The notes below the pieces were generated by a model, which was not told where the DNA came from, made no database searches, and saw nothing but the letters and a program-made list of their open reading frames with translations. This document shows positions 1-64,000 of a stretch of DNA of 64,000 bases, piece by piece; position 1 is the first letter of the stretch, and every line of letters starts with the position of its first letter. A program made the position numbers and the translations under genes. The DNA comes from Bacteroidota bacterium (GTDB taxonomy: Bacteria; Bacteroidota; Bacteroidia; Chitinophagales; JADIYW01): assembly GCA_963169645.1 (NCBI GenBank), contig CAUJCO010000013.1, positions 124,001 to 188,000 of the forward strand. Direction: 5' to 3'.

Positions 1-1121
1 TGGCTATTATAGGTCCAAGCATTGCTCCTGATAAAACTCCGGATGCTGACGATCAAGTATTGCAATTAGCCAATATGAATCCGGGATTTACAACAAAGAT
101 GTTGCTTGTACAAAAAAATAGAGAAGAAAATCCAACCTCTTTTTTAAAACGTGTTTTTACGGGCAAAGACAATCCAAACGAAATGTTACCAATTGTATCT
201 TATTCGTTTGATTCAACTAATATTATTTTACAAACCTATGAAGGCGAAGGAAGAGGTTCCTTACAAAAATCAATACCTATAGTGGATGTTTGCGAAGCCT
301 TATCTATTACTCAACCGGAAATTCAATACCAAGGCAAGCAAGCTACTTTTACTGATTTTAAAGAACAAAAGTATAGCATTGACATTGAAAAATTAAAAAA
401 GGAAATTGCGAATGAGCGAGTTATTAATAAAACATATCATTTAGGAACGGATGGTTATGGTCGCGATATTTTAAGCCGTTTATTATTTGGTGTTCGAGTA
501 TCACTATCGGTTGGCTTAGTGGCCGTTTTAATTTCGTTAACCATCGGCATTTTTATGGGCAGCATAGCCGGCTTTTATAGAGGCACCGTTGACAATGTTA
601 TTATGTGGTTCATTAATGTAATATGGGCAATCCCAACAATTCTGTTAGCCATGGCTATCCGATTTGCTATTGGTGATAAAATTCCATCCTTCTTAGCCAT
701 CTTTATCGCGGTGGGCTTGTCTATGTGGGTAGAAGTGGCTCGTATAGTACGCGGACAAGTAATGTCAGTACGGGAAATGGAATACGTTCAAGCAGCTCGT
801 GGGCTTGGATATCAAAATGGCAGAATTATCCTCAAACATATTTTACCTAATATCATCGGGCCTATTATGGTTGTTGCCGCCTCTGATTTTGCATCTGCAA
901 TACTAATTGAGGCCGGCTTATCATTTGTTGGCATCGGTGTAAAACCACCAACACCAAGTTGGGGAACCATGTTAAACGACCATAGGGCGTATCTTTTAAC
1001 TCCGGATAAAGCATTTTTGGCATTAGCACCCGGAATTTGCATTATGGTCATGGTATTGACATTCAACCTATTAGGAAACGGGCTGCGCGATGCTTTTGAT
1101 GTAAAAGGGCAAACGCAATAG
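1..1121 (+). CDS. ABC transporter permease, DppC/OppC family (5' end outside window)
   Basis: Inner-membrane permease subunit of a dipeptide/oligopeptide/nickel-type ABC importer. The reading frame is open from the first bases of the window, so the N-terminus and first membrane helix are missing. About 125 mostly hydrophilic residues follow, then the family signature HLGTDGYGRD, several membrane helices, and the EAA loop (EYVQAARGLG...HILPN) that docks on the ATPase. The C-terminus has the expected GLRDAFD ending. The long hydrophilic insert between the first and second helices resembles versions I know from Bacteroidota. No partner ATPase or substrate-binding gene lies downstream, so any partners are upstream. 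The substrate cannot be told from sequence. Confidence 0.93.
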   Translation, partial: AIIGPSIAPDKTPDADDQVLQLANMNPGFTTKMLLVQKNREENPTSFLKRVFTGKDNPNEMLPIVSYSFDSTNIILQTYEGEGRGSLQKSIPIVDVCEALSITQPEIQYQGKQATFTDFKEQKYSIDIEKLKKEIANERVINKTYHLGTDGYGRDILSRLLFGVRVSLSVGLVAVLISLTIGIFMGSIAGFYRGTVDNVIMWFINVIWAIPTILLAMAIRFAIGDKIPSFLAIFIAVGLSMWVEVARIVRGQVMSVREMEYVQAARGLGYQNGRIILKHILPNIIGPIMVVAASDFASAILIEAGLSFVGIGVKPPTPSWGTMLNDHRAYLLTPDKAFLALAPGICIMVMVLTFNLLGNGLRDAFDVKGQTQ

Positions 1122-1239
1122 TTTATAAGTATTAATTATCAACCACTTACACTATTTCCATATTAAATCTTTACTTTATATGGAATTTATATCGAAGGTT
1201 AATAAAAGATTGAACTAAAGTTGTAATTTTGTTGTTCCT

Positions 1240-1270
1240 TTTGTGAAATAGAAAGTTATACCTACTTTTG
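1240..1270 (+). promoter_or_regulatory. Bacteroidota-type promoter of psd
   Basis: TTTG at 1240-1243 is followed after 19 bases by TACTTTTG at 1263-1270. This fits the Bacteroidota sigma-ABfr consensus (TTTG, about 19-21 bases, TAnnTTTG). Transcription would start near 1276, giving a leader of roughly 28 bases before the psd ATG. It is the best two-part promoter match I found in the window. Confidence 0.6.
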
Positions 1271-1303
1271 GTGAGCATAATTGCCAATAAAATTAGAAAC
1301 TGA

Positions 1304-1975
1304 ATGAAACGTACATATATACATAAAGAAGGATGGAAAATTGTATTAACCACTTTCTCTGTAGTTTTAGCCATCAACTTAATTACAAATTTTGTATTTA
1401 AGGCAGGCCCAACAGTTAGCTGGTTCGTATTTGGCATCACTTTTCCAATTTTTTGTTTTGTTACCTATTTTTTCCGCAACCCCAAACGCAACCTGATTAC
1501 AGATGACGACAAGATTATTTGTCCGGCAGATGGAAAAATAGTAGTGGTGGAAGAAGTATATGAACCGGAATATTTTGAAGATAAACGTTTACAAGTGTCT
1601 GTGTTTATGTCTCCGGCAAATGTACACGTAAACAGAGCACCGATTAAAGGTGAAGTGAAATACTCTAAATATCACGATGGAAAATATTTGGTAGCTTGGC
1701 ATCCTAAATCTTCTACTGAAAACGAACGTACGTCTATCGTTATTGATAACGGAAGCGTAGATGTTTTGGTACGTCAAATAGCCGGAAAAGTAGCCCGAAG
1801 AATTGTTTATTATTTAGAAGAAGGCGATCGCATTGAACAAGGTGCCGATTTTGGTTTCATCAAATTTGGTTCGAGAGTGGATATGTTTTTACCATTAGAT
1901 ACCAAGATAAATGTGGTACTTGGACAAAAAGTAAAAGGTGGCATTACCGTTATTGGTGAATTACCAACTGAATAA
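1304..1975 (+). CDS. psd: Phosphatidylserine decarboxylase family protein (short type)
   Basis: Converts phosphatidylserine to phosphatidylethanolamine at the inner membrane. The 223-residue length fits the short, archaeal-like PSD type common in Bacteroidota. Two hydrophobic stretches (residues about 14-32 and 38-56) anchor the N-terminus. PADGKIVVVEE (74-84) and HVNRAP (108-113) are conserved landmarks. FGSR (188-191) contains the Gly-Ser bond where autocleavage should produce the pyruvoyl cofactor on Ser190, splitting the protein into beta and alpha chains. The gene stands alone, with its own promoter and a shared terminator facing recA. Confidence 0.93.
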   Translation: MKRTYIHKEGWKIVLTTFSVVLAINLITNFVFKAGPTVSWFVFGITFPIFCFVTYFFRNPKRNLITDDDKIICPADGKIVVVEEVYEPEYFEDKRLQVSVFMSPANVHVNRAPIKGEVKYSKYHDGKYLVAWHPKSSTENERTSIVIDNGSVDVLVRQIAGKVARRIVYYLEEGDRIEQGADFGFIKFGSRVDMFLPLDTKINVVLGQKVKGGITVIGELPTE

Positions 1976-2001
1976 GAAAAAAAAGTTCATTTGATAATAA
2001 A

Positions 2002-2033
2002 ATAAAGCCGGCATAAATGCCGGCTTTATTTTA
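2002..2033. terminator. Bidirectional terminator between psd and recA
   Basis: A perfect 13-bp inverted repeat (arms 2002-2014 and 2017-2029, core AAAGCCGGCAT) lies between the convergent psd and recA genes. A/T runs on both sides let it work on either strand. Confidence 0.85.
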
Positions 2034-2051
2034 TTTATGCAATACTCGAAA

Positions 2052-3077
2052 TTATTTCACTTCCATTAATCTTTCTCTGATTTTTCCTTCTATTTCGTCT
2101 GCTAATCCGGTATTATCCAGCATTAATTGTTTCACTTGGTCGCGTCCTTGTCCTACTTTTTGGCCTTCGTAACTATACCAAGCACCACTTTTTTGTAAGA
2201 TACCTAATTCGGCACCCATGTCCACAATCTCACCTTCTTTAGAAACACCTTTTCCAAACATGATATCAAACTCAGCAACTTTAAATGGCGGTGCTAATTT
2301 ATTTTTTACCACTTTCACTTTAGTTTGGTTTCCAACAACATTTCCTTCTTTATCTTTTATTTGTCCGGCTCGGCGAATATCTAATCGGATAGAAGCATAG
2401 AATTTTAAGGCATTACCACCGGTAGTGGTTTCCGGATTACCAAACATCACGCCTATTTTCTCTCTTAATTGGTTGATGAAAATACAACTGCAAGATGTCT
2501 TATTAATAGCACCCGTTAATTTACGCATTGCTTGGCTCATCAAACGTGCATGTAAGCCCATTTTGCTATCGCCCATCTCTCCTTCTATTTCACTGCGTGG
2601 CACTAATGCTGCAACAGAGTCCACCACTACTAAATCAATCGCCGCAGAACGAATTAATTGCTCTGCAATATCCAATGCTTGTTCACCGTCATCCGGTTGT
2701 GTGATGTATAAATTATCAGTATCTACACCCAAGGCTTCTGCATATTTTTTATCAAATGCGTGTTCTGCATCTATAATTGCACAGATGCCACCTCTTTTTT
2801 GTGCTTCCGCAATGGCATGGATTGCCAATGTAGTTTTACCGGATGATTCCGGGCCATAAATTTCAATAATTCTACCTTTAGGGATACCACCAATACCTAA
2901 TGCTAAATCCAATCCTAATGAACCGGTTGATATAACTTCCGACTCAACGATTGAATTATCACCCAATTTCATCACCGTACCTTTGCCATATTGTTTATCT
3001 AGTTTTTCCAGTGTAAGCTGTAATGCTTTAGCTTTTTCGGAGATAGCTTCTTTGGCTACTTTGTCTTCTTTGCTCAT
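2052..3077 (-). CDS. recA: Recombinase RecA
   Basis: ATP-dependent strand-exchange protein of homologous recombination and the SOS co-protease. All landmarks are present: Walker [10 protein letters not shown] near residues 75-83, Walker [11 protein letters not shown] near 150, the L2-loop region [25 protein letters not shown], and a C-terminal domain with acidic residues. The 341-residue length is normal. The ATG start (MSKEDK) precedes the typical N-terminal helix. A TAnnTTTG-like -7 element (TAAATTTG on the minus strand) sits at 3106-3113, about 29 bases before the start codon. I saw no obvious LexA box, but could not search systematically. Confidence 0.97.
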
Positions 3078-3489
3078 ATTCTTCTTGTTTATTTCGTTCG
3101 TTCAACAAATTTATACTATTAAGAGTCCGAAACGAAGAATTTCCATAAAAATTTAGCGAAAAAATATGAACATCTGAAACGACAAACGAGTGTGCCTGCT
3201 ATAAACAGTTACTTATAAACTACGAAGTCGAAATTTATATACGAATTATTTCAATTTTTTGAGTAATAATTAAGAAAACTCTGTATTTTTGTTTAAAGTC
3301 GATTTAAATTTGTTTAATATTTTTTAAATTCTGCTTAACATGTGCAACGCTGTTTCCGGAACTAACAACTTATTAAATAAAGAAAATAACTAAACAATTA
3401 ACGCCAACCTATTTTTTATTGTGATAATAGAAAATGCATTAATAATTACCTTCATGGCAATTATTTTTAGGTGAAACGATTATAATAAA
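3078..3489. other. Intergenic region between recA and the polysaccharide gene pair
   Basis: A 412-bp gap between divergent genes. It holds the recA -7 element (3106-3113, minus strand) and a candidate plus-strand promoter at 3255-3291. I see no credible ORF, tRNA or strong hairpin. The roughly 190 bases between the plus-strand promoter and the ATG at 3490 would form a long AT-rich leader of unknown role. Confidence 0.5.
3255..3291 (+). promoter_or_regulatory. Candidate promoter for the sugar transferase/RemB-like gene pair
   Basis: TTTTTTG ending at 3261 and TATTTTTG at 3284-3291 are 22 bases apart, slightly wider than the usual Bacteroidota spacing. It is the only two-part match seen in the gap. 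It implies a 5' leader of nearly 200 bases. Confidence 0.35.
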
Positions 3490-4905
3490 ATGAGAAAAAA
3501 GATTACCAATTTATACGTTTTAATTCATGCTCTGGGTGACATATTCATCTTGAATACGGCGTATATTTTTGGGCATGTTATCAGTTGGGATTACAAGCAT
3601 CTTTTTGAGCCAAAATATCTACAACTTTGGATTTATCTCAATATTATCTATTTATTTGCGGCACAGCTTTCCGGCACGTTTGACATGTATCGAAACACAC
3701 GTTTCTTCACGCTTTTATCGGCATTGTTGCGGTTATTTTTCTTAGAAATTGTTTTATCTTTTTCATACATCGTTATATTTAAAGACTTCAATCAGACATT
3801 TAAATTATCGAGAGAAGTCTTATTAATCACCTATATTTTATCCTTCTTTTTTACACTTATTTGGCGCTTCGGATTTATTAAAATTGTGCGTATTTACAGG
3901 GCTCGCGGCTTCAACAACCGAAAAGTATTAATTATTGGTGCCGGCGATTCTGCACAAGAATTTAAAGATATGCTCGATCACAAAATCGAGTATGGTTATC
4001 AATTTTTAGGTTTCTTTGATGATAATCCAAGCAAATTTAAACCCGAAATTCAAAAACATATTATTGGTACAATTGAAGATGCCAAAAAATATGCAATGGA
4101 ACACCAAATAGATGAATTATTTTGTGCCTTGCCATATCAAGAAGAAGAACGTATTAAAGAACTTATACAATTTGGCGATGAAAATCTCATACGCGTAAAA
4201 ATTGTGCCGGATTTATCTCGATTCTTAACGCATCATCTCAACAAAGTAGAAATTGATTATTACGGTCCAATTCCGGTGATGACATTGCGGAGCGAGCCCT
4301 TGGAAAACATTGTCAATCGTTTCATAAAAAGAATTTTTGATATCGGCTTTTCCATTTTGGTTTTCATCACTATACTTTGGTGGTTTATTCCTTTGGTTGC
4401 CATCATCATCAAACTCACCTCCAAAGGTCCTGTATTTTTTATGCAAGAACGCTCAGGAATTAAAAACAAATCGTTCCAAGTTATTAAGTTTAGAACGATG
4501 TACGTAAACAATCATGCACATCAATTACAAGCTACCAGAAACGACGAACGTATCACTCCTATTGGCAAAATATTACGAAGAACCAACTTAGATGAAATGC
4601 CACAATTCTTTAATGTGTTCTTTGGGCAGATGTCTGTAATTGGTCCTCGTCCACACATGTTGAAGCATACAGAAGAATATTCAAAAATTATTGATAAATT
4701 TATGGTCAGACATTTGGTAAAACCCGGCATTACCGGATGGGCTCAAGTGAACGGCTATCGAGGCGAAACAAAAGACGTTACCGACATGGAAGGAAGGGTT
4801 CGGGCGGATGTATGGTATATCGAAAATTGGAGTTTCGGCTTAGATGTCAAAATTATTATCATGACTATAATCAATATGATTCGCGGTGAAGAAAATGCAT
4901 TCTAA
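3490..4905 (+). CDS. Undecaprenyl-phosphate sugar phosphotransferase (WcaJ/WbaP family)
   Basis: Membrane enzyme that transfers a sugar-1-phosphate from a nucleotide sugar to undecaprenyl phosphate, the first step in building a surface or exopolysaccharide repeat unit. There are about four N-terminal helices (within residues 8-130), a Rossmann-like domain (VLIIGAGDSAQ, 146-155), a further membrane segment (about 285-308), and the bacterial sugar transferase domain. That domain contains KFRTM (333-337), LDEMPQ with the Asp-Glu dyad (368-369), GPRP (385-388) and PGITGWAQVNGYRG (412-425). The 471-residue length is typical. The stop overlaps the start of the next gene, so the two are probably translationally coupled. 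The donor sugar is not determinable. Confidence 0.93.
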   Translation: MRKKITNLYVLIHALGDIFILNTAYIFGHVISWDYKHLFEPKYLQLWIYLNIIYLFAAQLSGTFDMYRNTRFFTLLSALLRLFFLEIVLSFSYIVIFKDFNQTFKLSREVLLITYILSFFFTLIWRFGFIKIVRIYRARGFNNRKVLIIGAGDSAQEFKDMLDHKIEYGYQFLGFFDDNPSKFKPEIQKHIIGTIEDAKKYAMEHQIDELFCALPYQEEERIKELIQFGDENLIRVKIVPDLSRFLTHHLNKVEIDYYGPIPVMTLRSEPLENIVNRFIKRIFDIGFSILVFITILWWFIPLVAIIIKLTSKGPVFFMQERSGIKNKSFQVIKFRTMYVNNHAHQLQATRNDERITPIGKILRRTNLDEMPQFFNVFFGQMSVIGPRPHMLKHTEEYSKIIDKFMVRHLVKPGITGWAQVNGYRGETKDVTDMEGRVRADVWYIENWSFGLDVKIIIMTIINMIRGEENAF

Positions 4906-6595
4906 AAAATACACGTTACTATCCATTCTGTTAATAGCTTTTGTTTCCACTTTTGCTCAACAAGAAAACCTACCTCTCAACAGAAACATGATACTCAATT
5001 ATGAGAAATCATTAAATGCTTTTGATAAAAAAGTTTTCCATTCTGCTGTAAAACCTTATAAAGCCGACCAAGTTTACGAATTCGTGTATCCGGACACCGT
5101 GCAGCATTTTGAACGCGTGCCACACACCAATTGGTTTAGCAAATTTGTCAACGTATTTGGATATGAAAATTTAATAGAATTTGATGACCATGGCTACATC
5201 AAACATTATGGTAAAATATTAGCAAAAGATTCTGTTTTTTATGAAGATAATATTTATGACAAAGGCTATAAAAAAAGAAAAGCGTATGTTGCCATTAATC
5301 CTATTTTAAATATTGGCTTCGGGTACGATGTTTCTGCCAAACGCTTATTAACATACAACTTAAAAGGATTGGAAATACGTGCAGATATTGGTAGCAAAGT
5401 AACCATCTATACTTCCTTTTTAAATACAGTTGGTAAATTCCCAACCTACATCAATATATATAATGCACAAACCGGAATTGTACCGGGCGAAGGAAATATA
5501 CGCAATAGAGGAAAAGGTGGCTTAGACTTTTCCAGCATCAATGCCTATATATCGTATTCACCTGTAAAGCAATTTAATATTCAAGTTGGAAACGGAAAAC
5601 ATTTTATCGGCGATGGCTATCGTTCTTTATTCTTATCAGACAATGCATATACGTATCCGTATGTTCAACTAACCACAACCGTTTGGCGAATTAAATACAC
5701 CAATATCTATGCTGAATTAATCGACAATCTTAGAAATTTCAACGATTTCGGACAAGGATTTCCGCGTAAGTTAGCCAACTTCAACTACTTCAGTATTGAT
5801 GCAGCAAAATTTCTGCAACTTGGCATTTTTGAAGGTATTACATGGAGAAGAACTACAGCCAAAGGCAATACTTTTTTTGATTATAATTTCCTAAATCCAT
5901 TAATTGGAGTGCGTGCTTTTCAAAAGAAATTAACGGCCAACACAACGAAAATTTATGGTGCCAATATCAAAGTTACCTTGCCAAAATATGTTGTTTTATA
6001 CGGTCAATTTATGTTTAATAAATACGGTAAAAAAGGCAGTGTAGACAGAAGAATGGGTTGGCAAGCCGGCGTTAAATATTTTGACGTAGGTGGCGTTAAA
6101 AATCTTAATTTTCAAGCAGAATACAACAGCGTTCGTCCATATAGTTATCAAGGGCAAGATAGCTCCATCGGCTATTTCCATTACAATCAATCACTCGGAC
6201 ATCCAATGGGTGCCAACTTTAATGAATACTTAGTAATGTTGAATTATCAATACAAACGCTACTATGCTTCGTATAAAATGTCTTACATTCAAACCGCAGC
6301 AGATTCCTCTATTTACCAAAATTTCGGAAACAATATAACCGACATTGCATCGCAAGCATCTACCTTAAACAATGTGAAAATACAAAATGGATTTTCGTAC
6401 AACATTATGGATCACGAAATCCGTGCAGGTTTTATCTTAAATCCAAAGATAAATATGGTAGTTGAAGGCAAATTACAATTCAGAAAATACACTTCTAAAT
6501 CATTAGGAACACAAGGATTAAAAAGTAATTCTTTTATGGTATCATTCGCAACAAATATCTTTAACCGTTACTACGATGTGCCTATCTTATTTTAA
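4895..6595 (+). CDS. Outer-membrane beta-barrel of the Wzi/RemB family
   Basis: A 566-residue protein with an N-terminal signal peptide ending near FVSTFAQ. The rest alternates aromatic and polar residues in barrel-like strands. Wzi proteins help hold capsule at the cell surface, and Flavobacterium RemB is a related protein connected with gliding. The GNGKHFIGDGYRSLFLSD segment resembles the conserved part of that family. I chose the ATG at 4895 (MHSKKYTLL) over the GTG nine bases upstream because it starts directly at the signal peptide. It overlaps the sugar transferase gene by 11 bases, supporting a joint role in making and displaying a surface polysaccharide. Exact function is inferred. 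Confidence 0.78.
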   Translation: MHSKKYTLLSILLIAFVSTFAQQENLPLNRNMILNYEKSLNAFDKKVFHSAVKPYKADQVYEFVYPDTVQHFERVPHTNWFSKFVNVFGYENLIEFDDHGYIKHYGKILAKDSVFYEDNIYDKGYKKRKAYVAINPILNIGFGYDVSAKRLLTYNLKGLEIRADIGSKVTIYTSFLNTVGKFPTYINIYNAQTGIVPGEGNIRNRGKGGLDFSSINAYISYSPVKQFNIQVGNGKHFIGDGYRSLFLSDNAYTYPYVQLTTTVWRIKYTNIYAELIDNLRNFNDFGQGFPRKLANFNYFSIDAAKFLQLGIFEGITWRRTTAKGNTFFDYNFLNPLIGVRAFQKKLTANTTKIYGANIKVTLPKYVVLYGQFMFNKYGKKGSVDRRMGWQAGVKYFDVGGVKNLNFQAEYNSVRPYSYQGQDSSIGYFHYNQSLGHPMGANFNEYLVMLNYQYKRYYASYKMSYIQTAADSSIYQNFGNNITDIASQASTLNNVKIQNGFSYNIMDHEIRAGFILNPKINMVVEGKLQFRKYTSKSLGTQGLKSNSFMVSFATNIFNRYYDVPILF

Positions 6596-6682
6596 ACATT
6601 TCAAATTCAGCAAAAAATCTCATTTTACCTTTCTTTAAGGTAGATATAATTGTATATTTCCGCATATTTCTGTAGGTTTTAG

Positions 6683-6710
6683 TATCTTTGCCCAAATTTT
6701 TTTTGGAGGA
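6683..6710 (+). promoter_or_regulatory. -7 element and Shine-Dalgarno sequence of ileS
   Basis: TATCTTTG at 6683-6690 matches the -7 consensus. GGAGGA at 6705-6710 lies seven bases before the ATG at 6718. A strong Shine-Dalgarno sequence is uncommon in this window, and it fixes the ileS start at 6718 instead of the upstream in-frame TTG at 6688, which overlaps the -7 element. I see no good -33 box. Confidence 0.55.
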
Positions 6711-6717
6711 TATCGAT

Positions 6718-9700
6718 ATGTCGAAAGCAAAGCAATACAGAGAAGTAAAAAACCTGACTCAAGCACAGATTGAAAATGAAATTGCCCAATTTTGGAAATC
6801 CAATGCCATTTTTGAACAAAGCATCCACGAACGCGAAGGCAAAACACCGTATGTATTTTACGAAGGACCGCCAAGTGCCAACGGTATGCCGGGTATTCAC
6901 CACGTATTAGCACGTACCATTAAAGATATTTTCTGCCGATTTAAAACTATACAAGGCTATCAAGTAAAACGAAAAGGCGGTTGGGACACACACGGTCTTC
7001 CGGTAGAGTTACAAGTAGAAAAATTATTGGGCATCACCAAAAAAGATATCGGCACTAAAATTTCGGTTGCTGAATATAACCAAAAATGCCGGGAGGAAGT
7101 CATGAAATACAAAGATGTATGGGATGACATTACTCAAAAAATGGGGTATTGGGTGGATTTAGAAAATCCATACATCACTTTTGACAACAACTATATTGAA
7201 AGTGTTTGGTGGATTTTAAAAGAATTATACCAAAAAGATTTCCTCTATAAAGGCTACAAAATACAACCTTATTCTCCGGCTGCCGGAACTGGCTTAAGTT
7301 CTGCAGAACTCAATTTGCCGGGTTGCTATAAAGATGTAAAAGATACCAGTGCTGTTGCTCAATTCAAGATTGAAATGGCATCTGTACAAGAAAATGCATT
7401 TTTTGCAAATAAAGATGAAGCTTATTATTTCTTAGCTTGGACCACCACACCGTGGACCTTGCCATCTAATACGGCTTTAGCTGTAGGTGCCGCCATCGAT
7501 TACGTGTTGATTAAAACATTTAATCCATATACACACTTACCTGTCAATTTAATTTTAGCAAAAGATTTACTTTCTAAATATTTTCAACCGGAAAACGAGC
7601 AGAAAGATTTTGCAACATATGCTCAAGATGGTAAAAACTTGCCCTACCAAATAATAAATACGTGCAAAGGAAAAGCGCTTGCCGGTATTCGCTACGAGCA
7701 ATTATTACCTTTTGAAGCCAATCAAAAAGAAAAAATTAATGGCGATGCATTCCGTGTTATTACGGGCGATTTTGTTACCACATCTGACGGTACCGGAATT
7801 GTACATATCGCTCCAAGTTTTGGTGCAGATGACATGAAAGTGGCTGCCGAAAACGGCATTGGTGCATTAACCTTGGTAGATTTAGAAGGAAAATTTATCG
7901 ATGGCGTAGGTGCATTTTCCGGTAGATATGTAAAAGATTATAAAAATGAACCTAACTATATTTCTGTTGACATCGATATATCTATCCAACTAAAAAAAGA
8001 AAACAAAGCATTTAAAGTAGAAAAATACGAGCACTCTTATCCGCATTGTTGGCGTACGGATAAACCCATTATTTATTATCCGTTAGATTCTTGGTTTATA
8101 CGCGTTACCGCAGTAAAAGACCGTATGGTGGAACTTAATAAAACTATCAACTGGAAACCGGAAAGTACCGGAACCGGACGCTTTGGACAATGGTTAGAAA
8201 ATTTAATAGATTGGAATTTATCCAGAACACGATATTGGGGAACACCTTTGCCAATTTGGAGAACCGAAGATAAAGATGAAGAAATTTGTATTGGCTCCGT
8301 AGAAGAATTGAAAGCAGAAATGCAAAAATCGATAGCTGCCGGTTGGATGGATAAATCTATACTGGATGCGACATTTGATTTACACAAACCATTTGTAGAT
8401 GATATTATTTTAGTTGCTGCAAGTGGCAAACCAATGCGAAGAGAAAGTGATTTAATTGACGTATGGTTTGATAGTGGTGCAATGCCGTATGCTCAATGGC
8501 ATTTCCCGTTTGAAAATAAAGAAACATTCCAACAATCTTTCCCGGCAGATTTTATTGCAGAAGGCGTTGACCAAACACGTGGCTGGTTTTATACGTTACA
8601 TGCAATTGCAACAATGCTGTTTGATTCTGTTGCTTATAAAAATGTTGTTTCCAATGGTTTAGTATTGGATAAGAATGGAAACAAAATGTCTAAATCAAAA
8701 GGCAATACGGTCGATCCGTTTAAAACCATTGAAAAATATGGTGCTGACGTTACACGTTGGTATATGATTTCCAATTCACAGCCATGGGATAATCTTAAAT
8801 TTGATGAAGAAGGTTTGGCAGAAACGGGTAGGAAATTATTTGGTACATTGTATAATACGTATAACTTCTTTGCTATTTATGCTAACATAGATGGATTTAG
8901 GATTGATACGCAAGAACGCATTCCGTTAGCAGAAAGAGCAGAAATTGACCGTTGGGTAATTTCTAAATTACACTCACTTACCAATGAAGCTGCAGCTGCA
9001 TACAATGACTATGAACCAACCAAAGCAGCCCGTTTAATAGAAGATTTCGTGATTGAACATTTATCCAATTGGTACGTGCGTTTATGTCGCCGTAGATTTT
9101 GGGGCAATGAATTATCTCAAGATAAAAGAGCAGCATTTGAAACCTTGTTTGAGTGCTTACAAACAGTTGCTCAATTAATGAGCCCGATTGCACCTTTCTT
9201 TAGCGATTGGTTATGGCAAAATTTATTAGGCACTTCTTCATCTATTCATCTTTCTCAATTAGAAAACGGCAATGATAAGGCAATAGATAAGGCATTGGAA
9301 CAACGAATGGAATGGGCACAAGAAATCTCGTCCTTAGTTTTATCTTTAAGAAAGAAAACAAAAATAAAAGTTCGCCAACCTTTACAAAAAATTTTAGTAC
9401 CTGCCATCGATAAAAATTTCATTGCACAAGTAGATAAAGTAAAAGGATTGATTTTATCGGAAGTAAATGTAAAAGAGATAGAATACATCAGTGACACATC
9501 CGGTATTATCTCTAAAAAAGTGAAACCTAATTTCAAATTATTGGGAAAAAAATTAGGTGGAAAAATGAAAGCTGCATCGGAGCACATTCAAAATCTTTCG
9601 AATGACGACATCCAACATTTAGAAAAAAATGGCCATATCGACATTCTATTAGAAGATGAAAAATTCAATATATTATTGGAAGAAGTAGAGATTATTTCGG

Positions 9701-10032
9701 ATGATATTCAAGGATGGTTGGTAGCCAGCAACAACGGCATTACAGTTGCATTAGATATTCATATATCTGAAGAATTAAAAAATGAAGGTTTTGCCAGAGA
9801 AATAGTAAACCGCATACAAACAGAGCGAAAAGAATCGGATTTTGAAGTTACTGACAAGATATTCATACATGTGCAAAATCAATTGGTTCTCAATGGTGTT
9901 TTGAATACTTATAAAGAATATATTTGTAATGAAACCTTAGCAAAAGATATTATTCTTGCCGACAACATATCCAATGCGAAAGTGTTTGATATAAATGGTG
10001 AGGAATTATATATATTCATTCAAAAAGCATAG
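6718..10032 (+). CDS. ileS: Isoleucine--tRNA ligase
   Basis: Charges tRNA-Ile. The 1104-residue protein has the class I signature as PSANGMPGIHH (residues 52-62), the CP1 editing domain (TTTPWTLPSNTALAV near 242 and a GTGIVHIAPSFG segment), the tryptophan-rich zone around SRTRYWGTPLPIW, and KMSKSKGN near residue 656. The C-terminal part ends in the long-form anticodon-binding region with no obvious terminal Cys4 zinc finger. This resembles the eukaryote-like long IleS type, often less sensitive to mupirocin, although sensitivity cannot be read from sequence alone. It is the first gene of an ileS - DksA/TraR-like - lspA cluster. Confidence 0.96.
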   Translation: MSKAKQYREVKNLTQAQIENEIAQFWKSNAIFEQSIHEREGKTPYVFYEGPPSANGMPGIHHVLARTIKDIFCRFKTIQGYQVKRKGGWDTHGLPVELQVEKLLGITKKDIGTKISVAEYNQKCREEVMKYKDVWDDITQKMGYWVDLENPYITFDNNYIESVWWILKELYQKDFLYKGYKIQPYSPAAGTGLSSAELNLPGCYKDVKDTSAVAQFKIEMASVQENAFFANKDEAYYFLAWTTTPWTLPSNTALAVGAAIDYVLIKTFNPYTHLPVNLILAKDLLSKYFQPENEQKDFATYAQDGKNLPYQIINTCKGKALAGIRYEQLLPFEANQKEKINGDAFRVITGDFVTTSDGTGIVHIAPSFGADDMKVAAENGIGALTLVDLEGKFIDGVGAFSGRYVKDYKNEPNYISVDIDISIQLKKENKAFKVEKYEHSYPHCWRTDKPIIYYPLDSWFIRVTAVKDRMVELNKTINWKPESTGTGRFGQWLENLIDWNLSRTRYWGTPLPIWRTEDKDEEICIGSVEELKAEMQKSIAAGWMDKSILDATFDLHKPFVDDIILVAASGKPMRRESDLIDVWFDSGAMPYAQWHFPFENKETFQQSFPADFIAEGVDQTRGWFYTLHAIATMLFDSVAYKNVVSNGLVLDKNGNKMSKSKGNTVDPFKTIEKYGADVTRWYMISNSQPWDNLKFDEEGLAETGRKLFGTLYNTYNFFAIYANIDGFRIDTQERIPLAERAEIDRWVISKLHSLTNEAAAAYNDYEPTKAARLIEDFVIEHLSNWYVRLCRRRFWGNELSQDKRAAFETLFECLQTVAQLMSPIAPFFSDWLWQNLLGTSSSIHLSQLENGNDKAIDKALEQRMEWAQEISSLVLSLRKKTKIKVRQPLQKILVPAIDKNFIAQVDKVKGLILSEVNVKEIEYISDTSGIISKKVKPNFKLLGKKLGGKMKAASEHIQNLSNDDIQHLEKNGHIDILLEDEKFNILLEEVEIISDDIQGWLVASNNGITVALDIHISEELKNEGFAREIVNRIQTERKESDFEVTDKIFIHVQNQLVLNGVLNTYKEYICNETLAKDIILADNISNAKVFDINGEELYIFIQKA

Positions 10033-10035
10033 ATT

Positions 10036-11022
10036 ATGGCAAAAGTGACTAAGAAAACAAAAACGATTGCAAAAAAAGCTCCAATTAAAAAAGCAATAGC
10101 AAAACCCGCTGCTCCTAAAAAAGCAGCTAAACCTGCAGCTAAAAAAGTAGCTGCAAAACCAACAAAAAAAGTAATAGCACCGGCAAAACCTGCTAAAAAA
10201 GTAGCTACAAAAACACCTGTGAAAACAACGGCTAAATCCGTAAAGAAAGCAGTAAAACCAGTAGCTAAAAAAGCAGCGCCAGCTAAAACAGCTAAAAAGG
10301 CAGCGCCAGCAAAACCAGCTAAGAAAGCAGCTGCTCCGGCGAAAAAGGCTGTTGTAAAACCGACAAAAAAAGTAGCCACAAAACCAACAAAAAAAGTAAC
10401 GGCACCGGCAAAGCTTGCTAAAAAAACAGTAGCAACAAAAAAAGTTACTAAATCAGTAGCAAAACCGGTTGCTAAAACAGCACCTAAACCAGCCAACAAG
10501 ACTGTGGCTAAACCGGCACCTAAACCAATTGCTCAACCGGAAAAATCGAAAAAAACAATTGAAAAACCGATAGCTAAAAAAGTAGAAAAGAAAAAAGTAG
10601 AACAACCCATAGCAGCACCGATTGTGCATAAGCCGAAAGCTGAAGTGAAACAAATGGAAACAACGGTAGCAAGATACAGCGATGCAGATTTAGCTATATT
10701 TAAAGAAGTGATTCAAAAGAAAATTGCAAAAGCTAAAGATGAAATTGATTTCTATGTAGATCAAATCAAAAGTGCTTCCGAATCACAAACAGAATTTGCA
10801 AGTATTGACGATGGTTCATCTACCTCTGAAAGAGAAAATATGAACCAAATTGTAGTACGCATGCAAAAACTAATTTCACATTTAGAAAGTGCATTGGTTC
10901 GCATTGAAAATAAATCGTATGGAATTTGTAGAGAAACCGGAAAACTAATTCCTAAAGAAAGATTGATGGTGGTGCCACACGCAACACTAAGTGTAGAAGG
11001 CAAAAAAATGGAAAAAAAATAA
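10036..11022 (+). CDS. Histone-H1-like Lys/Ala/Pro-rich protein with C-terminal zinc-less DksA/TraR-like domain
   Basis: Residues 1 to about 205 are almost only Lys, Ala, Pro, Val and Thr in degenerate repeats such as KKAAPAKPAKK and KPTKKVA, like histone H1 tails or AlgP. They should be disordered and bind nucleic acid. From about residue 212 a helical hairpin and a DksA/TraR-like end follow (SYGICRETGKLIPKERL...PHATL). DksA zinc fingers use four cysteines. Only one remains here, so zinc binding is unlikely. The ATG lies three bases after the ileS stop, arguing for co-transcription. A role in transcription, nucleoid or ribosome-linked regulation is inference. Confidence 0.85.
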   Translation: MAKVTKKTKTIAKKAPIKKAIAKPAAPKKAAKPAAKKVAAKPTKKVIAPAKPAKKVATKTPVKTTAKSVKKAVKPVAKKAAPAKTAKKAAPAKPAKKAAAPAKKAVVKPTKKVATKPTKKVTAPAKLAKKTVATKKVTKSVAKPVAKTAPKPANKTVAKPAPKPIAQPEKSKKTIEKPIAKKVEKKKVEQPIAAPIVHKPKAEVKQMETTVARYSDADLAIFKEVIQKKIAKAKDEIDFYVDQIKSASESQTEFASIDDGSSTSERENMNQIVVRMQKLISHLESALVRIENKSYGICRETGKLIPKERLMVVPHATLSVEGKKMEKK

Positions 11023-11029
11023 ATTAAAA

Positions 11030-11056
11030 AATTCCCGCCACGGCGGGATTTTTTTT
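11030..11056 (+). terminator. Rho-independent terminator between the DksA/TraR-like gene and lspA
   Basis: CCCGC / GCGGG stem (11034-11038 and 11043-11047) with a four-base loop, followed directly by eight bases of A/T ending in a T run (11049-11056). It is one of the few GC-rich hairpins here. It would at least partly separate lspA from the upstream genes. Confidence 0.8.
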
Positions 11057-11074
11057 GTGGAAATACGGAACGAA

Positions 11075-11728
11075 ATGAGCAAGAAAAACATCGCATTACT
11101 GACTATTTTTATATCCTTAGCAATAGACCAATTATCCAAAATTTATATCAAACTGAATATGAAAATTGGAGATGAATTTTCATATATCGGAAATTGGGCA
11201 CGCATACATTTTGTAGAAAATGAAGGTATGGCATTTGGCATGAGCTTCGGTGAAGGAATGGGAAAATTCTTACTAACCATTTTCCGAATTATTGCAGTTA
11301 GCTTTATTACGTACTACTTAGTTCAACAAGTAAAAAACAAAAAAGCATCTAAAGGTTTTGTGTTTGCCTTATCGCTTATATTAACCGGTGCCGTTGGTAA
11401 TATTATAGATAGTATTTTTTACGGTCAACTTTTCTCGGAAAGTACCACTACGCAATTAGCGGTTGCATTTCCTGCTCAAGGCTATGCCGGATGGTTTCAT
11501 GGAAAAGTAGTAGATATGTTTTATTTTCCAATGTACAGAGGCGTCTTGCCGGAATGGATTCCATTTATGGGTGGCAAATATTTTGAATTCTTTCAATTTA
11601 TTTTTAATGTAGCCGATGCTTGTATTACTGTTGGTGTTGCTATTCTATTGCTATTCCAACATAAATTCTTCGAAGACAAAAAGAACGACAATACCAATAC
11701 TACACCAAACGAAACAGTCGCTTCCTAA
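11075..11728 (+). CDS. lspA: Lipoprotein signal peptidase (signal peptidase II)
   Basis: Inner-membrane aspartyl protease that removes signal peptides from prolipoproteins; several of its likely substrates are encoded in this window. Four membrane helices are evident. The catalytic aspartates are D112 in GNIID and D181 in FNVADA. A roughly 50-residue insertion between them (HGKVVDMFYFPMYRG) is a feature I associate with Bacteroidota LspA. I chose the ATG at 11075 because an in-frame GTG at 11057 directly abuts the terminator T run. The C-terminal tail after residue 200 is rich in Asn and Thr. Length 217 residues. Confidence 0.93.
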   Translation: MSKKNIALLTIFISLAIDQLSKIYIKLNMKIGDEFSYIGNWARIHFVENEGMAFGMSFGEGMGKFLLTIFRIIAVSFITYYLVQQVKNKKASKGFVFALSLILTGAVGNIIDSIFYGQLFSESTTTQLAVAFPAQGYAGWFHGKVVDMFYFPMYRGVLPEWIPFMGGKYFEFFQFIFNVADACITVGVAILLLFQHKFFEDKKNDNTNTTPNETVAS

Positions 11729-11772
11729 AAAAAAATTGACCTTACTCTTCACCTGTGGCTTAGAATAAGGTC
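11728..11772 (-). terminator. Terminator for the minus-strand secreted-protein gene
   Basis: An 11-bp stem with one mismatch (11738-11748 with 11762-11772, core GACCTTA/TAAGGTC). On the minus strand a run of nine T follows it. It lies about 60 bases past the stop of the gene ending at 11832, and may also separate it from lspA. Confidence 0.6.
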
Positions 11773-11831
11773 TTGTCCCCCAACTGGACTATTTATTGTT
11801 ATAATAATTCCTTTTAGAACAACCTAACTAT

Positions 11832-12530
11832 TTAAGATTGTTCTGTAATTGTTACTACATATTTTCCTTCATTTAATTGCAGTTCATCAAACTCAATCTC
11901 ATTTTCTCCAGCTTGTAATGTCTTCATTATTTTTCTGGCAAAACCACCATTCGTATTGTACACATTAATATTTACATGCTTACTTGTAGCACTTGAAAAC
12001 ATATAATTTTTCGAACCCAAATTTTTACTATCAATTGTAAATAGTTGATTTAATTTCACTTCGTACTTAGCTGAAGTATTTGAAAAATTCAACTCTTTTA
12101 AATCTACGGTTGCATCCGACATATTGGTAAATTCGATGGAATGAATTTTTGCTGTATTACTTAGTAATAAATCATTGGACACGTATGCCAAAATGGGCAT
12201 TTCGTAGATTTTATTTTTTCCTTTTAATTGGATGGTTTGTTTGATATATTGTTCGTGCGTACCATCTACAACGTGTACATTCACATTTAATACAGCCGGT
12301 TTATTAGTGCATCTAAATTGAATAAATTTCGGAATAGTAGATTGCTCGTTTTCGTATGAACAGGCAATTTTATAGGGTTGTTGTGTAGATAAAGATTTAT
12401 TGACAGCATGCACAGCATAGTCTGCACTGACATAGCATAATATGCTATTTTCAGAAACGGATTGCGCTTGTACAATTGTTATGGTAAAAAAAATCAGTAC
12501 ATGCGCCATGTATTTTAAGGGTGTCAACAT
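11832..12530 (-). CDS. Secreted protein of unknown function with a T9SS-tail-like C-terminus
   Basis: The 232-residue product begins with a signal peptide ending at VQAQ. The rest looks like beta-sandwich modules. The last 45 residues (INVYNTNGGFARKIMKTL...LNEGKYVVTI) resemble the T9SS C-terminal sorting domain pattern, in which a short strand-turn unit with Asn-Gly is followed by a Gly-x-Tyr strand. I placed the start at the ATG 12528-12530; an upstream TTG at 12552-12554 overlaps a perfect -7 element (TATTTTTG, 12552-12559 minus) and so should not be translated. I do not recognise the family. The sorting-domain call is tentative. Confidence 0.6.
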   Translation of the reverse strand: MLTPLKYMAHVLIFFTITIVQAQSVSENSILCYVSADYAVHAVNKSLSTQQPYKIACSYENEQSTIPKFIQFRCTNKPAVLNVNVHVVDGTHEQYIKQTIQLKGKNKIYEMPILAYVSNDLLLSNTAKIHSIEFTNMSDATVDLKELNFSNTSAKYEVKLNQLFTIDSKNLGSKNYMFSSATSKHVNINVYNTNGGFARKIMKTLQAGENEIEFDELQLNEGKYVVTITEQS

Positions 12531-12682
12531 GGCTTGGGTTTTTATGTGATTCAAAAATAGGATGCTTTTTTGAATTTGTCAATACTTTCATTAAAAAAAA
12601 TTAACACGTCCGTAAACTTTAAAGAGAAAATAGCTGAAAATATCCGTATTTATGGATAGTTTAGTATGCCATTTTTTAAAAG

Positions 12683-13003
12683 ATGAATGATTTTTATTTA
12701 AAAGTATATGCCGTTGTTCAAAAAATTCCATTTGGGAAAGTGTGCACCTACGGTGATATAGCAGAATATATTGGAACTAAAGGAAGTGCCAGAACAGTTG
12801 GTTATGCAATGAACAAAGCCGCATCTGCACCATTTTATGTGCCGGCTCATCGGGTGGTAAATAGAAATGGAATATTAACCGGAAAACATCATTTTGGTTC
12901 GCCCACACACATGCAAGAATTATTAGAGAGTGAAGGCATCCAAATAATAAACAACCAAATACAAAATTTTGAGAAGGTGCGTTGGTATCCTAATAAGAAA
13001 TAA
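12683..13003 (+). CDS. Alkyltransferase-like (ATL) DNA-binding protein, MGMT family
   Basis: A 106-residue stand-alone version of the DNA-binding domain of O6-alkylguanine-DNA alkyltransferase. The active-site PCHRV of the enzyme is PAHRV here (residues 54-58), so the alkyl-accepting cysteine is Ala55. The helix-turn-helix and Arg-finger region (GSARTVGYAMNK, 35-45) are kept. Known ATL proteins bind O6-alkylguanine, flip it, and recruit nucleotide excision repair instead of repairing directly. It stands alone between convergent or divergent genes. Confidence 0.88.
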   Translation: MNDFYLKVYAVVQKIPFGKVCTYGDIAEYIGTKGSARTVGYAMNKAASAPFYVPAHRVVNRNGILTGKHHFGSPTHMQELLESEGIQIINNQIQNFEKVRWYPNKK

Positions 13004-13028
13004 AAAAAACCACAACAAAAAGTTGTGG
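13002..13028 (-). terminator. Terminator downstream of dnaN
   Basis: CCACAAC / GTTGTGG (13010-13016 and 13022-13028) with an A5 loop. On the minus strand it is followed by eight T, about 30 bases past the dnaN stop. On the plus strand only four T follow, so it acts mainly on dnaN but may also serve the convergent ATL gene. Confidence 0.75.
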
Positions 13029-13059
13029 CCATTTTCATTTGGTTAGTAAAAAAAATGGA

Positions 13060-14178
13060 TTAGTTATTTAGCATTACAGGCATTACCAACATCAATAAAT
13101 CTTCATTTTCTTCTTTTACTGATGGACGAATAATACCGGCTCTATTTGGAGTAGATAATTCAATATGTATTTCACTACTATCTAAAGCGGCTAACATTTC
13201 TAATAAGAATTTTGCATTGAAACCTATTTCCATTGCATTACCTCTGTAATCACAATTTAATTTCTCCGATGCTTCGTTGCTGAAATCTAAATCTTGAGCG
13301 GAAACACTTAATTCCGAACCGGACATTTTTAACACGACTTGATGCGTTGTTTTATTTGAGAAGATGGATGTTCTTCTTAAAGAAGAAAATAAATCATCTT
13401 TTAAAACTGCTAATAAATTAGGGTTTTCCTTTGGAATTACGGCATTGTAATCCGGATATTTTGCATCTATTAATCGACAGATTAATTGGATATTATCAAA
13501 TGCAAAAAACGCATTGGATTTATTGTATTGCACACTAACTTCCGTGTCATTATTTGGAACAATTGCTTTTAATAAGTTCAATGCTTTTTTAGGTACAATA
13601 AAAGAGGCTGCGTTATCTGCCAAGATATCGTTTCTATTAAACTTCACTAATTTATGTGCATCGGTAGCCACAAATGTAATTCCATTATCATCTAACTGAA
13701 ATAAAACACCTGTCATCGCCGGACGTAGCTCGTCACTACTAACAGCAAACAATGTTTTTGAAATGCCGATATTTAAAATAGAGGATGCAATTCGAATTTC
13801 GCTTACATCTTCCGGTGTTGGCTCTTTCGGGAAATCGGCACTATTTTCGCCACTTAATTTATATTTACCGTTATCCGTTGTAATTTCAATTCCATTCGTT
13901 GTTTCATCAACTGCAATTGTAATAGGTTGTTCCGGTAATGCTTTTAAACTATCCAATAGAATTCGTGCCGGAATAGCCACTTTAAAATTTTCGTTAGAAT
14001 CTACGTCCATGCTTACAGACATTGTCGTATCTAAATCAGTTGCTGTAATATGAAGCTTATTATTATCTATATCAAATAAGAAATCTTCTAATATTGGCAA
14101 TACCGTATTTGTACTGATAACGCCGCTAATTTTTTGCAAATTTTTCAAAAGTTGTGTTGAAGAAACTACAAATCGCAT
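13060..14178 (-). CDS. dnaN: DNA polymerase III beta subunit (sliding clamp)
   Basis: Ring-shaped processivity clamp that tethers the replicative polymerase. The 372-residue length and three repeated clamp folds are standard. Recognisable segments include the N-terminal VVSSTQLLKNLQKISGVI, the central FVATDAHKLVKFNR, and the C-terminal LMLVMPVMLNN, which forms part of the protein-binding pocket. A TAACTTTG -7 element lies on the minus strand at 14195-14202, about 16 bases upstream of the ATG. No dnaA or recF is nearby, so this is not a classic oriC cluster. Confidence 0.96.
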   Translation of the reverse strand: MRFVVSSTQLLKNLQKISGVISTNTVLPILEDFLFDIDNNKLHITATDLDTTMSVSMDVDSNENFKVAIPARILLDSLKALPEQPITIAVDETTNGIEITTDNGKYKLSGENSADFPKEPTPEDVSEIRIASSILNIGISKTLFAVSSDELRPAMTGVLFQLDDNGITFVATDAHKLVKFNRNDILADNAASFIVPKKALNLLKAIVPNNDTEVSVQYNKSNAFFAFDNIQLICRLIDAKYPDYNAVIPKENPNLLAVLKDDLFSSLRRTSIFSNKTTHQVVLKMSGSELSVSAQDLDFSNEASEKLNCDYRGNAMEIGFNAKFLLEMLAALDSSEIHIELSTPNRAGIIRPSVKEENEDLLMLVMPVMLNN

Positions 14179-14299
14179 AGTGTTTAAATTTTTCCAAAGT
14201 TAATTAATTCAGTTTAATATAAAATGCCTTGAAAATCTTATCTTTCGACAAATTGTTAATAAGTCAAGGCATTGTGAATAAGCCAACTATACACTGCGA

Positions 14300-15424
14300 A
14301 TGAAAATTGCCCTAAATACACGTTTCCTTATCAAAAATAAATTAGAAGGAATTGGCATGTACACACATGAAATCGTTCGACGCATAATACAATCAATGCC
14401 GGAACATCAATTCTATTTATTATTTGACCGGAAACACGATGCTTCATTTATTTATGCAGAAAATTGTACACCAATAGAAATATTTCCACCGGCACGACAT
14501 CCATTTTTATGGTATTGGTGGTTTGAAAAATCGATACCGCGCTATTTAAAACAACATTCCGTAGATGTATTTTTTTCGCCGGATGGTTTTTGCTCACTTT
14601 CTACAGATGTACCGCAACTATTAACGATACACGATTTGGGTTTTGAACACTATCCACAACATACTCCATTTTTAGTGCAGCAATACTATCGTCATTTTAC
14701 ACCCAAATATTGCCAAAAAGCAGCTCAAATTTTAAGTGTTTCTGAATTTACAAAACAAGATATCGTTCAACAATATTCTATTAAACCAGAAAAAATTGAA
14801 GTTATTTATAATGGATTTGATACAACATGGATGCATGAAAAATCGGAACCAATACCATCTGCATATTTAAAAACATTGAATCAACGTCCTTATTTTATTT
14901 TTGTTGGTGCAATACATCCAAGAAAAAATGTATTACAAATATTAAAGAGTTTTGAGCAATTTAAAGCAACGACTACCTACACACATCAATTAGTATTAAT
15001 TGGTCGAGATGCTTGGATGAACAAGGAATTAAACAATTACATAGCACAAATGCATGCTAAAAATGATGTAATTAGAATCGATGCAATAGATAGAATTTCT
15101 TTATTGCATATTTTTAAAAATGCAACGGCATTGGTATATCCAAGTTGGTTTGAAGGCTTTGGCATTCCGCTAATTGAAGCCATGAATTTAGGTGTGCCTA
15201 TTATTACATCTAATGTATCGGCAATGCCTGAAATAGCAGCAAATGCAGCACTTTACGTGCAGCCATCTAACACGGATGAACTTTGTAATGCCCTAAAGTC
15301 AATAACAGAAGACACCGTTTTAAGAAACACGTTAATTAAAAATGGAAAAGAAAATGCAACACGTTTCAATTGGGATGTGTCTACAGAAAAAGTAGTGCAT
15401 CTGCTGCAACAATATCAGCGATAA
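14300..15424 (+). CDS. GT-B glycosyltransferase, GT4 family
   Basis: A 374-residue cytoplasmic retaining glycosyltransferase. The N-terminal half carries the acceptor-side Rossmann fold (GIGMYTHEIVRRI near residues 18-30). The C-terminal half has the donor-binding pattern YPSWFEGFGIPLIEAMNLG (about 278-297), including the conserved Glu-x7-Glu pair, and a preceding GAIHPRKN loop. It probably adds a sugar to a lipid-linked glycan such as O-antigen, capsule or glycolipid. It sits alone, divergent from dnaN, so the pathway cannot be deduced. Confidence 0.88.
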   Translation: MKIALNTRFLIKNKLEGIGMYTHEIVRRIIQSMPEHQFYLLFDRKHDASFIYAENCTPIEIFPPARHPFLWYWWFEKSIPRYLKQHSVDVFFSPDGFCSLSTDVPQLLTIHDLGFEHYPQHTPFLVQQYYRHFTPKYCQKAAQILSVSEFTKQDIVQQYSIKPEKIEVIYNGFDTTWMHEKSEPIPSAYLKTLNQRPYFIFVGAIHPRKNVLQILKSFEQFKATTTYTHQLVLIGRDAWMNKELNNYIAQMHAKNDVIRIDAIDRISLLHIFKNATALVYPSWFEGFGIPLIEAMNLGVPIITSNVSAMPEIAANAALYVQPSNTDELCNALKSITEDTVLRNTLIKNGKENATRFNWDVSTEKVVHLLQQYQR

Positions 15425-15461
15425 ATATTTTGTTATTGATGGGTGAAACTTGGAAAAAAAT

Positions 15462-16247
15462 CTAATCTCTCAAATTTAAGCCAACAACATCTTCGTAAGC
15501 AACATAAATAGCACAAATAGAAGTTGGAACAGTTACTAACAATCCAACTAATAGGCAGATAGCACCCAACATGTTAAACAAGGCCAATAAGAACATAAAG
15601 CCAACCCAATTAAAGAATTTTTTAGCTATAATTTGACGGCTGATATCTATTGCTTTCATAGGTTCAAAACGCTCGAACAGCACTAAAAATGTAGAAAAGA
15701 TAAATAAGATAGTGATGACGAATGCAATTAATCCGGCTAATCCGGCTCTGGCACCTAAACCTGTTGCGGTAGAAATAGCGGAAAGACTGACTAAACCATT
15801 AAAATTAATTTTTGGTTGGATGCCTAAGAAACTCATTTTAAAATAAGCCCATCCACCTACAACCAACATCACAACTCCAATAATTATAGTTGGTATGATA
15901 GAAACGATAAACAACGGCATATAATTTTTTGTGCCATCAAAAAAATTAGAAAATGAATGTACTTCATTTTTATCAATCATTTTGGCAACGATATAAAATC
16001 CGGCAATAACCGGTGCCAAAAGTGCCATTCCAATTACTTTGACGAATGGTATAGCATTAATGATAGAAGATGCAATACCAATCACTATGAGGAAACCGAT
16101 AAAGCCACCTATATTTTGTTTAAAAATCTCAAATCCTTTTTTGATGTATTCCACAGATTGTGTTTGGTATCCATTGGAAAGCAACACACTTAATGATTTA
16201 CCTTCGTCTTTGTTCAGCATGTCGCTGTCTAATAATTGATTTTCCAT
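15462..16247 (-). CDS. Multi-spanning membrane protein of unknown function
   Basis: 261 residues with a hydrophilic N-terminus (about 40 residues) and about five or six hydrophobic helices, several rich in Gly, Ile and Val. Helices begin near residues 46, 75, 110, 170 and 215. The overall design resembles the glycerophosphoryl-diester-phosphodiesterase-type or DUF975-like membrane domains found next to unrelated genes in many Bacteroidota, but I cannot assign it. It is the second gene after the minus-strand gene at 16304, with a 56-base gap. Confidence 0.6.
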   Translation of the reverse strand: MENQLLDSDMLNKDEGKSLSVLLSNGYQTQSVEYIKKGFEIFKQNIGGFIGFLIVIGIASSIINAIPFVKVIGMALLAPVIAGFYIVAKMIDKNEVHSFSNFFDGTKNYMPLFIVSIIPTIIIGVVMLVVGGWAYFKMSFLGIQPKINFNGLVSLSAISTATGLGARAGLAGLIAFVITILFIFSTFLVLFERFEPMKAIDISRQIIAKKFFNWVGFMFLLALFNMLGAICLLVGLLVTVPTSICAIYVAYEDVVGLNLRD

Positions 16248-16303
16248 ATTTTATATTTTTGATAAATGAAATTAATCAATTATCACAAAATGCTATGTTA
16301 AAT

Positions 16304-17182
16304 CTATAAAGAAGAAAATGTACGTGGAATGGAAATTTCAAACAACACAGATTTTCCATCGTCATTATCTGCTACTAAAACACAAGTGTATGTTGTTTGG
16401 TTGTTTTGAGTTAAGCAGATAGATTCTATTTTTTGATGCAAAAAACGAGCATCTATATCATCCAATAAATATACTTCCTGTACGTCTATTATTTTTTGAT
16501 TTAATTGTTGATATGCATTACGTACAATGGCAAGCACACTACCTACAATTGCACCATCATCATACGCATTATCCGTATTTTCTGCCGATGCGGTGAGTAA
16601 TAATATATCATCCGTTGCTACATAACAAGCTCCGGAAATACCTAATGGTATGCCTTTTAAATTTGGCATTTGAACCGGCATTACTTTAAACGAATTGGGA
16701 AATTGTTTTTGTATTATTTTATGATCAGAGATAATTAATTGATTGGGTTGCGTATTGTTGGCTCTATTAAAAAATAACAATTTATCTTTACAATCCGTAA
16801 AGCCTTCAATATTCATTTCTGCAATTAAATTCCTATCTCTGAATAGAGCATAAAATGCGGCTGTGCTTATGCGTTTCACTTTTTGCTCTGCAAGCGGAAT
16901 GATAAATGCAACATCGCGTTGTGGTGATTTAGAGCCGGAACCAACTACATATAAAGTATCCTGGATGATAGTTGCACATTCTAAATCCGGCTTGTCCGGT
17001 TTGGGAATTCGTTTCGCTTCGTAATCAAATAAAGTAATTCGATTGATTTCATTCCATCCTGTATCCAAGCACAAAATATAATGAACATCATCACCAACTA
17101 CATACAACGTATCGTTATAAAATTCCAAGGCAGAGCCGGAAGGATAATCAATTATTTTGGTTTTATGAAGTTGTATTTGCAT
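16304..17182 (-). CDS. Probable beta-propeller protein of unknown function (DUF6929-like)
   Basis: 292 residues without a signal peptide or membrane helix. Repeating strand motifs such as LYVVGDDVHYILCLD, LYVVGSGSKSPQRD and LLFFNRANNTQ suggest a beta propeller. A Ser/Asp-rich loop and DIDARFLHQKIESICLTQ near the C-terminus match my memory of a Bacteroidota family labelled DUF6929, but that is not certain. No catalytic residues can be named. It may be co-transcribed with the membrane protein downstream. Confidence 0.5.
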   Translation of the reverse strand: MQIQLHKTKIIDYPSGSALEFYNDTLYVVGDDVHYILCLDTGWNEINRITLFDYEAKRIPKPDKPDLECATIIQDTLYVVGSGSKSPQRDVAFIIPLAEQKVKRISTAAFYALFRDRNLIAEMNIEGFTDCKDKLLFFNRANNTQPNQLIISDHKIIQKQFPNSFKVMPVQMPNLKGIPLGISGACYVATDDILLLTASAENTDNAYDDGAIVGSVLAIVRNAYQQLNQKIIDVQEVYLLDDIDARFLHQKIESICLTQNNQTTYTCVLVADNDDGKSVLFEISIPRTFSSL

Positions 17183-17493
17183 ACGCTCTTTTTGTATTAA
17201 CCACTCTAACAGAGTGTTTGGTGTTTTAAATTCTATGAAAAAGTTAAAATAATTTTGCTTGCTAGTAAACTAAACCATCATAAATTCTCTTTCTAATTTT
17301 GATTTTTTCTTTCTTGTTATCATCCTATTTTTTCATTTAAACTAGCTGATGAAAATGGTTTGTCATTAAACATCCAGTATCCAGCATTAAAAAGAACAAC
17401 TTATATTTTTCTATTTTCAAAAATAAATAACAACGAATAAAGTGGAACATACTTCACGCATCTATCCTTTTTGTTTTAGACGTTAATAGCTTG
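17183..17493. other. Intergenic region upstream of the beta-propeller gene
   Basis: A 311-bp AT-rich gap between two minus-strand genes. A small hairpin (CACTCT / AGAGTG, 17202-17216) lies within the leader of the beta-propeller gene. A minus-strand -7-like element TATTTTTG is at 17418-17425. Two plus-strand TAATTTTG matches (near 17250 and 17306) have no gene downstream and are probably chance. I see no ORF or RNA gene. Confidence 0.4.
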
Positions 17494-19185
17494 TCAACTT
17501 TCTAAATATTTCCCAACAATCGGCAATCGGCGTCCACTTCCAAATGCTTTGGTTGAAACGCGCAAAATGGGTGGTGTTTGATGGCGTTTAAATTCGTTTC
17601 GATTCACCATTCTCAAAATTCTTGTTATTAAAGCTTCGTCAAAACCCATTGCTTCTATTTCATCCGGTCCTTGATGGTGTTCTATATATTCCAATAACAC
17701 TTTATCTAAGATGGCATAATCCGGCAAAGAGTCTGAATCTTTTTGGCCATCTCGCAACTCCGCACTCGGTGCTTTGGTGAGTATATGTTCCGGAATAATT
17801 TCGCTCTCTTTATTGATGTATCGACACAATGCATACACTTGCGTTTTGTACACATCAGCAAGTACAGCCAAGCCTCCACACATATCTCCGTATAATGTGC
17901 CATAGCCAACTGCCGCTTCACTTTTGTTGGTCGTATTCAATAAAATATATCCAAATTTATTGCTCAATGCCATTAAATAATTTCCACGGATACGTGCTTG
18001 CAAATTTTCTTCCGTTACATCAAACGGTTTGTTTTCAAAATGTGGTTGCAATACGTTATCGTACACATCAAACACTTCTTTTATTGGAATTATTTTATGT
18101 GGCGAACCTAAATTTTCCAACAATTTCAAGCTATCATCTACAGAGTGTGCCGTTGAAAATTGAGACGGCATCAACACGCTTAACACATTTTCTTTTCCCA
18201 ATGCTTTTACTGCCAAAGCAAGCACCAAGGCAGAATCAACACCACCACTTAATCCGAGTATTGCTTTTTTAAATCCTAATTTTTGGAAATAATTTTGAAT
18301 ACCACACACTAATGCATCGTGTATCAATTTAGTTTCGTTTTTGTCTTGTTGACGGTCAATGGACGGTAGTTGTTGGTCAATAAAATCGGGCGAAACTGTA
18401 CTATTTGATGTACTATCTACATTTGACTCTAAGCTATAGAATCGGATGCATTCCTCAAAATACGGCATTTCATCCACTAAGATTCCATCAGCGTTCATCA
18501 CCATAGAGCCACCATCAAAAATCAATTCGGTTTGGGCACCGACGCAATTGCAATAGAAAACCGGCAACTTAAATTGTGTCGCATTTTTGCGAACTACGTC
18601 CATTCGTTTTTGGGCTTGTTTATAATTAAAAGGCGAAGCGGAAAGATTCAATAAAAAATCGGGTTGGTGCTTCGCTAACTCCGCAACCGGATTCACTCTA
18701 TACAATGGATTGGCTTCGCCGGTATCCCAAATATCTTCACAAATTGTAATGGCAATTTTTTTATCTTTATACGTGATGATATTGAAATCTTTATTTGGTT
18801 CAAAATATCGATATTCGTCAAATACATCATACGTAGGCAACAAGGTTTTATGTGCTATAAACTGCACCTTACCATCAGCAATAAAATAGGCGGAATTGTG
18901 TAAATCTTTGCCATCTTTAGTTGGATTCTTAGAAGGTGCACCTACTACCACTGCAAGTTGATTATCCGTACAAGCTGCAATTTGTTCAATACTATATTCA
19001 CATTGTTTTATAAAGTGGTTAAATTCCAAAAAATCTCGCGGTGGATAGCCACAAATATTCAATTCACTAAACACTACTATATCGGCTTGTTGTAGTTTTG
19101 CCTGTTCTATTGCGTTTTTTATTTTGGTTAAATTTCCGGAGAAATCACCAATCATATAATTCAGCTGAGCCAATCCAATTTTCAT
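17494..19185 (-). CDS. nadE: Glutamine-dependent NAD(+) synthetase
   Basis: Last step of NAD synthesis: amidates deamido-NAD using ammonia taken from glutamine. Two domains are fused. An N-terminal nitrilase-type glutaminase (residues 1 to about 260) shows FSELNICGYPPRD with its Glu, the Lys region KTLLPTYDVFDE, and CEDIWD with its Cys. The C-terminal synthetase has the PP-loop LGLSGGVDSALVLALA near 308-323 and KAPSAELRDGQKDSDSLPDY. The 563-residue length fits this type, which is shorter than the 670-residue form of other phyla. The start codon is five bases from a -7 element. gldB is divergent from it. Confidence 0.95.
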   Translation of the reverse strand: MKIGLAQLNYMIGDFSGNLTKIKNAIEQAKLQQADIVVFSELNICGYPPRDFLEFNHFIKQCEYSIEQIAACTDNQLAVVVGAPSKNPTKDGKDLHNSAYFIADGKVQFIAHKTLLPTYDVFDEYRYFEPNKDFNIITYKDKKIAITICEDIWDTGEANPLYRVNPVAELAKHQPDFLLNLSASPFNYKQAQKRMDVVRKNATQFKLPVFYCNCVGAQTELIFDGGSMVMNADGILVDEMPYFEECIRFYSLESNVDSTSNSTVSPDFIDQQLPSIDRQQDKNETKLIHDALVCGIQNYFQKLGFKKAILGLSGGVDSALVLALAVKALGKENVLSVLMPSQFSTAHSVDDSLKLLENLGSPHKIIPIKEVFDVYDNVLQPHFENKPFDVTEENLQARIRGNYLMALSNKFGYILLNTTNKSEAAVGYGTLYGDMCGGLAVLADVYKTQVYALCRYINKESEIIPEHILTKAPSAELRDGQKDSDSLPDYAILDKVLLEYIEHHQGPDEIEAMGFDEALITRILRMVNRNEFKRHQTPPILRVSTKAFGSGRRLPIVGKYLES

Positions 19186-19189
19186 AGTT

Positions 19190-19197
19190 CAAAAGTA
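19190..19197 (-). promoter_or_regulatory. -7 element of nadE, very close to the start codon
   Basis: TACTTTTG on the minus strand ends five bases before the nadE ATG (19183-19185). If used, transcription would start at or next to the start codon, so the mRNA would be leaderless. No good -33 match is visible. Confidence 0.4.
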
Positions 19198-19256
19198 GTA
19201 AAATGTAACATTAAGTTATCGTTCTTTAAAAAATATTCTAATACTGATTTTATCCT

Positions 19257-19264
19257 TATTTTTG
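19257..19264 (+). promoter_or_regulatory. -7 element of gldB
   Basis: TATTTTTG matches the Bacteroidota -7 consensus, 22 bases before the gldB ATG. No convincing -33 box is seen. Confidence 0.4.
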
Positions 19265-19286
19265 CACCAAAATAGATTCAGTAAAA

Positions 19287-20327
19287 ATGAAACAAGTATC
19301 GTTTGGAATATACCTATTCGCCATTTTATTTTTCAGTGCATGCTCTTGCAACCAACAAAAAAATCAAGCTAAAAAAATACAAGAAGTAAAAAAAGCTGAT
19401 ATAAACTTTCAAATCAGCAGATTTGAAGATGATTTGTTTGCCTGTAACCCAAATCAATTGGATATTGATTTACCTAAATTAGAAAAAAAATATCCGGCTT
19501 TTTACGATGTTTTTTATAATCAAATTTTACAGGTTCCAAGCTTTGGTGATAAAGGTACGCAGCTTAATTACATGCAAGAATTTATCACAAACAAATACAA
19601 TGTTGGTTTACGTGATACTGTAAAAAAAGCATTTGCCAATTTAGATTTCTTAAAGGATGATTTGCAGATTTTGTTTGCCAATTACAAAAGTCATTTTCCG
19701 GAAAAACCAACACCAAATGTTACAACGTGCATTTCAGAATTTCAAATTGCCACATTTACGGTTTCCGACTCACTTATCGGCATTTCGTTGGATATGTATT
19801 TGGGAGAGAAATATCGATTCTATACCGATATTTTCAAACAATATTCATTCATGATTCCAACGTTTGACAAAAAATATATGGCAATTGATTGTGCCAATGT
19901 ATTAGTGAATAATTTAGTTAAAGCACCGAGCGATAAATCTACCTTATTAGATAAAATGCTGGCAAAAGGCAAAATATTTTATATCATAGAAAATTTATTG
20001 CCTAACAAAGCAGAAAATGATATTATAAAATACACCGACAAAAGTTGGAAATTCTGTATTGATAACGAACCACAAATTTGGGCTTATTTTGTACAGAAAG
20101 ATTTATTTTACAATACACAATTTGAGCAATACAAATATGTAACCGAAGGACCGACAACGTATGGTATGCCGAGCACGAGCCCGGGAAGAGTAGGTGCATG
20201 GTTGGGTTGGCAAATTATACGTGCTTATATGAAAGAAAACCCGAATACCACCTTAAAAGATTTGATTGCATTAAACGATGGACAAAAAATTTTGACAGAA
20301 TCAAAATATAAACCGAAAACAAATTAA
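19287..20327 (+). CDS. gldB: Gliding-motility-associated lipoprotein GldB-like
   Basis: A 346-residue lipoprotein. Its N-terminal hydrophobic stretch ends in FFSACSC, with Cys19 the likely lipidation site, although the lipobox is slightly atypical. The body matches the GldB pattern: ISRFEDDLFA, YPAFYDVFYNQIL, DMYLGEKYRFYTDIF, and a C-terminal TYGMPSTSPGRVGAWLGWQIIRAYM. In Flavobacterium GldB is needed for gliding and cell-surface movement, and is related to metallopeptidase-like (DUF2268) proteins. Divergent nadE is a familiar neighbour. gldC, its usual downstream partner, is absent here. The convergent gene encodes a PhnP-like hydrolase. Confidence 0.85.
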   Translation: MKQVSFGIYLFAILFFSACSCNQQKNQAKKIQEVKKADINFQISRFEDDLFACNPNQLDIDLPKLEKKYPAFYDVFYNQILQVPSFGDKGTQLNYMQEFITNKYNVGLRDTVKKAFANLDFLKDDLQILFANYKSHFPEKPTPNVTTCISEFQIATFTVSDSLIGISLDMYLGEKYRFYTDIFKQYSFMIPTFDKKYMAIDCANVLVNNLVKAPSDKSTLLDKMLAKGKIFYIIENLLPNKAENDIIKYTDKSWKFCIDNEPQIWAYFVQKDLFYNTQFEQYKYVTEGPTTYGMPSTSPGRVGAWLGWQIIRAYMKENPNTTLKDLIALNDGQKILTESKYKPKTN

Positions 20328-20368
20328 ACGTTTGGTGATTAAAGTATTTACTGCATTAATCCGAGTAC

Positions 20369-21145
20369 TCAAAGACTAATTTGCAAACCATCGTACGCTA
20401 ACGATATGTTGTCAGGTAATTCATGCGTTACAACTTCGTGCAAGCCCAAATGGTGTGAAATATGCGTAAAATAAGCCATTTCCGGCTGTACCTTATATAC
20501 AATCTCTATTGCTTGTTCTAAATTAAAATGCGAATAATGTGGTTCTTTGCGCAAAGCATTTAATACCAACACTTTGCTTCCTTTAATTTTTTCTAAATCT
20601 TTGGGTGCAATATAATTCGCATCGGTGATATAGGTAAAATCGTGCACTCTAAAACCCAAAACAGGCAAATTTTTATGCATCGCTCGTATCGGAATTATTG
20701 GAATATCGCCTATTGTAAAAGGTGTTTCATCTATCGTTTTTAGGTTGATTTGTGGTGCACCGGGATAATCATGTCCAACAAATGCGTACGCAAACTCTCG
20801 TTTCAATATTTCTTGTACTGATTCTTCTGCATATACGTCCATCGTTTTACCTAAAAGGTAATTAAACGGACGAATATCATCTAATCCGGCCACATGGTCT
20901 TTGTGTCCATGTGTAAATAAAACTGCATCTAAATCGTTTAGTTTTTCTCGCAACATCTGATGCCTAAAGTCAGGTCCGGTATCAACAATCACACTCGTCT
21001 TGGATGATTGTATAAACAAAGATGTTCGGGTACGATTATCCTTTTTATCTTTAGATGTACATACTGCACATGTACACGTAATGACCGGAACACCTTGAGA
21101 TGTGCCTGTGCCCAAAAAAGTAAAACGTAGTTTATTATGATTCAA
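20369..21145 (-). CDS. Metallo-beta-lactamase-fold hydrolase, PhnP-like
   Basis: A 258-residue phosphodiesterase-type metal hydrolase. It has the metal motif HGHKDH (residues 79-84), DTGPDFR (55-61), and a CxCxxC motif (Cys24, 26, 29) like the structural zinc site of E. coli PhnP. The closing HISHHLGLHEV fits the same fold. The substrate could be a cyclic phosphate or nucleotide-like ester. It starts with TTG at 21143-21145: the preceding in-frame codon region contains TGA and no ATG lies before the conserved FLGTGTSQGVP, so TTG is the only sensible initiator. A stand-alone PhnP without phn genes suggests a non-phosphonate role. Confidence 0.85.
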   Translation of the reverse strand: MNHNKLRFTFLGTGTSQGVPVITCTCAVCTSKDKKDNRTRTSLFIQSSKTSVIVDTGPDFRHQMLREKLNDLDAVLFTHGHKDHVAGLDDIRPFNYLLGKTMDVYAEESVQEILKREFAYAFVGHDYPGAPQINLKTIDETPFTIGDIPIIPIRAMHKNLPVLGFRVHDFTYITDANYIAPKDLEKIKGSKVLVLNALRKEPHYSHFNLEQAIEIVYKVQPEMAYFTHISHHLGLHEVVTHELPDNISLAYDGLQISL

Positions 21146-21199
21146 TAGTCATTAGATTTACATGCAATAAAATTACCGATAAAGTACTATCGACAATAA

Positions 21200-21475
21200 T
21201 TATATTTCTAATTTTTGCTGTGCTAATTGTTCAAATAACTTGAGTTGTTTTTCATCTAATAAGGAAACATCAATACTTATTTGAGATAAAATTTCTATCA
21301 ATGCATTGATACGAGCTTCCGTTTCAAAAAATTTATTTACTACAGCTACTTTCTTATCTTGCAAGATGCAATAACCCGACTGGAATCGACCCTTTTCATA
21401 CCGAACCACATAATGATTCTCTTTAAAGATAGATTCCAAAAGCGTCAATGTTGATGCATTATACTTAAAACTCAT
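21200..21475 (-). CDS. Small conserved-looking protein of unknown function
   Basis: 91 residues when started at the ATG 21473-21475 (MSFKYNAS), preferred over an upstream start at 21529 because the extra residues are Cys/Arg-rich and unlike a real protein. Predicted as an alpha/beta fold with strands YVVRYEKGRF, SGYCILQDKKVAVVNKFF and two C-terminal helices. No motif is recognised. A -7-like TATTTTTG (minus, 21527-21534) lies about 50 bases upstream, and the gene is about 54 bases upstream of the PhnP-like gene, so they may be co-transcribed. Confidence 0.6.
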   Translation of the reverse strand: MSFKYNASTLTLLESIFKENHYVVRYEKGRFQSGYCILQDKKVAVVNKFFETEARINALIEILSQISIDVSLLDEKQLKLFEQLAQQKLEI

Positions 21476-21635
21476 ACTGTAAAAATAACAAGTTTTACGC
21501 CACCTATACGAACATTTTACACACAACAAAAATAAATGTGAAAATTTTATCTACTTAATCCATAGACTGATAAAAAAGATAAGTATCTTTAACCACGTAC
21601 AAGTGTATTTTCTGATTTTTAAACATAGCTAAAAA

Positions 21636-22079
21636 ATGCTTTCTAAAAAAACCAAATATGCAATTAATGCTTTGGTATATCTGGCAAAAAAGCCGGCGAG
21701 AGAGCCTGTTTTAATTAGTGAAATTGCAACAAATGAACGCATTCCAAAGAAATTTTTAGAAACGATATTGTTGGATTTACGCAATGCCGGCATTTTAAAT
21801 TCCAAAAAAGGAAAAGGCGGCGGCTACTACTTAATCAAACATCCATCTGAAGTAAATTTAGCTGAGATAATCCGTTATTTTGATGGTGCTATTGGATTAT
21901 TACCTTGCGTTACACATAAATACTATGAGAAATGTGAAGAATGCGATGATGAAGTAACTTGCGGCATCCGACATGCATTTTTAGCTATCCGTAATGAAAC
22001 GGTAGAAATGCTCAAAAAAGATACATTGGAAAGCATCATACAAAAAGAAAATAAACTAAAATTAGATGCTAACAGCTGA
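21636..22079 (+). CDS. Rrf2-family transcriptional regulator
   Basis: A 147-residue winged-helix DNA-binding regulator. The N-terminal LSKKTKYAINALVYLA and the recognition region KKFLETILLDLRNAG and GKGGGYYL are typical of Rrf2/IscR/CymR/NsrR. Four cysteines (91, 100, 103, 109) lie in the effector-binding loop, so an iron-sulfur cluster or a redox-sensing role is possible. The gene overlaps DUF2461 downstream by 14 bases. The regulated genes are not evident: no iron-sulfur assembly or cysteine operon is adjacent. Confidence 0.88.
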   Translation: MLSKKTKYAINALVYLAKKPAREPVLISEIATNERIPKKFLETILLDLRNAGILNSKKGKGGGYYLIKHPSEVNLAEIIRYFDGAIGLLPCVTHKYYEKCEECDDEVTCGIRHAFLAIRNETVEMLKKDTLESIIQKENKLKLDANS

Positions 22080-22725
22080 CACCTTTCAGTTTTTAAAAGA
22101 GTTGGAACAAAACAACCATAAAGATTGGTTCGAAATCAACCGAAATAGATATGTACTTGCACAAAATGAACTTAAATTATTCATTGCAGATTGGATACAA
22201 CAATTTGGAAAAATCGACACTGATATTGCTTTTTTAGAGCCTAACAAATGTATCTTTCGTATCAACAGAGATGTCCGTTTTTCTGCTGATAAACGGCCGT
22301 ACAAAACGAACTTAGGAGCTTACTTAACCAAAGGTGGCAAAAACACCAATTTTGCCGGATACTACTTACATTTACAGCCGGGAAATTGCTTTTTTGGAGC
22401 CGGGATTTACATGCCGCAACCGGAACAATTAGTTAAAATAAGACAAGAAATAGATTACAATTTCTCGGACTTTAAAAAGATACTTAGCGGCACAAAATTC
22501 AAAAGCACCTTTCAAGATTTACGGGTAGAAAACCAACTCAAAAGACCACCCAAAGGATACGATGAAAACAATGAAGCTATACACTACTTAAAATTAAAAA
22601 GTTATACCGTAGCAAAACCGCTCAGCGATGCAGAAATTATGGATAAAAATTCTATTAAAACCATTACACAACTATCGCAAACCGTGCATCCGCTTATCCG
22701 GTTTTTAAACGAGGCTGTCGGTTAA
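22066..22725 (+). CDS. DUF2461 family protein
   Basis: A 219-residue cytoplasmic protein of the widespread DUF2461 family (TIGR02453-type). Landmarks are the N-terminal FLKELEQNNHKDWFEINRNRY, the FRINRDVRFSADKRPYKTNLGA segment (about 65-86), and GAGIYMPQPEQLVKIRQEI. Function is unknown. It overlaps the Rrf2 gene by 14 bases in another frame, so the two are translationally linked. Confidence 0.88.
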   Translation: MLTADTFQFLKELEQNNHKDWFEINRNRYVLAQNELKLFIADWIQQFGKIDTDIAFLEPNKCIFRINRDVRFSADKRPYKTNLGAYLTKGGKNTNFAGYYLHLQPGNCFFGAGIYMPQPEQLVKIRQEIDYNFSDFKKILSGTKFKSTFQDLRVENQLKRPPKGYDENNEAIHYLKLKSYTVAKPLSDAEIMDKNSIKTITQLSQTVHPLIRFLNEAVG

Positions 22726-22810
22726 ATTAACTTTTACCAAAATCTTAAATAAATATTGTTATGTTGTTTTAATAGATGAAACCGTCAGATAATATTTAAT
22801 TTTGATAATC

Positions 22811-24043
22811 ATGGCAAAAGAAGTTTCATTCCCAAAAGAAAAAATCAAGATTTTATTACTCGAAGGCTTACATCAATCAGCTCTCAACGAGTTTCACAAA
22901 AAAGGGTACACCAACATCGACAGTCGTAAAGAAGCGATGAGCGAAGCAGAATTATTAGAATGCATCGAAAACTATCACATAATTGGTATCCGATCTAAAA
23001 CCAACTTAACAGCTCCGGTTTTAGAAAAAGCAAAAAAATTAATGACCATCGGTTGTTTCTGTATCGGCACAAATCAAGTTGACTTGAAAAAAGCTACAGA
23101 ACTGGGTATTCCTGTTTTTAACTCGCCTTATTCCAACACACGTTCCGTAGCAGAGTTAATTATTGGAAATTCCATTATGCTATTAAGAGGTATTCCTCAA
23201 AAAAGTACATTTATGCACGATGGAAATTGGCAAAAAACTGCAACTCGAAGTTATGAATTAAGAGGCAAAACCATCGGTATCATCGGCTACGGACATATAG
23301 GCTCGCAAGTATCTGTATTAGCAGAAAGTATGGGCTTGAAAGTAATTTATTTTGATATCGAACCTAAACTGCCTTTAGGAAATGCCAACTCGGTAGATAC
23401 CTTAGAAGAATTATTACAAAAATCAGATATAGTAACTTTACACGTTCCGGCAACGGCACAAACTCAAAATTTAATCGGCGAAAAAGAATTCGCTTTAATG
23501 AAAGATGGTGTCGTATTCCAGAATTTAGCTCGTGGAAATGTTGTCGATATTCCGGCTTTAGCAAATGCTATAAAAAGCGGGAAAATTAGTGGTGCAGCAA
23601 TAGATGTTTTCCCAAAAGAACCGAAACAAAACGGACCGGGCTTCGAATCGGAATTAGTAGGCTTGCACAATATCATTTTAACGCCACACATTGGAGGTTC
23701 TACACAAGAAGCACAAGAAAACATTGGTACTGAAGTAGCCACCAAGCTTACCGGATTTTTAGATAACGGTAGCACGTTAGGCTCTAAAACGGTGCCGGAA
23801 ATTAGCTTGTCCGTACAGCAAAACACTAGACGTGTATTGCATATTCATCACAATGTTCCGGGCGTTTTAACGGAAATCAACTCTACGCTTTCTAAGCATG
23901 ATGTCAATATTTTAGGACAATATCTTAAAACGAATGAAACAATAGGTTATGTTGTTTTAGATGTAGATGGAAATGCCGATTTGGAATTAATGGAAGATTT
24001 GAAAAAAGTAAAAAACACACTAAAAGCACGCATACTCTATTAA
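22811..24043 (+). CDS. serA: D-3-phosphoglycerate dehydrogenase
   Basis: Oxidises 3-phosphoglycerate with NAD, the first step of serine synthesis. The 410-residue type has an NAD domain with GYGHIG (near 158-163), the catalytic Arg in NLARGNVVD, Glu in DVFPKEP and His in TPHIGGST, then a C-terminal ACT domain (about 335-410) with the VPGVLTEI start, which gives allosteric control by serine in homologues such as E. coli SerA. ATG at 22811 is chosen over TTG at 22802. No serB or serC gene is adjacent. Confidence 0.95.
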   Translation: MAKEVSFPKEKIKILLLEGLHQSALNEFHKKGYTNIDSRKEAMSEAELLECIENYHIIGIRSKTNLTAPVLEKAKKLMTIGCFCIGTNQVDLKKATELGIPVFNSPYSNTRSVAELIIGNSIMLLRGIPQKSTFMHDGNWQKTATRSYELRGKTIGIIGYGHIGSQVSVLAESMGLKVIYFDIEPKLPLGNANSVDTLEELLQKSDIVTLHVPATAQTQNLIGEKEFALMKDGVVFQNLARGNVVDIPALANAIKSGKISGAAIDVFPKEPKQNGPGFESELVGLHNIILTPHIGGSTQEAQENIGTEVATKLTGFLDNGSTLGSKTVPEISLSVQQNTRRVLHIHHNVPGVLTEINSTLSKHDVNILGQYLKTNETIGYVVLDVDGNADLELMEDLKKVKNTLKARILY

Positions 24044-24150
24044 GATTTTACGCTAACATTACTAAAAAGTAATTTATACATCGAAATAGATATAGCTCAA
24101 ATTATAAACTATAAATACATCGTATCTTTATCCTCTCATAAAAAACACAA

Positions 24151-24735
24151 ATGATAAATTTAATTTTATTTGGCCCTCCGGGAAGTGGAAAAGGAACACA
24201 AGCCGTTAAAATAGCAGAAGCGTTCAACCTCTACCATATCTCTACCGGAGATTTATTCAGAAATGAAATAAGCAACGAAACACCACTTGGTTTAGAAGCT
24301 AAAAAATACATGACAAAAGGCGAATTGGTGCCGGATGAAGTAACCATAGGTATGTTATCCAACAAATTAGACGAACAAGCCGGCAAAGTAAATGGATTTA
24401 TTTTTGATGGATTTCCGAGAACAGAGCCTCAAGCAGAAGCTTTAGACAAATTATTGGATTTAAAAAACACCTCTATTTCTTTGGTGTTAGCTTTAGAAGT
24501 GGGCGAAGATGAAATCACACATCGTATTTTAGAGCGTGCTAAGAAATCAGAAAATCCACGTGCAGACGATTTAGATGAGAATATCATTCGCAACCGCTTC
24601 CAAGTGTATTTGAAACAAACAGCACAAGTTGCCGATCATTATAAAAAAGCGGATAAGTTTATCGCTTTAAACGGAATCGGAACTATCGAGGAAATTTTCG
24701 AAAATCTTTCTGCAGAAATAAAGAAAGTAATTTAA
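24151..24735 (+). CDS. adk: Adenylate kinase
   Basis: Interconverts ATP plus AMP and 2 ADP. The 194-residue short form has the P-loop GPPGSGKGT (8-16), the NMP-binding motif YHISTGDLFR, and the DGFPRT sequence. The LID region (RAKKSENPRADDLDENIIRNR) is short and has no zinc-binding cysteines. A TATCTTTA sequence about 20 bases upstream resembles a -7 element. It lies in a row with the DM13 lipoprotein gene and obg on the same strand. Confidence 0.96.
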   Translation: MINLILFGPPGSGKGTQAVKIAEAFNLYHISTGDLFRNEISNETPLGLEAKKYMTKGELVPDEVTIGMLSNKLDEQAGKVNGFIFDGFPRTEPQAEALDKLLDLKNTSISLVLALEVGEDEITHRILERAKKSENPRADDLDENIIRNRFQVYLKQTAQVADHYKKADKFIALNGIGTIEEIFENLSAEIKKVI

Positions 24736-24805
24736 GCAATTTGACTTCATAAAATATTTTGACAATTCTTTCAATTAAAAGTATATTTACTTCAAATTAT
24801 ATTTT

Positions 24806-25237
24806 ATGAGAATTTCAAAATTAATTTTAGGTTTTACACTAATTTTTATAGGTATATCTATTACAACTTCTTGTAAAAAAGATAAAGTTGAAAAAATTAA
24901 TGAAGTTTTTGATTCAACAGGCTATACTCGTCTCTTTACCAGAACTTTTGAATCTGATGCCCATACAACAACAGGTAGCTTAATCATTTATGGAAATGCT
25001 AGTAACATCGCTTATGTACTTAAAGATTTCAAAACAGATGATGGTCCAAATTTAGAAGTTTGGTTAGCAAATGATATTAATAATGTTGTAAGTGGTGGAT
25101 ATCTGAACCTAGGTAATTTAAAAGGAATCGAAGGTAATTTTTATTATACTGCTCCAACTTCTACCGCTGCTTATAGCTATCTTGTAATATGGTGTACCGA
25201 TTTCAGTGTCAAATTTGGACATGCATTTACTATATAA
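24806..25237 (+). CDS. DM13-domain lipoprotein
   Basis: 143 residues with a lipoprotein signal (ISITTSCKK, Cys about 23). Almost all of the mature part is one DM13 domain: FESDAHTTTGSLIIYG, DFKTDDGPNLEVWLAND, LKGIEGNFYYTAPTST, and YLVIWCTDFSVKFGHA. DM13 domains are predicted to take part in redox or electron transfer, with the conserved Cys in VIWC. The bacterial lipoprotein would face the periplasm or the surface. It sits between two housekeeping genes, adk and obg, with no visible functional link. Confidence 0.85.
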   Translation: MRISKLILGFTLIFIGISITTSCKKDKVEKINEVFDSTGYTRLFTRTFESDAHTTTGSLIIYGNASNIAYVLKDFKTDDGPNLEVWLANDINNVVSGGYLNLGNLKGIEGNFYYTAPTSTAAYSYLVIWCTDFSVKFGHAFTI

Positions 25238-25277
25238 TTATAGTATAAAAGAATACTCATTTAGCTTCTTTTATTTG

Positions 25278-25285
25278 TATCTTTG
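25278..25285 (+). promoter_or_regulatory. -7 element of obg, close to the start codon
   Basis: TATCTTTG ends 11 bases before the obg ATG at 25297. With the usual 5-7 base distance to the start of transcription, the leader would be only a few bases long. No -33 match is clear. Confidence 0.4.
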
Positions 25286-25296
25286 CAACCATTTAA

Positions 25297-26289
25297 ATGG
25301 AAGGCAATAACTTTATAGACTACGTAAAAATTTTTATTCGCTCGGGAAATGGCGGCGGTGGTTCTGTACATTTCAGACGCGAAAAATATGTTCCAAAAGG
25401 AGGACCGGATGGCGGTGATGGCGGACGTGGTGGACATGTCATTTTGCGAGGAAACAAACAGTTATGGACACTTCTCCATCTAAAATATAAAAAACACATC
25501 CATGCCGATAATGGCAGTTATGGTGAAGGTGGTTTACGTACCGGAAAAAACGGAGAAGATATTATCATTGAAGTTCCATTAGGCACTATTGGAAGAAATG
25601 GTGAAACAGGAGAAAAAGAAGTAGAGATATTGGAAGACGGACAAGAAATTATTTGGTTAAAAGGTGGCCGAGGCGGTCAAGGAAACAATCACTATAAAAC
25701 ACCGGTAAACCAAGCACCACGCTATGCACAACCGGGAGAATCTGGCGAAGAAGGCTGGAAAATATTGGAATTAAAAGTCTTAGCAGACGTTGGATTAGTT
25801 GGCTTTCCAAATGCAGGAAAATCCACATTACTTTCTGTATTAAGTGCAGCAAAACCGGAAATTGCTGACTATGCTTTTACAACCTTAGTGCCCAACTTAG
25901 GCGTTGTTTCATACCGAGACAATCGCTCTTTTATCATGGCAGATATTCCGGGAATTATAGAAGGTGCACACGAAGGAAAAGGATTAGGTGTCCGTTTTTT
26001 AAGACATATAGAACGCAATAGTTGTTTATTGTTTTTAATTCCGGCTGATGCAGATGATATAAAAAAACAATACAAAATATTAGAAAAAGAATTAAAACTT
26101 TACAACAAAGAATTAATTCACAAACCAAGAATTATCGGTATTTCTAAATCGGATTTATTGGATGAGGAGCTCAAACAATTATTGGCAAAAGAATTGCCCA
26201 AAAAAGTACCGCATATCTTTTTCTCTTCACTTACCAATGACAATATTTTGGCATTAAAAGATGCCTTATGGAAGATGATGAATAGCTGA
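25297..26289 (+). CDS. obg: GTPase Obg/CgtA
   Basis: Essential ribosome-associated GTPase involved in 50S assembly and stress responses. The 330-residue protein has the glycine-rich Obg fold (residues 1 to about 160, with [14 protein letters not shown]), the G domain with GFPNAGKST (about 169-177), [16 protein letters not shown], and the SKSD (G4) motif. It lacks the extra C-terminal OCT domain of some homologues. The upstream neighbours are adk and the DM13 lipoprotein. A -7 element lies almost at the start codon. Confidence 0.95.
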
Positions 26290-26308
26290 TTAAGTACGTA
26301 AATTACGC

Positions 26309-27919
26309 TTAGCTCACATATTTTTCTAAAATCATATCAGCACCTTTTTCTGCAATCATAACAGTTGGTGCATGTATATTACTACTTGTAATAGTTGGCA
26401 TAATAGAAGAATCTATAACGCGCAAATTTGCAATGCCGTGAACTTTAAGTTCCGGATCCACAACTGCCATTTCATCTATTCCCATTTTACAAGAACCGGC
26501 AGTATGATAAACAGATTCCGCTCTATCTAAAATAAATTGTCGAATTTCCGCATCGGTTTGCACGTGTGCACCCGGCATTTCTTCTCGCACAAAAAGTTCT
26601 TTAAACGCAGGTTGTGCAATAATTTTACGCGCAATTTTCACTCCATTCACCAATGCATTCAATTCTGTTTCATCATCAAAATAATTAGCTTCAATACGAG
26701 GTGCATCAAATGGATTTGCTGATTTCAACAACACTCGACCTCTACTTTTTGGTCGCATGTGACATACGTGCAACACAAATCCGGAACGAATTGGATTAAT
26801 ACCATTTCCATGTGGCTGCATTCTCAGCGATGCAAATTGTAATTGCAAATCCGGCACTTCTACACTCGGATCAGATTTTACATATCCGCCGGCATCTGTT
26901 GGTGTAAATACAAATGGCTCATTATTCTTTTTATAAAATTTAGACATAAACTGAATCATATATGGCCAAGGAAAAGTAGTTAAGGATGCACCATGTTTTC
27001 CTTTGCAACGAATGATAATATCCGGATGATCTTGCAAGTTTTCGCCTACACCGGGCAAATCCAACTGTACATCAATTCCAAATTTTTGCAATTCTGCTTT
27101 TGGACCTACGCCTGACAATTTCAGAATTTGTGGTGAGCCTATAATGCCGGCACTCAAAATCACTTCTTTGGATGCAGTAAGTGTTTTCAATTTTTTGCCC
27201 TCTTTCATATCATAATATTCAATTCCATAAGCAGTTTTATCTTTAATTAAAACACGTTTGATATGGGCAAAATTAATAACCGTCAGATTTTTCCTGTTGC
27301 GTACCGGATTCAAAAAGGAAACAGAAGAATGGCAACGCTTTCCTTCCGGCGTTTGATTAATTTGAAAAAAATCAACCCCTTCATATTTTTCACCGTTTAT
27401 ATCTTTATTTTGTGGAATACCTGCTTGAACACATGCTTTTATAAATGCATGGCTCGGAGCAAAATGAAAAGTAGGATCAATCACATCCATTGTACCATCT
27501 TTACTATGATACGCATCTTCGCCGCGATGTTGTAATTCCGACTTTTTAAAATACGGCAACACCGATTTAAAATCCCAACCGGTATTACCCATTTCCGCCC
27601 ATCGGTCATAATCGGAAGAATGCCCACGTGTATAAATCATCGCATTTACGGCACTTGAACCACCTAACGTTTTTCCGCGTGGCCAATAAAATTTCCGCTT
27701 TCCTGTTTTGGCATTTCCTTCAGCAAAATATTTCCAATTATATGTTGGACTATTCATCAAATACAACATATTTACCGGATTGCAATTATGTATAAAATGC
27801 GAATCATCCGGCGGACCGGCTTCTAACAATACCACTTTATGATTGGGATTTACGGATAAACGATTGGCTAATACACAACCGGCAGAACCGCCTCCAATAA
27901 TAATGAAATCAAATTCCAT
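26309..27919 (-). CDS. GMC-family FAD-dependent oxidoreductase
   Basis: A 536-residue flavoprotein of the glucose-methanol-choline oxidoreductase family, close in layout to choline dehydrogenase and alcohol dehydrogenases of the alkJ type. Signs are the FAD motif IIGGGSAGCVLANRLS near the N-terminus, PRGKTLGGSSAVNAMIYTRGH, and SAGIIGSPQILKLSGVGP. The C-terminal active-site part has YHTAGSCKMG and DSSIMPTITSSNIHAPTVMIAEKGAD, with its conserved His and Asn pair. The substrate is an alcohol of unknown kind. The gene converges on obg and stands upstream of no partner. Confidence 0.92.
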   Translation of the reverse strand: MEFDFIIIGGGSAGCVLANRLSVNPNHKVVLLEAGPPDDSHFIHNCNPVNMLYLMNSPTYNWKYFAEGNAKTGKRKFYWPRGKTLGGSSAVNAMIYTRGHSSDYDRWAEMGNTGWDFKSVLPYFKKSELQHRGEDAYHSKDGTMDVIDPTFHFAPSHAFIKACVQAGIPQNKDINGEKYEGVDFFQINQTPEGKRCHSSVSFLNPVRNRKNLTVINFAHIKRVLIKDKTAYGIEYYDMKEGKKLKTLTASKEVILSAGIIGSPQILKLSGVGPKAELQKFGIDVQLDLPGVGENLQDHPDIIIRCKGKHGASLTTFPWPYMIQFMSKFYKKNNEPFVFTPTDAGGYVKSDPSVEVPDLQLQFASLRMQPHGNGINPIRSGFVLHVCHMRPKSRGRVLLKSANPFDAPRIEANYFDDETELNALVNGVKIARKIIAQPAFKELFVREEMPGAHVQTDAEIRQFILDRAESVYHTAGSCKMGIDEMAVVDPELKVHGIANLRVIDSSIMPTITSSNIHAPTVMIAEKGADMILEKYVS

Positions 27920-28211
27920 ATAAAGATTTTTATTGAATTAAAATAAAATCGAATTTAGAAAACTACTGCTGATTATGCTAACTATTTATTAAAAAAATAC
28001 TTGAACATAATTTTAGATTGTTTCAATTAAAAATTGATAAAAACAGCTACATTTTAGACTTGCATCAAATTTTCTGATAAATACATTGAATATCTAACAA
28101 TTCCATAAAAAACAATCTTTCAGTCTTGCTATATTAATCCTTAATTTTACGTGTAACATTGAGTATCGCATAGCGATTAGCACATTTTTATTACTTAATT
28201 TTTAAAATAAA

Positions 28212-29999
28212 ATGGAAACTTTAGATCAAATCAAGTCATTAAAAGGTGGTGAATTCATCATTAAAGAATCTACTACTGAGCAAGTTTTTACACCGGAAGA
28301 TTATACCGAAGAACAACAAATGGTGCGTTCTATGGCATCTGATTTCGTAGAAAAAGAGGTAATGCCTCGTTGGAAAGAGTACGAGAAACAAGAGCCGGGA
28401 TTATCTACCGATTTATTGAAAAAAGCCGGAGAATTAGGTTTGTTATCAACTGCAATACCTGAAACGTATGGCGGAATGAATCAAGATGTAATTACAGGTT
28501 GTATTATTGCTGAAGAATTTGGTCGTACAGGCTCATTCGCGACTACTGCAATTTGCCATATTGGTATCGGTACATTACCTATTTTATACTTCGGTAACGA
28601 AGAACAAAAACAAAAATTCTTACCCAACTTAGCCAGTGGCGAATGGCCGGCTTCTTACTGCTTAACTGAGCCAAGTTCCGGTTCGGATGCATTAGGTGCT
28701 AAAACAATTGCTACTCTTTCTGAAGATGGAAAAGAGTGGATATTGAATGGACAAAAAATGTGGATTACTAACGCTGGTTTCGCTCATTCATTTACTGTAT
28801 TTGCTAAAATTGATGGAAAAGAATTTACAGCTTTCTTAGTAGAGAAAGGTACACCGGGTTTAAACTTAGGTGCAGAAGAAGACAAAATGGGTATCAAAGG
28901 TTCTTCTACTCGCCAAGTATTTTTTGAAAACTGCAGAATTCCGGTTGAAAACATGTTAGGTGAGCGTGGAAAAGGACATCTTATTGCATTTAACATCTTA
29001 AATATTGGAAGATACAAATTAGGTGCTACTGCTTTAGGTGGTGCACGCGAAGCTTTCAACGCTGCAGTTCGTTATGCCAATGAGCGTACACAATTTGGAA
29101 AAGCAATTAGCACATTTGGTGCTATCCAACATAAGATTGCCGAAATGGCAATCCAATTGTTTGCATTAGAAGTAGCTACTTACAGATGTGCAAACGACAT
29201 CGGTAAATTAGAGCATGAAAACTTAGCTGCCGGAAAAGAATTTTCTAAAGCATTATTAGGTGCTGCTGAAGAATATGCAATTGAATGCTCTATCGTGAAA
29301 GTATTAGGGTCAGAAGTTTTAGATTTCATCGTAGATGAAAATGTACAAATTCATGGTGGCATGGGCTTCTCTGAAGAAGGTACTGCTGCAAGAGCATATA
29401 GAGATTCTCGTATTGCTCGTATCTATGAAGGTACAAACGAAATCAACCGTTTATTATCTATTGATATGTTGTTAAAACGTGCGATGAGTGGTAAAATAGA
29501 TTTGATGACACCTGGCATGGCAATCCAAAAAGAATTGATGAGTGTTCCTGATTTCAACAATGAAGACGAAGGTGCATTTGCTGCTGAAGTGAAAGCAATT
29601 AAAAATGCGAAAAAAGCATTCTTATTAGTTGCCGGTGGTGCTGTTCAAAAATTAATGGCTAAAATGAAAGACGAGCAAGAAATTATTATGAATGCAGCTG
29701 ACATGTTGATTCAAATTTATGCCGCAGAGTCTTTATTATTGCGTGTACAAAAAATCACGGAAGCAGGCGAAAAAACGGATGCAGTCTACACAGACATTTT
29801 AAAAGTATTTATCAATGATGCGATGAATAAAATAAATGTATATGGTAAAGATGCCTTACAATCTTTTGCAGAAGGAGATGAATTACGTATTATGATGATG
29901 GGATTAAAACGTTTCACAAAATACGAACCGGTAAATGTAAAAGAAGCAAGAAGAAGAATTGCTACCAGAATATTAGAAGCCGGACAATACAATCTTTAA
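28212..29999 (+). CDS. Acyl-CoA dehydrogenase (long form with C-terminal extension)
   Basis: FAD enzyme for the first oxidation of fatty acyl-CoA. The 595-residue length includes a C-terminal extension of about 170 residues like the very-long-chain dehydrogenases. Recognisable are CLTEPSSGSDALGAKT, WITNAGFAHSFTVFAK, RTQFGKAISTFGAIQHKIAEM, and YEGTNEINRLL, which keeps the catalytic Glu. Codon use and the strong terminator suggest high expression. It is separate from the thiolase/FadB operon at 56-61 kb but probably serves the same beta-oxidation pathway. The 292 bp before it hold no clear feature. Confidence 0.94.
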   Translation: METLDQIKSLKGGEFIIKESTTEQVFTPEDYTEEQQMVRSMASDFVEKEVMPRWKEYEKQEPGLSTDLLKKAGELGLLSTAIPETYGGMNQDVITGCIIAEEFGRTGSFATTAICHIGIGTLPILYFGNEEQKQKFLPNLASGEWPASYCLTEPSSGSDALGAKTIATLSEDGKEWILNGQKMWITNAGFAHSFTVFAKIDGKEFTAFLVEKGTPGLNLGAEEDKMGIKGSSTRQVFFENCRIPVENMLGERGKGHLIAFNILNIGRYKLGATALGGAREAFNAAVRYANERTQFGKAISTFGAIQHKIAEMAIQLFALEVATYRCANDIGKLEHENLAAGKEFSKALLGAAEEYAIECSIVKVLGSEVLDFIVDENVQIHGGMGFSEEGTAARAYRDSRIARIYEGTNEINRLLSIDMLLKRAMSGKIDLMTPGMAIQKELMSVPDFNNEDEGAFAAEVKAIKNAKKAFLLVAGGAVQKLMAKMKDEQEIIMNAADMLIQIYAAESLLLRVQKITEAGEKTDAVYTDILKVFINDAMNKINVYGKDALQSFAEGDELRIMMMGLKRFTKYEPVNVKEARRRIATRILEAGQYNL

Positions 30000-30022
30000 T
30001 TATCGTATTGTACAATAAATTC

Positions 30023-30056
30023 AAAAGGCTGTTTCGAATGAAACAGCCTTTTTTTT
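30023..30056 (+). terminator. Terminator of the acyl-CoA dehydrogenase gene
   Basis: A perfect 12-bp stem (30024-30035 with 30040-30051, core GGCTGTTTC) and GAAT loop, followed by a T run of about eight. The convergent DUF937 gene ends 27 bases further on. Confidence 0.9.
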
Positions 30057-30082
30057 ATTTAAAATTAGAATGATGAATACTA

Positions 30083-30664
30083 TTATTTCTTAAATAAGTT
30101 ACCCAATAATCCGGCTACATCATCTATCACATTACCATCATTATTTCTATCTAATAATTTTGAAATTAAATCATTTTGTTGCGGTGCAGCTTGTTGCTGA
30201 TTGCCTACAAAATTACTTAATAAACCTGCCAATCCAGCAATATCTAATCCTTGAGATTGCGTTTGACCTCCTAATGTTTTTAATACGATGGGTGCTAAAA
30301 TTTGCAATACTTGAGATGCTTGGCTTGTTCCAATTCCTGAATTTTGCGAAACTGCATTCTCTACATTGGGCTGTAAGCCACCTAAGATATGCTTTAACAT
30401 AGAACTTCCTTCTCCACTTAATGCATTTTGAGCCAAGCCTGCTAAGTCGTCTAAACCGCCATTGCTATGATCTTTGTTTAATGCGTTTAATAAAGAGGTT
30501 GCACCCTCTTGTGTTGAAGCATTATTGTTTAAAGCATTTAATAATGTAGGCAATGCAAAACCTACTGCATTTTGTGCTTGTTGTGGATCCATTCCTAATT
30601 GGTTACTGATGAGCTGAGTAGCTTGTTGTCCTAATGAGCCACTTAAAAGTTGTTGTAAATCCAT
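30083..30664 (-). CDS. DUF937 family protein
   Basis: 193 residues, rich in Leu, Gln, Asn and Gly, and predicted mainly helical. The DUF937/YidB-like pattern is clear: QATQLISNQLGMDPQQAQNAVGFALPTLLNALNNNA at the N-terminus, repeated in weaker form at the C-terminus (DVAGLLGNLF). Function unknown; no signal peptide. Short Gln/Asn-rich linkers (near residues 155-165) are visible. It is 30 bases downstream of the dehydrogenase gene on the same strand. Confidence 0.85.
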   Translation of the reverse strand: MDLQQLLSGSLGQQATQLISNQLGMDPQQAQNAVGFALPTLLNALNNNASTQEGATSLLNALNKDHSNGGLDDLAGLAQNALSGEGSSMLKHILGGLQPNVENAVSQNSGIGTSQASQVLQILAPIVLKTLGGQTQSQGLDIAGLAGLLSNFVGNQQQAAPQQNDLISKLLDRNNDGNVIDDVAGLLGNLFKK

Positions 30665-30694
30665 TTAATTTATTTTTTTTGGTTAATAATGAAG

Positions 30695-31684
30695 TTAAAT
30701 TTTTACAATAATCTTGCCAAATTGATCACCATTTTTCATTCTATCAAAAGCTACAACGGTGTCCTTTAAATCAAAAGTTTTATCTAAGATAGGATGAACT
30801 TTATGTTTATCACAAAAAGCAATCATACTTAAAAAATCAGCATCACTTCCCATTGTAGAGCCTACTATCTGCAAATGATTCCAAAATATTTGACGCATAT
30901 TCAAATCTTTCGGCAAACCTTTTGTGGCACCATAAAACACAAATTTTCCACCCGGTTTTAAAGTAGCAATTAAGTCATTCATTCCATTGCCACAAGCACT
31001 ATCTATTATTATATCAAATCCACCTATTGATTTGGCTAAATCTCGAATAGCATTTTCTTCTTTATAGTTAACGCCATTTATTGCACCTAAACTTTTGCAT
31101 TTATCAATCACATCCGACTTACTCGATGTTACATACACTTTTGCACCAATGGCTACTGCAAACAAAAATGCAAACTGTGCCACGCCACCACCTACTCCGG
31201 AAATAAGTATTTGCATGCCGCTTTCTGCTTTTCCCTTATTGAATAAGGCATTGTATGCCGTTAAACCTGCCAATGGCACTGCTGCAGCCTGCTCACTACT
31301 TAGATGTGCGGGTTTAAGATGTATCCTATCAATAGGCACACTGATATATTCTGCCAAAGTGCCTTGTGCGGGCATGCCTAAGATTTGATATTCTTTTTGT
31401 TGAAACGCTGGATTATTACCCCAATTTATATTGGGATTTATCACAACATCTTTTCCTTTCCAATGTCCATCTTTCTCGTTTTCTACCTCGACAACTTCTC
31501 CACAACCATCGGAACCTAAAATTGCCGGCAATCGTATTTTGGCATACTGTCCTTCCCGAATCCATTGGTCGCGGTGGTTGAGTGCCGCATACTGCACTTT
31601 TACCAATACATGATTCGGTTGTAACGTAGGCTTTTCTATTTCTTCTACTTGGAATGAATCAGTATTTAAGACGAATGCTTTCAT
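30695..31684 (-). CDS. Medium-chain dehydrogenase/reductase, quinone-oxidoreductase-like
   Basis: A 329-residue NAD(P)H-dependent oxidoreductase. The N-terminal GroES-like domain has LNHRDQWIREG, where the usual catalytic-zinc Cys is replaced by Asn-His, and GSDGCGEVVEV. The cofactor-binding ILISGVGGGVAQFAFLFAVAIGAKVYVTSSK follows near residue 157. The absence of the zinc Cys favours a zinc-independent reductase. The gene is divergent from tetR, and the intergenic inverted repeat could control both. Confidence 0.88.
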   Translation of the reverse strand: MKAFVLNTDSFQVEEIEKPTLQPNHVLVKVQYAALNHRDQWIREGQYAKIRLPAILGSDGCGEVVEVENEKDGHWKGKDVVINPNINWGNNPAFQQKEYQILGMPAQGTLAEYISVPIDRIHLKPAHLSSEQAAAVPLAGLTAYNALFNKGKAESGMQILISGVGGGVAQFAFLFAVAIGAKVYVTSSKSDVIDKCKSLGAINGVNYKEENAIRDLAKSIGGFDIIIDSACGNGMNDLIATLKPGGKFVFYGATKGLPKDLNMRQIFWNHLQIVGSTMGSDADFLSMIAFCDKHKVHPILDKTFDLKDTVVAFDRMKNGDQFGKIIVKI

Positions 31685-31725
31685 TTTATTGTTTTTTCAA
31701 AGCTACAATTAATTAACATTAAATT

Positions 31726-31759
31726 TTTGGAAACTTTAAAACATTTTAGAGTTTCCAAA
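31726..31759. promoter_or_regulatory. Candidate operator of the efflux-operon TetR regulator
   Basis: A perfect 10-bp inverted repeat, TTTGGAAACT (31726-31735) and AGTTTCCAAA (31750-31759), separated by 14 bases. It lies between the divergent reductase gene and tetR, just upstream of the tetR -7 element, as expected for an operator used by the adjacent TetR protein for repression. Confidence 0.5.
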
Positions 31760-31771
31760 GTTTATTTTGTA

Positions 31772-31779
31772 TAATTTTG
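31772..31779 (+). promoter_or_regulatory. -7 element of the tetR-tolC-MFP-RND operon
   Basis: TAATTTTG, eight bases before the ATG at 31788, so the transcript would be nearly leaderless. An in-frame TTG at 31767 precedes this element and should not be translated. Confidence 0.4.
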
Positions 31780-31787
31780 TCATCCCA

Positions 31788-32426
31788 ATGAAGAATTTGG
31801 TACAAATAGATGAACGTTGCATTCCTTCCAAAATATTTGAGAAGGCACGCTTATTATTTAATCAAATGGGTGTACGGAATACTACAATGGATGATTTGGC
31901 TAAAGAGCTTGGGATCTCCAAAAAAACATTGTATCAAGAAATAAAAAACAAAGCTGACCTTGTTCGGTTTTGTATTCTTTATGATTTGCAAAAAGATGAA
32001 GCCGTAATCCGAGCTATTTCCGAGAATACCGAAAATGCGATTGAAGAGTGGATATTGATTTCAGATCATGTAAACAATGAACTACAACAATATCATCCCG
32101 CTTTATTAAGAGAAGTAACAAAATTTTATCCGGAAAGTTGGGAGTTGATACACCATCACATTAATTCATTTGCAAAAGATAATATTAAAAACAACCTTAT
32201 AAAAGGAATTAAACAAGGTTATTACAGAAAAGATATCGACATAGAAATGGTATCGTCTTTGCAACTGCATTTATCCATGCTACCGATAGAACAAAACCAT
32301 ACACTTTCATCCAAACCGGATGAAATTCATCGCGAAATAATAAAATATAATTTACACGCAATTGCCACTCCGGAAGGAATTAAATTATTTGAAAAATTGA
32401 ACAAATCCAGAAAAATAAATTTATGA
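31788..32426 (+). CDS. TetR-family regulator of the RND efflux operon
   Basis: A 212-residue dimeric repressor. The N-terminal DNA-binding domain has TTMDDLAKELGISKKTLYQEIKNKADLV (about residues 25-52). The rest is an all-helical ligand-binding domain. It is the first gene of an operon that continues with an outer-membrane channel, an adaptor and an RND pump, and shares a 4-base ATGA overlap with the next gene. The combination suggests a local repressor relieved by a substrate of the pump. ATG at 31788 is preferred over an upstream TTG. Confidence 0.9.
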   Translation: MKNLVQIDERCIPSKIFEKARLLFNQMGVRNTTMDDLAKELGISKKTLYQEIKNKADLVRFCILYDLQKDEAVIRAISENTENAIEEWILISDHVNNELQQYHPALLREVTKFYPESWELIHHHINSFAKDNIKNNLIKGIKQGYYRKDIDIEMVSSLQLHLSMLPIEQNHTLSSKPDEIHREIIKYNLHAIATPEGIKLFEKLNKSRKINL

Positions 32427-33763
32427 TTAGACAACGTATTATCCTGATCAGCGTATTACTAACTACTTGTGTTTCGTATGCACAAACAACTTATACTCTA
32501 AAACAATGTATTGATTACGCTTTAAAAAACCATCACAATATCAAAATAGCAGAAAACGATGTGCAAGTAGCGTATGCTCGTAAAAAAGAAGGACAATCTG
32601 CTTATATGCCACAAATTAACGGGATTGCAAAATGGGATTACAACATACAATTACAACAATCAGCCTTACCGGATGAATTTGTTCAATTAGGTGCTGCGTT
32701 AGGACAAACTTTCCCGAGTACAGTTGCCTTTGGCAATCATTTCTCTACTGTAGTCGGTGTGCAACTCGATCAGTTTTTATATAACAAATCGTATATAGAT
32801 GGTATCCGAGCAATAAAACCAAGCTACGAATTAGCAGAACTAAAAAAAGAGAAAACCAAAGAAGATGTTGTATATAATACTATCACTGCTTATTATCAAA
32901 TCATCTTAATAAATGAACAAGAAAAATTATTATTATTAAACGAAGATAGATTAAATAAAACCTTGCCTGTAGTAAAACTACAAAATGAAAAAGGCATGAT
33001 AAAAAAAGTGGATGTAGACAGAATTCAAGTGAACATCAATAATATAATAGCACAAAAAGAAATCTTAAATACCAATAAAACATTAGCATACGACAATTTA
33101 AAATACAATATGCAATTACCATTGGAAACAGATATTACAATTGATACTACCTATTCAAAAGAAATACTCGATATGTACTCTTTTTCGGATACAGCGAATA
33201 TCAAAAACAAAATTGAACTACGTATTCTTAGAAAAAATTTACAACTTCAGAATGTATTGTATAAACGAACGAGTGCACCCTATTATCCCGTTTTATCTTT
33301 CTATGCAAAATATGCAGGACAAACATTAGGAAATAAATTTGGTGAATCATTTAAACATTGGACACCAATTGCTGCATTAGGTTTGCAATTACAAATTCCC
33401 ATTTTTGATGGTTTACGAACAGCAAGTGCACTTAAACAATCTAAATTAAACCTAAATACATTAAATGAGACCATTGCACAAACAGAAGCCGGATTGAAGT
33501 TTCAAATGAAAAATGCCAATACCAAATACTTAAATGCAACAGACAATATCCAAATTAACAAAACAAATATGGAGATGGCTAAGAATATTTTAGATGTAGC
33601 TACGCTTCAATATCAGAAAGGAACAATTAGCTATCCGGAATGGCTTTCATCCCAATCGGCCTATCAAGAAGCAGAAGCCAATTACATACGCTCTTTTGTT
33701 GATTTATTAAATGCCAAATTAGAAATAGACAAAGCGAACGGAAATTTAGACAGCTATAAATAA
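32423..33763 (+). CDS. TolC-family outer-membrane efflux channel
   Basis: A 446-residue protein with a signal peptide (cleavage near VSYAQ) followed by YTLKQCIDYALKNHHNIKIAENDVQVA, the classic start of TolC proteins. Two long helical hairpin repeats follow, and the C-terminal ILDVATLQYQKGTISYPEWLSSQSAYQEAEANY closes the second. It forms the trimeric exit duct for the adaptor and pump encoded next. Its start overlaps the tetR stop by four bases. Confidence 0.93.
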   Translation: MIRQRIILISVLLTTCVSYAQTTYTLKQCIDYALKNHHNIKIAENDVQVAYARKKEGQSAYMPQINGIAKWDYNIQLQQSALPDEFVQLGAALGQTFPSTVAFGNHFSTVVGVQLDQFLYNKSYIDGIRAIKPSYELAELKKEKTKEDVVYNTITAYYQIILINEQEKLLLLNEDRLNKTLPVVKLQNEKGMIKKVDVDRIQVNINNIIAQKEILNTNKTLAYDNLKYNMQLPLETDITIDTTYSKEILDMYSFSDTANIKNKIELRILRKNLQLQNVLYKRTSAPYYPVLSFYAKYAGQTLGNKFGESFKHWTPIAALGLQLQIPIFDGLRTASALKQSKLNLNTLNETIAQTEAGLKFQMKNANTKYLNATDNIQINKTNMEMAKNILDVATLQYQKGTISYPEWLSSQSAYQEAEANYIRSFVDLLNAKLEIDKANGNLDSYK

Positions 33764-33803
33764 TTAAAAACAATCAATCGAACTAAAAATAAAAATACAT
33801 CGC

Positions 33804-34862
33804 ATGAAAAATAAAATAATAATCGGAGTTATCGCAGTGCTTTTAATCGGCGGAATGATTTATAAATTATCGGCAAACAAAAAAATTATCGATGCCAATG
33901 CAAAACCGATCGACAGAACCAATGTGCCTGTTTCTGTTACCACTTTTGATGTAAATTATATTCCGGTAAGTACAGATTATTCGCTTCCGGCTGTATTAGA
34001 CAACAATAACACCGGAATTATTACGGCAACGCAACCCGGAAAATTAGCCTCCTTTAATATTGAAATAGGACAACACGTTACCAAAGGACAATTAATAGGA
34101 AAAATAGATTCTAAACAACGCGAAATAGGTGTAAAATCAACCGAAGCAACCATTAAAAAATTGGAAGACGATTTAAAAAGAACACAAGATTTAGTAGACG
34201 GCGATGCAGCACCTGCAAATGCAATCAATGATTTGAATTATAATCTAGAATCTGCTAGAATCCAAAAAGAAAACTACTTACAACAAATTGCTGACAACAA
34301 CATTTACGCACCCATTAGCGGAATCATTGTACAAAAAAATGCGAATGCCGGTGAGTTTGCCAATCCGGGAACACCATTAGCGAGCATCATGGATGTATCC
34401 ATATTAAAAGCTATTGTGTATGTAAGTGAAAACAATGTATATGATTTAAGAATTGGTCAATCTGCTCAAATTACTTCTGATATTTTTCCGGATAAAAAGA
34501 CTACCGGAATAATTAAATACATAGCACCAAAAGGCGACGAAAACCACAACTATAAAGTAGAAGTTCATATTCCGAATAATGGATATAAAGCCGGTACATA
34601 TGTACAGGTAAAATTCAACTTCAAAAAACCGGCCGATGCATTACAAATCCCTAAAATGGCACTGGTAGAAGGCGTTAAGAATCCGTATGTATATGTAGTA
34701 AATGGCAATTCAATAGCAGTTAGAAAAATTGTTGTCGGTGAAGACATCGGACAAAACATTGTGGTATTAAGTGGATTAACTGCCGGCGAAAAAATTGTTA
34801 CAAGTGGTCAAATTAATTTGACGGAAAAAAGCAAAATCCAAATTGTAAACTCGAAAAATTAA
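33804..34862 (+). CDS. RND efflux periplasmic adaptor (membrane fusion protein)
   Basis: A 352-residue protein anchored by one N-terminal membrane segment (IIIGVIAVLLIGGMIY). It has the biotinyl-lipoyl-like halves LASFNIEIGQHVTKGQLIGKID and NIYAPISGIIVQKNANAGEFANPG around a short coiled-coil hairpin, then beta-barrel (NVYDLRIGQSAQITSD) and membrane-proximal domains. It bridges the inner-membrane pump and the TolC-like channel. The missing lipobox means a transmembrane anchor, not a lipid one. Confidence 0.93.
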   Translation: MKNKIIIGVIAVLLIGGMIYKLSANKKIIDANAKPIDRTNVPVSVTTFDVNYIPVSTDYSLPAVLDNNNTGIITATQPGKLASFNIEIGQHVTKGQLIGKIDSKQREIGVKSTEATIKKLEDDLKRTQDLVDGDAAPANAINDLNYNLESARIQKENYLQQIADNNIYAPISGIIVQKNANAGEFANPGTPLASIMDVSILKAIVYVSENNVYDLRIGQSAQITSDIFPDKKTTGIIKYIAPKGDENHNYKVEVHIPNNGYKAGTYVQVKFNFKKPADALQIPKMALVEGVKNPYVYVVNGNSIAVRKIVVGEDIGQNIVVLSGLTAGEKIVTSGQINLTEKSKIQIVNSKN

Positions 34863-34946
34863 TTGACAACAACAGTTTGGCTCATTAAAAAAATAAGGAG
34901 CTAACAACTTGTTATCGATATTAAAAATAAAATAAAAATTGCTGAT

Positions 34947-37900
34947 ATGTCTATTACCGAAATTGCGATAAAAAGACCCTTATTAATTAGTGTCGTATTT
35001 CTAACACTCATTATATTTGGTTTCTTTGGATATAGCTTATTAAACTACAACTTACTTCCAAAATTTGAAGCACCAATCATTTCTATTCAAACCATCTACA
35101 AAGGCGCTTCTTCCGAAGAAGTACAGAATAACGTAACAAAGAAAATTGAAGATGCTGTATCATCTATCGAAGGTGTGGATGTTGTATCATCTAACTCTCA
35201 AGAAAACATTTCTATTGTTATTGTTCAATTAAAACAAGATATGGATGTATCTGTTGCACAAGCAGATGCTGAACGAAAAATCAATCAAGTAAAAAATGAT
35301 TTGCCGGACGATGCAGATGATCCGGTAATTTCTAAATTTAGCTCCAGTGAAATTCCGGTTTTGCGTTTAACCACATTTGCAAAAATTAGTGAAACAGAAT
35401 TATACGATCTGGTAGACCAAAAAATAAAGCCCATTTTATCTAACGTTGAAGGCGTTGGGCGTGTGCGATTAATTGGTGGTACACAACGTGAAATAGAAGT
35501 AAAACTGGATAATGAAAAATTACAAGCGTATAATATTTCTACCGCACAAGTAGCACAAATGGTTGCCATCAGCAACATGTCTTATCCTGCCGGAAATATT
35601 GAAAGCACAGACAGCCGGTTCACCATCCGTTTAAATGAAAAATTCCAAACAGTAGATGATTTACGAAACCTCATTGTACGTGAAAACAAAAACGGTAGTA
35701 AACTTCTATTAAAAGAAGTTGCCAGCATTACAGACGCCACAGCGACTCCAACTACTATCAATAAAATTAACGGACGTGTTGGTTTAGGTTTAGAAATATC
35801 TAAACAAACAGATGCCAATGCAGTTGAAGTAAGTCACAAAGTAAAAGCAAAATTAGATACCATTGTACAACAATATAAGACAGAAGGATTTAATTACGAA
35901 GTAGCGATAGACCAATCCACCTATACCATGGAAGCAGCTACAGCTGTTACACACGATTTGTTCTTGGCAATTATTATCGTTGCATTTGTCATGTTGATTT
36001 TCTTACACAGTTTCAGAAGCTCTTTATTCGTATTAGTAGCATTGCCATCTGCCATGATACCAACTTTTATTTTGATGTATTTAATGGGCTTTTCACTCAA
36101 CTTAATGACCTTGCTTGCACTTTCGCTCGTGGTAGGTATTTTAGTAGATGATAGTATTGTGGTTTTGGAAAACATTTTCCGCCACATGGAAATGGGAAAA
36201 GATAGAGTAACAGCTTCATTAGATGGAAGAAGTGAAATCGGATTCACTGCTCTTTCCATCACCTTAGTGGACGTAGTGGTGTTTGTACCCTTAGCTATGG
36301 CTGGTGGTTTAATTGGAAACATCTTGAGAGAATTTGCCTTAGTGGTCGTATTTTCTACGTTAATGAGTTTATTTGTTTCCTTTACACTTACACCTTTATT
36401 AGCATCACGTTGGGGAAAATTAGCCATCTTGAGCAAAGACTCACTTTGGGGTAGAATCAACTTATGGACAGAACATCAAATTGAAAAACTCATTGAAGCG
36501 TATGGCAGAATATTACATTGGGTTTTAGGTCATAAGTTTGTTGTTTTGTTTTTAGTATTGAGTTTATTCGGGTTCATCGGATTCCTTGGTTCAGCAGGAT
36601 TTATAGGTAGTTCATTTGCCGGAAGTGGCGACAGAGGTGAATTTAATTTAATCGTGGAATTAGAACCTCAAGCTACATTACAACAAACCAACAGAGTGGT
36701 GCAACAAATAGAAGATATTATTTTAGAAAATAAAGAAGTAACAAAAGTATTTACCAATGTGGGTGCAGTGGCAACACAAATGGGCGGATTTATTACTACA
36801 CCCAATCAAGCAGACATGACGGTTTCGTTGGTTAATAAATTAGAACGTACGCGCTCCACAGATGAAATTGGAGCTGCTATTCGCAAACGATTAGACAGCA
36901 TTCCGGGCATTAGTTTCTCTATCAAACCGGCAAGTATTACCGGTGGAAACCAACCTCAAATTCAATTAGTAATAATGGGAGCTGATTTAGATGAAGTTTG
37001 GAAGTATGCTCGCAAAGTACACGAAATCATCAAAAATACACCCGGAACAGATTATGTAGAATACAGTACTAAATCTTCGAAAACAGAAATTCAAATTGCA
37101 TTAAATAGAGATAAGATTGCCAAAATGGGCTTAAATATTCAAAGTGTTGGATATGCGGTGCAATTAGCCTTTAGAGGTAATGACCAATCAAAATTTAAAG
37201 ATAAAGGAGAAGAGTATGCAATTAACATCATGTATGATAAAGGCGACAAACAAAGCGTAAGCAATGTAGCCAATACAACCATACAAACACCAGCAGGTGC
37301 AATGGTGCGTTTAGGTGATATTGCAACCATTAGCGAAGTGCAAGGTCAAGCTGTATTGGAGCGTTACAATCGTTTAAACTCAGTACAAGTTTTATCTTCT
37401 GCTGTAGGAAGACCAACCGGAACCGTTACTGCCGATATTAAAGAACAAATCGACAAAGCAGGATTTCCATCAACTATAAAAATAGAATATTTAGGTGAGC
37501 AAAAAAATCAAGGTGATTCCTTCGGAAGCTTAGGAATTGCTATGGGTTTGGGCTTCTTAATGGTGTATTTAATTATGGTGGCATTGTACGAAAGTACATT
37601 ATATCCATTTGTGGTTTTATTCTCCATTCCGGTAGCTATTATTGGTGCAGTATTAGCATTGGCACTCACACACGAAAGTTTAAGTATTTTCGGTATCATT
37701 GGTTTTATTATGCTGATGGGTTTAGTTGCTAAAAATGGTATTTTATTGGTGGACTTCACCAACCAATTAAAAGCACAAGGTTTACAATTAAAAGAAGCCT
37801 TAGTGGAAGCCGGAAAAGAGCGTTTACGACCTATCTTAATGACAACCGTTGCCATGATTTTTGGTATGTTGCCAATCGCATTATCCAACGGACCGGGTTC

Positions 37901-38036
37901 AGAATTTAAGCGTTCCATGGCTTGGGTTATCATCGGTGGCTTAAGCAGTTCTTTAATGTTAACGTTAGTAGTTGTTCCAAGTGTTTACTATGTAATTGAT
38001 AGAATTAAAGAAAAAGTTAGTCGTCGAAAAAAATAA
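34947..38036 (+). CDS. RND-family inner-membrane efflux pump, HAE1-like
   Basis: A 1029-residue proton-driven pump, 12 membrane helices with two large periplasmic loops. Landmarks include the N-terminal ITEIAIKRPLLISVVFLTLIIFGFFGY, VGILVDDSIVVLENIFRHME (TM4, with the proton-relay Asp pair), and GLVAKNGILLVDFTNQL in TM10, plus the terminal RLRPILMTTVAMIFGMLPIAL. A hydrophobic-drug (HAE) pump is more likely than a metal pump, because no metal-binding Met clusters or adjacent metal genes are seen. Last gene of the tetR operon. Confidence 0.94.
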   Translation: MSITEIAIKRPLLISVVFLTLIIFGFFGYSLLNYNLLPKFEAPIISIQTIYKGASSEEVQNNVTKKIEDAVSSIEGVDVVSSNSQENISIVIVQLKQDMDVSVAQADAERKINQVKNDLPDDADDPVISKFSSSEIPVLRLTTFAKISETELYDLVDQKIKPILSNVEGVGRVRLIGGTQREIEVKLDNEKLQAYNISTAQVAQMVAISNMSYPAGNIESTDSRFTIRLNEKFQTVDDLRNLIVRENKNGSKLLLKEVASITDATATPTTINKINGRVGLGLEISKQTDANAVEVSHKVKAKLDTIVQQYKTEGFNYEVAIDQSTYTMEAATAVTHDLFLAIIIVAFVMLIFLHSFRSSLFVLVALPSAMIPTFILMYLMGFSLNLMTLLALSLVVGILVDDSIVVLENIFRHMEMGKDRVTASLDGRSEIGFTALSITLVDVVVFVPLAMAGGLIGNILREFALVVVFSTLMSLFVSFTLTPLLASRWGKLAILSKDSLWGRINLWTEHQIEKLIEAYGRILHWVLGHKFVVLFLVLSLFGFIGFLGSAGFIGSSFAGSGDRGEFNLIVELEPQATLQQTNRVVQQIEDIILENKEVTKVFTNVGAVATQMGGFITTPNQADMTVSLVNKLERTRSTDEIGAAIRKRLDSIPGISFSIKPASITGGNQPQIQLVIMGADLDEVWKYARKVHEIIKNTPGTDYVEYSTKSSKTEIQIALNRDKIAKMGLNIQSVGYAVQLAFRGNDQSKFKDKGEEYAINIMYDKGDKQSVSNVANTTIQTPAGAMVRLGDIATISEVQGQAVLERYNRLNSVQVLSSAVGRPTGTVTADIKEQIDKAGFPSTIKIEYLGEQKNQGDSFGSLGIAMGLGFLMVYLIMVALYESTLYPFVVLFSIPVAIIGAVLALALTHESLSIFGIIGFIMLMGLVAKNGILLVDFTNQLKAQGLQLKEALVEAGKERLRPILMTTVAMIFGMLPIALSNGPGSEFKRSMAWVIIGGLSSSLMLTLVVVPSVYYVIDRIKEKVSRRKK

Positions 38037-38045
38037 AAAAAGTGT

Positions 38046-38089
38046 AAAAAACAAAAAGCCACGAAATTACTCGTGGCTTTTTGTTTTTT
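38046..38089. terminator. Strong bidirectional terminator between RND and FKBP genes
   Basis: A perfect 19-bp inverted repeat (38046-38064 with 38071-38089) around a six-base loop. The GC-rich centre is GCCACGA. Long A/T arms provide T runs on both strands. Its right edge includes the last bases of the FKBP stop codon. Confidence 0.92.
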
Positions 38090-38918
38090 AATGATTTTCC
38101 AAAATTTCAATATCAAATAGTAAAATAGAATTGGGTGGAATCTTTCCAACTTCTTTATCTTCATACGCCAACCTGCTCGGAATAATAATGGTGCCACTTT
38201 CTCCTTTATAAAAATGCTGGATACCTTTATCCAATCCTTCAATTACTTGCTTTTTACCAATTTCAAATGTCAACGGTTTATTGCGTTGATATGAATTATC
38301 AAATTCCCAATTGTTGGTTAAATAGCCTTTGTAATGAATAGAAACCGTATCGCCAATTTTTATTGGGTTGATGGATTTAGTTTGTGTACGTACAAACCAA
38401 ATGCCTTGCATATCTTGTTTGCAATTTTGAAGTTGTTTATTTCTTATATAATCTACAATTGCTAAAGAATCGGCAAGAGCTTGATGAATAACCTGCATTT
38501 TTTTATCTGCATGATAGATTTCCGCTCTTTTAAAATTCAACAAGTTTAGATGAAAAGTATAGTATTTCTTTTTAGTACTATTACTGTCTACCAAATGCAT
38601 TGGAATTCGAACCCACATAGAATCACCTCTTCCTAACATCGTAAAAAAGGAAAGAATATCGTGAGCGTTTGTAGATTCTTTAAATTCCAATTCTACGCCA
38701 TTTTTATTGTCAAAAATGGACGTATTAAAAAGCTCTTTTTTAGTGTGTGTATATTTCCGTAAATGCATCCAAATGTGATCGCCATAAACAGGCTTTGGCT
38801 TGGATGTGTCGTTCGTGAAAATTTTATATTGTATTCCTGAAGCCGTCTGTTGCCACGATTTTTGTTGACATGCAGTTATGCTTATCATTACTAATATTCC
38901 AAAAAAAACCTGCTTCAT
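38088..38918 (-). CDS. FKBP-type peptidyl-prolyl isomerase lipoprotein, two FKBP-like domains
   Basis: A 276-residue lipoprotein starting at ATG 38916-38918, with a signal ending in SITACQQ. A long upstream open frame (to 39224) lies antisense to the phosphatase gene and is not part of it. The C-terminal domain is a clear FKBP: VSIHYKGYLTNNWEFDNSY, GLDKGIQHFYKGESGTIIIPSRLAYED, and IPPNSILLFDIEIL. The first half (YGDHIWMHLRKYTH...) looks like a degenerate FKBP domain lacking key active-site residues. It should fold proteins at the periplasmic or surface side. The gene is minus-strand, divergent from the phosphatase. Confidence 0.88.
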   Translation of the reverse strand: MKQVFFGILVMISITACQQKSWQQTASGIQYKIFTNDTSKPKPVYGDHIWMHLRKYTHTKKELFNTSIFDNKNGVELEFKESTNAHDILSFFTMLGRGDSMWVRIPMHLVDSNSTKKKYYTFHLNLLNFKRAEIYHADKKMQVIHQALADSLAIVDYIRNKQLQNCKQDMQGIWFVRTQTKSINPIKIGDTVSIHYKGYLTNNWEFDNSYQRNKPLTFEIGKKQVIEGLDKGIQHFYKGESGTIIIPSRLAYEDKEVGKIPPNSILLFDIEILENH

Positions 38919-39003
38919 TTTGCATTGTAAGATAAAACAATCATTTTTGTAAATAAAACACATTGATTTATATTTTATTTCATTTAAATAATAGCTTGCC
39001 AAT

Positions 39004-39456
39004 ATGAAAGTACTAATGGTTTGTTTGGGAAATATTTGTCGTTCACCTTTAGCCGAAGGGATATTAAAACACAAATGCACACAAAAAAATTTAGATTGGT
39101 ATATAGATAGTGCCGGAACCGGTAAATGGCATTTAGGTTCTGCTCCGGACAAACGCTCTGTGCAAGTAGCCGCCAAACACGGCATCGATATTTCTGACCA
39201 ACGAGCCCGAAGCATCCGCAGCACGGATTACGAAGAATTTGATTTGATTTTTGCCATGGATATTTCTAATTATAAAGATTTACAAAAATGGGCTTTAGAT
39301 AAAGAAGAAGAAGAAAAAGTAAAGTTGATTTTAAATGAACTATATCCAAATGAAAACCGTAGTGTGCCGGATCCATATTTTGATGACAAAGGGTTTCAGC
39401 AAGTGTATGACATGTTAGATAAAGCTTGTGATAAAATCATTGAAAAATATGCGTAA
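39004..39456 (+). CDS. Low-molecular-weight protein-tyrosine phosphatase
   Basis: A 150-residue cytoplasmic phosphatase. It begins with the CX5R loop (CLGNICR, Cys7 and Arg13) and ends with the general-acid Asp in VPDPY near residue 121. Such enzymes in bacteria act on tyrosine kinases of capsule and exopolysaccharide export. No kinase gene is adjacent here, although sugar-phosphate transferase, rfbA and galE genes are in the window. The stop overlaps the start of the esterase gene by eight bases, pairing a phosphatase with a secreted hydrolase. Confidence 0.92.
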   Translation: MKVLMVCLGNICRSPLAEGILKHKCTQKNLDWYIDSAGTGKWHLGSAPDKRSVQVAAKHGIDISDQRARSIRSTDYEEFDLIFAMDISNYKDLQKWALDKEEEEKVKLILNELYPNENRSVPDPYFDDKGFQQVYDMLDKACDKIIEKYA

Positions 39457-40759
39457 GCAACTTGGAATTATTTTTTTTATTATTTGCATTTTTCTTGCAT
39501 TCAACGCTGCATTTGCCGGCATAAAAATTCCATTTTCATACGGCAACAACATTGCGTATAACAACCAAAATATTGCCTTGCAAGCCGATTTATACAAGCC
39601 TAATTTATTTGCTACCAAATTACCACTGGTAATTTTATATCACGGTGGTGGCTATGCTTCGGGCAGTAAAGATATGGCGATGTTAAAACCATTTACAGAA
39701 AAATTAAATGCCAAAAACATCAGCGTAATTTTGCCGGATTTTAGACAAGGCTGGTATGAAGCAGATACCAAAGGTATTTGCGAAAGTGCCACAAAAGATA
39801 AATTTTTAGATGCAGCACATCGTGCTTACCAAGACAATAGAGCTTTGATACGGTATTGCAAAGCCAATGCCGCCACTTTAGGCATCGATAGTAACCAGAT
39901 ATTTTTAATGGGCATTAGCTCCGGTGGTTTTTTAGTGATGCATTCTTTATACATCAATGATAGCAGCGTAAATCCGGAACGCTTAGCACGATTAGGAAGT
40001 TTGGATAACCAAAGTAATACATTTAAAAACAGTACGGATGTTGCCGGAATAATTAGTATTGTCGGTGGTTTTTATGAACCCAACCCAACGATTATTAAAC
40101 CATATCCTTTATTACTTTTTAATAATACTTGTGATGTTGCGGTTGATTTTTTTAATGGCTGGATTGGCAATTGTAGTAATGCGGTTCGCTCCTACGGTCC
40201 GGGCATTTTCACCAAATCTTTAGAGCAATATCAACATCCGTATGCATTGCATGTTTTTTGTGGGTTTAATCATAGCTTTAGCACATTAGAGTTACCATAC
40301 GATGCAGATGAACAAACCGTGCAATATATCATACAAAAATCGACTCAATTTATAGCGAATACAGGTACGAACACCACCACCGAAGGCACACATATTGCGT
40401 CAGATTCTATCGCTTCCAAAACCTTATACGATTGCAATAATTTTGAAACATTTTATTGGTGTAAGGACGATAGCATTGAAATAACATCGGCGTATTTTCA
40501 AGTAATTCCAAATCCATTAGTGTGCGGACTGCAACCAAAATTAAACATACGACATCTCACCGATGAAACGTTGACAATTGAAATCATAGATGCCTTAGGA
40601 AAAATTCAATCTCAACAAAAAATTGCATTTAAACATTCACAAAATATTATCTATCTACAAAACAATGATTTTAGTAGAGGCATTAATATTTTATTAGTAA
40701 GAGATGAGAATGGAAAAATAATTTATCGCACTAAAGTGATGAAGTATTGTTCTTTTTAA
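39449..40759 (+). CDS. Secreted alpha/beta-hydrolase (esterase) with T9SS C-terminal sorting domain
   Basis: 436 residues starting at ATG 39449 with a signal peptide ending near AAFAG. The catalytic core has LVILYHGGGYASGS (oxyanion loop), GISSGG with the nucleophile Ser near 155, and a putative His in FNHSF. Cys residues (CNAAT, FNNTCDV, WIGNCSN) might form disulfides. Residues about 355-436 form a T9SS-type tail (FQVIPNPLVCGLQ..., IEIIDALGK, NDFSRGINILLVRD...GKIIYRTKVMKY). It would be exported by the type IX system to the surface or medium. GTG at 39428 is a weaker alternative start. Substrate unknown. Confidence 0.85.
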   Translation: MRKQLGIIFFIICIFLAFNAAFAGIKIPFSYGNNIAYNNQNIALQADLYKPNLFATKLPLVILYHGGGYASGSKDMAMLKPFTEKLNAKNISVILPDFRQGWYEADTKGICESATKDKFLDAAHRAYQDNRALIRYCKANAATLGIDSNQIFLMGISSGGFLVMHSLYINDSSVNPERLARLGSLDNQSNTFKNSTDVAGIISIVGGFYEPNPTIIKPYPLLLFNNTCDVAVDFFNGWIGNCSNAVRSYGPGIFTKSLEQYQHPYALHVFCGFNHSFSTLELPYDADEQTVQYIIQKSTQFIANTGTNTTTEGTHIASDSIASKTLYDCNNFETFYWCKDDSIEITSAYFQVIPNPLVCGLQPKLNIRHLTDETLTIEIIDALGKIQSQQKIAFKHSQNIIYLQNNDFSRGINILLVRDENGKIIYRTKVMKYCSF

Positions 40760-40768
40760 GAAAGCAAA

Positions 40769-41818
40769 TTAATCCGGAATATATTTCTGCATCGTAAAAC
40801 TAAACGTGGTTCCTTTTCCAAGTTCACTCGTAACATTGATGGTTTGTTCATGCGCATCAATAATATTTTTCACGATAGACAAGCCCAATCCGGTTCCATT
40901 AATCTTACGATTTCTACTTTTATCTGCACGATAAAAACGTTCAAATAAACGAGGTAAATGTTCTTCTGTAATTCCAGGTCCATTATCTGTAATTTCTATT
41001 AAAAATTGCTCATCTAAATCGTGAATAAAAATATGCGTGGCTCCATTTTCTTTTCCGTATTTGATAGAGTTAGAAATTAAATTTTCTAATACCTGCATAA
41101 TACGTTTAATATCGGCAAAAACAAAAATAGTATTTTCTTCGCTGTGTACTTTTAGTGTCGTGTTTTGTTGTTGGGCTAAATGATGATATTGAAAAAAAAC
41201 TTTCTTTATCAATTTCACCAAATCAAATGCTTCTTTATTTAGTTCAATGCGACCACTTTCAAACTTAGAAATTTCCAATAAATCCGTAACGATAGATTCT
41301 AATCGTTCGATGTTGCTATTGGCTTTTTCTAAATACGATTTTATGAATACCGGATCATCTAAATCGCTATCTAATATTGTTTCTATATAACCTTGTGCAT
41401 TAAAGATGGGCGTTTTTAACTCGTGCGAAACATTGCCTACAAAATCTTTTCGATACTGTTCTAATTTTTTTAGTTCGCGTATTTGTTTGTTTTTATTAAT
41501 AGCCCATTCTGCCACGTCGCGTTCTACTGTTTTTATCAATGTGCTGCTGCTGTTCGACTTTACTTCTTCTTGAAACTTCAATGGCCTACCAATGGTTTTG
41601 TAAATAATCTTGATTTTGTTATAAACAAAACGAATCATTACAAACCGAAATAAAGCAAATGATAGTAAAAAAATGATGAATAGAAAAATGGTGTTGTAGA
41701 GAAAAGAAAACTCAAAATGAAAGATAAGACTACAACATAAAAAGATGGCAGTAGAAAAAATTGCTACTGCCATGCTTGTATATAATGCTAATAATGTTGG
41801 AGAAGTAACTCTTCTCAT
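40769..41818 (-). CDS. Two-component sensor histidine kinase (PhoR-like)
   Basis: A 349-residue membrane-anchored kinase. Two N-terminal hydrophobic helices (about residues 10-32 and 38-60) are close together, with almost no periplasmic sensing domain. HisKA has FVGNVSHELKTPIFNAQGYIE, with the phospho-His near 132. The ATPase domain follows (NLISNSIKYG, DNGPGI, GTGLGLSIVKNII). The start overlaps the response-regulator gene by four bases. The short sensor points to membrane or cytoplasmic input, possibly via phosphate uptake as in PhoR, but this is inference. Confidence 0.93.
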   Translation of the reverse strand: MRRVTSPTLLALYTSMAVAIFSTAIFLCCSLIFHFEFSFLYNTIFLFIIFLLSFALFRFVMIRFVYNKIKIIYKTIGRPLKFQEEVKSNSSSTLIKTVERDVAEWAINKNKQIRELKKLEQYRKDFVGNVSHELKTPIFNAQGYIETILDSDLDDPVFIKSYLEKANSNIERLESIVTDLLEISKFESGRIELNKEAFDLVKLIKKVFFQYHHLAQQQNTTLKVHSEENTIFVFADIKRIMQVLENLISNSIKYGKENGATHIFIHDLDEQFLIEITDNGPGITEEHLPRLFERFYRADKSRNRKINGTGLGLSIVKNIIDAHEQTINVTSELGKGTTFSFTMQKYIPD

Positions 41819-42501
41819 ATTTCTTCAAATTTGTATCCGATTCCTTTTACTGTTTTAATTAAATCTTCACCTAATTTTTCACGCAATTTACGGATATGTA
41901 CGTCGATGGTTCTATCGCCAACAATGATATCACGTCCCCAAATTTCATTTAAAATTTCATCGCGTTTAAATACTTTTCCGGGCTTAGATGCCAATAAATA
42001 CAACAATTCAAACTCTTTACGAGGAACAGCCATTTCCGTACCGTTGAAGATAATTAAATAACGCTCTCTATCGATTTGAATATTGCCAACATCTAAGAAT
42101 GAAGATTTAGATTCTTTAGCTTCGTATCTTCTCAACAATGCTTTTAATCGACTTACTAAAACTCTTGGTTTTATTGGCTTGCTGATATAATCATCGGCTC
42201 CTGTTTCAAAACCTGCAATTTGAGAATAATCTTCCGTTCTTGCCGTTAAGAAGGCAATGATAGTATGCTCAAATTGGGGCATTTCACGCATTGTTCTGCA
42301 TGCTTCTATGCCATCCATTTCCGGCATCATCACGTCTAATAAAACAATATCCGGCTGGCTTTTTTTAGCTTTTTCAAGAGCTTGTTTGCCATTTTCTGCT
42401 GTTTCAACAGAGAAGCCTTCTTTTTCTAAATTATAACTTAAGAATTCTAAGATATCCGGTTCGTCATCTACAACCAGAATTTTAAATGTTTTTTCAGCCA
42501 T
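41815..42501 (-). CDS. OmpR/PhoB-family response regulator
   Basis: A 228-residue regulator. The receiver domain has the acidic pair (VDDEPD), the phospho-acceptor Asp56 (LLDVMMPE), Thr/Ser and Lys switch residues (FLTART and ISKPI). A winged-helix DNA-binding domain follows (about 130-228), ending in GIGYKFEEI, where orthologs usually have GVGYRF. It is the first gene of the pair with the kinase (four-base overlap), a standard layout. Regulated genes unknown. Confidence 0.94.
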   Translation of the reverse strand: MAEKTFKILVVDDEPDILEFLSYNLEKEGFSVETAENGKQALEKAKKSQPDIVLLDVMMPEMDGIEACRTMREMPQFEHTIIAFLTARTEDYSQIAGFETGADDYISKPIKPRVLVSRLKALLRRYEAKESKSSFLDVGNIQIDRERYLIIFNGTEMAVPRKEFELLYLLASKPGKVFKRDEILNEIWGRDIIVGDRTIDVHIRKLREKLGEDLIKTVKGIGYKFEEI

Positions 42502-42650
42502 TTTTGTAAGGATGTTTTTGATGTAATTAACGCTAAGTTAACACAATTTCTTTAATCTTCCAATTTTCTCAACAAACATATTAAATTTGTAGCTATTAAG
42601 TATGTATTTTTACAAATTATTATTCACAATTTTTTGATAGCAACTAACAA

Positions 42651-43511
42651 ATGAAAGGAATCATATTAGCAGGTGGCAGTGGAACACGATTATATCCTAT
42701 TACGTACGCCATTAGCAAGCAAATTATGCCGATTTACGACAAGCCGATGATTTATTATCCACTTTCTGTATTGATGTTAGCCGGAATTAATGAAATTCTA
42801 ATTATCTCTACGCCACACGATATGCCAAATTTCCAACGTTTATTAGGTGATGGCAAAAGATATGGCTGTAATTTCCAATATGCCATTCAAGAGGTTCCAA
42901 ATGGCTTAGCACAAGCATTTGTGATAGGAAAAGAATTTATTGGCAACGATAAAGTAGCCTTAGTTTTAGGTGATAATATTTTTTATGGATCCGGCTTAGG
43001 TGATTTATTGGAAAACAACAATAATCCGGATGGTGGTGTAATTTACGCTTATCACGTTTCGGATCCGGAACGTTATGGCGTGGTAGAATTTGATAAAGAG
43101 TTGAATGCTGTTTCCATTGAGGAAAAACCAACACATCCAAAATCTAATTATGCGGTACCGGGTTTATATTTTTATGATAACGATGTTGTAAAAATTGCAG
43201 AAGAGCTACAACCAAGTGCACGTGGTGAATATGAAATTACGGACGTAAACAAAGAATATTTAAAACGAGGAAAATTAAAAGTCGGCATTTTAGATCGTGG
43301 CACCGCTTGGTTAGATACCGGAACATTCGACTCCTTAATGCAAGCATCACAGTTTGTGCAAGTCATAGAGCAACGGCAAGGCTTAAAAGTTGGTTGCATA
43401 GAAGAAGTAGCATACCGAAAAGGCTTCATTACAGCTGCACAATTAAACGAAATTGCACAACCACTTTTAAAAAGTGGATACGGACAATATTTATTGGATA
43501 TATTGAGATAG
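42651..43511 (+). CDS. rfbA: Glucose-1-phosphate thymidylyltransferase
   Basis: Makes dTDP-glucose, the entry to dTDP-rhamnose and other deoxysugars. The 286-residue sequence starts with [18 protein letters not shown] and has [28 protein letters not shown] (as [11 protein letters not shown]), and [23 protein letters not shown], all conserved in RmlA/RfbA. No rfbB, rfbC or rfbD follow. galE is 30 bases downstream, so this pair provides UDP-galactose and dTDP-glucose for surface glycans. Confidence 0.95.
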
Positions 43512-43541
43512 AAATTAGTTTAGTTTTAAAAAATACTTTGG

Positions 43542-44564
43542 ATGAAAGTAATTGTTACAGGTGGTACAGGTTATATTGGTTCGCACACAATCGTGGATTT
43601 ATTGAATCATAATTTTGAAGTAGTTTGTATAGACAATCTTTCTCGCTCCAAAAAATATGCATTAGAAGGAATAGAACAGATTACCGGCAAAAAGCCCATT
43701 TTTTACCAGATAGATTTATGTGATAAAGAAGCCGTTTCTAAGGTATTTCAAGAACACAAGGATGCAATTGGAATTATTCATTTTGCAGCATTAAAATCTG
43801 TTCCGGAATCAGTGGAACAACCGTTGCTCTATTATGCCAATAACATCAATTCGTTGGTGAATGTATTGCAAGCTATCCACACCTATCAAATTCCAAATTT
43901 TGTTTTTTCATCTTCTTGTTCTGTTTATGGAAATGCTGACACCTTACCGGTAACGGAAACAACCACCATACAAACGGCGGAAAGTCCTTATGCACATACT
44001 AAACAAATAGGTGAAGATATTATCTATAATTTTTCGAAAGCACATCCATTTCATCAAAATATTTTATTGCGTTATTTTAATCCGGTTGGTGCACATCCAT
44101 CTGCATTAATTGGTGAAATACCATTGGAAAAGCCCAATAATTTAGTGCCTTACATTACACAAACGGCAATTGGAAAACTACAACAACTCACGGTATTCGG
44201 CAACGACTATAACACCCGCGATGGCAGCAATATCCGAGATTATATTCATGTATGCGACATTGCACATGCACACACATTAGCATTGCAATATTTAATAGAC
44301 AAAAAAAATGCTACAACGGTAGAGGTATTTAATTTAGGAACCGGCAAAGGTGTTTCTGTTTTAGAAGCAATTGCTGCTTTTGAAAAAGTAAGCAACCAAA
44401 AATTAAATTACATTATCGGTCCTCGTCGTGCCGGCGATGTGGTGGCTGTGTATGCAGATAAAACCAAAGCATCTACGCACCTCGATTGGCATTGCCAATA
44501 CACCTTAGAAGATGCCATGCTTAGTGCGTGGAAATGGGAATTAAAAATGCAGGAATTGTTTTAG
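43542..44564 (+). CDS. galE: UDP-glucose 4-epimerase
   Basis: Interconverts UDP-glucose and UDP-galactose. The 340-residue short-chain dehydrogenase/reductase has the NAD motif TGGTGYIGSHT (6-16), FSSSCSVYGN, and the catalytic YxxxK in SPYAHTKQIGE. The ARNPVGAH-like segment appears as YFNPVGAHPSALIGE. DGSNIRDYIHVCDIAHAH is diagnostic for GalE. It is the second gene of the rfbA-galE pair. Confidence 0.95.
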   Translation: MKVIVTGGTGYIGSHTIVDLLNHNFEVVCIDNLSRSKKYALEGIEQITGKKPIFYQIDLCDKEAVSKVFQEHKDAIGIIHFAALKSVPESVEQPLLYYANNINSLVNVLQAIHTYQIPNFVFSSSCSVYGNADTLPVTETTTIQTAESPYAHTKQIGEDIIYNFSKAHPFHQNILLRYFNPVGAHPSALIGEIPLEKPNNLVPYITQTAIGKLQQLTVFGNDYNTRDGSNIRDYIHVCDIAHAHTLALQYLIDKKNATTVEVFNLGTGKGVSVLEAIAAFEKVSNQKLNYIIGPRRAGDVVAVYADKTKASTHLDWHCQYTLEDAMLSAWKWELKMQELF

Positions 44565-44592
44565 ATGAATTGATGTAAGACGTGAGACTTGA

Positions 44593-44634
44593 GATTTTAG
44601 ATTTTAGATTTTAGATTTTAGATTTCAGATTTTA
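44593..44634. repeat. Tandem heptamer repeat (GATTTTA x6)
   Basis: Six consecutive seven-base units, five exact GATTTTA and one GATTTCA (fifth unit). They lie in the gap between galE and the small secreted protein, about 80 bases before its ATG. Such arrays can change copy number by slippage. Confidence 0.85.
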
Positions 44635-44711
44635 GGTATTTCTTTTACATCATGCGCAGTATTCAATTATTTTGTATCTTGTTTTTTTTTAAAACCATAA
44701 AAAGAAAAATT

Positions 44712-45092
44712 ATGAAACAAGCTTTTTTCGTATTTTTTATTGCCATTGGACTTTTGGCAAATGCAAAAGGATTTAAAGGAAAATGGGCTGGCATCGGCGA
44801 CCAAATAGATGGTCAAAGTTGGGATATCGTCCTTCATTTTCAAGATGAAAATAACATCAGCATTCACTATCCGAGTTTGGGTTGTTCCGGCAATTGGATG
44901 TTTCAAAAAACAGAAAACAATGTCAACATTTTCATAGAAAATATAACCATGGGAATTGGCAAATGCGACCAAGGTGCTGAAGTGCATCTGCAAAAATTAA
45001 ATAGCAAAGAAATAAAGGTAGTTTATTATCTACGCAGCTATGATGCAGATAAACCAATAGCAGTAGGCACATTACACAAACAAAGAAAATAA
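44712..45092 (+). CDS. Small secreted protein, probably disulfide-bonded beta-barrel
   Basis: 126 residues beginning at ATG 44712 with a signal peptide (FFIAIGLLANAK). The mature part has an FKGKWAGIGDQID start and two cysteines (GCSGNW and GKCDQG) spaced 32 residues apart, so one disulfide is likely. Alternating strands and a WxG opening look lipocalin-like or like a small lipid- or inhibitor-binding barrel, but I do not recognise a family. An upstream frame from 44652 lacks signal-peptide-like character. Confidence 0.6.
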   Translation: MKQAFFVFFIAIGLLANAKGFKGKWAGIGDQIDGQSWDIVLHFQDENNISIHYPSLGCSGNWMFQKTENNVNIFIENITMGIGKCDQGAEVHLQKLNSKEIKVVYYLRSYDADKPIAVGTLHKQRK

Positions 45093-45102
45093 CTTGTACT
45101 TT

Positions 45103-46410
45103 CTATTTTACAAAAATCCATTTACCAATTTCCTTAAATGTAACTTTTTTGCCTTGTATTAAAATACCAACTCGATAAATTTTTGCAGCAATATATGCCA
45201 TTCCTACAGAGGAAATAAACAAGATAAACATAGACAATAATTGCTCCCACCAAGCCACTTGAAATGGGATTCTTGTAATCATAATAATAGGTGAAGAAAA
45301 GGGCAAGATGGAACCCCAAAATGCTGCCGAAGAAAAGGGCTGCGACAAGGTAACTGACATCAGCACCATCGAAATAATAATAGGAATTGTAATTGGAAAA
45401 GTAAAAGATTGTGCATCGTTATCGTCTGTCATGGCAGCACCTATTGCCGCAAATTGCGATGCATAAAATAAATATCCAAAAATAAAATAAAACACAAAAC
45501 TAAACACCATGCGTGTCAAATTTATATCTTGAAATGCCGTAGAAATTTCAGCAATCATTTGCATACTTTCTGAGTTAGACATCATCTGATTATTTTGCTG
45601 CATAGTTTGCATTGCCATCATCTGATCGCCTAAAAATAAAGGCAATAACAAGTTGATGCAGAAGATAAGTATTCCCCAAAGTATAAACTGCGTTAAACCC
45701 ACAGCTCCAATACCGATAATTTTTCCAATCATTAATTGAAATGGTTTTACAGTGGTTACCAACACTTCGACAATTCGGTTGGTTTTTTCTTCCGTTACAC
45801 TGCGCATCACCATTGCACCATAAACAATCAAGAAAACATAAATAAGCATACCACACGCATAACCAAACAAACCACCAATTTCGGCACTGCCTTTTTTCTT
45901 TTCGTTGCCTATAATTTGTTCAACAGAAATTTTCTTATCAAAAAATTCAATCGTATCTATATTGTAATTGCGTTGTGCCAATGCTCTATTACGAATTTCA
46001 TCCGATAAATTTTTGACGATATGATCTTTTGTGCCTAAACCTAATTCGTTTTCGGAATAATAAGCAATGCCGTTTGGCTTATCTACATCTAATTTTGGAA
46101 TATACAAAATGCCATCGCAATTAATATTTTGATATATATCTTTCAATGAATCTATTGGTTGTTGATTGCCGGTTAGATATATAAAACGCAGACTTTCACC
46201 TTCATCCATACCTCTGAATTTATCTTCAAAATAGCCACTTTCGTCTTTTACGGCAATGCGTAATTTTTCTTGAGATGCCGTAGCAATACGAACTGTTGCA
46301 ACCATAAATACACCTACTAATACCGGCAATAAAATCGTTAAAACAAGGAATGATTTTTTACGAACACGTGTAATGTATTCTCGTTGTATGATATACCAAA
46401 TTTTCGTCAT
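45103..46410 (-). CDS. ABC-2-type transporter permease, NatB-like
   Basis: A 435-residue exporter permease. One N-terminal helix (FLVLTILLPVLVGVFMV) is followed by a large extracytoplasmic domain (about residues 55-170) and about five further helices. The MRSVTEEKTNRIVEVLVTTVKPFQLMIGKIIGIGAVGLTQFILWG segment is conserved in Bacteroidota members. NatAB of Bacillus exports sodium, but many relatives have other cargo. The ATPase gene lies 52 bases upstream. ATG at 46410 (MTKIW) is preferred over ATG at 46419. Confidence 0.9.
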   Translation of the reverse strand: MTKIWYIIQREYITRVRKKSFLVLTILLPVLVGVFMVATVRIATASQEKLRIAVKDESGYFEDKFRGMDEGESLRFIYLTGNQQPIDSLKDIYQNINCDGILYIPKLDVDKPNGIAYYSENELGLGTKDHIVKNLSDEIRNRALAQRNYNIDTIEFFDKKISVEQIIGNEKKKGSAEIGGLFGYACGMLIYVFLIVYGAMVMRSVTEEKTNRIVEVLVTTVKPFQLMIGKIIGIGAVGLTQFILWGILIFCINLLLPLFLGDQMMAMQTMQQNNQMMSNSESMQMIAEISTAFQDINLTRMVFSFVFYFIFGYLFYASQFAAIGAAMTDDNDAQSFTFPITIPIIISMVLMSVTLSQPFSSAAFWGSILPFSSPIIMITRIPFQVAWWEQLLSMFILFISSVGMAYIAAKIYRVGILIQGKKVTFKEIGKWIFVK

Positions 46411-46462
46411 TTTAAGCATATTTATGCATTATCTAAATGCTGTTTAATGAGCACTTTTTTAA

Positions 46463-47365
46463 TTAACTTTCTTTTACTGCTTGAATAAAAATCTCATTTA
46501 CGGTTGGCAATATTTCGGAGACACCTGAAATTTCTATTTGATGTAACATTAATAATTTCAGCACATCGTTCACCGTTTGATTTTCTTTTAGTTTAAATAC
46601 CAAATAGTTTTCTGCTTGTGCAACGATGTCGGTTTGTTTGAAAACACTATCATTTACGGGCACTTTGGGCTCAATCTCTACTTTTATCAAATGTTGTTTA
46701 TAGTGTTGTTTGATGGCTTGTACATTTCCATCTAATATAATTTTACCTTCATTTATCAAAAAAATATCTTCACATATTTCTTCTACATTTTCCATTCTGT
46801 GTGTCGAGAAAATTATCGTTGTTCCATTTTTGTGCAATTCAAAAATTTCATTTTTTATCAGTTCTGCATTAATTGGATCTAAACCGGAAAACGGTTCATC
46901 TAAAATCAATAAAGTTGGATTATGTAATACAGTTGCCACAAATTGCACTTTTTGCTGCATGCCTTTTGATAATTCTTCGATTGTTTTATTACGCCAACTT
47001 TCGATATCTAATTTCTGTAGCCAATAATTAATTTTTTGATTAGCTTCTGCTTTAGAGAAATTACGCAATTGAGCAAAATATAATAACTGCTCACCTACTT
47101 GCATTTTTTTATATAAGCCACGTTCTTCCGGCATATATCCAATTAAATTTTGGTGTTTTTCGGACAGAGGCTCATTATTCCAAAGTATCTTTCCGGAATC
47201 GGGAAAAAAGATTTGTGTGATATTACGTATTAAGGTTGTTTTTCCGGCGCCATTAGGTCCCAATAAACCATAAATCTTATTTTGTTCTATTGATAAGCTG
47301 ACATCTTGCAATGCCACTTTTTGTTGAAACGATTTTGAAATATGTTGAATTTCAATAAATGCCAT
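46463..47365 (-). CDS. ABC transporter ATP-binding protein, NatA-like
   Basis: A 300-residue ATPase. Walker A is GLLGPNGAGKTTLIRNI (about 33-49), the signature is LSKGMQQKVQ, and Walker B is LLILDEPFSGLDPI. A His switch (STHRM) and an extra C-terminal domain of about 80 residues follow. It energises the permease encoded just downstream; the two form a complete exporter of unknown cargo. Confidence 0.94.
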   Translation of the reverse strand: MAFIEIQHISKSFQQKVALQDVSLSIEQNKIYGLLGPNGAGKTTLIRNITQIFFPDSGKILWNNEPLSEKHQNLIGYMPEERGLYKKMQVGEQLLYFAQLRNFSKAEANQKINYWLQKLDIESWRNKTIEELSKGMQQKVQFVATVLHNPTLLILDEPFSGLDPINAELIKNEIFELHKNGTTIIFSTHRMENVEEICEDIFLINEGKIILDGNVQAIKQHYKQHLIKVEIEPKVPVNDSVFKQTDIVAQAENYLVFKLKENQTVNDVLKLLMLHQIEISGVSEILPTVNEIFIQAVKES

Positions 47366-47409
47366 TTATCTAATTGATTTAATGAGTTTGCATGCCAACA
47401 CTATCTATA

Positions 47410-47438
47410 AAAAAATGCTACAAAAAAAATTGTAGCAT
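47410..47438 (-). terminator. Terminator of grpE-dnaJ
   Basis: A perfect 9-bp stem ATGCTACAA / TTGTAGCAT (47415-47423 and 47430-47438) with a six-base loop. On the minus strand a run of five or six T follows, about 60 bases past the dnaJ stop. Confidence 0.8.
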
Positions 47439-47499
47439 GTATCTATACAAAAGTAGTAAAAAATATTGGGGATAAGCACCTCTTTTTTCTACCGAACAA

Positions 47500-48657
47500 T
47501 TAATGGAAAAACTTATCGAAGAAGCCTTTATTTTTTTCTTTTTGTGCTTGTGGATTAAAGTTTTTCGAGTCGCGTAATTTTTCCAAAAAGGCGGTTTCTT
47601 CTGCCGATAATTCTTGTGGTGTAAAGATTTGAACTTCTACAATTTGGTCGCCTTTTCCATAGCCATTTAAGCTCGGAATTCCTTTTCCTTGTAATCTAAA
47701 TAGTTTACCGCTTTGTGTACCTTTTGGGATTTTAATTTTAGCACTTCCACCAATGGTTGGCACTTCTACTTGTGTTCCGAGAGCTGCTTCCGCAAAGTTT
47801 AAATACAAATGATAAATGACATTTGTATCTTCACGTTTTAATTCGGGGTGCGGTGTTTCTTCAATATTGATTAATAAATCGCCCGGATAGCCACCACGAA
47901 TGCCGGCATTTCCTTTTCCACTCATCGACAATTGTATGCCTTCGCTCACGCCTGCCGGAATATCTATTGACACAATATCTTCGCCATACACTCTGCCTTC
48001 GCCACGGCATTTTGTACATTTATTGGTAATAATCTTCCCTTCTCCTTCGCACGTTGGGCAAGTGCCTGTTGTTGCCATTTGGCCTAAGAAAGTTTGGGTT
48101 ACTTTACGCACTACACCACTTCCGTTACACGTATTACATGTTTGGTACGAGTTATTATCTTTTGCACCTATACCATTGCAAGCATCGCAGGAAACATGTT
48201 TTTTTACTTTAATTTTTTTCTGTGCACCGTTGGCTATTTCTTCCAAATCCAATTTCACTTTTACGCGCAAATTGCTACCACGCTGACCTTGTCCACGTTC
48301 TTTTCTTCTGCCACCACCGCCAAAGAATGACTCAAACGGATTTCCACCGCCGCCACTGCCGAAAATATCGCCGAATTGGGAAAAGATATCTTCCATATTC
48401 ATGCCGCCACCGTAGCCACCGCCAAAACCACCGGCAGCACTTTGATGTCCGAAACGATCATATTTAGCACGTTTATCTGCATTACTCAACACATCGTATG
48501 CTTCTGCAGCTTCTTTAAACTTTTCTTCAGAGGCTTTATCGCCCGGATTTTTATCCGGATGGTATTGAATAGCTAATTTGCGATATGCTTTTTTGATTTC
48601 TTCGGCACTTGCACTTTTTGCTACACCTAAAACTTCATAATAATCTCGTTTTGCCAT
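47500..48657 (-). CDS. dnaJ: Chaperone protein DnaJ
   Basis: Hsp40 co-chaperone of DnaK. The 385-residue type I form has the J domain with YHPDKNPGD, a Gly/Phe-rich linker ([14 protein letters not shown] and [11 protein letters not shown]), four CxxCxGxG zinc motifs ([32 protein letters not shown]), and the C-terminal substrate domain. It follows grpE on the same strand with a 49-base gap. No dnaK is in the window. Confidence 0.97.
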
Positions 48658-48706
48658 TTTATATGTTGTGCGTTATGTTGTTTAATGCTGTTGTAAATTA
48701 AAAAAA

Positions 48707-49300
48707 TTATTTACCTACGACTACTTTTGCGTAGCGGATAATGACATCGTTTAGCGTATAGCCACGTTGAACTTCGTCTATTACTTTTCCTTTTTGTTCT
48801 TCCGTAGATGCCGGAATTTCAGCAATGGCTTCATGCTTTTCTACATCAAAAGTAGCTCCAACACTTTCCATTGCTTTTAAACCTTTATTTTGAAGTGTTT
48901 TTTGGAATTTTTCCTGAATGAGTTGTACGCCTTGAACATAATTTTCTGCATTTTTATCTTGTTCAAATGCTTTATCGGCTCTTTGGAAATCATCTAAAAT
49001 GGGTAACAATTCACGGATAATATCTTGCCCTGCCGTTTTAAACAATTCCAATCTTTCTTTGGCGTTGCGTTTTTTGAAATTATCGAATTCTGCGAAAAGA
49101 CGAAGATATTTATCTTTTTGCTCTGCCAATTCTGCTTTTAATACAGACAATTCGTCTGTATTATCCATCTTCTCGATTACCGGTTCGTCTTCTTGTAAAT
49201 TATCTGACGGATTTTCCGTTGTATTTTGGGTAGAAGTTTGTTCGTTTACTTCAGCTGTTGGTTGTTCTGTTGGTTCTGCAAAGTCTTTTTCCTCTAACAT
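48707..49300 (-). CDS. grpE: Nucleotide exchange factor GrpE
   Basis: Exchanges ADP on DnaK. The 197-residue sequence begins with about 50 acidic, Glu/Thr-rich residues, followed by the coiled coil (ELAEQKDKYLRLFAEFDNFKKRNAKER) and the beta domain ending KVIDEVQRGYTLNDVIIRYAKVVVG. First gene of the grpE-dnaJ operon. Confidence 0.96.
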   Translation of the reverse strand: MLEEKDFAEPTEQPTAEVNEQTSTQNTTENPSDNLQEDEPVIEKMDNTDELSVLKAELAEQKDKYLRLFAEFDNFKKRNAKERLELFKTAGQDIIRELLPILDDFQRADKAFEQDKNAENYVQGVQLIQEKFQKTLQNKGLKAMESVGATFDVEKHEAIAEIPASTEEQKGKVIDEVQRGYTLNDVIIRYAKVVVGK

Positions 49301-49390
49301 GATTAGAATTTTCAGAAATTAAGTCAAATTGTTTGCCAAACAACGGCACGCGACATTTTGACACAAATAAAGAGAAGAAAAAGTAAACGC

Positions 49391-49900
49391 TTATTTTTTC
49401 AGTTTTTTATCTACCAATTGTTCCACTAAAGAATGTGTAGGATTAATGGCAATAACGTAGCCGGTTTCATCAACCAAAACAGTTTGAGGAATAGAACGAA
49501 TACCGTATTTAGCTGCACCATCTGCATACCAACCTTTCAAATCAGACACGTGATAAGGCCACACAAGTCCATCTTGTTTGATGGCATTTATCCAATTTGT
49601 TTTATTTTGATCTAAAGACACACTGTAAATAGTAAAACCTTTCACTCCTTTAACAAATTTTTTACCTTGATATTTATTGTACAACGCAACAATTGCCGGA
49701 TTATTTCTGCGACAAGGGCCACACCAAGAAGCCCAAAAATCTATCAAAACAATGTTTCCTTGCAACGAAGAAAGTGAAATATCTTTTCCTTCCGGATTTT
49801 GATACTTTAACTCAATAGCTTTTGTGCCTACTGCCGGCATTTGTGCTTGTGCTTGATATACACTCAAAAATAAAATAATCGATACTAAAATTTTGTTCAT
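49391..49900 (-). CDS. TlpA/ResA-like periplasmic thioredoxin
   Basis: A 169-residue protein with a signal peptide ending at YQAQAQ. The thioredoxin motif is FWASWCGPCRRNNPAI (CGPC), and a cis-Pro lies in IRSIPQTVLVD. It probably reduces disulfides in the periplasm, for example during cytochrome c maturation or oxidative stress. ATG at 49898-49900 (MNKILVS) is used; the frame extends further to a start at 49930, which would add a hydrophobic stretch. A -7 element is at 49918-49925. Confidence 0.9.
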   Translation of the reverse strand: MNKILVSIILFLSVYQAQAQMPAVGTKAIELKYQNPEGKDISLSSLQGNIVLIDFWASWCGPCRRNNPAIVALYNKYQGKKFVKGVKGFTIYSVSLDQNKTNWINAIKQDGLVWPYHVSDLKGWYADGAAKYGIRSIPQTVLVDETGYVIAINPTHSLVEQLVDKKLKK

Positions 49901-49917
49901 AATTAAAAGAATTATCA

Positions 49918-49925
49918 CAAATATA
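49918..49925 (-). promoter_or_regulatory. -7 element of the TlpA-like gene
   Basis: TATATTTG on the minus strand, about 18 bases before the ATG. It supports the downstream start choice. Confidence 0.4.
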
Positions 49926-49990
49926 GGCAAATATTGTGCCTATTTAATTTATAAAAGAATAAACGTATTTTTAGTAAACAATCTACCAAT

Positions 49991-50917
49991 ATGAAAAATC
50001 TTTTCCGACTACTTTTATTCCTTTTCATTTTAGGAATAATTGCTTTTTTTATGATGCAGAAAAAGCCTATTCCTATCAACGATTTAAAAGCAAAATATGC
50101 AAATGCTGATTCTAAATTTATGCCGTTAGATGACATGCAAGTGCATTACAAAATAGAAGGCGAAGGCAAACCGATTGTGCTAATACACGGTACCGGCTCT
50201 GCTCTACAAACTTGGGATGTTTGGACCGATTCATTAAAAGCAAATCACTATCAGGTTATTCGTTTGGATATGCCGGCTTTTGGGCTAACCGGTCCAAGAA
50301 AAGATAAAGATTATTCAGTAAAAAATTATGTTGATTTTTTAAATAGATTTATGCAACAACTCGGCATAGATACGTTTGCCATTGGTGGCAATTCATTAGG
50401 TGGTGAAATTGCTTGGCGATATGCGGTTGCACATCCCGAAAAAGTATCAAAATTAATATTGGTGGATCCGGCAGGATTTTACAACAAAGAAAAACAAAAT
50501 GGCGCTATCATTTTTAAATTGGCGAAATACAAATGGTTTGCCAAGCTGATGAGTAAAATGGACACCAAAATTATTGTCAATAAAACGTTGGAAGATGTAT
50601 ATGAAGACGATTCAAAAATAACTGAAAAGATGAAGGCTCTATATTATGATATTTCTTTGCGAGATGGCAATCGAGAAAGCTTTGCAGACAGAGTGCAGCA
50701 AATAGGCAAAGAACCTATTGTTGATGTAAGCACCATCCAAGCTTCCACCTTAATACAATGGGGCCGACAGGATAAATTAATTGACATATCTATGTTGGAA
50801 AATTTTAAAAAAATACCCAATAACGAAGTAATTATTTATGAGCATTGCGGTCATTCGCCTCAAGAAGAAATCCCAACAAAATCTATTACGGATGTACTTC
50901 AATTTTTAAAAAAATAA
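49991..50917 (+). CDS. Alpha/beta-hydrolase, membrane-anchored
   Basis: 308 residues. The N-terminus has one hydrophobic segment (LLLFLFILGIIAFFMM), an uncleaved anchor or signal. The catalytic triad is visible: HGTGSALQTWD (oxyanion loop), GGNSLGG (nucleophile Ser about 134), Asp in QWGRQDKLID, and His in EHCGHSPQEE. The layout is that of lipases, haloperoxidases and bphD-like hydrolases, so the substrate cannot be assigned. Probably in the same direction as the helical periplasmic gene downstream, 41 bases later. Confidence 0.9.
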   Translation: MKNLFRLLLFLFILGIIAFFMMQKKPIPINDLKAKYANADSKFMPLDDMQVHYKIEGEGKPIVLIHGTGSALQTWDVWTDSLKANHYQVIRLDMPAFGLTGPRKDKDYSVKNYVDFLNRFMQQLGIDTFAIGGNSLGGEIAWRYAVAHPEKVSKLILVDPAGFYNKEKQNGAIIFKLAKYKWFAKLMSKMDTKIIVNKTLEDVYEDDSKITEKMKALYYDISLRDGNRESFADRVQQIGKEPIVDVSTIQASTLIQWGRQDKLIDISMLENFKKIPNNEVIIYEHCGHSPQEEIPTKSITDVLQFLKK

Positions 50918-50958
50918 ATATGGTATAAAAATTGTATCTAACTTAAAAAATAAAAATT

Positions 50959-51921
50959 ATGCATCTCATTTATAAAAGTTTTTTTATCGCACTTATTTCG
51001 ATATCGACAGCTATTTTTGCCAACAATGACAATACGGTTTACACCGCACAGAATTTAACGCCTGAAATACAGAAAATAATTGCTGAGGTAAATAGTGAAT
51101 GCAAACTCAACGCAGACCAAGCCGGAAAATTTAAGAATGACTATATTTTATTTTTAAATGAAAATGCCAAACCGAATGCGAACACCAACGTATTGTTATT
51201 TTTATTGGGCACAAAGATGAAAGGTTATGTATCCAATGAGCAGCTTACGAAAATTACGCAAATGGCACAAAACGGCAAGTTAGTTCCGTCAAAAAATACG
51301 ACTGTAAAACCCACTACAAATACATCGAATGCGACAGGTGCTGGTATTGGTGCAAACTCATTTCAAACACAATCCAATGTAACGGCGTTATTTGAGCAAT
51401 TGCAAAGCCACATGAAAGTAAGCAATGAAAAAGCGACCAAAGTAATTCCGATTTTAAAAAATTACGATGCACAATTAATACAAATTAAAACACAAAATAA
51501 TAACAATGCAGCCAAACAAAAACAATTAACAGATGCATTAAACAATCAAACAGTACCGCAACTGAAAGCACATTTGAACGATCAACAAATTGCCACATTG
51601 GTATTGGCATTATCTCTACAAGAAAACATTTTATCGGGCAAAAATTTATCTGCTGACCAAAAACAATTTTTGGATAAAATACGCTATCAATATAAGCTGA
51701 ACGATGTACAAACCATGTCTGTAGTATTAGTGTTGGTACAAGGAAAAATAAGAGGTGATTTAATTGCATTATTACATAAAACAGATCCACAAAAAGCAGG
51801 ACAAGAATTTATTATTTTAATGCAAGATTTAGACGCACAATTAAAAACAAATTTATCCGGAGCGCAATATCAATCTATAAAATCAGACATAGAAAAATTG
51901 ATAAAAGGTCAGAAATTATAA
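50959..51921 (+). CDS. Helical periplasmic protein of unknown function with Spy/CpxP-like repeats
   Basis: 320 residues with a signal peptide (SISTAIFANN). The mature part is rich in Gln, Asn, Lys and Leu, and probably all helical. Repeats resembling the LTxxQ motif of Spy/CpxP chaperones recur: NADQAGKFKNDYILFLNE (near 52), SNEQLTKITQMAQ (near 95), SNEKATKVIPILKNYDAQL (near 155), NDQQIATLVLAL (near 208), and SADQKQFLDKIRYQYKLND (near 233). A Thr/Asn linker separates two halves. A periplasmic holdase or metal-stress role is possible but unproved. Confidence 0.55.
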   Translation: MHLIYKSFFIALISISTAIFANNDNTVYTAQNLTPEIQKIIAEVNSECKLNADQAGKFKNDYILFLNENAKPNANTNVLLFLLGTKMKGYVSNEQLTKITQMAQNGKLVPSKNTTVKPTTNTSNATGAGIGANSFQTQSNVTALFEQLQSHMKVSNEKATKVIPILKNYDAQLIQIKTQNNNNAAKQKQLTDALNNQTVPQLKAHLNDQQIATLVLALSLQENILSGKNLSADQKQFLDKIRYQYKLNDVQTMSVVLVLVQGKIRGDLIALLHKTDPQKAGQEFIILMQDLDAQLKTNLSGAQYQSIKSDIEKLIKGQKL

Positions 51922-51930
51922 AACACATTC

Positions 51931-53991
51931 TTAATTGGATGCCAATTGTTTTTGCAACAAAGCATGAAAATCTTCGATATTAAAAGGCTTTGGAAGATAG
52001 GCATTGAATCCGAAACTCATAAAATCTGCTTCGTTGTTAGCAACCACACTTGCAGTACTTGCAACAACTTTTAGGTTTTTCGTTTTCTTATTTTTTCGAA
52101 TTTCGGATAAGGCTTCAAATCCATTCATTTCCGGCATATCCAAGTCCATAATTACTAAATCCGGATATGTTGTAGTGAGAATATCCAATGCTTGTTTTCC
52201 GTTTTCTACTTCCAATATTTCTACATCCGAATGAAAAAACTTCAGTGTTTCTTTGATAACAAATCGGTTATTATCGATATCATCTACAATTAAAATCTGT
52301 TTTCCATTTAGGAAATCGGCATTGTATCGAACGGCATTTGGTTGCACTGTTTCTTGTGCTTGCACTTGCTCTATCGGCAGTGTAACGGTGAAAGTAGTTC
52401 CTATATTTACTTTGCTTTTCACACTTATTGTGCCCTGCATCAATTCCACTAATCGTTTGGAAATAGACAAACCTAAGCCGGTGCCTTTATATTTTTTTTG
52501 TGTTTTAGTTCGCACTTGTTCGTACTGTTCAAAGATAGAATTTAATTTATCTTTTGGAATACCCAATCCGGTATCGCTTACTACAATTTGCAATTCATTC
52601 TTTTTTTTATACATTGCTTGTATATGCACGCTTCCAACAGAAGTAAACTTAATGGCATTACTTACTAAATTGGTAATAATCTGATTTAGTCGCAAACCAT
52701 CTGACAAGAATTTAAAATCGATTTTTGAATCTATATCATAGGTTAACTGCAATCCTTTTTCAGTAGCTGCAAGTTGCATCATTGTTGCTACATTTTCAAT
52801 AATTTCCGGAAGCCAAACCGGTTCCATTTCCACATCTAATTTTCCGGCTTCCATTTTTGATACATCTAAAATATCGTTGATTATGCCTAATAAATTTTCT
52901 CCTGATTTTTTTAGTGTTTGTAAATAACGTAAGTGTTCCGGTTTGGGATGATCATTTAACATCAACGAAGTTGTACCTAAAATGATATTCATCGGTGTGC
53001 GAATTTCGTGGCTGATACCGGCAATAAACAAACTCTTGGCATTGGCTGTTTCTTCGGCAACAGCACGCTCTCTACGTGCATCTTCTAAGCCTAATTTTAT
53101 TTGTAATTTGTTATTTTCATCTGAGTAGCCTTTTTCTAATAAATCTAATTTTCTGTCATAAAATTTACGTAGATAATAAAATGCTTTTTCATAATTACGT
53201 TGTTTATCGTATAATTCTGACAGGTATTCAAAGATTACGGCACGCGATGTATCTGCACCTTCGGAAGTGGCCATTTCTTCTGCTTGCAATAATAATTTTT
53301 CGGCAGCTTCATAATTTCCTTTTTCATATTGCAACACACCATAACTTTTAGAAATATCCATCATATATGCATTGTTATTTTCTTTTGAAAATTGCATACC
53401 TAATTTGAAATATTTATCCGACAGGTCATATTTTTTCATTTTACGCATTAAGATAGCATAACTCACATGTGCTCTTAATTTTATCATCGAATTATTGGCG
53501 TTATTGGTTTTTTTTTCTTTTCGGATAGCACTTTTTAAGTATTTTTCAGAAGCTTCTAATTGCTCGTCCCAATTTAATGCATTGCCAATTAACAACTCAA
53601 ATTCAATAATTTTATCGGACAGTTTCAGTCTATTTGCAAGCATTAATCCTTGTTGAAAAATATCGATCGATTTTTTAAACTGCCAGATACTTTGTTGTAA
53701 GCCACCTAATTTTTTATATTGCGATAATTGCAAATCATACATCTTATTATAAGAATAAATAGTAGATGCTTTTTGCATGAATTCAAATGCGTGTGTATAG
53801 TCTTTAATATCATAATAAATATCACCTACATCTTCATATAACTTGGCACAATCGACACAATTTTCACGGTCTTTTACTTTCTCTATAATTTTGGAATAAA
53901 CCTCAATAGCTTTAATTAATTGCTTTTTTTCTTTATATGAAACCGCCTTTTTATATAGATTGTCGAACGTTTTTTTAGAAAATGTTTCCAT
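51931..53991 (-). CDS. Soluble hybrid sensor kinase: TPR - coiled coil - HisKA - ATPase - receiver
   Basis: About 686 residues, no signal peptide or membrane helix. Residues 1 to about 270 form TPR-like helix pairs (YEDVGDIYYDIKDYTHAFEFM and others), then a coiled coil (ILLE...ERAVAEETANAKS). HisKA has ISHEIRTPMNIILG (His about 330), followed by the ATPase domain with NAIKFT, DTGLGIPKDKL and GTGLGLSISKRLVELMQG, and a receiver (DLVIMDLDMPEMNG, Asp about 615). It would sense cytoplasmic protein partners via TPRs. I use ATG 53991 because an A-rich site precedes it; ATG 54015 is also possible. It is divergent from the LytTR regulator. Confidence 0.9.
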   Translation of the reverse strand: METFSKKTFDNLYKKAVSYKEKKQLIKAIEVYSKIIEKVKDRENCVDCAKLYEDVGDIYYDIKDYTHAFEFMQKASTIYSYNKMYDLQLSQYKKLGGLQQSIWQFKKSIDIFQQGLMLANRLKLSDKIIEFELLIGNALNWDEQLEASEKYLKSAIRKEKKTNNANNSMIKLRAHVSYAILMRKMKKYDLSDKYFKLGMQFSKENNNAYMMDISKSYGVLQYEKGNYEAAEKLLLQAEEMATSEGADTSRAVIFEYLSELYDKQRNYEKAFYYLRKFYDRKLDLLEKGYSDENNKLQIKLGLEDARRERAVAEETANAKSLFIAGISHEIRTPMNIILGTTSLMLNDHPKPEHLRYLQTLKKSGENLLGIINDILDVSKMEAGKLDVEMEPVWLPEIIENVATMMQLAATEKGLQLTYDIDSKIDFKFLSDGLRLNQIITNLVSNAIKFTSVGSVHIQAMYKKKNELQIVVSDTGLGIPKDKLNSIFEQYEQVRTKTQKKYKGTGLGLSISKRLVELMQGTISVKSKVNIGTTFTVTLPIEQVQAQETVQPNAVRYNADFLNGKQILIVDDIDNNRFVIKETLKFFHSDVEILEVENGKQALDILTTTYPDLVIMDLDMPEMNGFEALSEIRKNKKTKNLKVVASTASVVANNEADFMSFGFNAYLPKPFNIEDFHALLQKQLASN

Positions 53992-54084
53992 TTTATTATT
54001 TCTTTTCAATTGCATAACAGAATTGATATTTGACTTATTAAATTTAAGTATAATTTGATATATTTAAGTCATGAACTTAGAATT

Positions 54085-54855
54085 ATGATACGCTCCATTA
54101 TTATTGAAGATGAACCAATTTTTCAAGAAATTCTAAAAAAGGCAATTCAACAAACGAAATTTGATATTCAGATTGAAGCTATATGTAATTCGAAAAGAGA
54201 CGCCAAGAAAGTAATTCCTAAAATTGCACCTGATTTAGTTTTTTTGGATGTGGAATTAGCTGATGGTAAAGGCATAGACTTACTAAACGAATTAGAACAA
54301 GTGAATTTTGAAATTATCTTCACTACTTCGCACGATAAATATGCCATTAATGCTATTAAAAACAATGCAGCAGATTACTTACTTAAACCCATAAATGAAA
54401 AAGACCTAAAAGTATCTTTGCAGAAAGTAATTAAACGCTTGGAAGACAAAGAAACCATAAACAAAGCAACCTTACTACAAAACTATTTAGATAAATTAAA
54501 AGCGGAACAACAACAAGATGCAAAATTGATGGTGCCCACTAAAGATGGTATGATTTTTTTGAAAGTAAGAGACCTTGTATATTTGCAATCAGAAAGCAAC
54601 TACACTCAATTTTTTTTAGTAAATAATCGCAAAGTATTAGTAGCTAAAACACTAAAATATTTTGAAGAGAAATTATTGCCGTATAATTTTATGCGTGTTC
54701 ATCAATCCAACTTGATAAATTTGGCACACATGAAAGAAATTGACCACGGCGATAATTTGGCAATCATGACAGATGGTAGCAAAGTGGAAATTTCTAAACG
54801 AAAGAAAAAAGAATTTTTAGATTCTTTAGATAACAACAAAGCCACTATTTCATAG
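54085..54855 (+). CDS. LytTR-family response regulator
   Basis: A 256-residue regulator, divergent from the TPR-kinase 93 bases away. The receiver (1 to about 125) has the acidic pair (IEDEP), phospho-Asp in VFLDVELADGKG, and Lys in LLKPINE. The LytTR DNA-binding domain (about 150-250) has LVYLQSESNYTQFFL, FMRVHQSNLINL and VEISKRKKKEFLDSL. Start ATG at 54085 (MIRSIII) is preferred over an upstream TTG. It likely receives phosphate from the neighbouring kinase. Confidence 0.92.
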   Translation: MIRSIIIEDEPIFQEILKKAIQQTKFDIQIEAICNSKRDAKKVIPKIAPDLVFLDVELADGKGIDLLNELEQVNFEIIFTTSHDKYAINAIKNNAADYLLKPINEKDLKVSLQKVIKRLEDKETINKATLLQNYLDKLKAEQQQDAKLMVPTKDGMIFLKVRDLVYLQSESNYTQFFLVNNRKVLVAKTLKYFEEKLLPYNFMRVHQSNLINLAHMKEIDHGDNLAIMTDGSKVEISKRKKKEFLDSLDNNKATIS

Positions 54856-54869
54856 TTAAATGTGCTATT

Positions 54870-55041
54870 GTTTCGTGAAGTCACGAACCATGACTGAAGA
54901 TTGCACGGTTTGTGTCGTCACGAACCGAAATATTTTGTTTCGTGCGAACACGAACCATGGCTGAATCCTTTTCGTTTGCATCGGTTTGTGTCGTCACAAA
55001 CCGAAATATATTGTTTCGTGCGGACACGAACCATGGCTGAA
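54870..55041. repeat. REP-like bipartite hairpin repeats, left cluster
   Basis: Two hairpin motifs alternate. Type A: CGGTTTGTG, TCGT loop, then CACAAACCG or a variant (54906-54927, 54982-55003). Type B: TTTCGTG, a four-base loop, CACGAA, then CCATGGCTGAA (54870-54898 as a variant, 54938-54966, 55013-55041). A precedes B by about 10 bases. The cluster ends 16 bases before the stop codon of the lipoprotein gene. This region is not coding in a convincing way. Confidence 0.85.
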
Positions 55042-55057
55042 GAAACATGGCTTTGTA

Positions 55058-55921
55058 TTAATATTCAAATCTACATACACTTTTATTTGCTTCCAAAGTA
55101 GAATCTGTTAAGGTAATTGGGTCTCTATAAATTAAATCAGAATAACAAAAAACAACTCTATCCAGATGATCAAATATGTAATGATATTGTGTATAAGTTC
55201 CAGTAAGTTCTTCAACATAACTATTCCAATACCAGCATTTGTCTATCAACTTCATCTTTAATCCCGGATATGGATAGTTATACAATTCATAATAAGGATA
55301 AATTCCAGATAAAATCGGGCATTGTGTATTGTTATCTTTTGATGTATAAGTACATTCATACTTTTTTTCTACCGGTGTAAAGTCAGATAAGTATAAACTC
55401 ATTTTATCAAAATTTGACGAATCAGGTTCATACTCAGAATAAAAATTTAAACCACTACCAGAACCAGCACTCGTTGAGGAATAAGAAGAGAAACGTTGAT
55501 AATTATTCAGTTGATACTCGTTTATTAAGTCATTCGTGTATGTATCATTGTAAATATTATAGAATCGGTACTCTTTATCAAACGTATTATTTTGAAACTT
55601 CATTACCCAAATATTTAAAGTAGAGTCAATAGGTGTTTCTTTATATATGATTTGCTGATTTGCATATCTTGAATAATTGAATCGAATGATATTGCTAGCA
55701 CCATTAGCTTCTAATCTTATAATACTATCAAAATAAGGTTTAGCCTCATCTTTGTATAAAAAAATAACTAGTGAATCTTGCGTTGAGCTGTCATTATCCA
55801 AATCGTAATAAGTAATCTTTTTAGGAAGTTTATTCGTATCTTCTAATTTAATCTTTTTCTCTTTTTGACATGCAAACAAGAGAATTGTTGAAAAAAATGT
55901 AATTGCAATAATTGATTTCAT
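55058..55921 (-). CDS. Lipoprotein of unknown function (flanked by repeat clusters)
   Basis: 287 residues starting at ATG 55919-55921 with a lipobox LLFACQKE (Cys about 18). The mature protein is rich in Tyr, Asp, Ser and Asn, and probably folds into beta strands with four further cysteines (YECTYTS, QCPILSG, IDKCWYW, VFCYSD). I do not recognise a family. It is bracketed by REP-like hairpin clusters, has no functional neighbour on the same strand and no visible promoter, so it may be an acquired or mobile single gene. Alternative start: an upstream in-frame start at 55954. Confidence 0.65.
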   Translation of the reverse strand: MKSIIAITFFSTILLFACQKEKKIKLEDTNKLPKKITYYDLDNDSSTQDSLVIFLYKDEAKPYFDSIIRLEANGASNIIRFNYSRYANQQIIYKETPIDSTLNIWVMKFQNNTFDKEYRFYNIYNDTYTNDLINEYQLNNYQRFSSYSSTSAGSGSGLNFYSEYEPDSSNFDKMSLYLSDFTPVEKKYECTYTSKDNNTQCPILSGIYPYYELYNYPYPGLKMKLIDKCWYWNSYVEELTGTYTQYHYIFDHLDRVVFCYSDLIYRDPITLTDSTLEANKSVCRFEY

Positions 55922-56043
55922 ATTCAAATATATATAAAAAAATAGAAAATACAATAAGTTAACATTTTGTGTATTGCTAACTGCGTAGTGTCCTTTTCAA
56001 GAGATGCTGCTGGAAAGACAAAAAACAATCTTTTCGTTTGCAT

Positions 56044-56427
56044 CGGTTTGTGTCGTCACAAGCCGGAATGTATTGTTTCGTGAAGACACGAACCATGGCT
56101 TAGTTGCTTCGTGAAGACACGAAACATGGCTGAAAGTTTCGTGCGGACGTTTGCATCGGTTTGTGTCGTCACAAACCGAAATGTATTGTTTCGTGAGGAC
56201 ACGAACCACGGCTGAAAAATTTCGACCATTTGCATCGGTTTGTGTCTTCACGAACCGAAATTTATTGTTTCGTGCGGACACGAAACATGGCTTTGGAAAG
56301 AAAATGAAAAAAAACGCCAACATTCCGTTGGCGTTTCTATTGTTTGTAAATAATAAAGTGCTAAAATTTCGAGATATCAAAACAAACTTTTCCTAATTGG
56401 TTCGTGAGGACACGAACCATGGCTGAA
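56044..56427. repeat. REP-like bipartite hairpin repeats, right cluster
   Basis: Type A copies at 56044-56065, 56157-56178 and 56236-56257. Type B copies at 56075-56100, 56106-56134, 56188-56216, 56268-56293 and 56399-56427, plus a partial B at 56136-56148. The same A-then-B order and spacing (about 10 bases) as the left cluster is kept. TTTGCAT precedes each A unit. The thiolase terminator lies between the last two B units. Confidence 0.85.
56311..56336 (-). terminator. Terminator of the beta-oxidation operon
   Basis: A 10-bp stem AAACGCCAAC / GTTGGCGTTT (56312-56321 and 56327-56336) with a five-base loop. On the minus strand a run of eight T follows it. It lies about 127 bases past the thiolase stop; the last B-type repeat is between them. 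Confidence 0.75.
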
Positions 56428-56462
56428 CTCACATCTCTACTCTCTACTCTAAATTCTCTACT

Positions 56463-57641
56463 CTATTTCAGTCGCTCAATAATGCCGGCAATACCTTGTC
56501 CGCCACCGATACAAGCTGAAACCATGCCGTATTTTTTATTTTGACGACGCATTTCATTAATTAATTGAACAGATAATTTAGCACCGGAACATCCAAGTGG
56601 ATGGCCCAATGCGATAGCTCCACCATTCGGATTAATGATATCCGGATTCAAACCTAATGTACGGATTACAGCTAATGATTGTGCTGCAAACGCTTCATTT
56701 AATTCTATCATCTTGATATCATCTTGTTTTAAGCCGGCCTGTTTTAATGCTTGCGGAATTGCAACCACCGGACCAATACCCATAACGCGTGGTTCACAAC
56801 CTACAACGGCAGATGTAACCAAACGTGCAATTGGCTCAATGTTTAATTCTTTCACCATTCGTTCGCTCATCACTAATACAAAGGCAGCACCATCCGATGT
56901 TTGCGAAGAATTACCTGCTGTTACAGAACCTTTAGCTGCAAACACTGGTTTTAATTTTGCTAATCCTTCAACAGACGTATCTTTTCTTGCACCTTCATCC
57001 GTATCAACTACGAAAGAGCGTGTTTTACGTTTGTTGTTTTGCAAATACACTTCTTCTACTGTAATTGGAACAATTTCATCTTTAAACAAACCACCTTCGA
57101 TGGCTTTAATTGCTTTTTGATGGGAGTTAAATGAAAAAATATCTTGGTCTTCGCGACTGATATTATATTGTTGTGCAACAGCTTCTGCTGTTAAACCCAT
57201 GGAAGAATAATAATCCGGAGTAGTTGCTGCAATGTCATAATTCAATACGGTTCTCCAACCTGTCATTGGTAATAACGACATAGACTCTACACCACCGGCG
57301 ATGATACATTCAGCCATACCTGCTTTAATTTTAGCAGTTGCCATGGCAATGGTTTCTAAACCGGATGCACAATATCTGTTTACGGTAACGCCACCAACTG
57401 TTAATGGTAAGCCGGCACGCAATACAATCATACGCCCGATTTGCATACCTTGTTCTGCTTCCGGAATGGCGTTTCCACAAATTAAATCGTCGATTCTGGA
57501 AGTATCTAAATTGGGTACAGATGCAACCAAATGTTTTACTACATCTGCGGCTAAGTCATCCGGACGATAAAAGCGGAAACCGCCTTTTTTTGCTTTTCCT
57601 ATCGCACTGCGATATCCTGCTACTATATAAGCTTCTTGCAT
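56463..57641 (-). CDS. Acetyl-CoA acyltransferase (3-ketoacyl-CoA thiolase)
   Basis: The last step of beta-oxidation, or acetoacetyl-CoA formation. The 392-residue protein has the acylated Cys91 in VNRYCASGLE, the Asn/Glu motif ELNEAFAAQ, the His in GGAIALGHPLGCSGAKL, and the second Cys in SACIGGGQGIAGI. Last gene of the minus-strand set tetR - fadB-like - S23-like - thiolase. The FadA-type thiolase partners with the multifunctional protein encoded upstream. Confidence 0.95.
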   Translation of the reverse strand: MQEAYIVAGYRSAIGKAKKGGFRFYRPDDLAADVVKHLVASVPNLDTSRIDDLICGNAIPEAEQGMQIGRMIVLRAGLPLTVGGVTVNRYCASGLETIAMATAKIKAGMAECIIAGGVESMSLLPMTGWRTVLNYDIAATTPDYYSSMGLTAEAVAQQYNISREDQDIFSFNSHQKAIKAIEGGLFKDEIVPITVEEVYLQNNKRKTRSFVVDTDEGARKDTSVEGLAKLKPVFAAKGSVTAGNSSQTSDGAAFVLVMSERMVKELNIEPIARLVTSAVVGCEPRVMGIGPVVAIPQALKQAGLKQDDIKMIELNEAFAAQSLAVIRTLGLNPDIINPNGGAIALGHPLGCSGAKLSVQLINEMRRQNKKYGMVSACIGGGQGIAGIIERLK

Positions 57642-57679
57642 ATTTTTTATTTTAAGTATTAAGTAATGAGTTATAGGTA

Positions 57680-58033
57680 TTAAGACCTTTTGTTTTTTAT
57701 TAATTTATAAATCATTTTTTGAACTTCTTGTAAATCAGTAATGATTGTATTTACTAAATCAGTTGGTAAGTATGAAATATCGGAACACAATAACAATTGT
57801 GTTTCTAATTCAAAACATGAACCGTAAGCAATTTCTAGAAAGTATGAAAATTCTTTATTAGAACTTCTACTCGCACCTTCTGCAATATTGGAAGGTATGG
57901 AAACAGCACATCTTCTTAATTGGCCCGTGAGACCATATTTTTCATCAGATGGAAGCTGCGTAGAAATATCATATATTGTTTTAACTATCATTCTAGATTT
58001 TTGCCATACAATCAGTTCTTTATAATTATTCAT
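57680..58033 (-). CDS. Four-helix-bundle protein of the S23/intervening-sequence family
   Basis: A 117-residue cytoplasmic protein. The pattern LIVWQKSRMIVKTIYDIS, LPSDEKYGLTGQLRRCAVSIPSNIAEGASR, and EFSYFLEIAYGSCFELETQLLL matches the family first seen encoded in insertions of 23S rRNA genes, later found free. The family forms pentameric four-helix bundles with unknown function. Here it lies between the FadB-like and thiolase genes, with 38-39 base gaps, and so may be transcribed with beta-oxidation genes. It is not inside rRNA. Confidence 0.9.
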   Translation of the reverse strand: MNNYKELIVWQKSRMIVKTIYDISTQLPSDEKYGLTGQLRRCAVSIPSNIAEGASRSSNKEFSYFLEIAYGSCFELETQLLLCSDISYLPTDLVNTIITDLQEVQKMIYKLIKNKRS

Positions 58034-58072
58034 TCGTACTACTTGATACTACTATCTTACTACTAAAACAGT

Positions 58073-60460
58073 CTAGTTTCTCAATGGTTTGCCAGTTGTT
58101 AACATTGCTTGGATACGTTCCAATGTTTTCTTTTCACCACATAATGATAAGAAGGCTTCTCTTTCTAAATCTAAAAGATATTGCTCATTTACTTGTGTTG
58201 GTGCTGACAAGTCGCCTCCACACATTACATACGCAATTTTCTTCGCAATCTTAGCATCGTGTGCAGAAATGTAACCACCTGCAACAAATGATTCTACACC
58301 AACGGTTAATGTACCTAATCCTGTGCGTCCTAAAACGGTAATATCAGAACGATGAGCATTTTGTACATATCCTTCTTCGCTTAATCGGATTACTTCTTGT
58401 TTTGCTTCAGCAATTACACGTTTTGCATTCACTACAATTCTATCTTTGTTTTTACGCATCAAACCTAAATCGAATGCTTCTTTTGCAGAAGTACCAACTT
58501 TTGCCATTGCGATATTTAAGAAATTATCTTGTAATGATTGCAACATTGGATCGCCATTTTTAAAACTATCGGATGTACGCAATGTTAATTCTTTTGTACC
58601 ACCACCGGCAGGAATTAAACCTACACCTACTTCTACTAATCCCATATAAGTTTCTGCAGAAGCAACAACTGCATCCGAATGCAACGTTACCTCGCAACCA
58701 CCGCCTAATGTCATGCCGTGCGGTGCTGACACAACCGGAACAGATGAATAGCGGCAACGCATGGTAGTTTGTTGGAATTGACGAACAGCAATATCTAACT
58801 CATCAAATTCTTGTTCCATTGCCAACATAGAAATCATCATCAAGTTAGCACCAACAGAGAAGTTAGGCGCATCGTTTCCGATAACTAATCCTTTATAACC
58901 TTTCTCAGCAATTTCGATAGATTTATTAATCGCAGCTAATACATCGCCACCTAATGAGTTCATTTTAGATGTAAATTCTAAATTCAGAACACCATCACCG
59001 ATATCGTGTAAAATACCGCCACTATTTTTCCAAACCGGTTTATTAGAACGCAAATTATCTAAAATGATGAAAGATTCTGCACCCGGGATTGCTTTATATG
59101 ATTTTGATTGTTGATCGTAATATTTTTTTACGCCATTTTCTATTTTGTAGAAAGCGGTATTGCCGGCTGCCAACATTTCTTTCACCCAAGCACCAATGGT
59201 AAGTCCGTCTGCTTCAGCTAACTCAATTCCTTTTTGTACACCAACGATATCCCAATATTGGAAAGGACCGATTTCCCATGCAAAGCCTGCACGTAAAGCA
59301 TCATCCACAGCATATAGCACATCTGAAATTTCAGGAACACGATTAGAAACATATGCAAACAAACCTGCTAAAGAACGTTTCACCATTTGTGCGCCTTTAT
59401 CATCCGCTTTAATAAATGCATTTACTTTATCAGAAAGGGCTTCTGCTTTTTTAGCTGCATCTAAGGAAGCAAATTTTGGCTTGCCGGTTGGTTCGTATTC
59501 TAGTGTATCTAAGCGAAGAGAAAATGAATTGCGTTTTTCATCTTTATAGTAATAACCTTTTTTAGATTTATTACCGAAGAATTTATTATCTAACAAAAAC
59601 TGAACATATTTTGGCACTTCAAATGCACCGGCTTGTTCGTCATTTGGGCAATTTTCTTTTATGCCCATCATTACTTTGGTTCCGGTATCGTTACCTACTA
59701 AGTCGGACAATTTGAAGGTACCTGTTTTAGGGCGACCAATTGCCGGACCTGTTAATGCATCTACTTCTTCAATTGTTAAACCTAATTCTTGTGTTAATTG
59801 GAATACTTTTGCCATTGCATAAACACCAACACGGTTAGCAATAAATGCCGGTGTATCTTTACACAATACGGTTTCTTTTCCTAAATACACATCACCATAT
59901 TGCATTAAGAAATCAACTACTTCCGGTGCTGTATTAGCTGTTGGAATTATCTCTAATAAGCGTAAATATCTTGGCGGATTAAAGAAGTGTGTACCACAGA
60001 AATTCTTTTGAAAATCTTCACTTCTGCCTTCTGCCATTAAATGAATTGGAATGCCTGACGTATTGGATGTAACCAATGCACCTTTTTTACGCAAGGCATC
60101 TACTTTTTCGAACACTTGTTTTTTAATATCTAAACGTTCGATAACAACTTCGATAACCCAGTCGCAGTCTTTAATTTTAGGCATATCGTCTTCAAAATTA
60201 CCGAGTGTAACACGTTTTGCAGACTCCGGATTGTATGCTTGTGCCGGCTTTGATTTAAGGGCAAATGCGAACGCGTCATTCACGATTCTGTTACGCATTT
60301 TTGGATTTGCTTTTTCTTCTTCTTTTAGGTCGAATGGTACGATATCCAGCAACAACACTTCGATACCAATATTGGCGAAGTGCAATGCAATACCGGAACC
60401 CATAACGCCTGAGCCGAGAACGGCTACTTTACGAATTGCTCTTGATTGTTTTGATTCCAT
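58073..60460 (-). CDS. 3-Hydroxyacyl-CoA dehydrogenase/enoyl-CoA hydratase fusion
   Basis: A 795-residue enzyme for the middle steps of beta-oxidation. Order is dehydrogenase first: Rossmann motif VLGSGVMGSGIALHF at the N-terminus, NTSGIPIHLMAEG, and GTHFFNPPRYLRLLEI, then a C-terminal hydratase/isomerase with VSAPHGMTLGGGCEVTLHSD and LVEVGVGLIPAGGGTKEL (the two catalytic Glu). The order differs from E. coli FadB, in which hydratase comes first; it matches the FadJ-like or Bacteroidota/Bacillus FadN arrangement. Works with the thiolase downstream and is likely repressed by the TetR gene upstream. Confidence 0.94.
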   Translation of the reverse strand: MESKQSRAIRKVAVLGSGVMGSGIALHFANIGIEVLLLDIVPFDLKEEEKANPKMRNRIVNDAFAFALKSKPAQAYNPESAKRVTLGNFEDDMPKIKDCDWVIEVVIERLDIKKQVFEKVDALRKKGALVTSNTSGIPIHLMAEGRSEDFQKNFCGTHFFNPPRYLRLLEIIPTANTAPEVVDFLMQYGDVYLGKETVLCKDTPAFIANRVGVYAMAKVFQLTQELGLTIEEVDALTGPAIGRPKTGTFKLSDLVGNDTGTKVMMGIKENCPNDEQAGAFEVPKYVQFLLDNKFFGNKSKKGYYYKDEKRNSFSLRLDTLEYEPTGKPKFASLDAAKKAEALSDKVNAFIKADDKGAQMVKRSLAGLFAYVSNRVPEISDVLYAVDDALRAGFAWEIGPFQYWDIVGVQKGIELAEADGLTIGAWVKEMLAAGNTAFYKIENGVKKYYDQQSKSYKAIPGAESFIILDNLRSNKPVWKNSGGILHDIGDGVLNLEFTSKMNSLGGDVLAAINKSIEIAEKGYKGLVIGNDAPNFSVGANLMMISMLAMEQEFDELDIAVRQFQQTTMRCRYSSVPVVSAPHGMTLGGGCEVTLHSDAVVASAETYMGLVEVGVGLIPAGGGTKELTLRTSDSFKNGDPMLQSLQDNFLNIAMAKVGTSAKEAFDLGLMRKNKDRIVVNAKRVIAEAKQEVIRLSEEGYVQNAHRSDITVLGRTGLGTLTVGVESFVAGGYISAHDAKIAKKIAYVMCGGDLSAPTQVNEQYLLDLEREAFLSLCGEKKTLERIQAMLTTGKPLRN

Positions 60461-60494
60461 TTTAAAAATAATTTATGAATTTGGAGTATAAAAA

Positions 60495-61073
60495 TTATGA
60501 TTTCATATTAGACAATGAGAAAGCAGCAAAGCGATTTAGAAGACGCTCGTATGCATTCTTAATGTATTTTGTGTCTTTAAAAATGCGTGTCATCATCACT
60601 GCACCTTCAAATTCGGCAACGGTTTGTTCGGCTAATTTTTTTGCATCTTCTTCGTTGGTAATTTCTCTAAAAACAAACTCAACGGCACCCATCCATTCGG
60701 TATAAAAATCGCGGATATGTTCGGCAAATTCCGGAATAGCACGTGCTGTTTCCACTCCTATATTTCCCATAATATTGCCATCCGACACTAATGCTCTTTC
60801 CGATTTTTTAAACATTTTTTCCATGCGTTGTTGAGGTGTCAAATTCGTATCATACGCAATAGAAAATACTTCTTTTTTAAAAAACTCATGTGCGTACTGA
60901 ATAACAGCACTCATCAATGCTTCTTTGGATGGGAAATAATGATACAAACTACCTTTGAGCAAACCACAAGCGGCAGCAATGTCAGCAATTGATGTATTGT
61001 GGTAAGATTTTTGCCGGAATAATTTTAAGGAATGCTTTAAAATATCTTCAACACTGACTTTCTGCTTAGGCAC
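60495..61073 (-). CDS. TetR-family regulator of the beta-oxidation operon
   Basis: A 192-residue repressor. N-terminal HTH: HNTSIADIAAACGLLKGSLYHYFPSKEALMSAVIQYA. It is the first gene of the set with 34 bases to the FadB-like gene. Position and family suggest it senses fatty acyl-CoA, as in other TetR/FadR regulators, but no ligand motif can be read. A palindrome CAAACGTTTG lies 66 bases upstream. Confidence 0.9.
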   Translation of the reverse strand: MPKQKVSVEDILKHSLKLFRQKSYHNTSIADIAAACGLLKGSLYHYFPSKEALMSAVIQYAHEFFKKEVFSIAYDTNLTPQQRMEKMFKKSERALVSDGNIMGNIGVETARAIPEFAEHIRDFYTEWMGAVEFVFREITNEEDAKKLAEQTVAEFEGAVMMTRIFKDTKYIKNAYERLLNRFAAFSLSNMKS

Positions 61074-61138
61074 TTTTAAAAAAATTTATATCGTTATCTT
61101 AAAAAACATACTAAATTACAATTTTCAACTGCTTTTAT

Positions 61139-61148
61139 CAAACGTTTG
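61139..61148. promoter_or_regulatory. Palindrome, possible operator of the beta-oxidation TetR
   Basis: CAAACGTTTG, a perfect 10-bp palindrome 66 bases upstream of the tetR ATG. The size and position fit a TetR-family site for autorepression. No matching -7 element on the minus strand was found. Confidence 0.3.
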
Positions 61149-61183
61149 TTTGGGCTTATAATAATTTAATAACAACTTGCGTT

Positions 61184-61422
61184 TAATTTTGTTGCATTGA
61201 CTAAAATCAAGCATTGTTTTACCAAATTCTCACCAAAAATAGTTAACCAGCCGATTTTTCAAACCAAATTCTCATCTCTAAAATAACAATGCTATCTATT
61301 CACTAGTTTTACTATGCTCAAGTTGTAATACAGTTGGTTAGTTCTGCATTTTGAGCATTTGAATAAGGGTTTTTTATGTTTCTATGTTAAGATGAGATGT
61401 ACGAATTACATCTCATTTTTTT
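61184..61422 (+). ncRNA. Candidate small RNA with its own terminator
   Basis: The 486-bp gap between tetR (minus) and fur (plus) has no coding frame. On the plus strand there is a TAATTTTG element (61184-61191) and, 200 bases on, an intrinsic terminator (61392-61422) that has no gene upstream of it. Between them is a perfect 8-bp stem ATGCTCAA / TTGAGCAT (61314-61321, 61351-61358) with a 29-base loop, and a direct repeat ACCAAATTCTCA (61221-61232, 61263-61274). I cannot link it to a known RNA family. Confidence 0.3.
61392..61422 (+). terminator. Orphan terminator upstream of fur
   Basis: A perfect 10-bp stem ATGAGATGTA / TACATCTCAT (61392-61401 and 61407-61416) with a CGAAT loop, followed by a seven-T run on the plus strand. 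No annotated plus-strand gene precedes it. Confidence 0.8.
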
Positions 61423-61546
61423 ATTGATTAAAAACTAAACTTTTGACACTTTTTTCTTTGTCAAAAAATTAACAAAAAATGATAAACATCAAAATATATA
61501 AAATAAAACTTACCACTATCTGTTACAAAAAATAACAACTATTTAT

Positions 61547-61554
61547 TACATTTG
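61547..61554 (+). promoter_or_regulatory. -7 element of the Fur-family gene, next to the start codon
   Basis: TACATTTG, ending five bases before the ATG at 61560. A TGTTA-N7-TAACA inverted repeat (61521-61537) lies just upstream in the expected -33 region and could be an autoregulatory site. The transcript would be leaderless. Confidence 0.45.
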
Positions 61555-61559
61555 TACCG

Positions 61560-62024
61560 ATGGCATTGGATACAAAAATATATGCTGAAGTGAAAGTTAT
61601 TTTTTCTACGTATTTAGAAAATAACAAGCAACGTAAAACACCGGAACGTTTTTCCATTTTAGAAGAGATTTACAGAAGAGAAGATCATTTTGATGCAGAA
61701 GAATTGTATCTGCAAATGAAAAACAATGATTTCAATGTAAGTCGTGCAACTGTATATAATACATTAGATGTTTTGGTACAATGTGATTTAGTTACAAAAC
61801 ATCAATTTGGACAGAATCATGCCATGTATGAAAAATCATACGGCAATCGAAACCACGACCACCTAATTTGTGTAGATTGCGGCAAAGTGTTTGAGTTCTG
61901 CGACCCACGTTTACAGCAAGTAAAATCAAGTGCCGGCGAGTTGTTTCATCAAACAATTAAATCGCATTCATTGACACTGTATGGCAATTGCCAATTGGAA
62001 AATTGTACTCATAAAAAACCTTAA
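61560..62024 (+). CDS. Fur-family metal- or peroxide-responsive regulator
   Basis: A 154-residue dimeric regulator. The N-terminal winged helix has NKQRKTPERFSILEEIYRR and VSRATVYNTLDVLVQCDLV. The metal part has RNHDHLICVDCGKVFEF, with CVDC (first zinc-cysteine pair), and ends in NCQLENC (second pair). The set fits Fur more than Zur, but PerR or Mur roles are not excluded. The start codon follows a -7 element directly. Confidence 0.93.
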   Translation: MALDTKIYAEVKVIFSTYLENNKQRKTPERFSILEEIYRREDHFDAEELYLQMKNNDFNVSRATVYNTLDVLVQCDLVTKHQFGQNHAMYEKSYGNRNHDHLICVDCGKVFEFCDPRLQQVKSSAGELFHQTIKSHSLTLYGNCQLENCTHKKP

Positions 62025-62101
62025 CAACTTTTTATTTCATTGTTTTTTAAGATTTGAATGTATATTTTTACTTAAATATACCTCACTTATAATCCTTTAA
62101 A

Positions 62102-63448
62102 ATGAAGCATATTTCTTTGTTTTTTATATTGATGATTACTATGTGCTTTCATAGTAATGCGCAATTGCCAATTATTCCAAAGCCCAACAAGATTCTATAT
62201 AAAGAAGGAAAATTTACTTATGCAAAAGGCTTTGATGTAAAAATTATTCGTGGTGATTACGTCACTCAAGCTTTGCAAAGAAATTTCGTTGAGTTTGCGA
62301 AATCAAAAAAAATTCCGATTGTTTCATTTTCATCTACTACTATTACACTTAATTTATTGAAGGAAAAAAGCGACAGTACTTTAATGGATGCCTACACGAT
62401 GCAAATCACACCAACATCTATTGCAATTACTTCTAGCTCCAACGCCGGATTGTTTTATGGCATTCAAAATTTAGTACAAATTATCAATAGTGATTCCACT
62501 AAAACGATTGCTTGTGCAGACATTACCGACGAACCGATTTTCGCCTATCGCGGTTTTCATTTAGATGTGGCACATACGTATATTTCTACCACTGTTATCA
62601 AACAATATATTGATGTAATGGCAAAATTGAAGCTCAATAAATTTCAATGGCAATTAGCTGATGAAAAAAATTGTGCTATCGCATTTCAGCCAAATACAGA
62701 TACGATTGCATCCCAAAACCGTTATTCATTGGATGAAATAAAAGACGTTGTAAAATATGCCGGCGAACGATTTATTACGGTTATTCCAGAAATTAATTTT
62801 GCCGCCATTACTACTGCAAACGACAGCAATTTTATTAATACAAATGAAACATTAGGAAAAATAATTGCCTTATTCCCGAGCAAGCAAATACATTTAAGTA
62901 ATTCAAAATTTATTCCACAATCAATTCGTTCTTATTTAGCCAATCAATCTATTGCTGTTTTAGTAAGAGATATTGCACCTACCAACAATGAAATTTATCA
63001 AGCATATAACAGTAAAAAAAATGGAATTGCAATAGCTAAAAATGGTTCAGATGTGATACTTTCGCCACGTGACTATTGTTCGTTGGATTTTCAGCAAGAT
63101 TGGGATGATGAAAAAAAAGCATTCTATATGTCTTACCTTCCTTTAGATAAAGCCTATTCATTTAATCCACTCTCTAAAATTTCGGATTTAAATGTACGTA
63201 AACATATCATCGGTAGCCAAGCCTGTGCACCTACTCAATATATAAAAGATGAAACAGAATTGGAATATATGGTGTTTCCGCGTTTAATTGCATTAGCTGA
63301 ATGTATGTGGACAGCAGCATCCAATAAAAAATTCAAAGACTTTGAAGCTCGACTTAAAAAACAAAAAAATTATTTCTATAAAGAAAAAGAAATCATCTTT
63401 GATTTAGTACATATCAATCCGAATAAGGCAAAGAAGAAAAATAAATAA
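62102..63448 (+). CDS. GH20 beta-hexosaminidase homologue, probably inactive
   Basis: 448 residues with a signal peptide (FHSNAQ). It has the GH20b domain (LPIIPKPNKILYKEGKF, SNAGLFYGIQNLVQII) and a catalytic-barrel start (AYRGFHLDVAHTYI...KLNKFQWQLADEKN). The expected Asp-Glu catalytic pair (HxGGDE) is replaced: after ALFPS the sequence is KQIHLSNSKF, with neither residue. The barrel end (GSQACAPTQYI...FPRLIALAECMWT) lacks the usual Trp and Glu of the sugar site. Overall length is short, missing parts of the barrel. Role could be sugar binding. Shares 77 bases with upstream fur only as intergenic space. Confidence 0.75.
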   Translation: MKHISLFFILMITMCFHSNAQLPIIPKPNKILYKEGKFTYAKGFDVKIIRGDYVTQALQRNFVEFAKSKKIPIVSFSSTTITLNLLKEKSDSTLMDAYTMQITPTSIAITSSSNAGLFYGIQNLVQIINSDSTKTIACADITDEPIFAYRGFHLDVAHTYISTTVIKQYIDVMAKLKLNKFQWQLADEKNCAIAFQPNTDTIASQNRYSLDEIKDVVKYAGERFITVIPEINFAAITTANDSNFINTNETLGKIIALFPSKQIHLSNSKFIPQSIRSYLANQSIAVLVRDIAPTNNEIYQAYNSKKNGIAIAKNGSDVILSPRDYCSLDFQQDWDDEKKAFYMSYLPLDKAYSFNPLSKISDLNVRKHIIGSQACAPTQYIKDETELEYMVFPRLIALAECMWTAASNKKFKDFEARLKKQKNYFYKEKEIIFDLVHINPNKAKKKNK

Positions 63449-63453
63449 GCAGC

Positions 63454-63780
63454 TCACAAATTAATCATTATCACACCGACAATAATAATAGCGGTGCCTG
63501 CAATTTGTTTCCACGTAATAACATCATTAAACAGAAAATAAGACACGACCAACAACCCTACTATTGTAAGTGAAAAGAATACTGCACTTGCAATGTTTAA
63601 TGGAACCGTCTTGAGTGATTCAGTCATACAGATAGAATTTAGTAAACCGAAAATTAAAGCCACCGAAAATATGGTCCATTTTTTTGACGGCTGTTGTTGC
63701 ACCATCGCAGCATACTTGAATCCTATATTTGTTAAGATACTAAACAATATCGCCAGCCAAATCCAATAATTAGAGAACAT
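63454..63780 (-). CDS. Small four-helix transporter-like protein (SMR/EamA type)
   Basis: 108 residues with four hydrophobic helices (about 5-22, 36-52, 62-80, 88-107), the size and layout of small multidrug-resistance or half-EamA proteins. In EmrE the essential Glu14 lies in the first helix; the aligned place here is Ser in LAILFSILTNIGF, so it is probably not a proton-coupled drug exporter of that kind. Other small DMT proteins (for example ArnE/F-like) also lack it. Convergent with the GH20 gene, six bases apart. Confidence 0.8.
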   Translation of the reverse strand: MFSNYWIWLAILFSILTNIGFKYAAMVQQQPSKKWTIFSVALIFGLLNSICMTESLKTVPLNIASAVFFSLTIVGLLVVSYFLFNDVITWKQIAGTAIIIVGVIMINL

Positions 63781-63903
63781 ACATTTGTTTTTTTTATTGA
63801 ATACTAAAATAGCATTTTAAGCAACATCATTAACTTTATCTTAATACTATATATACTCTATTATTTAGGTAGATTAAGTAGGTTTGTGTAAACAAATAGC
63901 AAG

Positions 63904-64000
63904 ATGAACTTTAAACACCACATCAGTTTTATCAAAGGAATTACCTGGCGACTTGTTGCCACTACTGACACCGTATTATTATCTTATATATACACCGGAC
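63904..64000 (+). CDS. DUF2061 membrane protein (3' end outside window)
   Basis: Thirty-two codons are visible from ATG 63904. ISFIKGITWRLVATTDTVLLS and the following YIYTG resemble the first helix of DUF2061 proteins (SxxKAIxWRxxAxxDTxxxxYxxTG), small membrane proteins often linked with sulfate assimilation genes. A -7-like element TAGGTTTG (63879-63886) lies 17 bases upstream. The rest is beyond the window. Confidence 0.75.
   Translation, partial: MNFKHHISFIKGITWRLVATTDTVLLSYIYTG

Follow-up and report, generated by a model that had tools for sequence, protein, structure and literature searches.

Paired REP hairpins around an orphan lipoprotein gene of a Chitinophagales genome and a RAYT as their likely mover

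The hairpins that lie on both sides of an orphan lipoprotein gene in a 2.7-Mb Chitinophagales (Bacteroidota) genome are very probably non-autonomous REPs, mostly arranged as REPINs, and the RAYT encoded at C13:202154-202714 is their likely mover. REPIN/RAYT systems are long-lived domesticated transposons that have been studied mostly in Proteobacteria, and the hairpins of the Bacteroidota branch have been described as atypical and identified manually. With a searchable consensus and a covariance model, together with the co-variation of hairpin loop and enzyme described here, this branch becomes countable in genomes, and it becomes possible to test clearly by binding which part of the hairpin is read by the enzyme.

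Hairpins at the lipoprotein locus

Five A and eight B hairpins had been predicted in the window, which is the whole 64,000-nucleotide stretch of DNA analysed, and our sequence read located every one of them, at 54,869-56,419 within the stretch 54,867-56,427. The A hairpins are of the type GGTTTGTG-N4-CACAAACC, with a single base changed in some, and the B hairpins are of the type TTTCGTG-N4-CACGAA, most of them followed by a tail of CCATGGCTGAA or similar sequence; the stems of both are 9-10 bp long and the loops 4 nt. The order had been described as A followed after about 10 bases by B in nearly all cases, which is correct for five of the eight B hairpins of this locus, while the other three B hairpins are solitary. 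REP orientation was read from the loop, whose forward sequence is usually TCNN, and from the 5' foot, which is GCC, GCA or GCAT; the canonical GT[AG]G tetranucleotide was not found 5' of the hairpins. In the A-B unit the A hairpin is forward and the B hairpin is reverse with about 10 nt between them, and therefore the feet face outward. This layout of two inverted REPs is a REPIN (BIME), and the REP/BIME reading of the original prediction is borne out by the inverted pair and its genome-wide dispersal. Among the loci read, 13 fully scored forward/reverse heterodimers had exactly 30 nt from start to start and one more had 31. The A-B unit folded as DNA with -16.6 kcal/mol (z -4.2), and 0 of 200 shuffles folded as well. 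The features of the locus are as follows.

54867..54898, minus strand, single B-type REP
54902..54965, plus strand, REPIN 1: A REP 54906-54927, then B REP 54936-54957
54975..55041, plus strand, REPIN 2: A REP 54981-55004, then B REP 55012-55033
55058..55921, minus strand, lipoprotein gene (287 aa) between the two clusters, outside the repeat element
56037..56103, plus strand, REPIN 3: A REP 56043-56065, then B REP 56074-56095
56103..56134, minus strand, single B-type REP
56136..56148, no strand assigned, half B hairpin, broken off in the loop
56150..56216, plus strand, REPIN 4: A REP 56156-56179, then B REP 56187-56208
56229..56295, plus strand, REPIN 5: A REP 56235-56258, then B REP 56266-56287
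56310..56342, no strand assigned, terminator-type hairpin downstream of the thiolase gene, not of the repeat family
56396..56427, minus strand, single B-type REP, with the terminator-like hairpin on one side and the thiolase gene on the other

The half B hairpin at 56,136-56,148 ends inside its loop and leads into the A-B unit that follows, and it is possibly the trace of an insertion or a recombination. A "127-aa ORF" at 55,997-56,380 and similar ORFs in other clusters are largely repeat sequence and were not accepted as genes.

Dispersal of the repeats and the RAYT gene

The A-B unit is not confined to this locus, and A and B hairpins were found at about twelve sites of the genome. The A-type pattern gave 21 genome matches, 20 of which were true short-loop hairpins, and the single long-loop match looks like a chance hit; 32 exact B-type hairpins were counted genome-wide, and the reversed control patterns of A and B gave 0 matches genome-wide. 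The covariance model recorded at least 64 REP copies, from genome searches and stretches, which is only a lower bound because just 77 candidates were scored. The clusters are nearly all intergenic, with the gaps of convergent gene pairs and the stretches just past gene ends as the commonest settings. Tandem arrays with a unit of 176-177 bp were also seen on contig C14 of this genome, G000 (L015:1172-3057), in about nine copies, most of which contain one REP hairpin.

A gene on contig C4 contains two REPs in frame (L047:2243-2330); it was named from its own sequence as a biotin-dependent acyl-CoA carboxylase gene. The two REPs add about 20 residues, and the G003 orthologue, 93% identical by search, lacks them. 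The junctions against this orthologue show small indels, and because they are not clean the exact REP ends could not be read; an empty site with clean, exact ends was not found. Insertions of REPs in frame within genes are already on record. At the corresponding loop of the carboxylase protein, G006 has a different palindromic repeat, which encodes CHPELVSG.

It had also been stated that no transposase is in the window, and the search of the genome with Pfam Y1_Tnp agrees, since the two genes that it matched both lie outside. One of them, with a Y1_Tnp score above the cut-off, is the 186-aa RAYT gene at C13:202154-202714, 14.2 kb beyond the right end of the window, and it has A- and B-type hairpins on both sides, forward upstream and mostly reverse downstream, so that a RAYT-like gene with the same hairpin in its flanks, which had been suggested as a check, does exist. 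The other Y1 gene (C7:227126-227674) was rejected as the cognate enzyme, as no A or B hairpins were found in those of its flanks that were checked. The RAYT scored 80.8 bits against NCBIfam NF047646 (REP-associated tyrosine transposase), a small margin over the cut-off of 80, and a profile of this RAYT and ten relatives matched E. coli TnpArep (PDB 4er8) with an E-value of 1.6e-4. Its motifs are PNHVH, FWQ and YIHNNP. The orthologue in G005, a Chitinophagales MAG representing a sister species, is 78% identical, follows the same radC-like neighbour gene and carries the same hairpins.

A flanked RAYT together with a dispersed unit of inverted REPs supports the predicted action in trans, as far as can be judged from sequence. 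If it acts like its E. coli counterpart, the HUH/Y1 protein would bind one orientation of the hairpin in single-stranded form, cleave next to it and rejoin it at another place, and the repeats would grow in tandem at preferred intergenic spots. We infer that the RAYT on contig C13 would perform the cutting and joining, and would do so still today.

The RAYT 3' end itself (28-145 nt) is duplicated in the flank at 8 of 86 loci (L008:3894-4016, L046:7746-7890, L007:3762-3818, L117, L128, L131, L138 and L147). In G000 and G005 these copies are bracketed by REPs, and their left break points differ.

Comparison across Bacteroidota and with known systems

Hairpins of this kind accompany RAYT genes widely in Bacteroidota. 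A hairpin with a GTG-loop-CAC tip occurs within 350 bp at 54 of 80 RAYT loci, the GTG tip is present in 161 of 233 RAYT-flanking hairpins as compared to 2 of 33 in background stretches, and GCC is the commonest foot among the hairpins flanking Bacteroidota RAYT genes. In a set of 25 RAYT-flanking hairpins from nine genomes, which were hand-picked and oriented by foot and loop, seven of ten stem pairs changed on both sides and 97% of the stem cells pair, and the top three pairs (GTG/CAC) are invariant. The loop type, TC or TT, requires one change on the RAYT tree against a shuffled mean of 13.2, with a support of 78 at the loop-type split, loop labels taken from the 80-locus flank table and a clustering inflated by near relatives. 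Of 63 genomes with a RAYT homologue, 40 had hairpins matching the model, as compared to 1 of the 36 that have no homologue (Fisher p 4e-10, shared ancestry uncorrected), and the contrast persisted when the covariance model's own genomes were left out (p 4e-7, shared ancestry likewise uncorrected). No RAYT match was obtained in G004, a draft at 95% completeness, though REPs are present.

A RAYT flanked by REPs of a dispersed family is what makes a REPtron, and this arrangement is found here and is orthologous in G005. Quentin et al. (2018, PMC6006769) described the TnpAREP REPtrons of subclass 2.6 as a Bacteroidetes group with hairpins that lack GT[AG]G. The RAYT has the motifs of this subclass (NH[LIV]H, WQ and YIH[QN]NP) and, with 186 aa, comes close to its typical length of near 179 aa; the motifs also fit subclass 2.4, of which the REPs carry GT[AG]G. 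We file the system as a putative REPtron of subclass 2.6 / Bertels group 5 by motifs, host and hairpins without GT[AG]G. It shares with the subclass 2.6 REPtrons the NHVH, WQ and YIHNNP motifs, a Bacteroidota host, and flanking hairpins without GT[AG]G that have copies elsewhere in the genome. The 10-bp stem, the GTG-TCNN-CAC tip, the GCC-type foot and the inverted dimers are described from the present system, whereas the passages of PMC6006769 consulted give no consensus for such REPs. The consensus of GCC foot and GTG-TCNN-CAC for the Bacteroidota branch may be new, and it is the only part that we grade in this way.

As compared to the REPINs/BIMEs of E. coli and Pseudomonas with their group 2 and 3 RAYTs (PMC8049555, PMC8266576), the present system likewise has inverted REP pairs, dispersed and mostly intergenic copies, and a single-copy REP-flanked RAYT whose position is stable between sister species. 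However, the foot here is GCC/GCAT instead of GTAG, the RAYT belongs to another subclass, and the copies counted here, 64 as a lower bound, are fewer than the 96 or more reported for E. coli strains. Di Nocera et al. (2013, PMC3733652) reported that CGTC-tagged REPs, which have no dedicated transposase, are also found in Bacteroidetes. They too are short palindromic repeats, often in dimers, but the tag here is not CGTC and the repeats here flank a RAYT.

We also propose, tentatively and with somewhat less than even confidence, that Bacteroidota RAYTs might use a recognition code unlike GTAG, made of a CC-type foot, a GTG-CAC tip that does not vary and a loop (TCNN or TTNT) that changes with the clade of the transposase, while compensatory changes let the stem drift. 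Loop and tip, rather than the tetranucleotide of the foot, would then be the main mark by which each REP family is tied to its enzyme.

Alternative explanations and the history of the locus

The hairpins could instead be immobile transcription terminators or stabilisers of mRNA 3' ends that are kept by the host. Most clusters do occupy the space between converging genes or directly follow the end of a gene, and such secondary roles have been discussed for REPs of other bacteria. We consider this very unlikely, because a separate terminator-like hairpin, conserved in G003, G004 and G005 (here 56310..56342), already stands between the lipoprotein and thiolase genes, and the repeats are clustered in oriented pairs of fixed spacing, even in frame inside a gene. 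They also track the presence of a RAYT, and an Rfam search of the hairpins gave no family match. Palindromes flanking an orphan gene might also be recombination sites that belong to a different system, for instance integron attC sites or the MITE ends of a DDE transposase, with a superficial likeness to REPs. This is extremely improbable, as the same hairpins flank the RAYT here, covarying versions flank RAYTs in many other Bacteroidota, and the copies show no link to gene cassettes.

The two clusters could finally be the ends of a composite element (REP-gene-REP) that carried the lipoprotein gene in, through the RAYT or through recombination between the repeats, the latter having been raised in the original prediction. 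The lipoprotein itself has no family match, and among 298 genomes of the order a homologue occurs only in G005, in the corresponding place adjoining the thiolase gene, which limits the gene to two sister species. In G005 the gene is present and no A-B units surround it, but on either side stands a single hairpin whose stem is of a related type (GGTTGGYG-N4-CACCAACC). Thus REP-like hairpins flank the gene in both species, the REP-bracketed RAYT 3'-end fragments of both species and the rearrangement junction at the left cluster (see below) agree with a composite element, and yet we regard such an element as very unlikely. In G005 the gene lies at this very site with no A-B units around it, and the hairpins next to it have a different type of stem. 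The majority of the REP clusters in the present genome border ordinary genes, and only on one side, and a donor copy of the lipoprotein gene was not found. The import of the gene by recombination between the present repeats is accordingly not supported. Since the position is shared with G005, where A-B units are missing, the lipoprotein gene would most simply be older than the present A-B units; an older REP-associated capture may have taken place, given the related hairpin on each side in G005. The reading of the hairpins as REPs, mostly in REPINs, with the RAYT on contig C13 as the likely mover, is the one that we prefer.

In other members of the genus, the thiolase gene adjoins an acyl-CoA dehydrogenase gene, or a different ORF lies in between. 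The pair of GMC oxidoreductase and acyl-CoA dehydrogenase genes is beside the lipoprotein gene in G005, and here it is found 25 kb away and inverted, at 26309-29999. Because the pair is inverted at 26.3-30.0 kb, a rearrangement junction is placed at the left REP cluster (54855-55058). We abandoned the view that the moved block is delimited by REPs at both ends, as there is no REP at its present site (26.3-30.0 kb). Upstream of the thiolase gene, the window also encodes a protein of the 23S rRNA intervening-sequence family (PF05635) at 57680-58033, and ORFs similar to it were seen at the corresponding place in G003, G004 and G005.
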